From NCBI GenBank assembly GCA_025054635.1, contig JANWZM010000003.1:1-33503 (forward strand): a stretch of DNA of 33,503 nucleotides, in the 5' to 3' direction. The position numbers and the translations under genes were made by a program. The DNA is from Thermoflexales bacterium. GTDB lineage: Bacteria > Chloroflexota > Anaerolineae > J036 > Brachytrichaceae. Position 1 is the first letter of the stretch; the number at the start of each line of letters is the position of its first letter. This document shows positions 1-33,503 of the stretch, piece by piece. Under the pieces are notes generated by a model, which was given only the letters and a program-made list of their open reading frames with translations, had not been told where the DNA came from and ran no database searches.

Positions 1-9
1 TGCCACGGA

Positions 10-3000
10 CTACATCACAACGCCTTCCAACCGATCCTCAAGGTCAGCGTAGATCGCCTTCAGTGACTCGATTGTTGTCTCGTCAGCTTGCCACAAGCCG
101 CGCCCGTTGGCTTCCAGCAGGCGCCCGACGATGTTGCGCATCGCCTGTGGATTAACGCGGGTCAGCCGTTCGCGCATCGCCGGGTCAAGCGCATACGTCT
201 GCGCCGCCGCAGCGTATGTCCAGTCGTCAACCGCGTGGCTCACCGCGTCCCAGCCGAGCAGGTAGGTGAAGCGATTGCTGATCTCGGCTGCGCCACTGTG
301 ACCGTGTTTCAACATGCCCTCGTACCAGCGCGGGTTGAGCAGCTTGGAGCGATATTCCACGCGCAACACCCGGTCGAGGTCATCGATGCGCACGTCCGAG
401 GTGAAGGTCTCGACGTAGTTCAACTTGACCGCTGTGCCGCTGTGCTTCCGCGCTGCTAAGTGCAGCGCCCCAGAGGACGAGAAGTAGTGGTCAATGTCGG
501 TGACGCCGAACTCGACCGAGTCCACTGCATGCGCGACGCGACCGACCGTGCCCAGCAGCCGCTCGAGCACCGCGCGCGCAGGTTGACCGCAGCGCCCGCC
601 GCCGTAGGCATAGGCGTTGCGCCGCACGAAGGTCTGCGCTAACTCGTCCTCGCTCTCCCACGCGGAATCTTCTACAAGGTCGTCCACGTACGTGCCGTAT
701 TGACCAGGCGGCTGAGTGAACAAGCGCGCTGTTGCCTCTTCAAAGGTCATCCCAGCGCTCAACGCCTCTTGGACGTGCTTCTTGATGTAGTTCATCTCGG
801 CAGGCTCTTCCGCTCGCGCTGCGTCGCGCACCAGTCGGTCGAGGTGATCCATCAAGTGCTCGAAGGTGTCGCGGAAGATCGGGCTGAGCTGCATCAACAC
901 GTCAATCCGCGGGCGACCCAGTTCAGACAACGGGATCAGCTCATAGTGGCTGATCTTGCCCTGACCGTCGTAGCTCGGTCGCGCGCCGATCAAGCCCAAC
1001 ACAACAGCAATCGCCTCGCCTTTGGTCTTGATCGTGTCCAGTCCCCAGATCACCTGGGCGATAGTCTCGGGGTAAGCACCGTTGTTCTCTTCCAGGTGCC
1101 GGGTGAGCAGCGCCTCTGCGATCTGCACGCCGCGCCGGTAGGCAAGCTCGCTGGGGATGCGCCAGGAGTCAACGGCATGGATGTTGCGCCCAGTGGGCAA
1201 CACGTTCAAGCCGTCGCGGATCAAGTCGCCGCCTGGCGCTGGCGGGATGTAGCGCCCGCTCAACCCGCGCACAAGTGCCTCAAGCTCGCCGTGGTTGTCG
1301 CTGAGCAGCTGTGCCATGGCGCGCCCAAGCCGTGCTGCCTCGCCAAGCGCCAGAGCGTCTTCAGGCACGATAGACGCACCATTTGCCGTTGCTGCGTGCA
1401 GGGCAACGGCTGGGGAGTCACCGCGAAAGACCGCGCGCTCGACGAAAGTGCGGCACGCCTCGTCCACTTGTTCGCGCAGCGCAAGCGCCCTCGCGCTGCC
1501 CTGGCGCGCATGCGCGCACAATTCGGCGTAAGACAGCCCCGGCTCACCGTGCTGGAGCTGGCGCAGCAGCACATCTGCCAAACCGCGCCCGCTGCTGCGC
1601 GCTTTGAGCGCCTCGGTCACGGTGACGAGCTGTGAATCCATCGGAGGCGCTTCTCCAAAAGTGTGCAGCGAGGCGGTGATCAAACGCTGCTCAAGGTCGC
1701 GCACATAGGCATATAGGCGTGAGGCGTAGTCGCTGAACGTCTCGCCACGCAAGCGCGGGCAGTCGGTGTCGAGATTCGCCAACGCCACCTTCTGCAAAAT
1801 CGCCTCCTCAAGCGCGGGGTCGCTCTCGCCCTGCTGCTCCAACAGGCGCTCGCGGTAGTCCTGGAGCATGTCTTTAAGCGCAGCAAGTTCTTTGTACAAC
1901 CCTGCACGCGCCATCGGCGGCACTGCATGCGAGAGCATGACCGCGTAGCCGCGTCGCTTAGCGATGTTCGCCTCACTCGGGTTGTTCATCGGGTAGAGGT
2001 AGAACTGCGGCAGTTCACCGAGCAGCGCATCGGGCCAGCAACTGCGCGTCATGCCGAGCTGCAAACCAGGCATCCACTCCGCTGACCCGTGCATCCCGAC
2101 ATGGACAAGGGCATGAGCGCCAAATCCACGGCTGATCCAGCGATAGAACGCTAAGTACTGATGATGCGGCGTGTTCTCTTTGTCGAAGAGCAGCCGCATC
2201 GGGTCACCAGCTACGCCGAGGCGCGGCTGGACGCCAACGTAGATGTTGCCAAAGCGCAGCCCACCGATGAAGACCGCCTCGCGCCCTGCCGGAGCAATGT
2301 CGCCGGGATACGCACCCCAGCGCTCCTCGACGCGGTCGCGCTCGCGCGGCGTCGTCCAAGCCTTGAACTCATCCCAGGTGACGCACAAACCGCCTGCGCT
2401 TGGGGTTGTCGCCAGCTCGAGCTGCTCCATCAGCGCTTCAGGGGTCTCAGGAAGCTCGCCGACCGTGTAACCCTCCGCCTTGAGGCGGCGGAGGATGTTC
2501 AGCAGTGAGCGCGGCACGTCAAGCAACGCAGCCGTTGCCTTCTTGCCCAAGCCTGGCGGGTAGTCATACACCACAAAGGCGACTTTCTTATCGCGGTTAG
2601 GCGTGTGGCGCAGACGCGCCCAGTTGCGCACAAGCGTGATCAAGCGCTGCACGCGGTCTGGGGCGACCTCGAAGCGCCCGTTGTTCACTGCGCCGATCAC
2701 CACAGGGTCAACTGCACCGTCCATCTCGGGCAAGGCATACAGCGCGGCAGCCTGCATTGGACCGACGCCGTGCCTGCTCCAGGAGACGAAATCCTGCACA
2801 TACAGCGGCTGCGCGACGATGTAAGGCGCGTCCAACCGCTCCAGAATGCTGATTGCTGCGTCGCGGTGGACGCCGGGGCTGGTCGAGCCAGCCGGACCAC
2901 CAACCAGGGCAAACCCAATTGTGCTGACCAGCGCATCTACCGGTTCGTGCGCCAACCAGTCGCGCACAACCACATGTCCTTCGACACCAGCGACGAACAC

Positions 3001-3822
3001 GGGTAGAACGTCGAAGTTCGCTGACTCCATCTCGCGGATGAGATGGTCAATGTAGCCGCGCTCCTGCATCAGGTGCTTGCGGAAGAAAAGCAGGGCGACG
3101 CGCGCCTCGGGTTGGTCTCGGCGCTTTCCACGGCTGCGCTTCTTTTGCCAGTCCCGATAGCTGCGGATGTCCCTGAAGAAGTCCTGCGCCTCGGGGTGAT
3201 ACACCCCCATCATCGGCACCTCGACGACAGGTTGCACTTGCACTGACGGGTCGAAGTACTCATGCAGGATGAAGCGGAACATGTTGCTGACGTTGACTGC
3301 CAGCGGCTGGTTCCAGTAGATGTTCACCTGCATCCAGTTCTTAAAGTCGCGCGCCTTTGCTGGCATGAAGCGCATCATGGTTTGCATCAGCTTCATCAGC
3401 TTGGTGTAGCCGTAGAGCGTGTCCTCGTCGCGACCGCGCACCAGCATGCGCGCGACTTTCTTGATCGGCTCGGGCATACCGCCTTTCTGCCCTGGCTTCT
3501 GCGCCACCACGTAGTCGCCCACGCGGTTCAGCGCCATCACTTCGGGCATAGACTCGAAGGCGAAGATCGTCTTTGCCTGCGAGCGCTCCACCTGCTCGCG
3601 CAGCCAATCCGCCTGATCTTTGAAGTTGATCATTGAGATGAACAGGCAGTCGGCGTCTTGAATGGCGCGGGCAAGCACTGGGTCTTTGCGTTCCAGTTCC
3701 CACTCAGTGAACTGGGACAAATTCGCCACGGGCGCGAGGTCTGCTTTGACCTCGTCCCAGGTGCGCTTGTTGAAATGCTCCAAGCCGACGATGGCGACGA
3801 TACTTGGCTTGCGTTCGGTCAT
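10..3822 (-). CDS. bchH: Magnesium chelatase subunit H (BchH)
   Basis: This is the large porphyrin-binding subunit of Mg-protoporphyrin IX chelatase, which inserts Mg2+ into protoporphyrin IX with ATP-driven help from BchI and BchD; it acts in the cytoplasm. The 1270-residue length fits the BchH/CobN family (about 1200-1300). The family motif HVGMHGSAEWMPG lies near residue 575, and the C-terminal part carries typical CobN/BchH blocks such as the GGGRCGQPAR region. The ATG at 3822 follows an AAGGA about 4 bases upstream, with a further AGGAGG beyond it. The gene is last in the operon, 27 nt after bchD. CobN (cobaltochelatase) is the main paralogue to exclude; the adjoining bchI, bchD and bchF favour BchH. 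Confidence 0.94.
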   Translation of the reverse strand: MTERKPSIVAIVGLEHFNKRTWDEVKADLAPVANLSQFTEWELERKDPVLARAIQDADCLFISMINFKDQADWLREQVERSQAKTIFAFESMPEVMALNRVGDYVVAQKPGQKGGMPEPIKKVARMLVRGRDEDTLYGYTKLMKLMQTMMRFMPAKARDFKNWMQVNIYWNQPLAVNVSNMFRFILHEYFDPSVQVQPVVEVPMMGVYHPEAQDFFRDIRSYRDWQKKRSRGKRRDQPEARVALLFFRKHLMQERGYIDHLIREMESANFDVLPVFVAGVEGHVVVRDWLAHEPVDALVSTIGFALVGGPAGSTSPGVHRDAAISILERLDAPYIVAQPLYVQDFVSWSRHGVGPMQAAALYALPEMDGAVDPVVIGAVNNGRFEVAPDRVQRLITLVRNWARLRHTPNRDKKVAFVVYDYPPGLGKKATAALLDVPRSLLNILRRLKAEGYTVGELPETPEALMEQLELATTPSAGGLCVTWDEFKAWTTPRERDRVEERWGAYPGDIAPAGREAVFIGGLRFGNIYVGVQPRLGVAGDPMRLLFDKENTPHHQYLAFYRWISRGFGAHALVHVGMHGSAEWMPGLQLGMTRSCWPDALLGELPQFYLYPMNNPSEANIAKRRGYAVMLSHAVPPMARAGLYKELAALKDMLQDYRERLLEQQGESDPALEEAILQKVALANLDTDCPRLRGETFSDYASRLYAYVRDLEQRLITASLHTFGEAPPMDSQLVTVTEALKARSSGRGLADVLLRQLQHGEPGLSYAELCAHARQGSARALALREQVDEACRTFVERAVFRGDSPAVALHAATANGASIVPEDALALGEAARLGRAMAQLLSDNHGELEALVRGLSGRYIPPAPGGDLIRDGLNVLPTGRNIHAVDSWRIPSELAYRRGVQIAEALLTRHLEENNGAYPETIAQVIWGLDTIKTKGEAIAVVLGLIGARPSYDGQGKISHYELIPLSELGRPRIDVLMQLSPIFRDTFEHLMDHLDRLVRDAARAEEPAEMNYIKKHVQEALSAGMTFEEATARLFTQPPGQYGTYVDDLVEDSAWESEDELAQTFVRRNAYAYGGGRCGQPARAVLERLLGTVGRVAHAVDSVEFGVTDIDHYFSSSGALHLAARKHSGTAVKLNYVETFTSDVRIDDLDRVLRVEYRSKLLNPRWYEGMLKHGHSGAAEISNRFTYLLGWDAVSHAVDDWTYAAAAQTYALDPAMRERLTRVNPQAMRNIVGRLLEANGRGLWQADETTIESLKAIYADLEDRLEGVVM

Positions 3823-3849
3823 CTGTCCTTGCTACCTCCTCCTGGAGAT

Positions 3850-5652
3850 TCACATAGCTAATGACTTACCTAGCGCCCGCGCGATGTGCTCGGCGCGGGC
3901 ATTGGGCAGATACACATAGCGCCCGCCTAGCCACTGGGCGAGCTGTTGTCCTTCGTTGCGCGACAGATAGTTCGCTTGTGTATCCACGACAACTGCGCTG
4001 ACCCCGTCAGCACGCAGGCGCGCAGCAAGCTGCTGAATTTCCTCGCGCAATTGCTGGCGGTCGCTCGGCACGGCACGCACGCCGATGTTGGCGCGCCCGT
4101 CAGTCATCAGCACCAGCGCGACATGTGCAACACCGCGCTCGCGCGCCTGTCGGGCGAGTTGCCAAGCAGTCAGCAACGCTGAGGCGAGGGGTGTGCCGCC
4201 GCCTGTGGGCAGCACGTCGAGTTCGCGCTTGGCGCGCTCGACGCTTTGCGAAGGGGGCAGCAGCACTTGCGCGCCCTGTCCGCGAAAGGCGATCAGCGCA
4301 ACTTGGTCGCGGTGCACGTAGGCATCTTGCAGCAGCCGTATCGCGGCTCCCTTTGCCTCGCGCATTCGGTTGATCGCCATCGAGCCGCTGGCGTCAACGG
4401 CGAAGATGTAAAGCGTGCCTGCTTTGTCGCGGTAGCGCTTGAGGCGCAGATCGTTGCGGCGAATGTGCACGCGGGCGCTGCTTTCGCTCCCGCGGCGCAA
4501 GCGCTGCCACGGAGCAGCCGCAGTCAGCGTCGGCAGCAGGGCAACATGCCCTGAGCGCGGGTCACCCGGAACTGCGCGCACGAAACGCCCGCGGCGCATG
4601 TTCAGCGTTGCGCCTCGGCTGCCGCGCCGACCACGCTGGTGAGCTGCAAAGGGCAGCTCAAGCAGGTCAGGAGGCAAAAGCGCCTGCGCTGCTTCGAGCA
4701 GCAGCTCGCGGGGTGTCTCCGGCTCTTTAGAGGATGTCTCTCCCTCGTCCCTGTCAAGGGCGTTCGACGCGCTACGAGGAGAGGGCTGTGCAGCAGGCAG
4801 TGAGTCGGCAGGACGCTGAGTTGCGCGCGGAATGAGCACAAGCCGCAGCGCCAGACGCAGATCATCTTCATCCACTGCATCGCGCCCCTCGAGGGCGGCG
4901 CTAGCGAGCGCTGCGTGAACTGCGAACAAGTCGGCGCGGTTGCCCTCTACGCCAAGCGCGAGCGCTGCTTGCATCAGCGCTGCGATCTGGTCTTCAGCGA
5001 TCTGAACTTGGCGTAGGCGCTCGCGGGCGGCATGGATCATCCCGCGCAGCAACTCAGTCTCACCCTCGTCCTGTGGAGGACGTAGGTTGCGCCGCACCAC
5101 CTCAGCGCGCAGAGCAGCCTCAGTTCGGGCTGCAAGCGGCACAATCAACCCCACCCGATCCAGCAACCCTGGCGGCACGTCACCTTCGTCGGGGTCATAC
5201 GTGCCGACCAGCATGAACTGCGCTGGGTAGATTGTGCTCAGCCCCTCGCGCTCCACGCGCACCCAGCCAGCGCTCAACGCCTCAGCGACGTGCGCCGCGG
5301 TCGCTCGCTCCAGCAGATTCAAGTTGTCCACATACAGCACGCCAGCATGCGCGCGCGCGAGCAATCCTGGCTGAAGAATCGGTCTGCCAGCGACCAAAGT
5401 TGCCTCCAAATCAACCCCACCTAACAGGCGGTCTTCAGTGACATTGAGCGGCAATTCAACAAACGGCGTGCTGTCTGGCAATAGCGCAGCAAAGGCGCGC
5501 GCCAAGGTGGACTTGCCGCTGCCTGCGCGCGCGGCGACGATGACGCCGCTCAGCAACGGGTTGACCGCCAGCAGCAGCAACGCCTGCCGCGCTGTGTCCA
5601 GCCCAACCAGTTGGGCGAAGGAAAGCGGGGCAGGCAGGGCAGTGCTCATCAT
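3850..5652 (-). CDS. bchD: Magnesium chelatase subunit D (BchD)
   Basis: This is the AAA+/von Willebrand A subunit that bridges BchI and BchH in the Mg-chelatase complex. The 600-residue protein has an N-terminal AAA+-like domain with a P-loop remnant (ARAGSGKS, about residues 40-50; the leading Gly is Ala) and a degenerate Walker B (LYVDNLNLL, Asn instead of the catalytic Glu). A linker rich in Pro and acidic residues follows at about 285-320. The C-terminal VWA domain has the MIDAS motif DASGSM near residue 418, GGGTPLAS near 482 and LMTDGRAN near 515. A weak ATPase site is normal for BchD. The ATG at 5652 overlaps the bchI stop by one base (TGATG), which indicates translational coupling. 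A second in-frame ATG follows directly. Confidence 0.94.
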   Translation of the reverse strand: MMSTALPAPLSFAQLVGLDTARQALLLLAVNPLLSGVIVAARAGSGKSTLARAFAALLPDSTPFVELPLNVTEDRLLGGVDLEATLVAGRPILQPGLLARAHAGVLYVDNLNLLERATAAHVAEALSAGWVRVEREGLSTIYPAQFMLVGTYDPDEGDVPPGLLDRVGLIVPLAARTEAALRAEVVRRNLRPPQDEGETELLRGMIHAARERLRQVQIAEDQIAALMQAALALGVEGNRADLFAVHAALASAALEGRDAVDEDDLRLALRLVLIPRATQRPADSLPAAQPSPRSASNALDRDEGETSSKEPETPRELLLEAAQALLPPDLLELPFAAHQRGRRGSRGATLNMRRGRFVRAVPGDPRSGHVALLPTLTAAAPWQRLRRGSESSARVHIRRNDLRLKRYRDKAGTLYIFAVDASGSMAINRMREAKGAAIRLLQDAYVHRDQVALIAFRGQGAQVLLPPSQSVERAKRELDVLPTGGGTPLASALLTAWQLARQARERGVAHVALVLMTDGRANIGVRAVPSDRQQLREEIQQLAARLRADGVSAVVVDTQANYLSRNEGQQLAQWLGGRYVYLPNARAEHIARALGKSLAM

Positions 5653-6749
5653 CAGACTACAAACGCGGCTGGTGCAGTAGGCACCTGAAGGGCGTGGTGA
5701 TTACGCTGGGCGAGCAGCTCGCTGGCTGCCTGAGCCACTTTGTCGCCAGCGTCCGTCGTCTCCAGCGGGTCACGGCGCAGCCGATGGCGCAGCGCCGGCA
5801 CGGCGACGCGCTGCACGTCATTCAGGGCGACCAGCGAGCGTCCTTCCAGCGCAGCGAGCGCGCATGCAGCCCGCGCCAGCGTCAGCTCACCCCGATGCCC
5901 GTCCACATTCAGCCTCATGCACAGCTCCGCCGCAAACATCAAGGCGTCGTCTGGAATGACCACGGAGGGCAAGCGCTTCTGGGCTGCGACGATGCGACGT
6001 TGCAAGGCGCGCTGCTTGGGCAGCCACTGGGCATGAAAGGCAGCTGGGTCTGCGTCAAATGCTCGCCGACGGCGGACGATCTCCATGCGCTGCTCCAAGT
6101 CGGTGAGGGTGACGATGCGCGCGTGCAAGCCAAACCGGTCGAGCAATTGCGGGCGCAACTCGCCCTCTTCAGGATTTCCCGAGCCAACTAGAACAAAGCG
6201 CGCTGGGTGGCGGACACTGATGCCCTCGCGCTCGACGACGTTCCAACCGCTGGCAGCGACGTCGAGCAGCACGTCAACCAGGTGATCTTCAAGCAGATTG
6301 ACCTCGTCTATGTAAAGAAAGCCGCGGTTGGCTTGTGCCAGCAGCCCGGGTTGGAAGCGCTTGACGCCCTGGGTCAAGGCTGCCTCGATGTCAATCGTGC
6401 CGCACACGCGGTCTTCCGTCGCGCCGAGCGGCAAATCCACGACGGGCACAGGGATCTTCTCGGCTTTGCCTGCGCGCGAGTGAATCCCTGTCAGAGCAAG
6501 CAAGGGGTCATGCTCAGGCACATCCTCGGGGGCGCGGTTGAAGGGGTCGCCAGCTAAGCGGCGGATCATCGGCAACACGTCAGCCAGCGCGCGCACGGCG
6601 GTGCTTTTGCCTGTGCCGCGATGACCCATGATCATCACGCCGCCGATCCTTGGATCGACGACGTTGAGCAGCAGGCAGAGTTTCATCTCCTCCTGCCCGA
6701 CGATGGCAGTGAAGGGATATGCACGCGCGTTGGTGTCAGGTGGGCTCAT
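5652..6749 (-). CDS. bchI: Magnesium chelatase ATPase subunit I (BchI)
   Basis: This is the AAA+ ATPase motor of Mg-chelatase; it forms rings with BchD and drives Mg2+ insertion by BchH. With the start at 6749 the protein is 365 residues. It shows Walker A GHRGTGKS (about 42-49), Walker B FLYIDEVNLL, and the family stretches LPLGATEDRVCGTIDIE and LVGSGNPEEGELRPQLLDRFGL. I chose the ATG at 6749 over an upstream one at 6812 because it makes a 4-base ATGA overlap with the bchF stop and because the longer version only adds non-conserved sequence. Its intact ATPase motifs contrast with the degenerate ones in BchD. Confidence 0.95.
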   Translation of the reverse strand: MSPPDTNARAYPFTAIVGQEEMKLCLLLNVVDPRIGGVMIMGHRGTGKSTAVRALADVLPMIRRLAGDPFNRAPEDVPEHDPLLALTGIHSRAGKAEKIPVPVVDLPLGATEDRVCGTIDIEAALTQGVKRFQPGLLAQANRGFLYIDEVNLLEDHLVDVLLDVAASGWNVVEREGISVRHPARFVLVGSGNPEEGELRPQLLDRFGLHARIVTLTDLEQRMEIVRRRRAFDADPAAFHAQWLPKQRALQRRIVAAQKRLPSVVIPDDALMFAAELCMRLNVDGHRGELTLARAACALAALEGRSLVALNDVQRVAVPALRHRLRRDPLETTDAGDKVAQAASELLAQRNHHALQVPTAPAAFVV

Positions 6750-7216
6750 TGCACGTTGGAAAGCTGTAGCCGAGCCAAACGGCGCTGGCGGGCAGCGCGC
6801 GCGCCACGCCAAGCAAATTGCACAAAGTTCAGCACATACGTTGCTAATGCAACGCCCATGATTGCCATTTGGGTCATGCGGTCAGCACCGAGCATCAGCG
6901 CAAGCAGATACGCGGTGTTGCCCGTCAGCGAGATCACGTTGCCGATGTCCTCCCAGAACATTTGGCGCGCCAGGAAAGGCTTGCCAAAGACCTCTTCCTC
7001 CCATGCCATGCCAGTCACAGTCATGAAGTAAAGCATCAGCACCTTCGCCACGCAGACAACGGTGGTCAGCGCGTAGTCCTGACCCGTGGTGACAAAGCGC
7101 AGCACAAGCACTAGGCTGGCGAGGAAGATGAGGAACTGGATGAGGGCGCCGACGCCCTGCACAGGTGTCCACAGGGATTCGTTGCGGCGTTTGAGTTGCT
7201 CAGGCGTGTAGTCCAT
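6746..7216 (-). CDS. bchF: 2-vinyl bacteriochlorophyllide hydratase (BchF)
   Basis: BchF hydrates the C3 vinyl group of (bacterio)chlorophyllide to 1-hydroxyethyl on the route to bacteriochlorophylls. The 156-residue protein is a small membrane protein with about four hydrophobic segments. It carries the family opening YTPEQLKRRNESLWTPVQG and the conserved blocks VTGMAWEEEVFGK and FFWEDI-like MFWEDIGNVISL, which I recognise from the BCHF family (Pfam PF07284). I preferred the ATG at 7216 to one at 7258 because a GGGA Shine-Dalgarno (within AAAGGGAAA) sits just upstream and the protein then begins at the conserved YTPEQ. The stop overlaps bchI (ATGA). Few other families look like this, so confidence is good even without a search. 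Confidence 0.88.
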   Translation of the reverse strand: MDYTPEQLKRRNESLWTPVQGVGALIQFLIFLASLVLVLRFVTTGQDYALTTVVCVAKVLMLYFMTVTGMAWEEEVFGKPFLARQMFWEDIGNVISLTGNTAYLLALMLGADRMTQMAIMGVALATYVLNFVQFAWRGARAARQRRLARLQLSNVQ

Positions 7217-7234
7217 CAGATATTTCCCTTTTGC

Positions 7235-7404
7235 GGGGGATGCTCCGTTGCAGCCCACTTACCGCGACCACACGGCGCGTTGGATGCCCTCACCCTCTAC
7301 GCCGCTCTCTCTGTGGGAGAGGGGCATAGGGGTGAGAGCAAAGTGATGCGCTGCACTTCCTGTGTTCAGGTCTGAGCGCAGGTCTGCACTGCAGGAGCAT
7401 CCCC
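7235..7404. repeat. 170-bp intergenic element with inverted ends
   Basis: The spacer between the BCD carrier gene and bchF is bounded by an 11-base inverted repeat: GGGGATGCTCC at 7236-7246 and GGAGCATCCCC at 7394-7404. A TGCAG follows a little inside both arms. A separate palindrome sits in the middle. The layout resembles a small non-autonomous element or a structured mRNA spacer inside the pigment operon. No transposase is present, and flanking target-site duplications are not evident. Confidence 0.45.
7289..7336. repeat. Imperfect palindrome in the carrier-bchF spacer
   Basis: The left arm at 7289-7311 begins CTCACCCTCTACGCC, and the right arm at 7315-7336 ends CATAGGGGTGAG. They pair over about 22 columns with roughly three mismatches and one bulge around a very short loop. 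The CTCACCC...GGGTGAG pattern with CTCTCC/GGAGAG cores resembles dispersed palindromic repeats found between genes in many GC-rich bacteria. In the transcript it would form a hairpin downstream of the carrier gene and could act in mRNA stability or partial termination. No U-tract follows it. Confidence 0.5.
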
Positions 7405-7414
7405 ACCGTGACCG

Positions 7415-8839
7415 CTAGGCAGTTGCTTCCATCGTGGCTACGAGCTGCTCACGAGTTAGTCTGCGGAAGCGCTCGACGCTGACATGCGAGACCAGGCTGA
7501 TGCTGATCAGGCACATGCCGATGGCGACGACAAAGATGAAGCTATACGAAGCCTCGAAGTTGCCCGTCAGTTGGATGCCGATGTCGCGCAAGCTGCCGCC
7601 GACAAGCTGGGCAAAGCCGTTTGCCAGTGCCTGTGCCATTCCCCAAGCGCCCATCAGCGAGCCAGTCTCCCCAGGGACGGTCATGTCCATCATCATCGAA
7701 AGTGAGCCGACGTTGAATACGCCCATGCCAATGCCTAGCACGGCGATGCCTGCAAACATCACTGGCAGCAGGTGAGCCAACGCCGAGAGCGCAAGCAGGG
7801 CAAAGCCCAACGCCGAGGTCAGCAACCCCCAGTCAGCGATCTGGCGTTTCGGGATCGGGAACTTGCTGGCGACGATGCCCATCACCAACATGGCGAGGAT
7901 CGTGCCCATGCCCATGATCGGCTGGAACTGGGCTGTCTGCCGCGGCGCAAGCTTGAACACGTCCGCGCCAAACGGCTCAAGGATGTTGTCCTGCAGGAAC
8001 AGGGCAAAGATCGAGGTGACGATGAAGAAGAAGAACAGGCGCGCCTGCGGATTGACGAAGATGCGCGCATATGCCTCCCGAATCCTGAGCGGCGGCTGCT
8101 GTGCCGAATGTGCTCGCTCCGCAGAGCTGAGCTTAGGTTCGAGACCCAGCAGGGGCAATAGCCCAACAAGTGCGACCACAGGTCCGACCAAGAAGAAGGC
8201 GGGCATCAGTCGAACTGCCGTCGCGCTGCGAATGGCAGCGCACTCAGCCGTGGTGCAGCTCGGAGGAGCGCCTGCTTGGGTGTCAGCAATTTGCAGAACG
8301 ATTGAGCTGACGATGCCGCTGATGACGATGAAGACGATCTGGAACAGCCAGACGGTCGCGACAACGGCGGGTCGGTTGCGCTTGCCTTCTGTTAGCTCCG
8401 CGATCAAGGTGTTATGCGCGTCGCCGTTCATGGCGAAGCCCAGACCGAACAGCGACATGGACGCCACCATCAGCGCTAGCCCGAGGACACTGCGGGTCTC
8501 TGAGTAGTAGATCGCAGCGTGGGGCAACGGCACAAGCGCCAAGGTGGCAAGCAGCAAGCCGAACACCATCATTGGCGTGCGGCGCAAGCCGAACCAGGAA
8601 CGACGATCTGCATATCGCCCTGCCCATACTTGGAAGACATTCATCAGGCGATACAACAGGAAAAGCGCGCCGATCAACCCTGCGGCAATCGCCAGCTCGT
8701 TGATCATCACGCGGTTGAACACGCTCAGCAGCAGCGTGAACGCGTAGGCGACGCCAAGTTTGGGGAGCGTCAGCCGAACGATGGTGAGTAGGGGCGTCTT
8801 GTCAGACGGGTGAGAAGAACGCATAGATGAGGCAGACAT
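7415..8839 (-). CDS. BCD-family MFS transporter (PucC/LhaA-like)
   Basis: This 474-residue protein has about twelve predicted transmembrane helices. Its N-terminal block (LGVAYAFTLLLSVFNRVMINEL) and the stretch YRLMNVFQVWAGRYADRRSWFGLRRTPMM match the bacteriochlorophyll-delivery family (PucC, LhaA, Pfam PF03209) of the major facilitator superfamily. Family members assist light-harvesting complex assembly or pigment handling in phototrophs. The later block PGETGSLMGAWGMAQALANGFAQ is also typical. The ATG at 8839 is preceded by GGGAGGTG about 10 bases upstream, lying in the last codons of the preceding ORF. Its place ahead of bchF-I-D-H supports a pigment role; the exact substrate cannot be read from sequence. 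Confidence 0.88.
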   Translation of the reverse strand: MSASSMRSSHPSDKTPLLTIVRLTLPKLGVAYAFTLLLSVFNRVMINELAIAAGLIGALFLLYRLMNVFQVWAGRYADRRSWFGLRRTPMMVFGLLLATLALVPLPHAAIYYSETRSVLGLALMVASMSLFGLGFAMNGDAHNTLIAELTEGKRNRPAVVATVWLFQIVFIVISGIVSSIVLQIADTQAGAPPSCTTAECAAIRSATAVRLMPAFFLVGPVVALVGLLPLLGLEPKLSSAERAHSAQQPPLRIREAYARIFVNPQARLFFFFIVTSIFALFLQDNILEPFGADVFKLAPRQTAQFQPIMGMGTILAMLVMGIVASKFPIPKRQIADWGLLTSALGFALLALSALAHLLPVMFAGIAVLGIGMGVFNVGSLSMMMDMTVPGETGSLMGAWGMAQALANGFAQLVGGSLRDIGIQLTGNFEASYSFIFVVAIGMCLISISLVSHVSVERFRRLTREQLVATMEATA

Positions 8840-8845
8840 CAGAAC

Positions 8846-9295
8846 TTACACCTCCCGAACAGAGATCACAAAAGGGGCAGGCGCATCGTGCAGCGCTATG
8901 CGCACCATACGCCTACCCCTCTGTGGGCAAACGTGGGCAAGCGCAGCCGCGGGCGGCCCCACGATGAGATTTGCGCGGCGGATGAACACCAGCAGGCAAC
9001 TGCACACCGGCACACATCCCGCGCGATAGAGGGTCACTGCATCCAGCGGCTGTGTCACGTAATTGGTTCTTGCCCTATAAACAGACAAAAAACACAACAC
9101 CAGCGTCGTCAAGGCGAGTGCACCAGCCATCAGGCTAAATCCCAGCGCGGATTCTTGCCAGACGCCGATCCAAGCGACCAGCCCGAACGTCATGATTGCA
9201 AAGTGGGCGATCAGCACGCGCTCGCCGTAGCTTGTGCCCCAGTGCCGAGGGACAAGCGGAGCGACACTTCGAGCCAACCATCGCCTTAGACGCAT
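8846..9295 (-). CDS. Hypothetical membrane protein, first ORF of pigment operon
   Basis: I do not recognise this 149-residue protein. It has a basic N-terminus (MRLRRWLARSVAPLVPRHW), then two clear hydrophobic segments (about residues 27-46 and 50-71) and a weaker third one (about 90-106) containing three cysteines. The C-terminal 45 residues are Arg- and Pro-rich and look less protein-like, so the 3' end could be frameshifted or the ORF partly spurious. It ends 6 bases before the BCD carrier start, and its final codons carry that gene's GGGAGGTG ribosome site. That argues for real, coupled translation. The ATG at 9295 has no obvious Shine-Dalgarno. Confidence 0.5.
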   Translation of the reverse strand: MRLRRWLARSVAPLVPRHWGTSYGERVLIAHFAIMTFGLVAWIGVWQESALGFSLMAGALALTTLVLCFLSVYRARTNYVTQPLDAVTLYRAGCVPVCSCLLVFIRRANLIVGPPAAALAHVCPQRGRRMVRIALHDAPAPFVISVREV

Positions 9296-9304
9296 GGTAA
9301 AGAC

Positions 9305-9333
9305 AGATTAAGCCCGCCTGAAAAGGACGGCAA
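9305..9333 (-). promoter_or_regulatory. Weak candidate promoter of the pigment operon
   Basis: On the minus strand TTGCCG (9333-9328) and TAATCT (9310-9305) are 17 bases apart. The match to sigma-70 consensus is only 4/6 and 3/6. Transcription would start around 9298, giving an almost leaderless message, which fits the lack of a ribosome site before the ATG at 9295. This is a tentative call. Confidence 0.25.
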
Positions 9334-9341
9334 TCCACAGG

Positions 9342-9372
9342 ATGTCATAGGATTGGCATGACATTCGTCATG
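9342..9372. promoter_or_regulatory. Overlapping dyads upstream of pigment operon (possible operator)
   Basis: Two overlapping inverted repeats share one arm: ATGTCAT (9342-9348) with ATGACAT (9358-9364) around 9 bases, and CATGAC (9357-9362) with GTCATG (9367-9372) around 4 bases. They lie about 50-80 bases upstream of the first pigment-operon ORF, near the weak promoter, and face the divergent DUF512 gene. The arrangement looks like a regulator binding site. The spacing does not match the TGT-N12-ACA site of PpsR/CrtJ, so no regulator is named. Confidence 0.4.
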
Positions 9373-9568
9373 TGGACAAAGATTCGACAGGGCATGTGAC
9401 CGGTTGGCTGACACCACCTGAACCGCAAGCCGCTGCATAGCGCACACCCTTCGCTCCGAGGGCACCTCAGCCCTGCGCTAACAATGGGGACGCCTACAGC
9501 AGGAGATGAGCGCCTTGTGACCTGCCATCACCTGAATGCGCGCGTGGTATCCTGCTCGCGTTGCTCGA

Positions 9569-10969
9569 ATGGCGGGCTTGATCCGAGCAGTTGAACCTGG
9601 CAGCGTCGCAGATCAGGCGGGCTTGCGCCCTGGCGATGTGCTGGTCGCGATCAACGGTCACTTGCTGCGCGACGTAATCGATGTCCAGTTTTACGGCGCA
9701 GAGGAGCAGCTGAAGCTCGAGTTTGCGCGGGGTGAGCAGCGACTGACTGTGACCGTTCAGCGCGAATATGGTCAGGCGCTTGGGCTTGAGTTTGAGCATC
9801 CGACTTTCGACATAGACATTCGGCGCTGCAACAACCTGTGCCCGTTCTGCTTCGTGCTGCAGAACGCTCCGCGCATGCGCCGCACCCTCTACATCAAAGA
9901 CGACGACTACCGATACTCGTTTCTATTTGGTCATTTCGTCACTTTGACTAACCTCAGTGATGAGGACTGGGCGCGGATCGCTGAGCAGCGTCTAACCCCG
10001 CTCTACGTTAGCGTGCACGCGACCGATCGCGAAGTTCGCCGCAAGTGCCTGCGTAACCCAAACGCGCCAGATGTCATGGCGCAGTTGCGTTGGCTCGCCG
10101 CGCACGGCATCCAGACGCACACCCAACTTGTGATCACTCCCGGGTTGAACGACGGCGAGCATCTGGTGCGCAGCGTGCACGACTTAGCTGCCCTCTACCC
10201 AAGTGTGCGCTCAGTCAGCGTCGTCCCTGTGGGTCTTACTCGCCACCACAAGTATGGCTATCGCCCGCACACCCCTGCCGAAGCACGAGCTGTGCTGCAT
10301 CAAGTCGAGGCGTGGCAGGCAGACTTCAAGCGGCAGATAGGTGTGCGTTTCGTGTATGCGACTGATGAGTGGTACTTGCTGAGTGGGCGAGCAGTCCCGC
10401 CCAAAGCACACTACGACGGGTTAGCGCTCCAATCGAATGGGCTAGGCATGGTGCGCGACTTTCTAGACGAGTGGCGCGCCGTTAAACGCAGGGAGCTACC
10501 AAACGTCGCGCCTACAACCCTGCGCTTTCGCCACGCGCTGCTGGCAACGGGCGCGCTCTTCGCGCCAACCCTATATAAGGCAGCCAACGAGTTTGCTGCT
10601 ATCGCCCAAGTTGCGCTCGATGTCGTGCCAATTCGCAATGAACGCCTCGGCGAAACCATCACCGTCGCTGGCTTGTTGTGCGGGCGGGACGTGATCTGCC
10701 AACTCAAGCAGCACCCGCGCCTGGCGGAAGCAGAGATCGTCATCCTGCCACGCCTCATGTTTGACCACCCCGACGGCATTGCCCTCGACGACGTGTCGCC
10801 GTCGGACATCGCTCGCGCAATAGCGAAGCCCGTTGCCCTTGCCGACGGCATGGGCGATGTGCTCGATGCGTTGACGGGTGCGAATGCGCTGACCTTTGAG
10901 CCATCAGCAGACCTGCTCGCTGTGCCAATCGTGCGCGAGGGCGGCTGGGCAGTGGAGAAGTACCTGTAA
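9569..10969 (+). CDS. PDZ-radical SAM-DUF512 protein
   Basis: This protein of about 466 residues belongs to the DUF512 family of putative Fe-S oxidoreductases. Residues 1-65 form a PDZ-like domain (VEPGSVADQAGLRPGDVLVAINGH). A radical-SAM-like core follows with the Cys motif CNNLCPFCF (Cys87, Cys91, Cys94: Cx3Cx2C), the expected ligands of a 4Fe-4S cluster that cleaves S-adenosylmethionine. The C-terminal DUF512 part begins around residue 270 and includes TLRFRHALLATGALFAPTL. The function of the family is not established. I chose the ATG at 9569 because family members begin close to the PDZ motif; one at 9536 is possible. Neither has a clear ribosome site. It is divergent from the pigment operon. 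Confidence 0.88.
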   Translation: MAGLIRAVEPGSVADQAGLRPGDVLVAINGHLLRDVIDVQFYGAEEQLKLEFARGEQRLTVTVQREYGQALGLEFEHPTFDIDIRRCNNLCPFCFVLQNAPRMRRTLYIKDDDYRYSFLFGHFVTLTNLSDEDWARIAEQRLTPLYVSVHATDREVRRKCLRNPNAPDVMAQLRWLAAHGIQTHTQLVITPGLNDGEHLVRSVHDLAALYPSVRSVSVVPVGLTRHHKYGYRPHTPAEARAVLHQVEAWQADFKRQIGVRFVYATDEWYLLSGRAVPPKAHYDGLALQSNGLGMVRDFLDEWRAVKRRELPNVAPTTLRFRHALLATGALFAPTLYKAANEFAAIAQVALDVVPIRNERLGETITVAGLLCGRDVICQLKQHPRLAEAEIVILPRLMFDHPDGIALDDVSPSDIARAIAKPVALADGMGDVLDALTGANALTFEPSADLLAVPIVREGGWAVEKYL

Positions 10970-10978
10970 CGCCGTAGC

Positions 10979-11902
10979 TCACGATGAGCGCCCGCGCTCG
11001 CCTGTAGGGGCAGCATAACCCTGCTGCAAGGTAGGGGGTGGTTCAAGTAGGCGCGCGAACTGCACTAGCGTCATGTTCGGCAGCACGCGCTGACGCTTCC
11101 ATGTATAGGCGTTAGCTAGCGCGTGCACAGTGCCTGGCTGCGTTGTGACGGCTGCCCAGATGCCAACGTTCTTCAGCACCTGGATCACGTGGGCATCGTA
11201 GTGCCCAGCCGGGTAACAGAAGAAGCGCGGGCGGCGTCCTGTGTAGTGCTCAATTTGCTCGATTGGGCCAAGAATCTCCCAGACCAAAAAAGCATGACTG
11301 CGACGGCGCAGGTCGGGATGCGTGCGCGAGTGCGGCTCAATGCTCATCCCTGCTTGCGCCATCTCGCGCACCATCTCCCAAGTGAGGTGCTCCGGGTTCT
11401 TGAAGTTGATAAAGTCTGTAACGATAAAGAACGTCCCCGTCATCCCGTAGCGCTTCAAGCGGGGGAAGACCTCCGTGTAAGCATCTAGGTAGCCATCATC
11501 AAATGTCAGAACGACAGGTCGGGGTGGCAGAGGCGTCCCCGCAGTGAGATGAGCATACAGGTCGTACAGGCTCACCGTGGTGTATCTGTTTTCAGCCAGA
11601 TACGCCAACTGCTGCTCAAACTCCGCTGGACGTATGGTCAGGTTGTAGCGCAATCGGGAGACCTTCGCTGGAGGTTCGGAGACGTAGTGATACATCAGGA
11701 TGGGCACATGCACCGCAGACGGCGGCTTACGCGGGCGAGGCGTCGGGGTAGGTATGGGTGTCGGCGTCGTTGGGGCATCGTCGGGGGGCATCCGCTGGGC
11801 AAGCACCGCGCCAGCAAGCCATAGCAAACTGCCCACCAATCCGAGCACAAGCGAGACCCAGCGTTGCACTTGTGTTGCGGTCTCAATACGCCCCTCGACC
11901 AC
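10979..11902 (-). CDS. Polysaccharide deacetylase (CE4 family), membrane-anchored
   Basis: This is a NodB-homology (CE4) enzyme that removes acetyl groups from N-acetylated or O-acetylated glycans outside the cell. The 307-residue protein has one N-terminal hydrophobic segment (about 15-36, signal anchor), a Thr/Pro linker (about 45-58) and the catalytic domain with TFDDGY (133-138), the metal-binding HSRTH (191-195) and RFFCYPAGHY (226-235). All the key Asp and His residues are present. The start is GTG at 11902, overlapping the upstream sugar transferase by 20 bases; later starts would lose the anchor. The neighbours suggest work on an exopolysaccharide or cell-wall glycan. Its 3' end lies 9 bases from the convergent DUF512 gene. 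Confidence 0.9.
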   Translation of the reverse strand: MVEGRIETATQVQRWVSLVLGLVGSLLWLAGAVLAQRMPPDDAPTTPTPIPTPTPRPRKPPSAVHVPILMYHYVSEPPAKVSRLRYNLTIRPAEFEQQLAYLAENRYTTVSLYDLYAHLTAGTPLPPRPVVLTFDDGYLDAYTEVFPRLKRYGMTGTFFIVTDFINFKNPEHLTWEMVREMAQAGMSIEPHSRTHPDLRRRSHAFLVWEILGPIEQIEHYTGRRPRFFCYPAGHYDAHVIQVLKNVGIWAAVTTQPGTVHALANAYTWKRQRVLPNMTLVQFARLLEPPPTLQQGYAAPTGERGRSS

Positions 11903-13367
11903 TGAGGACGTAGGGGATGGTGCGCAGGATGATCTTCACGTCCAGCGATAGCGACCAGTTCTCGATGTAATACACATCCAACAGCACCATCTCGTCGAAC
12001 GAAAGCTCACTGCGCCCGCTGATTTGCCACAATCCCGTGATGCCTGGTTTGACGCGCAAACGCTCGCGATGCCAGTCGTGATATTGCTCGACCTCGCTGA
12101 GCAAAGCGGGGCGAGGTCCAACGATGCTCATCTCGCCGCGCAGCACATTCCAAAATTGAGGCAGCTCATCAATGCTCAGCTTGCGCAGCACCCGCCCAAC
12201 GCGCGTGCAGCGCGGGTCATCGCGGATTTTGAACAGTGGTCCGTCTGCCTCGTTCAGCGCTTCAAGCTCCTTACGCCGCTGATCCGCATCAGCATACATC
12301 GAGCGCAGCTTGTATACCCGGAACGGTCGCCCGTTCTGCCCAGCGCGCCATTGACTGTAAATCGGCGAGCCCGGCGACTCCAAGCGAATGGCGAGCGCGG
12401 CAACAGCGATGATGGGCAGCGAAAGCAGCAAGAACAAGCTGCCAAGGGCGAGATCCATCCCGCGCTTAAGCCAGCGATCCAACTCGCCCGCTTTCGGCTC
12501 GCGCGGCCCGATCACTGGGATGCCGCCGAAGTCAGTGACATTCACCTGGCTGAGGTTGAGCTGGAGCAGCGAAGGGGCAGCCCGAGCGCGCACTCCCCGC
12601 GCCTGGCAAATCTCTAGCACGCGCTGGATCTTGGCTTGTGCAGACCAGGGCAGGGTGATGACCACTTCGTCCACGCCGCCGCGGTCGAGCAGGGCTTCCA
12701 GCGCGCTGACTTCGCCGAGCGCTGGGAAACGCCCAATATCCGTGTGTCCTCGCGCAGGGTCGTCATCTAAGAAGCCGATGCATCGGTAGCCTAGCTCCGG
12801 TCGGGCAAAGATTGTGCGCATGACAGCGCGCCCGATCTCGCCCGCGCCGATGATCAGCACGTTTGCCACACCAACGCCGCGCGCGCGCAGTCGCGCTTCA
12901 AGCCATGCCCGCAGCGCCCGCGTCGCCCCAAGCAACAGCACGACCAACACCCCTGCTTGGGCGATCATCAGACGCGAGTAAACCGCCGGACCGTAGATGA
13001 AGATCGCTACCCACACGATGAAAACTGCTTTGATCACGCTGCCAGTCAGCGTCCACATTTGGTCAAGCCAAGCGTTTTGCCGCTGCCCGGCATACACCCC
13101 GTCGAAGACGAAGAAGACCAGCATGGCGACGTTAAACAGCGCCTGGATTGGCAGGTAGGCAGTGAACGGCGCACTGTATGCAATCGGGCGGAACCACTCC
13201 CACTCGTAGCGAATGACGTAGGCTAGGGCGAAGGCCGCATTGATCAACCCTAAGTCGCTGACGAACAGCGCAATGAGCAATGCGCTGCGCAGCCGATGAC
13301 CAGCCAAGCGCCACGTGTGTCCCCTCTTGGTGTGAGTGCGATTAGCCTCAAGCAATTGGGAGGTCAT
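11883..13367 (-). CDS. Polyprenyl-phosphate sugar-phosphate transferase (WbaP/CpsE-like)
   Basis: This enzyme moves a hexose-1-phosphate from a nucleotide sugar to undecaprenyl phosphate at the inner membrane, the first step of many capsule and exopolysaccharide pathways. The 494-residue protein has four or five N-terminal transmembrane helices, a Rossmann-like CoA-binding_3 domain (IIGAGEIGR) and a C-terminal bacterial sugar transferase domain. That last domain has a helix beginning KRGMDLALGS, then KLRSMYADAD, SIDELPQFWNVLRGEMSIVG and KPGITGLWQISGR. I prefer the ATG at 13367 to 13499 because the extra N-terminus looks non-coding. It overlaps the upstream gene by 20 bases and the downstream deacetylase by 20 bases. 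The sugar cannot be told from sequence. Confidence 0.92.
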   Translation of the reverse strand: MTSQLLEANRTHTKRGHTWRLAGHRLRSALLIALFVSDLGLINAAFALAYVIRYEWEWFRPIAYSAPFTAYLPIQALFNVAMLVFFVFDGVYAGQRQNAWLDQMWTLTGSVIKAVFIVWVAIFIYGPAVYSRLMIAQAGVLVVLLLGATRALRAWLEARLRARGVGVANVLIIGAGEIGRAVMRTIFARPELGYRCIGFLDDDPARGHTDIGRFPALGEVSALEALLDRGGVDEVVITLPWSAQAKIQRVLEICQARGVRARAAPSLLQLNLSQVNVTDFGGIPVIGPREPKAGELDRWLKRGMDLALGSLFLLLSLPIIAVAALAIRLESPGSPIYSQWRAGQNGRPFRVYKLRSMYADADQRRKELEALNEADGPLFKIRDDPRCTRVGRVLRKLSIDELPQFWNVLRGEMSIVGPRPALLSEVEQYHDWHRERLRVKPGITGLWQISGRSELSFDEMVLLDVYYIENWSLSLDVKIILRTIPYVLSGRGAY

Positions 13368-14502
13368 AAATGCGATACACCTTGTCAATGACCGCACCTG
13401 CCGCGCGGTTGATGCGGTTGAGCGCCTCGTTTGTCTCGAGCACCCATCCCAGCTCGCCGCCAATGTATCCGCGCCGACGCACAGCCTCAAGCGTCTCATA
13501 CACGAGCAGCGCCTCGACCCCCGAGGTGCGGTACTCAGCCAACGTGCCCAGCAAAATGAACCGCACCGCGTTGACCATGCGGTGGCGATACCACAGAAAC
13601 TTGATCAACGTCCACAGCTCGGGTGTCTTTGGGTTTGGGTAAGCCGCGCGCAGTGGACGATTGACGTCGGGCAAACTCACCGCGATCCCCACAGGCTGGG
13701 CATTGACCTCAGCAATGAAGATGAAGTCAGGATCGGCGAATTGCTTAAGGTTGTTGACGGTGTGCTCCAGCTCATGATCAGTCATCGGCACATGCCCCCA
13801 GTTGTCGCGCCAGGCGCCCTCCTCACTGGCATAGACGCGCTTTAGGGCTGCGATCTCGCGATCAAGCTGCTTGAAGTCGGCGTTGCGAACAGTGATGTTC
13901 TTGCGACGTCGTACGCCAGCCGCGACGCGCTCGAGCTGCTCCAAGCGATTCTGTGCCGCAACCTGCGTATCCACCCACCAGGCACAAACATCCATCGCCT
14001 TCTTGAAGCCATACTGCTCAACGAGCTCGGCGTAGTACGGCGGGTTGTAGGGCATCAGCACGCGCGGTGGCTTGTCGAAACCTTGAATCAGCAAGCCAAT
14101 CTCGTCGTTAAAGCTCAGCGTCGTCGGCCCGCGAAGCACAGTCATCCCCCGTGCTTTGACCCAGTCGCGGGCAGCGTTGAAGAGCGCACAAGCGACCTCG
14201 AAATCGTTGACGCACTCAAACCCGCCGAAGAAACCTGTGCGCTCGTTGTGAAACTGATTGTGTCGGTTGTTCTGGATGGCGACAATCGTCCCCTGAACTT
14301 GTCCGTTTCGGCGAGCGACGAAAAGCGCGGCATCGGAATGCTCGAAGAAGGGATTTTTCGCCTTATCGTAGAACGCCATGCGCTCGCTGATCAGCGGCGG
14401 CACCCAGTAGGGGTTGTTTTTGTAAACCTCCCACTGAAACTCGATAAATTGTCGGCGCTCCTTCGCCGTTCGACACTCGACGACTTCGACCTTGCTGCTC
14501 AT
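13348..14502 (-). CDS. GNAT-like acyltransferase family protein
   Basis: This 384-residue cytoplasmic protein looks like a double GNAT-fold acetyltransferase of the kind often annotated only as a hypothetical or YghO-like protein. The N-terminal half carries RRQFIEFQWEVYKNNPYWVPP and the fold-like ALFVARRNGQVQGTIVAIQN. The C-terminal half has IFIAEVNAQPVGIAVSLPDVN and ends with GGELGWVLETNEALNRI. The ATG at 14502 is chosen because the extension up to 14670 is unlike protein. It overlaps the sugar transferase by 20 bases, so a role in decorating glycan or lipid is possible but not shown. The substrate is unknown. Confidence 0.75.
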   Translation of the reverse strand: MSSKVEVVECRTAKERRQFIEFQWEVYKNNPYWVPPLISERMAFYDKAKNPFFEHSDAALFVARRNGQVQGTIVAIQNNRHNQFHNERTGFFGGFECVNDFEVACALFNAARDWVKARGMTVLRGPTTLSFNDEIGLLIQGFDKPPRVLMPYNPPYYAELVEQYGFKKAMDVCAWWVDTQVAAQNRLEQLERVAAGVRRRKNITVRNADFKQLDREIAALKRVYASEEGAWRDNWGHVPMTDHELEHTVNNLKQFADPDFIFIAEVNAQPVGIAVSLPDVNRPLRAAYPNPKTPELWTLIKFLWYRHRMVNAVRFILLGTLAEYRTSGVEALLVYETLEAVRRRGYIGGELGWVLETNEALNRINRAAGAVIDKVYRIYDLPIA

Positions 14503-14795
14503 TGTGAGTCTTAAGCAATGCGTGTGGCTTCGTGTTGGGCAGGCAGTTCCTCTGATGGTGTGTAGCGCCTGCAGCACATGCCGGGATTGTATTCGGTCGT
14601 TCCAATTAGGGACACCTACCGCGAACACAGCGGACAGCCCGCTCCGGCGCGCCCCGTGAATCCATCGCAAGCCAACTCACTGGTGGCTACGCCCGGGTAA
14701 CCCTGTGGCACAAGCGTAAGGGTGAGGATAGCGCGGTGCAGAGTGCGATGGGTTCGAGTTCCGAGCACCCCCCACAACGTAGCTGCGCGTACTCG
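14503..14795. other. Intergenic region with no convincing gene
   Basis: This 293-base stretch holds the 5' region of the GNAT-like gene and the 3' flank of the Pro/Thr-linker protein gene. I see no supported ORF and no clean promoter. A tRNA-like fragment lies at about 14720-14769: GGGTG and CACCC ends, a D-arm-like TAGCGCGGTGCAGAGTGCG, and GGGTTCGAGTTCC resembling a T-arm, but without an anticodon arm. It may be a degraded tRNA or chance. Confidence 0.4.
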
Positions 14796-15719
14796 CTAGC
14801 GGACAATTTGAATCGGCACGCGGCAAACCACGTTTGTCTCTTGACCGGCTGGGTCTATGACCATCAGGCGAAGCACGTAGATCCCCGCAGGGAAGAGCTC
14901 GCTGTTGAAGTTGGGCATCAACACACCCCCTTTGACCTCGAGATGGCTCTCCCACAGGAAAGCCCAGCCCTCGATATTCGGTCTAAGAATCTCAATCCTG
15001 TATTTGCCACCCAGCGGAAAGCCTGCTGTGCCTCGGATCGGGATGACGCCGCTCACTCTCTCGCCTGCTTGCGGGCTAGTGATCTGCGCGTCTGGATTAG
15101 GACACTCGGCGACTAGAGCAGGTGTTGGTGTCTCAGGCATTGGTGCTGCCGTTGGCGTTGACAGCGGCACAAGCGGGATCAGGGGTGGCAACGTTGGCAG
15201 GGGCGTCGCGGTCGGGATCGGCGTCGCGGTGGGCAGCAGGACTGGCGTCGGCACGATCAGCGGTGTGGGCGTCGCTTGCACGGTTGGCTCGGGCGTTGGC
15301 GTGCCCAGCAGTATCGCCAGCGGCACGTCAATCGTCGGCGTTGGCTCAGGCGTTGGCACCTCCGAGGTGGGCATCGGGGAAGGTGTGGGCGTGGGCGGTG
15401 GGGTAGGTCGCTGTGGCTGGCGCGCAGCAGCAACAAAGGTAATGTTGACAGGCAGGTCAACACGCGGCGATGTTCTTGGGATGAGCGCAGCGCGCTCGCC
15501 TACGAACCAAGTAACAACGCCAACTAGCAACGCCAGTGTGGCACGCAGCCACGCAGTCGCTTCACGGCGCGCAAGCGTCTCGCGCTCAAGCTGGAAGAGG
15601 GCACGTTGCTGCTCGCGGCGTGAGGCAAGCGCAGTAAAAACGAAGGCAGCGCACACAATCGCGCTCACAGCAACAATAACAAGCCGAGCTTCCGCTAGAA
15701 GGCGAAGTAAAACCTCCAT
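14796..15719 (-). CDS. Membrane-anchored protein with Pro/Thr linker and Ig-like domain
   Basis: This 307-residue protein is not a recognised enzyme. It has two hydrophobic helices (about 12-33 and 56-76) separated by a charged, coil-like segment (SRREQQRALFQLERETLARR). A long linker of TPTP/PTP repeats follows (about 100-200), then a C-terminal domain starting CPNPDAQITSPQAGERVSG. That C-terminal domain resembles beta-sandwich modules at the ends of some Chloroflexota cell-wall proteins. The C-terminus probably faces outside the membrane. The ATG at 15719 is chosen just before the first helix; a TTG at 15770, 5 bases from the PNP stop, is an alternative. It follows PNP closely and is probably co-transcribed. 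Confidence 0.7.
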   Translation of the reverse strand: MEVLLRLLAEARLVIVAVSAIVCAAFVFTALASRREQQRALFQLERETLARREATAWLRATLALLVGVVTWFVGERAALIPRTSPRVDLPVNITFVAAARQPQRPTPPPTPTPSPMPTSEVPTPEPTPTIDVPLAILLGTPTPEPTVQATPTPLIVPTPVLLPTATPIPTATPLPTLPPLIPLVPLSTPTAAPMPETPTPALVAECPNPDAQITSPQAGERVSGVIPIRGTAGFPLGGKYRIEILRPNIEGWAFLWESHLEVKGGVLMPNFNSELFPAGIYVLRLMVIDPAGQETNVVCRVPIQIVR

Positions 15720-15774
15720 ACTGAACGAGGCGCAGCCTTTCCGCGGCTTGCTGCCCCCGTTGAGAGTCAACGCC

Positions 15775-16641
15775 TCAAAGTGTGGGCAGGCGCGATAGAA
15801 CGCCGCGCACGATTGTAAACAGCTTCGGCGCGATCAGCCGACCAGCCTGCATGACCTCCTCGTGCGAAGGAGGCTCGCCCTCGTCCGCGCTTAGGCGCGC
15901 AACATTGGTGATGCCGCTCAAGCCGAGCACGCGCATGCCCGCGTGGCGCGCCACCAATACTTCATGAACTGTAGACATCCCAACTGCGTCTGCGCCAATC
16001 AAGCGCAGAAAGCGCAGCTCGGCAGGGGTTTCAAAGTTCGGGCCTGCAACACAGGCATAAACCCCCTGGCGAAGCGAAATGCCCGCCGACTGGGCTGCCT
16101 GCAACGCAAGCGCGCGTAGTTCGGCGTCGTAAGCGGTTGTCATCTCAGGAAAGCGCGGCCCGTAGGCGTCCACATTTTGCCCAAGCAGGGGATTGTGACC
16201 TGCCATGCCGACCAGGTTGATGTGGTCTGTGATCAACATCACATCAGCAACCGAGAAAGTGCGGTTAATCCCGCCAGCAGCGTTGGTCAGAATGACGATT
16301 TCAACGCCCAACTCGCGCGCCACGCGCACGGGCAATGTGACCCGCCAGAGTGGATGCCCTTCGTAAAAGTGCAGTCGCCCTTGCATCAACACGACTGGCT
16401 GTTCCTCTAGCGTGCCCAACACCAATTGCCCTGCGTGGCCTGCGACAGTAGCAGCGGCAAACCCAGGGATGTCTGTGTAGGGAATCCTCACCGCGCCCTG
16501 CACCTCTTCCGCAAGCGCGCCTAGACCGCTGCCAAGCACAATCAGGACACGGTAAGCGCCGCTACTGTGCGCGCGGATGAACTGCGCCGCGTAGTGGCAG
16601 ATCTGAACGACCTCTAGAGCAGAGGGGATATCCTGACTCAT
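15775..16641 (-). CDS. Purine nucleoside phosphorylase (trimeric type)
   Basis: This enzyme splits purine nucleosides with phosphate to the free base and (deoxy)ribose-1-phosphate in purine salvage. The 288-residue length and motifs fit the PunA/mammalian-type trimeric class: the phosphate-binding VLGSGLGALAEEV near residue 35, GRLHFYEGH near 90, TNAAGGIN near 120, the VAGPNFETPAE stretch near 195, and LGLSGITNVA near 240 with the Asn that contacts the purine. The ATG at 16641 lies 19 bases after the recombinase stop. The related MTA phosphorylase is the main alternative, but the overall pattern favours PNP. Confidence 0.9.
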   Translation of the reverse strand: MSQDIPSALEVVQICHYAAQFIRAHSSGAYRVLIVLGSGLGALAEEVQGAVRIPYTDIPGFAAATVAGHAGQLVLGTLEEQPVVLMQGRLHFYEGHPLWRVTLPVRVARELGVEIVILTNAAGGINRTFSVADVMLITDHINLVGMAGHNPLLGQNVDAYGPRFPEMTTAYDAELRALALQAAQSAGISLRQGVYACVAGPNFETPAELRFLRLIGADAVGMSTVHEVLVARHAGMRVLGLSGITNVARLSADEGEPPSHEEVMQAGRLIAPKLFTIVRGVLSRLPTL

Positions 16642-16660
16642 TGAATCGGAAGCGCCCCCG

Positions 16661-17578
16661 TCATCGCACTAGCTCTCGGGCGTGTGCTTCCGCAGGCTCA
16701 CTTGCACCGTTGCTGCTGAATAGCCGCTGACGGTAGAGCTGCGTTGTGGATAGATTGGCGTGACCGAGCCACTCGCGCACTTGACGCACGTCCATCCCAG
16801 CGAGGATAAGATGAGCAGCGCGTGAGTGGCGCAAAGTGTGCGGTGTCATCTCGCCACTGATGCCAGCCATCTGCGCATATTGGCGCGTTATCTGCCAGAC
16901 CGCTTGGCGGGTCAACCGATCACCGCGCGGATTGAGAAAGACGAACTCGCACTGCCCTTGCGCTTCCAAGCCAGGCTCGCGCTGCTCTAGATAGGCTTTG
17001 AGCGCCTCAACAGCGGAAGGAGTGAGGCGCATCACCCGTGTGCGCTGCCCGCGCCCAATGCAGCGCACCTCGCCATGTTCCAAGTCAAGGTCTTCCAGAC
17101 GCAGATTAATTGCCTCTGAGACACGCATCCCTGTAGCGTAGAGCACCTCAAGCAGCGCGCGGTCTCGCCGAGCACGGCTAGGCGAAGCTGATGCTGTTGC
17201 CTCGAACAAAGCCCGAACCTCGTATTCACTCAGTAGGCGTGGTTGGCGTCGCTCCACTTTGGGCGACTGCAGATGCAAGGCAGGATCTTCATGGATGTGC
17301 CCTGTCTGCCGCAGCCACTTGAAGAACGCGCGCAGCGCAGCGAGCTTGCGCGCGATTGTCGAAGTCGTGTATTTCTGCGGCACTAGATACTCATACACAA
17401 ACGCCTGCAGCACTTCAAAGGTGACCTGATCCCAACGCGCGCCTAGAGGCATGCGCTCGCCGAGAAAACTGGTGAATTGCGATAAGTCGTTGCGGTATGC
17501 CATGATGGTGTTGTCCGTTGAACCGCGCGACTGGCGCAGATGCTCCAGGAAGGCTCGAGCTGCGCTGTGCCACTCCAT
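16661..17578 (-). CDS. Tyrosine recombinase (XerC/XerD-like)
   Basis: This is a site-specific recombinase of the phage-integrase family, of the kind that resolves chromosome dimers at dif. The 305-residue protein has an N-terminal SAM-like DNA-binding domain (about 1-90) and a catalytic domain with Arg152 (ATGMRVSEAINL), His247 and Arg250 (HTLRHS), His273 (LGHANLSTTQ) and the nucleophile Tyr282. The usual catalytic Lys in the beta-hairpin (G-K-G) is Arg176 here (GRGQRTRVMRL). Length and layout match XerD. It is not next to any phage or integron genes, so a housekeeping role is likely. I leave the symbol blank because C versus D cannot be settled. Confidence 0.88.
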   Translation of the reverse strand: MEWHSAARAFLEHLRQSRGSTDNTIMAYRNDLSQFTSFLGERMPLGARWDQVTFEVLQAFVYEYLVPQKYTTSTIARKLAALRAFFKWLRQTGHIHEDPALHLQSPKVERRQPRLLSEYEVRALFEATASASPSRARRDRALLEVLYATGMRVSEAINLRLEDLDLEHGEVRCIGRGQRTRVMRLTPSAVEALKAYLEQREPGLEAQGQCEFVFLNPRGDRLTRQAVWQITRQYAQMAGISGEMTPHTLRHSRAAHLILAGMDVRQVREWLGHANLSTTQLYRQRLFSSNGASEPAEAHARELVR

Positions 17579-17595
17579 ACAGAGGCAGTACTGCG

Positions 17596-17601
17596 ATTAT
17601 A
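17596..17601 (-). promoter_or_regulatory. Candidate -10 box upstream of recombinase gene
   Basis: A perfect TATAAT on the minus strand (in context GATATAATC) lies 17 bases before the ATG at 17578. Transcription from it would give a leader of only about 10 bases, consistent with the absence of a Shine-Dalgarno. No good -35 box is visible. Confidence 0.4.
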
Positions 17602-17741
17602 TCAGCCCATTTATCACGAAGCACATTTGGGGGCGCCTGGACTTGAATACACAGCGCACGGCACATCGCCTTGTCCTCATCCTTACACCCTCTCTGGAGG
17701 CAGCGACAAGCAGCATGCGGCGCAATGCGGTTTAGCCACAA

Positions 17742-17771
17742 TTTACACGTCAATTCCCGCAGCGTTAGAAT
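17742..17771 (+). promoter_or_regulatory. Candidate sigma-70 promoter for moaD-like operon
   Basis: TTTACA (17742-17747, 5/6 to consensus) and TAGAAT (17766-17771, 5/6) are spaced by 18 bases on the plus strand. They lie about 85 bases before the MoaD-like start in the divergent spacer 17579-17855. This is one of the better promoter matches in the window. Confidence 0.45.
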
Positions 17772-17855
17772 GACAACTAGATATCGCCGCTACGGCTTCG
17801 ACGTTGCGGTGCAGCTAGACTGTGGCGGCAACGACTTGCTTTCAGTGCCTACTTC

Positions 17856-18122
17856 ATGGCAGTAGTCTGGATTCCTCCTTTGCTGCGCAGCCTGACGGGT
17901 GGTGCAGCCCAGGTGCGCGCTGAGGGCACAACCGTGCAGGACGTCCTCGACAACTTAGAGGCGCGCTTTCCAGGTCTTCGCGCACGTCTGCTGGATGCTC
18001 AAGGGCAGTTGAAGCCAAGCTTCGCCCTGGTTGTGGACGGTGCAGTGAGCCGCCAAGGTGTGCGCCACCTGGTGCGACCTGACAGCGAGATCCACTTCGT
18101 GCTGGCGATGAGCGGGGGGTAG
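17856..18122 (+). CDS. MoaD/ThiS-like sulfur-carrier protein
   Basis: This 88-residue protein has the ubiquitin-like beta-grasp pattern of MoaD-family proteins. It starts with a short strand (VVWIPPLLRSLTGG), has the central TTVQDVLDNLEARFPGLRARL helix region, and ends in the strand HFVLAMSGG with the C-terminal Gly-Gly that is adenylated and thiocarboxylated in this family. It could supply sulfur for molybdopterin, thiamine, cysteine or another pathway. No MoaE, MoeB, ThiF or CysM gene is in the window, so the pathway is open. It starts a plus-strand run and lies 9 bases before the DedA-like gene. No clear ribosome site precedes the ATG. Confidence 0.83.
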   Translation: MAVVWIPPLLRSLTGGAAQVRAEGTTVQDVLDNLEARFPGLRARLLDAQGQLKPSFALVVDGAVSRQGVRHLVRPDSEIHFVLAMSGG

Positions 18123-18131
18123 GCTGGACAA

Positions 18132-18773
18132 ATGCTCGCTCTGTTGCGCGCAACGCTCAAGGCTCTGACCGCAGGGCAGCCTCAGGGTGAGGCGCAGAAC
18201 GAAAGCCCCGTGCCCACGCGCGCGCAACGCTTACGCACTGGAGTCTGGTTTTTGCTGGCGCTTGCAATTAGCACCGGCGTGCTCGTGTTGACCACCTACC
18301 ACCGAGAGACGCTCGCTAGCTTTGGGCGATTTGGGCTGCTTGGCTTGTTTGTCATTAGCGTGCTGGGCAATGCAACCGTGCTAATTCCAGCACCTGTCTT
18401 TGTGATGGCTTGTGCTGCAGGACCGCTCTACGGTTTTGTCTCATCAGGGCTGGTCGCAGGGGCAGGCGCAGCTCTGGGCGAGATGACCAGCTACATGGCT
18501 GGCTACGGCGGCACAGCGATCTTGCCACAGGGCGCGCGCTATCAGCGACTGCACCAACTCATGGAGCGCTACGGGCCGTTGGCGATCTTCATCCTGTCGG
18601 CTGTCCCTAATCCATTGTTCGATGTCGGCGGCGTGATCGCCGGCATGCTGCGCATGCCAGCGCATTGGTACCTGGCTGCTGCCTTCCTGGGCAAAGCTTT
18701 GCGACTGACCCTGATTGCCTTTGTTTGCACGCGCAGCATTCCTTTCTTCTCACACCTTTTTGCCCAACCCTAA
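18132..18773 (+). CDS. DedA/VTT-domain membrane protein
   Basis: This 213-residue inner-membrane protein belongs to the VTT (SNARE-associated, DedA/TVP38) family, members of which act as lipid scramblases or undecaprenyl-phosphate flippases. A soluble N-terminus (about 1-35) precedes four or five hydrophobic segments. The signature block LGNATVLIPAPVFVMACAAG (about 77-96), the G-rich ALGEMTSYMAGYGG and the loop SAVPNPLFDVGGVIAGMLRMP are all visible. It follows the MoaD-like gene by 9 bases and probably shares its transcript. The transported lipid cannot be predicted. Confidence 0.85.
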   Translation: MLALLRATLKALTAGQPQGEAQNESPVPTRAQRLRTGVWFLLALAISTGVLVLTTYHRETLASFGRFGLLGLFVISVLGNATVLIPAPVFVMACAAGPLYGFVSSGLVAGAGAALGEMTSYMAGYGGTAILPQGARYQRLHQLMERYGPLAIFILSAVPNPLFDVGGVIAGMLRMPAHWYLAAAFLGKALRLTLIAFVCTRSIPFFSHLFAQP

Positions 18774-18803
18774 CCAGAACCTCGCACACCAGAGCAACGC
18801 ACC

Positions 18804-20588
18804 ATGATTCAACGCTTGGATTTTGAGGCGCTCCGTCTCACAGCAGAACACCCGGAAGACCGACCCTACGTCATTGCAGGCAAGCGCATGTACGCCATCG
18901 GCATGATGAGTGGCGCGCCACCTCGCCTCGGCGATGAACATCTGGTAGGCGAGATGGGCGGCTTGTGGGCGCACCCCATCAAAGCGCTAGAGCACTGGGG
19001 AGCGCAAATCGCTGGCGCGCAAGCCTGTGCCCTTGAGTTTCATTCAGCCTTCTGGTGCATCACCCGTGTGCGGGTCTACGACAACGGGCTGGTGCTGCGA
19101 GAGCAAGAGTGGATTGACGAAGACCGCCCTGTGATGCTTGTCCGCGTCACCGTCACCAACGAGGGCGAGGCTGCATGCAGCGCTCAGGTTATCTATGAAG
19201 TCGCGCCGCGCTTGCGCCCATGCTGGATGAGCCCTCAAGCCGACGGTCGCGATGTAGCCACTTGGAGCGCAACAGGGCTGGTCGCCTTCGACGCTGCTCA
19301 TCCCGAGTGGGCAGTTGCCGTTGTGGTTGAAGGTGGAATGGTGCGCACGGTGACCTTGAACCCTGGTGAGTCCGTCCAGTTCCGCGCTGCGATCGCTGTG
19401 ACCGACCACGGCGGCGAACATGCTGCGCGCACACAGGCTCGGGCGGCGCTTCAAAGCATGGATGCACGGATGGAACACAAGCGCAGTGTGTACCGCGCTG
19501 CGCTGCGCCCCGATCTCCCTCCACGCGACGACCTGGATGCAGCCTACCGCTGCGCCTTGCTCAACATCAAGTTGCTCGAGGCAGACTACCCTGCTGGGCA
19601 TTATCCCCTCGCGGGCTTGCCGGAGTACCCCAACTTGTTTGGCTGCGACGTTGCCTACAGTGTCCCGGGGTTATGCCTAGCCGGTCGCAGTGATCTAGCG
19701 ATCGATGCGTTGCGCGCTCTGCGCGCCGTTATGTTGCGCCAATGCGGGCGCACTCCTCACGAAGTGCTTCCGGATGGAAATGTCTTCCACTCGGGCAACA
19801 CACAAGAAAGCGCCCAGTTCGTCATCGCTGCTTGGCGTGCGTGCACGCTGGTCGGCGATCGGGGTCGGCTCGCTCGGGAGTTTTACCCTGCCTGCCGCGC
19901 AGCGATGCTGAACTACATGCGCAGCGCAGCGCTTCGCCGCGACTCGCCATTCCCGAATTACCCTGCTGGTGACGCTATGGTCGAGCGCGAGGGAATGTTG
20001 CCACTCAAGCTCGATTCAGTGTGTTACACCTGGCGCGCGTTGCAGGACTTGGCAGCGATGGCGCGTTCGCTCAACGGAGTCGAGCGTGATGCGCTGTTCG
20101 ACTACGCTGCTGACGCCGAGGAAGCCCAAGCCTGGGCTGATCGCATCGCGGCTTCGTTCGAGCATGACTGGTGGATCGAGTCGGAGGGGCTCTATGCTGA
20201 TTCTCTCGGCTGGGACGGCACGCGACGACTCGACCGACATTGGACGCAGATCGTCCCACTCGAGGTTGGCATAGCGCGCCCCGACCGTGCCGAGCGCGTG
20301 CTAGATGCCCTTGAACGCGGCTGGCTTAACGAATATGGGCTTCCGCATACCCAAGGCGTTGACTCACGGGTTTGGACACTGGGCAATGGCATCCTCGCTT
20401 GTGTCGCCGCACGCCATGGGCGACGCGCGCTCGCTCGCCGACTGCTCGGCGGGATTGCCCTCACGCTGACTGCGGGGGGACAGCTCGGTCTATACGAGGA
20501 GCTGACCCCGCATGGACTGTGTTTCATCCAGCTTTGGTCGGCTGCCCTGTTCGTCGAGGCATACACTGCCCTTCACAGTTCACTCTAG
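18804..20588 (+). CDS. Six-hairpin glycoside hydrolase (glycogen-debranching-like)
   Basis: This 594-residue protein resembles the alpha/alpha-barrel (six-hairpin) glycosidases often annotated as glycogen debranching or amylo-alpha-1,6-glucosidase family. The N-terminal half (about 1-225) is beta-rich, with a block reading MLVRVTVTNEGE. The C-terminal half is helical and contains FGCDVAYSVPGL (near 278), PHEVLPDGNVFHSGNTQES (about 319-336) and LPLKLDSVCYTWRAL. No signal peptide is visible, so it is probably cytoplasmic. Catalytic acids cannot be assigned with confidence. It ends exactly one base before an ATG (TAGATG) in the tpiA frame, so the two are likely coupled. Alternatives are GH15, GH63 or GH116-like enzymes. 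Confidence 0.72.
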   Translation: MIQRLDFEALRLTAEHPEDRPYVIAGKRMYAIGMMSGAPPRLGDEHLVGEMGGLWAHPIKALEHWGAQIAGAQACALEFHSAFWCITRVRVYDNGLVLREQEWIDEDRPVMLVRVTVTNEGEAACSAQVIYEVAPRLRPCWMSPQADGRDVATWSATGLVAFDAAHPEWAVAVVVEGGMVRTVTLNPGESVQFRAAIAVTDHGGEHAARTQARAALQSMDARMEHKRSVYRAALRPDLPPRDDLDAAYRCALLNIKLLEADYPAGHYPLAGLPEYPNLFGCDVAYSVPGLCLAGRSDLAIDALRALRAVMLRQCGRTPHEVLPDGNVFHSGNTQESAQFVIAAWRACTLVGDRGRLAREFYPACRAAMLNYMRSAALRRDSPFPNYPAGDAMVEREGMLPLKLDSVCYTWRALQDLAAMARSLNGVERDALFDYAADAEEAQAWADRIAASFEHDWWIESEGLYADSLGWDGTRRLDRHWTQIVPLEVGIARPDRAERVLDALERGWLNEYGLPHTQGVDSRVWTLGNGILACVAARHGRRALARRLLGGIALTLTAGGQLGLYEELTPHGLCFIQLWSAALFVEAYTALHSSL

Positions 20589-20603
20589 ATGACAATGCAC
20601 CCC

Positions 20604-21356
20604 ATGAGAAAGCCCTTCATCGCTGGCAACTGGAAGATGAACAAGACTGTGGACGAGGCATACGACCTCGCCATCGAGCTAGTCACGGGCTTGCGCTTCG
20701 TACGTGACATTGACGTGGCGCTGTGCCCTCCGTTTGTGTCGCTGACTGCTGTCAAGTCGGCGATCGCCAACACCATGCTCAAACTCGGCGCTCAGAACAT
20801 GCACGACCAGGACAGAGGGGCATTCACAGGTGAGATTTCGCCCGTCATGCTCAAAGACCTAGTCGAGTATGTCATCCTTGGGCACTCCGAGCGCCGTCAA
20901 CACTTTGGTGAGAGTGACGCTTTCATCAACCGCAAGGTGCATGCTGCGCTGCGCCATGGATTGCATCCGATCCTGTGCATCGGCGAAACGCTGGAGCAGA
21001 ATGAGCGCGGCGAGACCGAGAGCGTGCTCGCCCGCCAAACGCGCGAGGGCTTAGCAGGCGTCTCCGCTGATCAGGTCGCCAGCGTTGTGATTGCATATGA
21101 GCCCGTGTGGGCAATCGGCACTGGACGAGCAGCAACCGCCGAAGATGCACAGCAGCGCTGTGCTTTCATCCGCCAAGAGCTGCGCGCTATGTTCGGTGAG
21201 GTCGCTGACGCTGTTCGCATTCAGTATGGCGGGAGCGTCACCCCAGCCAACGCCCCTGAACTGCTGTGCCAGCCAGATATTGACGGCGCGCTCGTCGGCG
21301 GAGCGAGTTTGAAGAGCGAGGACTTCATCGCCATCGTCCGCGCCGCACACCCCTGA
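20604..21356 (+). CDS. tpiA: Triosephosphate isomerase
   Basis: This enzyme interconverts dihydroxyacetone phosphate and glyceraldehyde 3-phosphate in glycolysis and gluconeogenesis. The 250-residue protein shows all signature elements: AGNWKMN (Asn and Lys at 9 and 11), the catalytic His in ILGHSERR near 93, the catalytic Glu in YEPVWAIGTG near 165, and the phosphate-binding YGGSVTPAN and GALVGGASL. I chose the ATG at 20604 because family members begin M-R-K-P/T; the in-frame ATG at 20589 directly abuts the upstream stop and is possible. The gene converges on the HIT-family gene with only 8 bases between stops and no clear terminator. Confidence 0.96.
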   Translation: MRKPFIAGNWKMNKTVDEAYDLAIELVTGLRFVRDIDVALCPPFVSLTAVKSAIANTMLKLGAQNMHDQDRGAFTGEISPVMLKDLVEYVILGHSERRQHFGESDAFINRKVHAALRHGLHPILCIGETLEQNERGETESVLARQTREGLAGVSADQVASVVIAYEPVWAIGTGRAATAEDAQQRCAFIRQELRAMFGEVADAVRIQYGGSVTPANAPELLCQPDIDGALVGGASLKSEDFIAIVRAAHP

Positions 21357-21364
21357 ACCGCGAG

Positions 21365-22429
21365 TCACAAGCCCTTTAGCGCCGCGCGAACTACGAACGG
21401 ATCAGCGCTGATCGAGGCATGGGCATACAAGTCAATCGCCCCGATGTCCGAGGCAACCATATTCACAGGGCCGCGGTCGGCTAGGCGAACGATAGCAGGA
21501 AAACCGCTCCAATCCTCGGTGGTGTCGCGGTCGAATAAGGGAGGCAGAAAGGCGATCGCCACAAACGACTGGGTTTGCGTGTGCTCAATCAGGTTGCGCA
21601 GCGCTTTGTGCACAGCGAGCGCGAGGTCGTCGTCGAGCGCTGTGCCAAGCAGCCAAATCTCTTTAGGGCGCACAGGGGTGAGATAGACGAAGCCAGCAAC
21701 ACCTCCTGATTGAAAGCTCAAGCCGAGATCAGCGTGAGCTGCGAGCAGGTCTTGGAAGTAGTTGCTGCCAAAGCGCGCGTGGTATTCGCAGGCAATCCGA
21801 CGCAAGAATTCAACTCGCGCGTAGTGGCGAGTGCGCCCAAGCGCCATCTGGGCGTGCGCATGGGCAACAGAAGCGCCGCCCTTCAAACCGCCGTTCCACA
21901 TCCAGACAAAGTAGCGCGCCTGTGGATCACACCGATGCGCGCAGCGCGCCCAAGCGAGGGAGACAGCGAAAGCATCTTTCAGCGCCTCGGCTGAGATACG
22001 CAGAGGATCCGGCTCATCGAAGATCAGCACCCCATGCCACCCTTCCCAGCGCGCCAGGTTTGCAGCCGTGATGCAGTGTCTCCCGCGCACCCGCCCAAAC
22101 ACGTCAGCACTCGTGTCGCGTAAAGGATGAGCAAAAGGGCTTGTGCTGTCTTGTGCGACAGACCCAGGCTCACCAAAAGGCAGTGGACGCCGCCCGCGCA
22201 CAGGGTTGTACAAGGCGCCCTCGAAAGTGAACTGGTTGACGACGCGGATGACGTGTTGTCGCTCGAGCTCGGTTGCACTGCCGAAGCGCTGCTCAGCCAA
22301 CGCGCGCGCACCAGAGGGCAGGCGCAAACTGCCCATGACCTGATCTACCCAGAACAAACGCTGGAAGCGCTCGCGCGGTTGGTCGCCTAGGCAATCAACG
22401 AGGCTGGGCAGGTCAACAATGGATGCCAT
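21365..22429 (-). CDS. GalT/Ap4A-phosphorylase-like HIT-superfamily protein
   Basis: This 354-residue protein has the pattern of the galactose-1-phosphate uridylyltransferase / Ap4A phosphorylase branch of the HIT superfamily. The block NGGLKGGASVAHAHAQM (about 179-195) contains the His-x-His-x-Gln nucleotidyl-transfer motif, with His192 likely the nucleophile. The N-terminal half includes WHGVLIFDEPDPL, similar to the GalT domain. The zinc-binding Cys pairs of classical GalT are not obvious. It begins immediately after the glycosyltransferase stop (TAGATG), so it probably acts in nucleotide-sugar or dinucleotide metabolism linked to glycan synthesis. The precise substrate is unknown. Confidence 0.7.
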   Translation of the reverse strand: MASIVDLPSLVDCLGDQPRERFQRLFWVDQVMGSLRLPSGARALAEQRFGSATELERQHVIRVVNQFTFEGALYNPVRGRRPLPFGEPGSVAQDSTSPFAHPLRDTSADVFGRVRGRHCITAANLARWEGWHGVLIFDEPDPLRISAEALKDAFAVSLAWARCAHRCDPQARYFVWMWNGGLKGGASVAHAHAQMALGRTRHYARVEFLRRIACEYHARFGSNYFQDLLAAHADLGLSFQSGGVAGFVYLTPVRPKEIWLLGTALDDDLALAVHKALRNLIEHTQTQSFVAIAFLPPLFDRDTTEDWSGFPAIVRLADRGPVNMVASDIGAIDLYAHASISADPFVVRAALKGL

Positions 22430-23659
22430 CTAGCGCTTGGGGCGAAGCAGGTCTTGGTAAAGCGCTTCAAGCGACGGCACGATGCGTGTCCAGTCATAGC
22501 GCGCGGAGACGAAGCGATAAGCGCGCTCACCTAGCTCCTTTCGGCGCGCCGGGCTGCGAAGCAGCTCATTCACCGCACCAGCGAACTCAGCGGCGCTGTC
22601 AGCGATGATCATCTCGCGTCCGGAGGCAACTTCAAATCCCTCACAGCCCAGCGTAGTGGTGACAATTGCCTTGCGCATGGACATTGCCTCTAGCAGCTTG
22701 AAGCGTGTGCCGCCCCCTGCCAGCAGCGGCGCAACATACACATCCGCCTGGGCGATATATGGTCGCACGTCCTCCACCTCGCCAGTCAGACAGATGCTCG
22801 GGTCGTTGCGCAGCCCGTCTAAGCGCGCACTCGGCTTCTGTCCAACGATTAGCAGTCGTGCTTGAGGGTGTGCTGCCTTGACTGTCGGCCAAACAGCGCG
22901 GCTGAACCACAGCATCGCGTTGACGTTAGGTCTGAAGTCCATCTTGCCCGTAAAGACAAGCGTGGGCGCGCCAGATGACTGTGATGGCGTTGCACTGGCG
23001 TACTCGGCAACGTCAATCCCATTGGGGATCACTTGCGGGTCGAGCTGTGCGTCCAGGCGACGTAGCGCTTGCGCATCTTGCTCGGAGACACACAAGGTGA
23101 GGGACGCTACGCGCGCGGCACGGCGTTCGAAGACGCGCAGCCGCTGCCACTGCACCAGCGAGTAAAGCGCAGCGTGCCAACGCAGCGGACTGCGCATGTC
23201 CACCTGAAACGTGCGCTGCTGCAGCAGGTATTCGCAGTTGTGGTCGTCGAACACAAGCCGTGCGGGCAAGCGCCCCGCTTCGCGTGTGAGCGCCATCCCA
23301 TACCGCGCAAGCTCGATGCCCTCGACTTGGACGACATCGAAGTGGTGTCCGCTGAGCAAGTCGCGCAAAGTGCTCAGAAAGGCAGGTGACCAGAGTCGCC
23401 AGGCTATGTCGGGCAGCGCTGAGGTGAGCAAGGTGCGCAACCGCTGGCGATGAGTGCGACGCGGCGCGGGGATCCGCACAACGCGCGCGCATGTTTCGCC
23501 CAGCAATGCAGGCAATGGCGTGTGTGGTGCCTCGTCAAAGGTCAGCAGCCACACCTCATGCCTGCGTGCAGCTAGATGTCGGATCAGTCCCCAGTTGCGA
23601 AGCGCAGTGCCCTGCCTCGGCGGATACGGAAGTTGAGGTGTGAGAAAGAGCAGCCGCAT
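22430..23659 (-). CDS. Glycosyltransferase, family 4 type (GT-B fold)
   Basis: This 409-residue GT-B enzyme transfers a sugar from an activated donor. It has the N-terminal LLFLTPQLPYPPRQGTALRN loop, the DVVQVEGIE stretch, and in the C-terminal domain the start TLVFTGKMDFRPNVNAMLWF and the donor-binding GTRFKLLEAMSMRKAIVTT. It resembles the GT4 group. The ATG at 23659 overlaps the stop of the upstream glycosyltransferase by one base (TGATG), which rules out the longer start at 23728. Acceptor and sugar are unknown; the setting suggests surface polysaccharide. Confidence 0.87.
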   Translation of the reverse strand: MRLLFLTPQLPYPPRQGTALRNWGLIRHLAARRHEVWLLTFDEAPHTPLPALLGETCARVVRIPAPRRTHRQRLRTLLTSALPDIAWRLWSPAFLSTLRDLLSGHHFDVVQVEGIELARYGMALTREAGRLPARLVFDDHNCEYLLQQRTFQVDMRSPLRWHAALYSLVQWQRLRVFERRAARVASLTLCVSEQDAQALRRLDAQLDPQVIPNGIDVAEYASATPSQSSGAPTLVFTGKMDFRPNVNAMLWFSRAVWPTVKAAHPQARLLIVGQKPSARLDGLRNDPSICLTGEVEDVRPYIAQADVYVAPLLAGGGTRFKLLEAMSMRKAIVTTTLGCEGFEVASGREMIIADSAAEFAGAVNELLRSPARRKELGERAYRFVSARYDWTRIVPSLEALYQDLLRPKR

Positions 23660-24780
23660 CAAAGCGCGACCATCGCGCCAGCCGCAGCGCGGTAGATCGC
23701 TAGAGTCTCTTGTGCCGCGCGTTGCCAAGAGAACGCCTGCGCACGTGCGCGTCCCCGTTTGGCGAACTCAGCGTGCAACGCGTCGCTTTGCCACAGCGCC
23801 AAGATGTGGTTTGCTAGTGTCGCATCGTCCAACGGGTCGTGCATCAGCGCAGCATCGCCAGCAATCTCCGGAAGTGACCCAGAATTGCTGCACACCACCG
23901 GCGTCCCGCGCGCCATCGCCTCCAGCACAGGCAAGCCAAACCCCTCACTGAGTGAAGGCATGGCGAGCAAGCGCGCCGCGCGATACAACGCATCCAGCTC
24001 CGCGTTTGTGACATGTCCAAGCAAACACACGCGCTCCTCCACACCGAGCGACTGTGCAAGCTCCCCCGGCGCTGTTCCCCCCCATCCTTCCGCGCCGACG
24101 ACGAACAGGCGTATCTCATCTGGCAGACGCCTGAGCGCGCGAAGCAGCGTGACCAAGTTCTTGCGCGGCTCCAACGTGCCGACAAAGAGCACAAACGGGC
24201 GGTGCTCCATCAGGATCGCGGAAGGCGACTCGCTGACCTCGTCAGCCGCCTCATACACAACTGCAACCCGCTCAGGGTTGATCGCCTTGATCAGCCGAAG
24301 CACGTCGTCGTGTGTGTGCCGCGACGGAGTAATGATGTAATCCGCCATTCGCGCCGATTGGTACACCCGGCTGTAGTAACGCTGACCATCGCTGTTCATC
24401 ACCTCGGCATGCTCCAGGAAGTACAGATCGTGAATCGTGATCACTTTGTGGAAGCGTCCTTGACAAGTGATGAAATCAGGTGAATGGAGCACGTCGAAGG
24501 AGAAGCGCGCCAGCTCGCCAGGGAGAGTCAGATGCTCTAAGCGGTGGTGGGCAGGAGTCAGTGTGCGCAGAATTGTGACGTTGGGGGGTGTCCAGAACGT
24601 GTCTTCATCACGGCGGTCGAGTAGGGCGTATAGAGTGAGATCGGGCTGCTCCAACGCTGCCAGTGCTTGAATTAGTCGCTTCGTGTAGTTTGCAATCCCC
24701 GCCTGCCTGTAATACATCAGGCGGCAATCGATCGCAACGGACAACCCAGCGTGATGTCCGTTCTTGCCGTTTCTGGTCAT
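23659..24780 (-). CDS. Glycosyltransferase family 4
   Basis: This 373-residue GT-B enzyme is a clear GT4 member. It has CRLMYYRQAGIANYTKRLI near the N-terminus, DVLHSPDFITC, ITIHDLYFLEHAE, FVLFVGTLEPRKNL at the start of the second Rossmann domain, and the donor-site block EGFGLPVLEAMARGTPVVCS with the E-x7-E pattern. Such enzymes often add mannose or glucose to lipid-linked or surface glycans. The ATG at 24780 is chosen over 24807 because the upstream codons overlap the AT-rich promoter region shared with the divergent pdhA remnant. It is the first gene of a tightly coupled three-gene operon. Confidence 0.88.
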   Translation of the reverse strand: MTRNGKNGHHAGLSVAIDCRLMYYRQAGIANYTKRLIQALAALEQPDLTLYALLDRRDEDTFWTPPNVTILRTLTPAHHRLEHLTLPGELARFSFDVLHSPDFITCQGRFHKVITIHDLYFLEHAEVMNSDGQRYYSRVYQSARMADYIITPSRHTHDDVLRLIKAINPERVAVVYEAADEVSESPSAILMEHRPFVLFVGTLEPRKNLVTLLRALRRLPDEIRLFVVGAEGWGGTAPGELAQSLGVEERVCLLGHVTNAELDALYRAARLLAMPSLSEGFGLPVLEAMARGTPVVCSNSGSLPEIAGDAALMHDPLDDATLANHILALWQSDALHAEFAKRGRARAQAFSWQRAAQETLAIYRAAAGAMVAL

Positions 24781-24810
24781 GCCAGCCTCAAGCCTCGCAC
24801 AGGGCATAAA

Positions 24811-24816
24811 TATAAT
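24811..24816 (+). promoter_or_regulatory. -10 box of decayed pdhA gene
   Basis: A perfect TATAAT on the plus strand lies 7 bases before the GTG that would start the E1-alpha reading frame, so the original message was probably leaderless or nearly so. The same AT-rich patch reads TATATT on the minus strand and may serve the divergent glycosyltransferase operon. No strong -35 is seen. Confidence 0.4.
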
Positions 24817-24823
24817 CCTTTTC

Positions 24824-25120
24824 GTGACCCCCGCGCCTGAATGGTTACTAAAGCGCTACCGCCCAATGGTGCTCATCCAGCAGTTCGAGCTGCGTGCAAT
24901 AAGCGGGTTGACCTTCGGCTTCATCCACCTCTGCATCGGTCAGGAGGCGTATGCTGTTGGCGCTTGTGCAGCGCTGCGCTCGGACGATGTGATCACCAGC
25001 ATGCACCGTGTGGCATGGTCACTTGATCGCCAAGGGCGGTGACGTGCGCCGAATCTTGGCAGCGCTTGCTGCGCGACAACTGGCTACTGCGCTGGCAAAG
25101 GCGGCAGCTTGCCCATGACC
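24824..25120 (+). pseudogene. Remnant of pyruvate dehydrogenase E1-alpha gene
   Basis: The translation shows the N-terminus of a thiamine-diphosphate dehydrogenase E1-alpha subunit broken over three frames. Frame one gives LLKRYRPMVLIQQFELRAI, then FGFIHLCIGQEAYAVGACAALRSDDVITSMHR. An extra T at about 25011 breaks the expected R-G-H-G-H. Frame two then reads GHLIAKGGDVRRILAALAARQ. A one-base loss at about 25080 moves to frame three, GYCAGKGGSLPM, matching the family's GYCKGKGGSMH. A few residues are also missing before FGFIHL. Only about 97 of the usual 320-370 residues remain, and no E1-beta or E2 gene follows. A GTG at 24824 is the likely former start. Confidence 0.83.
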
Positions 25121-25137
25121 GCTTCCGTAGACACTAC

Positions 25138-25172
25138 GAGGGCGACTCACAGGTATACCGCGAGTCGCCCTC
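25138..25172. repeat. Perfect 11-bp inverted repeat (hairpin)
   Basis: GAGGGCGACTC (25138-25148) and GAGTCGCCCTC (25162-25172) are perfect inverted copies around a 13-base loop that itself contains the palindrome GGTATACC. The hairpin sits between the pdhA remnant and the convergent GH5 gene, about 70 bases past the GH5 stop. No U-run follows on either strand, so it is not a classical intrinsic terminator, though it could still stop or stabilise the GH5 transcript. Confidence 0.7.
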
Positions 25173-25243
25173 TGCCCGTCCAGAAAATGCGCCGGTCAGC
25201 GTCTACGCTGGGACGCACGGCGGCGCCATGCTTTGACTGGGGT

Positions 25244-26362
25244 CTAAGGGATCAGCGCCTTCAGTAGGGGTTCGAGCCAAGTCTGGGTCGCTGGGTTGTA
25301 AATGCCGAAGCCGTGACCGAATTCCCAATATGCCCAGGTGATCCCTCGCGCCTCAGCTGCTCGGGCAACATATGCTGTCCAGCGCGCGCGGTCTTCTAGG
25401 TCGGCGTGCAAGCCGTAGGCGCCGAACTCGCCCATCCAGACGGGCAAATTCTTGTCTTTGCTCCAGCGCGCCACCGCGTTGAAGGTGCGGTCAATCGCTG
25501 CGCGTTGGGCATCCGTGCCTTCCCAGCGCGTGCCGATCCAGTCGGCGCTACCTTGCACCCAGTTCGCGCCCTGGTGGGTGAACACCTCTGGCTCATAAAA
25601 GTGGAACGTGGCGATGATGTAGGGGTCATTGGGCGGCTGGATGGTAAACAGGCTGGAGGCTTTGCCCCAGTTCGCGCCGGTGAAGATCACATTCCGCGTT
25701 GGGTTGGTGCGGCGGATGACGCGAAGCGCATCGTCAAAAAGCACACTCCACACCCGAGTAGTTAGCGCGCCATGTGGCTCGTTGAGCACTTCGAACAGCA
25801 CTGTCGGCGGCAAATCCCTATAGCGCGTCGCAATTTGATCCCACAGTGCCAAGAAGCGATCCCACTCCGCGTTGGGATTCTCGAAAAGCTCCTCGTAGTG
25901 ATGCACGTTGATCACTACGTTGAGGTCATTGTTCAGGGCTTGCTCGATGACCCAGTCGATCCGCTCAAAGAATGCAGGGTCAATTGTGTAAGGCGACTCG
26001 CGTAAAGCGTGCGCCGACCAGCGAATGGGGACGCGCACGGTGTCGAAACCAGCTTGGCGGATGATCGGGAAGAAATAGTCCTCGATCCGAAAGCCCCATT
26101 CGCCCTCAGTGGGCGCTTCGAGGGCGTTGCCGAAATTCACCCCTCGCCCCAGGCGCTTCTGCATTTCAAATGGGCTGATGGGGGCGTAAGAACCGCTGTC
26201 AGGCATCTGTTGCGCTCCCGTCTGGACAGGAGCAGGTTGCTCACTTTGCGGCTGATTTGGCAGCGCGGTCGGGGCTGGCTGCACAGGCTGGCGGGCAACA
26301 CCAGCACAGGCAGTCAAAGCTAAAGCAGTTGCCAGCAAGGCTTGTCTCAGGTGCATATACAT
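25244..26362 (-). CDS. Glycoside hydrolase family 5 lipoprotein (endoglucanase-like)
   Basis: This retaining GH5 enzyme likely cuts beta-1,4-glucan or mannan at the cell surface. The 372-residue protein begins with a lipoprotein signal (LTAC lipobox, Cys19), followed by a Pro/Gln-rich spacer. The catalytic domain contains RLGRGVNFGNALEAP, FDTVRVPIRWSAH, the acid/base Glu in VLFEVLNEPHG (about 193) and the nucleophile Glu in VWMGEFGAYG (about 312). The ATG at 26362 has a GGAGG 8 bases upstream, so the longer start at 26401 is unlikely. It lies 13 bases after rnc and is probably on the same transcript. The lgt gene at the window end makes the enzyme that lipidates such proteins. Confidence 0.9.
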   Translation of the reverse strand: MYMHLRQALLATALALTACAGVARQPVQPAPTALPNQPQSEQPAPVQTGAQQMPDSGSYAPISPFEMQKRLGRGVNFGNALEAPTEGEWGFRIEDYFFPIIRQAGFDTVRVPIRWSAHALRESPYTIDPAFFERIDWVIEQALNNDLNVVINVHHYEELFENPNAEWDRFLALWDQIATRYRDLPPTVLFEVLNEPHGALTTRVWSVLFDDALRVIRRTNPTRNVIFTGANWGKASSLFTIQPPNDPYIIATFHFYEPEVFTHQGANWVQGSADWIGTRWEGTDAQRAAIDRTFNAVARWSKDKNLPVWMGEFGAYGLHADLEDRARWTAYVARAAEARGITWAYWEFGHGFGIYNPATQTWLEPLLKALIP

Positions 26363-26375
26363 GTCCACATCCTCC

Positions 26376-27098
26376 CTACAAACGACTCTGCTCGCCCTCA
26401 CTGGTCACGGATACGAGGGCACTGCATTGCGGAGTAAACCATTGGTCTAGGCAGGCAAGCGCGGCTTGAGCAGCCGCCTGCTCAGCCTGCTGCTTGCTCG
26501 AGCCGCGCCCAGTACCGACCTGGCGGTCACCGACCCAGACACTGACCGTGAACTGTTTGGCGTGATCTGGACCTTCACTTGTGACCAGTCGGTAGCGCGG
26601 GGTTATCCCGAGCTGACCCTGGGTGAGTTCTTGGAGGCGGCTCTTGGCATCGCGGTCAAGGTTTGCCTGCACAATCTGCGGGGCGCGCTGAGCAAACATC
26701 GGCTCGACCAGCGCGCGCACTGCGTCAATACCCTGGTCAAGGTAGAGCGCGCCTAGCATTGCTTCGAAGGCGTCACCTAAGATGTTGTCGCGCTCACGTC
26801 CGCCGCTGTCCTCCTCACCTCTGCCGAGCTTAATCTGCTCGCGCAAGCCGATAGCGCGAGCAAAGTCTGCCAAGGTATTGACTTTGACCAGCGCCGCGCG
26901 CAGGCTGGTCAAGCGTCCTTCATCCAGTTCTGGGTAATGCCGAAACAGCCAAGCTGCAGCGACGAAGTCGAGAATAGCATCGCCCAGGAATTCCAACCGC
27001 TCATTGTCTGCGCCGCCCAATTCAGGGTGCTCGTTCGCATACGATGTGTGTGTCAGAGCACGCTCGAGCAGCGCCGGATCGCGAAAGGTCGGCAGCAT
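26376..27098 (-). CDS. rnc: Ribonuclease III
   Basis: RNase III cuts double-stranded RNA in rRNA processing and mRNA turnover. The protein of about 240 residues has the signature NERLEFLGDAILDF with the metal-binding Glu and Asp residues, the second acidic cluster GDAFEAMLGALYLDQG, and a C-terminal double-stranded RNA-binding domain (SRLQELTQGQLG through GSSKQQAEQAAAQAAL). I chose the ATG at 27098, just inside the fabF end; a TTG at 27122 would overlap fabF by 20 bases and add eight residues, and the N-terminal helix favours neither clearly. The fabF-rnc pairing is common in bacteria. Confidence 0.94.
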   Translation of the reverse strand: MLPTFRDPALLERALTHTSYANEHPELGGADNERLEFLGDAILDFVAAAWLFRHYPELDEGRLTSLRAALVKVNTLADFARAIGLREQIKLGRGEEDSGGRERDNILGDAFEAMLGALYLDQGIDAVRALVEPMFAQRAPQIVQANLDRDAKSRLQELTQGQLGITPRYRLVTSEGPDHAKQFTVSVWVGDRQVGTGRGSSKQQAEQAAAQAALACLDQWFTPQCSALVSVTSEGEQSRL

Positions 27099-27102
27099 CA
27101 GG

Positions 27103-28347
27103 TCACTCGTCGTAGCGACCAAAGATCAGCACACTGTTGTGTCCACCGAAGCCAAATGAGTTGTTCATGGCGAAGTTGACGCGCACCGCGCGCGCCTCAC
27201 TGGGGACGTAGTCCAGGTCGCACAGCGGATCGGGCTCTTTCAGGTTGATTGTTGGCGGGACGATGCCACGTTGGATGGCGTAAATGCAGACTGCAGCTTC
27301 GAGTGCGCCTGTGGCGCCCATCATGTGTCCGGTCATGCTTTTCGTGCTGCTGATTGGCACTTTGTAGGCGTGGTCGCCGAGGGCTGTCTTGATCGCTTGT
27401 GTTTCGGCAATGTCGTTGAGCGGAGTTGCCGTGCCATGGGCGTTGATGTAATCAATCTGCTCAGGTCGAATACCAGCCTGCGCCATTGCGCGCTGCATTG
27501 CACGCACAGCGCCAATCCCGCCCTCTGCAGGGGCTACGACATGATATGCGTCGGTGGTCTGACCGTATCCGAGCACCTCCGCAAGGATGGTTGCGCCGCG
27601 CGCCTTAGCAAACTCGAGCTCCTCCAAGACCATCACGCAGGCGCCTTCACCCATCACCACACCGTCGCGGTTCTTGTCAAAGGGTCGCGGCGAGGTTGAA
27701 GGCAACTCGTTGTTGTGGCTGAGCGCACCTAACCGGTCAAAGCCCGCCATGCCCAGAATGCTCACTGTGGCGTCTGCGCCACCGCAGATCATCACAGTGG
27801 CTACACCGCGCCGGATCAGCTCGCTCGCCTGACCGATGCTGTCGTTGCTAGTAGCACAAGCTGACGCTGGCGAGTAGGACGGGCCGCGCGCGCCAAACTC
27901 GATCGCGACAAGTCCAGCCGCCCCGTTGCTCATGATCATCGGGATAGCAAATGGGTTGATGCGCCGGTGCCCCTGCTCGCGCAGCACATCGTATTGTGCG
28001 AGCATGGTGTTGAAGCCACCAACGGACGAGCCGATAACCACACCCGTTTCATCTGCAAGCCCATCCGCAATCGTCAAGCCCGCCTGTTTCATTGCCTGAC
28101 GCGCCGCAGCCAAAGCGTACTGCTCGAACAAGTCAGTGCGGCGCACATCTTTTGGGTCAACAGCCGTAGTGGGGTCGAAGTTTTTGACTTCACAGGCAAC
28201 GTGGACGGGCAACACACTAGAGTCGAATCGCGTGATCGGCGCGACACCCGATTTACCGGCAATCAGCGCCTCCCACGTGCTCTCCATGTCTAGTCCCAAC
28301 GGCGTGACTGCGCCGATGCCAGTGACAACCACTCTTCGCTTGTGCAT
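27103..28347 (-). CDS. fabF: Beta-ketoacyl-ACP synthase II (FabF)
   Basis: FabF condenses malonyl-ACP with acyl-ACP in type II fatty-acid elongation. The 414-residue length is typical. The catalytic triad is visible: Cys164 in SPASACATSND, His in NAHGTATPLND (about 304) and His in TKSMTGHMMGATGAL (about 339). The C-terminal NNSFGFGGHNSVLIF is the family ending. The ATG at 28347 is preceded by GAGAGGA about 5 bases upstream. It is the first gene of a fabF-rnc-GH5 run. No acpP or other fab gene is next to it. Confidence 0.96.
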   Translation of the reverse strand: MHKRRVVVTGIGAVTPLGLDMESTWEALIAGKSGVAPITRFDSSVLPVHVACEVKNFDPTTAVDPKDVRRTDLFEQYALAAARQAMKQAGLTIADGLADETGVVIGSSVGGFNTMLAQYDVLREQGHRRINPFAIPMIMSNGAAGLVAIEFGARGPSYSPASACATSNDSIGQASELIRRGVATVMICGGADATVSILGMAGFDRLGALSHNNELPSTSPRPFDKNRDGVVMGEGACVMVLEELEFAKARGATILAEVLGYGQTTDAYHVVAPAEGGIGAVRAMQRAMAQAGIRPEQIDYINAHGTATPLNDIAETQAIKTALGDHAYKVPISSTKSMTGHMMGATGALEAAVCIYAIQRGIVPPTINLKEPDPLCDLDYVPSEARAVRVNFAMNNSFGFGGHNSVLIFGRYDE

Positions 28348-28400
28348 AGGTCCTCTCGTGATTGCTCGGGCGCTTCACGTTGAAGCGGCTGCTGCCGAGG

Positions 28401-28406
28401 ATTATA
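28401..28406 (-). promoter_or_regulatory. Candidate -10 box of fabF
   Basis: A perfect minus-strand TATAAT in the context GATATAATCC, the same core as the recombinase -10 box, would start a transcript with a leader of about 45 bases before fabF. The -35 region is weak. The rest of 28348-28623 shows no supported gene. Confidence 0.4.
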
Positions 28407-28606
28407 TCGGTAGGCGCTTTTGCTGCGGCTTGTTTGCACTACCAAGCGGCATCACGATGTTCTGCAACGCGAAACGCGCCTCTCACGCGTCGAACGGCAT
28501 GTGAGGCATACAGTGAGGCAGAGCCCTCTTGTGTGGAAACGGAGATGCCGATGCTTACTGGCTCTACTTGGCAGCACGAGACGCGCCTGCTAGCACATTG
28601 GCGGGT

Positions 28607-28612
28607 TAAAAT
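28607..28612 (+). promoter_or_regulatory. Candidate -10 box of tRNA-Leu
   Basis: TAAAAT (5/6 to TATAAT) lies 11 bases before the mature 5' end of the tRNA, the right distance for a short leader. No convincing -35 element is seen. Confidence 0.35.
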
Positions 28613-28623
28613 GTAGTTAAGCT

Positions 28624-28708
28624 GGGGCGGTGGCGGAATGGCAGACGCCGAAGACTTAAAATCTTCTGTTGCACACGCAACGTGTGGGTTCGAGTCCCAC
28701 CCGCCCTA
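28624..28708 (+). tRNA. tRNA-Leu (UAA anticodon)
   Basis: An 85-base class II tRNA folds cleanly. The acceptor is GGGGCGG paired with CCGCCCT (G-U at the first pair), with discriminator A. The D-arm starts GCGGAATGGCAGACGC. The anticodon stem GAAGA/TCTTC encloses loop CTTAAAA with anticodon TAA. A long variable arm (GTTGC/GCAAC) and the T-arm GTGGG-TTCGAGT-CCCAC follow. The long variable arm and TAA anticodon identify tRNA-Leu reading UUA/UUG. The CCA end is not encoded. Its last three bases double as the ppk1 stop codon on the other strand. Confidence 0.95.
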
Positions 28709-30778
28709 CTCCTGGCGCAAGCCGCTGAGCGCGAGAAGGCGCATTTGGCTATCTATCCTCGGCTGATCTGGAGCTGGGACAACGCGCGCGTAGCAGCCGT
28801 CAGGCTTGAGCTCGCGCGCCTTGACGTTGTCTTTCAGCCCCAACTCGAGCACTTCGCGCTTGATCCGGTTGCGCATCGCTGGGTCGAGGATTGGAAATAA
28901 GGTCTCGACGCGACGGTCGAGATTGCGCTCCATCAAGTCGGCACTGCCGAGGTACATCTCCTCCCGCCCGTTGTTGTGAAAGTAGTACACCCGGCTATGC
29001 TCCAAGAAACGACCAACGATGCTGACCACACGAATGTTCTCGCTCAGCCCAGGGACGCCAGGGCGCAGGCAGCACATACCGCGCACCAGCAAGTCAATTT
29101 TGACGCCGACTTGGGAGGCACGGTAAAGCAGATCAATCATCTGGGTGTCGACCAGCGCGTTCACCTTGAAGATCAACCGACCATTCCCGTGAGTCACTTG
29201 GTGGTTAATTTCGCGCTCGATCAAGCCTGCTAGACGCTGGCGCAAGTTGACTGGCGCGACAATCAGCGCGGAGTAGCGCCGCTGCTTGGAGTAGCCAGTC
29301 AAGAAGTTGAACAGCTCAGTCGCATCCTGACCGATCTCTTCACGGCTGGTGAGGATGCCTAAGTCAGTGTAGACGCGCGCCGTGCTGGCGTTGTAATTGC
29401 CGGTGCCCAAGTGCACATACCGTCGGATGACCCCGTCTGGATCGCGGCGGACGACCAGGCAGACCTTGGCGTGGACTTTATACCGAGCTAATCCGTAAAC
29501 TACGTGCACGCCAACCTGTTCGAGCGCTTTTGTCCACTGCAAGTTGTTCTCCTCATCGAAACGCGCCTTCAGCTCGACTAGCACAGCGACCTGCTTGCCG
29601 CTCTGCACTGCCTCCATGAGAGCCTCGACAATCGGCGAGTTTGAGCCAACGCGGTATAGCGTTTGCTTGATCGCCAGCACATTCGGGTCGCGCGCTGCTG
29701 CGCGGACAAACTCGACGACTGGTTCGAAGGACTCATAGGGGTGATGCAGCAGCACATCACCCCGGCGGATGCGGTCGAACAGGTCTTCGCGCTCGTCCAA
29801 GTCGCGTGGCAACGCTGGGTGCAGCGGCGGATCTTTTAGCTCTGGCAGGGGCAAGCGGTGAAGCTGCCACAGGCAGCTTAGGTCAAACACGCCTGGGGCA
29901 ACGCAAACGTCATCCTCAGTGATGTTCAACCCTTTGATCAGCACCTGGCGCACCTCTGGAGGCATTGTGCTGGCAATTTCCAGGCGCACCACCTGACCAA
30001 AGCGGCGTTCTCTCAGCGAGCGCTGCACCAGTTGGCGCAGGTCACTTGCCTCGTCCTCCTGGATTTCGATATCGGCGTCGCGCGTGACGCGAAACGGATA
30101 CACCCCCGTCACGCGCATACCCGGGAAGAGCAGGTTGATATGCGCAGCGATGACTTGCTCCAGCCAAACAAAACAGAACTCGCGCGCCGCTTCATCGGTG
30201 CACGGGCTGAGCGGCAGCAAACGCGGGAAGTTCGGCGGCACCTTGACGCGAGCAAAACGGTCTCTCCCTGTGTCATCCCGAATCAGAACTGCCAAATTCA
30301 GGCTGAGGTTGCTGATGTGAGGAAAAGGGCGTGCACTGTCCACTGCAAGTGGGGTCAACACAGGGTAGACCGTGTTGTTGAAGTAGTCTGTAGCGAGTTG
30401 GCGCTGCTCGCGGTTAAGCTCTTCCCAGTCCAGCACGCGCACGTTGTGCTGGGCAAGCAGCGGACGCACCTCGCGTGTCCAGACCTCGGCATGCTCCGCG
30501 GTTAAGGCTGATACACGCTGGTGGATGATCTTCAACGTCTCAGCCGGCGAAAGCCCATCAGGGCCGCAAAGCTCTACGCCTGCCATCACCTGCTCACGCA
30601 GTCCAGAGACGCGGATCATGTAGAACTCGTCCAAGTTCGTGGCGAAGATGGCGAGGAACTTGGCGCGCTCGAGCGGCGGATGGTAGGAGTCGCGTGCCTC
30701 CTCCAAGACACGGCGGTTGAACTCGATCCAGCTCAGCTCGCGGTTGAAGTAGTTCGAATGCAGCCCTTGGGTACTCAT
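28706..30778 (-). CDS. ppk1: Polyphosphate kinase 1
   Basis: PPK1 reversibly polymerises ATP gamma-phosphate into polyphosphate and is usually membrane-associated. The 690-residue protein matches the family length. It starts with the N-domain block FNRELSWIEFNRRVLEEA and has KQTLYRVGSNSPIVEAL (about 365-380), the phosphorylated-His motif KVHAKVCLVVRR (His about 434) and YVHLGTGNYNASTARVYTDLG near 455. The C-terminal DLLVRGMCCLRPGVPGLSENI and the second active His region are intact. The ATG at 30778 lacks a ribosome site, and a TATCAT -10-like box at 30796-30791 would make a very short leader. The TAG stop lies inside the end of the opposing tRNA. Confidence 0.96.
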   Translation of the reverse strand: MSTQGLHSNYFNRELSWIEFNRRVLEEARDSYHPPLERAKFLAIFATNLDEFYMIRVSGLREQVMAGVELCGPDGLSPAETLKIIHQRVSALTAEHAEVWTREVRPLLAQHNVRVLDWEELNREQRQLATDYFNNTVYPVLTPLAVDSARPFPHISNLSLNLAVLIRDDTGRDRFARVKVPPNFPRLLPLSPCTDEAAREFCFVWLEQVIAAHINLLFPGMRVTGVYPFRVTRDADIEIQEDEASDLRQLVQRSLRERRFGQVVRLEIASTMPPEVRQVLIKGLNITEDDVCVAPGVFDLSCLWQLHRLPLPELKDPPLHPALPRDLDEREDLFDRIRRGDVLLHHPYESFEPVVEFVRAAARDPNVLAIKQTLYRVGSNSPIVEALMEAVQSGKQVAVLVELKARFDEENNLQWTKALEQVGVHVVYGLARYKVHAKVCLVVRRDPDGVIRRYVHLGTGNYNASTARVYTDLGILTSREEIGQDATELFNFLTGYSKQRRYSALIVAPVNLRQRLAGLIEREINHQVTHGNGRLIFKVNALVDTQMIDLLYRASQVGVKIDLLVRGMCCLRPGVPGLSENIRVVSIVGRFLEHSRVYYFHNNGREEMYLGSADLMERNLDRRVETLFPILDPAMRNRIKREVLELGLKDNVKARELKPDGCYARVVPAPDQPRIDSQMRLLALSGLRQE

Positions 30779-30886
30779 TTACGAAAGCGAATGATAGCCC
30801 AGTGGCGGAACGGAGCATTCCACCAGAAACAACGCCACCTGAAACACATATTGAGGCGGGGTCTACTGCCGCACTCTCCTGACCTT

Positions 30887-30916
30887 CCGTCCGTTTCCAT
30901 GCCGTCCGTTTCCATG
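30887..30916. repeat. Two-copy 15-bp tandem repeat
   Basis: CCGTCCGTTTCCATG occurs twice in perfect tandem (30887-30901 and 30902-30916) in the 238-base spacer between the divergent ppk1 and sulfatase genes. It may be a recent duplication or paired binding sites. Copy number could vary between strains. Confidence 0.75.
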
Positions 30917-30987
30917 GGAAGAGCAGAGCGCAGAGGCAACGGGCGTCGTTGATGGCTTCATTCTGGCACTGGCGTTAGCTATCTCGT

Positions 30988-30993
30988 TACAAT
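30988..30993 (+). promoter_or_regulatory. Candidate -10 box of sulfatase-like gene
   Basis: TACAAT (5/6) sits 23 bases before the GTG start. Together with the GGAG ribosome site it gives a conventional short leader. No strong -35 box is seen. Confidence 0.35.
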
Positions 30994-31016
30994 TCCAGCC
31001 TGCTGGAGAATACCGC

Positions 31017-32561
31017 GTGACCTCACAGCCTGATATTCTGATCTTGGTTTTAGACACACTGCGAGCAGACCGGCTACGCGCCTACAACAGCAACCGTTCC
31101 GTTGCACCTGCTTTGGATGCGTTCGCAGAGGAAGCCACCGTCTTCCGCTTCGCGATTGCCCCGTCTCAATGGTCTATCCCTTCGCATGCCTCATTGTTCA
31201 CGGGGGTTTACCCCTCAGTTCACAACACAACCCAATCGAATTCAGTGTTACCGACGACGCTACCTACTCTTGCTGAGAGGCTGCGCGCGGTGGGGTACTA
31301 CACGGCGGCTTTCTGCAACAACGCGCTCGTTGGGGTGATCAACAACGGCTTGCGTCGAGGATTCGATAGCTTTCTCAACTACGCCGGTTTTTGGAACTCG
31401 CGCCCAAACCAAGCTGGGCGGCACTCTGGTTGGTTCGACCGCGTCCGACAATCGTTCAAGAATCTAGTCACGGAAGTGATCGGCAGCATCCAAGACGCTT
31501 TCGCTCGGTCGGACTTTTTGTTTGAGCTGTCGCTGACGCCCCTGTTCGTCCCGTTGTGGCAGACCGCGCTGAGTTTCAAAGGCAGCGTGCGCAAGTCGTT
31601 GGACGACGCAGCAAGGCTGCTTCTCCAGCGCAAGGGAGTTGCGCCCAACCAACCCATCTTCGCTTTTGTCAATCTGATGGGTGTCCACATGCCTTACCAT
31701 CCGCCACGCCCATACATCGAGCGCTTCGCCCCGCAGGTTCTGCGCGACCGAGAGGCAAGCCGCTATTTGCGCCGCTTCAACACTGATGCCTTCGGCTGGC
31801 TAGCGCCACTCGCTGAGCCGGTGCCACCAGAGCACAAGGCAGTGCTAGATGGGATGTATGACGCAGAAGTCGCCCACCAAGACTACTGGGTCGGCGCGTT
31901 CTTTGATCGGATGCAGCAATCTGGCTGGCTCGATCGCGGGATGGTGATTGTGCTGTCGGACCATGGCGAGCACTTGGGTGAACATCAGTTGATGGGCCAC
32001 TCCGTCTCGCTCTACAACGAGCTTGTCCGTGTGCCGCTGATCATCCGCGACGGCAATGGGAACTTCCCGCGCGGCTCACACGTCGAACACTTCGTCTCCA
32101 CACGCCGTATCTTCCACACCGCGCTGCACGCCGCTGGAGCAGCAGACGCGACCGAAGCAGCGCTCTCCCTCGCAGTTGACGCGAGCGGCACCTGCGCTGA
32201 GCGCGGGATCGCCTTCTCAGAGTCCATTCCTGCCCAAAATGTGCTAAGAATGATGCGCAAGCGTCGTCCCGACCTCATCCGAGCACACGCCATGGACCAG
32301 CACCGCATTGCGGTGTGCAGCGAGGGGCACAAGCTTATTCAGATCGGCGCGGACCGCTTCGAGCTATACGACCTCACTGCAGACCCTGAAGAGCAGCATG
32401 ACTTGAGCCAAGCGCAGCCAGAGCGCGTTGCGCACATGCGCCAACTGATTGTTGATTTTGTGTATCGCGCTGGGCAGATCAGCCAGAATTCCCCCATAAC
32501 AGACGAAGCGCTCAGCCCAGTCCTCGCCCAGCGACTGCGCAACCTGGGCTACCTGGACTAG
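31017..32561 (+). CDS. Sulfatase / alkaline-phosphatase-superfamily protein
   Basis: This 514-residue protein has the alkaline-phosphatase fold typical of sulfatases and phosphoethanolamine-type transferases. It shows the first metal-binding block ILVLDTLRADRLR (Asp13), the nucleophile region SQWSIPSHASLFTG (about 50-63) and the second metal block LSDHGEHLGEHQLMGH (about 312-327). The sulfatase consensus C/S-x-P-S-R reads S-I-P-S-H here: Ser53 at the formylglycine position and His instead of Arg. That leaves true sulfatase activity uncertain. No signal peptide or membrane segment is seen. The GTG at 31017 has GGAG 8 bases upstream. It is followed 25 bases later by lgt. Confidence 0.83.
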   Translation: MTSQPDILILVLDTLRADRLRAYNSNRSVAPALDAFAEEATVFRFAIAPSQWSIPSHASLFTGVYPSVHNTTQSNSVLPTTLPTLAERLRAVGYYTAAFCNNALVGVINNGLRRGFDSFLNYAGFWNSRPNQAGRHSGWFDRVRQSFKNLVTEVIGSIQDAFARSDFLFELSLTPLFVPLWQTALSFKGSVRKSLDDAARLLLQRKGVAPNQPIFAFVNLMGVHMPYHPPRPYIERFAPQVLRDREASRYLRRFNTDAFGWLAPLAEPVPPEHKAVLDGMYDAEVAHQDYWVGAFFDRMQQSGWLDRGMVIVLSDHGEHLGEHQLMGHSVSLYNELVRVPLIIRDGNGNFPRGSHVEHFVSTRRIFHTALHAAGAADATEAALSLAVDASGTCAERGIAFSESIPAQNVLRMMRKRRPDLIRAHAMDQHRIAVCSEGHKLIQIGADRFELYDLTADPEEQHDLSQAQPERVAHMRQLIVDFVYRAGQISQNSPITDEALSPVLAQRLRNLGYLD

Positions 32562-32586
32562 GTGCGTTAGCCGTTTCAGCTCGCCG

Positions 32587-33444
32587 ATGTACCCTCCAGT
32601 CGAACCTGTCTTGATCCAACTTGGACCGCTTGCCCTTCGCTGGTACGGTCTGCTCGTTGTAGTCGGCATAGCGCTTGGCGGGTGGATTGCCAGCCGCTAT
32701 GTTGTCAGCAAGGGTCAAGACCCAAACGCAATCTGGGATGGCTTGGTCTGGGTGCTTTTACCTGCGCTGCTTGGCGCGCGCTTATATTATGTGTTCATCC
32801 AGTCACCTCGCGGACCAGAGGGGTTGCAGGGATTTCTGGCGAACCCAATAAGCATCCTGGACATCACAAGAGGCGGGCTGCACATCTTCGGCGCGTTTAT
32901 CTTCGGTGCCGCAGCGTTGTTTTTGTATATTCGCCGGCGCAAGCTCCCCCTGCTAATCTATCTAGATGCAGTTGGACTCGCTCTGCCGCTTGGTCAAGCC
33001 GTCGCACGTTGGGCAAACTTCATCAACCAAGAGCTTTACGGACCGCCTACAGACCTGCCCTGGGGGTTGCGGATTGACCCTGAGCATCGTATTCCGCCCT
33101 ACAACGACCTAACTGCCTATCCAGACACAGTGCGGTTTCATCCGCTGTTCTTGTACGAGTCGCTGTGGAACTTTCTCGGGTTCGGGCTGATGAGCCTAGC
33201 ATGGCGGCGGTTTGGGGATCGCCTGCGCGATGGTGACTTGGCGCTGATTTACTTGATCTGGTATCCGCTGGGACGATTCTTCATCGAGTTTGCGCGAACA
33301 GACTCCTGGTTTTTCCCAGGCACGCCGTTTAATCTTGTGCACGTGCTCTCAGCGCTTGCAGTAGTCGGAGCAACCACTGCTTTGGTGGTGCGGCGCAGAA
33401 AACATCCCCCCGTGAATGCCAAAGCACGAACTGCCAGCCAGTGA
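32587..33444 (+). CDS. lgt: Prolipoprotein diacylglyceryl transferase (Lgt)
   Basis: Lgt moves a diacylglyceryl group from phosphatidylglycerol to the lipobox Cys of prelipoproteins in the inner membrane. The 285-residue protein has about seven hydrophobic segments, the early LALRWYGLLVVVGIALGG, the signature RWANFINQELYG (from Arg141; the common form is R-x-G-N-F-x-N-x-E, with Ala instead of Gly here), and HPLFLYESLWNF (from His185). The tail is basic (RRRKHPP). The ATG at 32587 lacks a clear ribosome site, so coupling with the upstream gene is likely. It would lipidate the GH5 lipoprotein at 25244-26362. Confidence 0.95.
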   Translation: MYPPVEPVLIQLGPLALRWYGLLVVVGIALGGWIASRYVVSKGQDPNAIWDGLVWVLLPALLGARLYYVFIQSPRGPEGLQGFLANPISILDITRGGLHIFGAFIFGAAALFLYIRRRKLPLLIYLDAVGLALPLGQAVARWANFINQELYGPPTDLPWGLRIDPEHRIPPYNDLTAYPDTVRFHPLFLYESLWNFLGFGLMSLAWRRFGDRLRDGDLALIYLIWYPLGRFFIEFARTDSWFFPGTPFNLVHVLSALAVVGATTALVVRRRKHPPVNAKARTASQ

Positions 33445-33503
33445 GCCTTCGGTAGTGGATTATCCAAGCCTAGTCCTGCGCTGACGTGCCCGCAGGTTGC
33501 CTT

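Follow-up and report, generated by a model that had tools for sequence, protein, structure and literature searches.

The segment of DNA between positions 24824 and 25236 on the plus strand is a remnant of a gene for an E1-alpha subunit (PF00676), and we read it, with a probability of about 0.95, as a unitary pseudogene lying in its original place and derived from an E1-alpha paralogue that some members of the family retain. The window, by which we mean the whole stretch of 33,503 nucleotides that was analysed, corresponds to contig C68 in the draft genome (G000) of an environmental Chloroflexota bacterium; this assembly has a size of 2.69 Mb, is distributed over 275 contigs and is 92.8% complete. 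The case is a well-supported, ordinary gene loss, in which the damage is wider than the original prediction stated; that prediction had ended the feature at 25120. In the intact relatives the gene would make the alpha half of the thiamine-diphosphate E1 enzyme of a 2-oxo acid dehydrogenase. In the lineage of the window it was destroyed by an in-frame loss of 12 nt, two frameshifts and two internal deletions of about 421 and about 150 nt, in an order that we infer, and translation begun at the former start codon would end at 25042. Two further E1 enzymes, both intact, presumably supply the activity.

The similarity to E1-alpha that had been noticed from the DNA alone was borne out and begins at the GTG at 24824. 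The first segment matches the Pfam family E1_dh with 24.7 bits, above the cut-off of 22; the orthologue in G001, a genome of the same genus, is intact and scores 303.6 bits. When the genome was searched with this family, a match of 26 bits with one TGA inside it was found at the remnant; the two later frames, taken on their own, gave no Pfam match there. The lesions were mapped against the intact gene of G001, which is 996 nt long. Up to 25121, the window retains positions 7–77 and 90–310 of that gene. Segment 1 (24824–25010, plus strand, frame offset 0) keeps the GTG start, is 75% identical over 57 amino acids to the proteins of both G001 and G002, and contains the 12-nt in-frame deletion, at 24900/24901. 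It is followed by a one-base insertion at about 25011, which agrees with the inserted T that had been proposed, and by segment 2 (25011–25075, plus strand, offset 1). A base had also been said to be lost near 25080; the loss is real, and alignment to G001 places it at about 25075/25076, after which segment 3 (25076–25119, plus strand) returns to offset 0. The first three segments thus lie at offsets 0, 1 and 0 and therefore use two frames, not the three originally described, the third being used only by the 3′ pieces. The alignment of the later frames with E1-alpha, on which the original prediction had staked itself, is present: in translation from 25011, one frame resembles GHGHLIAKGGDVR (score 90) and another resembles TGYCAGKGGSLHM (score 65), against a score of 20 for the remaining frame. 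The original reading frame hits a TGA at 25040–25042.

Beyond this point the remnant continues. Positions 730–771 of the G001 gene correspond to 25120–25161 of the window, and these bases make up segment 4 (plus strand, offset 2), which follows the deletion of about 421 nt and has 83% nucleotide identity to G001 over 42 nt. Positions 919–994 correspond to 25159–25234, and a TGA stop lies at 25234–25236; segment 5 (25162–25236, plus strand) thus holds the C-terminal codons and the stop, after the further deletion of about 150 nt. The sizes of both deletions are given after allowing for bases common to the two sides of each joint. The two 3′ pieces translate as RFRRHYEGDSQVYR and ESPSARPENAPVSVYAGTHGGAML, and at the matching places the intact G001 protein reads RFRGHYEGDPQVYR and ESPLADPQEALIGVYGDTHGGAVF; the score of each piece was reached by none of 2000 shuffles. 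Since these pieces match positions 730–771 and 919–994 and end in a stop at 25236, the gene is not truncated at its 3′ end, as had been supposed. Rather, both ends are kept and the middle is gone, with a net loss of 583 nt (996 minus 413), about 58% of the gene. The missing part includes the thiamine-diphosphate motif of the E1-alpha family, which we take to be GDG...NN; the corresponding stretch of G001, GDGATNQG...CENN, falls inside the 421-nt deletion. In this the window copy differs from the E1-alpha subunits of pyruvate and branched-chain 2-oxo acid dehydrogenases (PF00676; PDB 3exf, 1ni4, 1um9 and 1dtw). The G001 orthologue is a full E1_dh open frame of 331 amino acids, compared with five lesions in the remnant, and it matches the human type of pyruvate dehydrogenase E1-alpha over residues 6–316 with an E value of 8e-64.

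The −10 box, TATAAT at 24811–24816 on the plus strand, is intact as originally described and ends 7 nt before the GTG. Among the 12 relatives with an intact gene, eight (G001, G002, G007, G012, G016, G020, G021 and G023) have the same hexamer 6–8 nt ahead of the GTG; in the other four (G006, G008, G009 and G014) TATAAT is not at that spacing from the start codon that was used. One published study describes such close spacing of −10 box and start codon as the mark of leaderless genes, and reports these genes in 4 of 12 Chloroflexi genomes, where they make up only 4.0–5.7% of genes (PMC3160421). The position of the box suggests that in the relatives the intact gene is probably transcribed from TATAAT as a leaderless mRNA, and the placing of a −10 box directly before the GTG, kept in most intact relatives, is of interest in itself. 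The hexamer may have persisted in the window by lying in a short region common to the promoter of the divergent glycosyltransferase gene.

That glycosyltransferase gene, of family 4 (23659–24807, minus strand), and the second glycosyltransferase gene of a conserved block (22430–23728, minus strand) fix the place of the remnant. When the region was used as a DNA query against 40 relatives, both same-genus genomes, G001 and G002, gave 74% nucleotide identity. In each of them one continuous match of 3.2 kb, bounded by the query's own start, runs through both glycosyltransferase genes into the E1-alpha gene. An intact orthologue is divergent from the same two glycosyltransferases in 10 of the 12 family loci that hold the intact gene (G001, G002, G007, G008, G009, G012, G014, G016, G021 and G023). 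As to the remaining two, G006 has the alpha gene and the glycosyltransferases on separate contigs, and G020 carries the alpha gene on a contig of only 3.9 kb. The orthologues of G001 (L074:8970-9965, minus strand) and G002 (L075:8335-9330, minus strand) have in common with the remnant their place, the divergent glycosyltransferases, the TATAAT and the GTG, as well as 75% amino-acid identity over the 57 residues of segment 1 and a recognisable C-terminus. The downstream neighbours differ: fur and then glgA follow in G001 and G002, and in the window a convergent GH5 cellulase-like gene (25244–26401, minus strand) is found, which is not the downstream neighbour in either of those genomes. The glgA gene of G000 is on contig C178. 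The listed start of the glycosyltransferase gene at 23659–24807 may be some codons early, as same-genus matches begin at codons 8–10 and others later.

Homology is thus accompanied in the remnant by disabling changes (two frameshifts, a TGA and the internal losses of about 421 and about 150 nt) and by the genomic place of the relatives' intact orthologue. In addition, an intact copy of this orthologue was not found in the 92.8% complete assembly, in which only C160 and C197 carry E1-alpha genes besides the remnant. C197 encodes an intact alpha subunit of 346 amino acids beside a beta subunit of 327, and C160 an intact alpha-beta fusion of 710 amino acids. The existence of these two genes is what gives some colour to the idea that the remnant is a stray duplicate fragment of another E1-alpha gene and not a dead orthologue. 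We regard this as barely credible, because over segment 1 the closest match of the remnant is the syntenic gene of G001 and G002 (75%), against only 50–51% for the paralogues at other loci of its genome, C197 and C160, because it keeps the −10 box and both ends of the orthologue and holds the ancestral place, and because no intact counterpart of the G001 gene was found at any other place in the 92.8% complete assembly.

The original prediction had named the gene pdhA and suggested that loss of a pyruvate or branched-chain dehydrogenase subunit meant either metabolic change or a redundant copy. Its proposed check for an intact pdhA elsewhere succeeded, in the C197 alpha gene with its beta and in the C160 fusion. 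The C197 alpha passes the NCBIfam model for pyruvate dehydrogenase E1-alpha, with 420 bits against a cut-off of 393.85. Since the pair and the fusion are intact and the C197 alpha passes this cut-off, loss of pyruvate dehydrogenase is not indicated by the gene content; of the two options the redundant copy is preferable, with two intact E1-alphas present. The name pdhA is itself unsafe, because the intact G001 orthologue falls below both TIGR03182 (354.4 versus 393.85 bits) and TIGR03181 (282.9 versus 411.35 bits). That the enzyme of the dead gene acted on a 2-oxo acid is what its family would lead one to expect, and the paralogues presumably cover the lost function. The annotation is accordingly corrected to that of a syntenic dead E1-alpha, with pyruvate dehydrogenase apparently kept.

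How long ago the gene died may be judged by comparison with its neighbour. The remnant has 43 of 57 residues in common with G001. Over about the same stretch, the intact proteins of G006 (50/58), G007 (49/59), G012 (50/59) and G009 (49/59) have more, and intact genes of other genera overall have 46–50 of 58–59 residues the same as G001, so that intact genes of other genera resemble the gene of the congeners more closely than the remnant does. For the adjoining glycosyltransferase the identities to G001 are 280/371 in the window, 256/356 in G006, 240/355 in G007, 229/355 in G012, 245/355 in G023 and 201/349 in G009. This protein shows the expected order of kinship and the remnant does not; the amino-acid sequence of the remnant therefore appears to have changed faster than its neighbour predicts. 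The changes specific to the window number 8, 13 and 19 at codon positions 1, 2 and 3, and no significant difference from any of 10 intact orthologues was seen (the lowest of 20 Fisher P values was 0.10). The 13 second-position changes are nevertheless the highest of the eleven rows, the others having 5–9. With the glycosyltransferase as control, the share of third-position changes is similar (23/48 versus 109/216). To judge by these counts, the codon-position test shows no relaxed constraint, and this counts against the pseudogene reading. Inactivation is neither ancient nor brand new. The word "fresh" in the original prediction is apt insofar as promoter, start and stop are kept and the codon positions are not significantly shifted, but not with respect to the faster amino-acid change and the disappearance of 583 of about 996 nt.

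The same observations bear on whether an intact gene has been broken only by errors of sequencing or assembly. The draft assembly comprises 275 contigs and two of the lesions are single bases; however, base-calling errors do not account for the disappearance of 12, about 421 and about 150 nt together with faster amino-acid change, and the flanking glycosyltransferase and GH5 genes are open. We consider such an origin very improbable.

At the second deletion joint there is a perfect 11-bp inverted repeat (25138–25172), which as minus-strand RNA gives a stem of 15 pairs. Relative to the convergent GH5 gene it is situated about 70 nt past the stop codon, and a 96-nt fold at this site has an energy of −48.7 kcal/mol (z −4.0). 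As a repeated element it was discarded, the pattern occurring only here in the genome with up to 3 mismatches allowed. The repeat could be due to chance or to templated mutation, or it could be a terminator for the GH5 gene. The last possibility belongs to a wider one, that the remnant has been reused, either with the −10 box driving a short RNA or peptide or with the hairpin terminating convergent GH5 transcription. The kept promoter, the z score of −4.0 and the distance of about 70 nt from the GH5 stop speak for reuse, yet a terminator scan of 24600–25400 found no terminator-like site, the left arm of the hairpin is old E1-alpha coding sequence, and the −10 box may simply persist from a fairly recent inactivation or through overlap with the promoter region of the glycosyltransferase. 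Reuse of the remnant is in our opinion unlikely.

If the remnant is a dead E1-alpha gene, the question arises of its partner. With an E value limit of 1e-6, an E1-beta gene was found near the intact alpha gene in none of the 12 loci, which were covered in stretches of 3.9–13 kb. A lone beta gene, 74–94% identical to that of G002 (on C42), is present in 14 of 23 family relatives (G001, G002, G006–G009, G014, G016–G018 and G020–G023); in G001 the gene straddles two contig ends that overlap exactly by 127 bases. The intact alpha gene is present in 12 of the 23, as counted with a 58-residue query alone in G016–G023 and with a second search too in G001–G015. Both genes occur in 11 relatives, alpha only in 1, beta only in 3 and neither in 8 (Fisher P 0.003, overstated by relatedness). 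When the count is restricted to the 18 genomes with a completeness of at least 90%, the corresponding numbers are 11, 1, 0 and 6 (P 0.0004, likewise overstated by relatedness). The three genomes with beta only (G017, G018 and G022) are all less than 88% complete, and the single genome with alpha only, G012, is 99% complete, which counts against partnership. In G001, G002 and G006 the lone beta is directly downstream of an rRNA operon, between the 5S rRNA and a GT2 glycosyltransferase gene (L104:5393-6367, L105:7183-7746 and L107:5804-6781). In cyanobacteria pdhA and pdhB are unlinked. Outside the family, the closest relatives of the alpha (58% identical) and of the lone beta (61%) adjoin in one gene run of G030, a genome of another family. 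In trees the orphan-alpha clade (12 rows) and the lone-beta clade (13 rows) are each supported (100/99), but the link of the two clades to the G030 pair is not resolved, with long G030 branches, weak forks and long-branch warnings, and it is the best-hit identities of 58% and 61% that suggest it.

These distributions raise the possibility, which we put at somewhat under even odds, that the dead gene was half of a split E1, its alpha beside the glycosyltransferases and its putative partner beta alone elsewhere, and that in G000 the alpha died and the beta was lost or left partnerless. Were this so, the lineage of the window would be a natural test of whether alpha and beta really work together. 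The intact relatives offer a checkable case of a split E1, having an E1-alpha with no beta adjoining it and, at another locus, a lone beta that is similarly distributed. An orthologue of the lone beta of G002 was not found in G000, where its expected place is not assembled: the beta sits between 5S and GT2 in G001, G002 and G006, contig C188 ends inside GT2 (match 26854–26961 of 26963), and a search for 23S rRNA, positive in only 10 of 14 control genomes, gave no match in the G000 assembly. Joint loss of the partner beta in G000 is thus unproven.

G000 does possess a lone beta gene on contig C162 (L103:6193-7194), which is less likely to be the partner of the dead alpha, as it belongs to another group of betas; its identity is 93% to lone betas of another genus (G009 and G014), 80% to a lone beta of G008 and 82% to the alpha-paired betas of G007 and G012. 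None of the betas listed for G001 and G002 belongs to this group, and the neighbouring DNA is 75–85% alike. Horizontal transfer or a contaminating contig would account for its origin. G009 (C38, C11 and C31) and G014 (C47, C79, C110 and C76) each seem to have two alphas and two betas that stand alone, and each of these genomes may possibly hold two split E1 enzymes.
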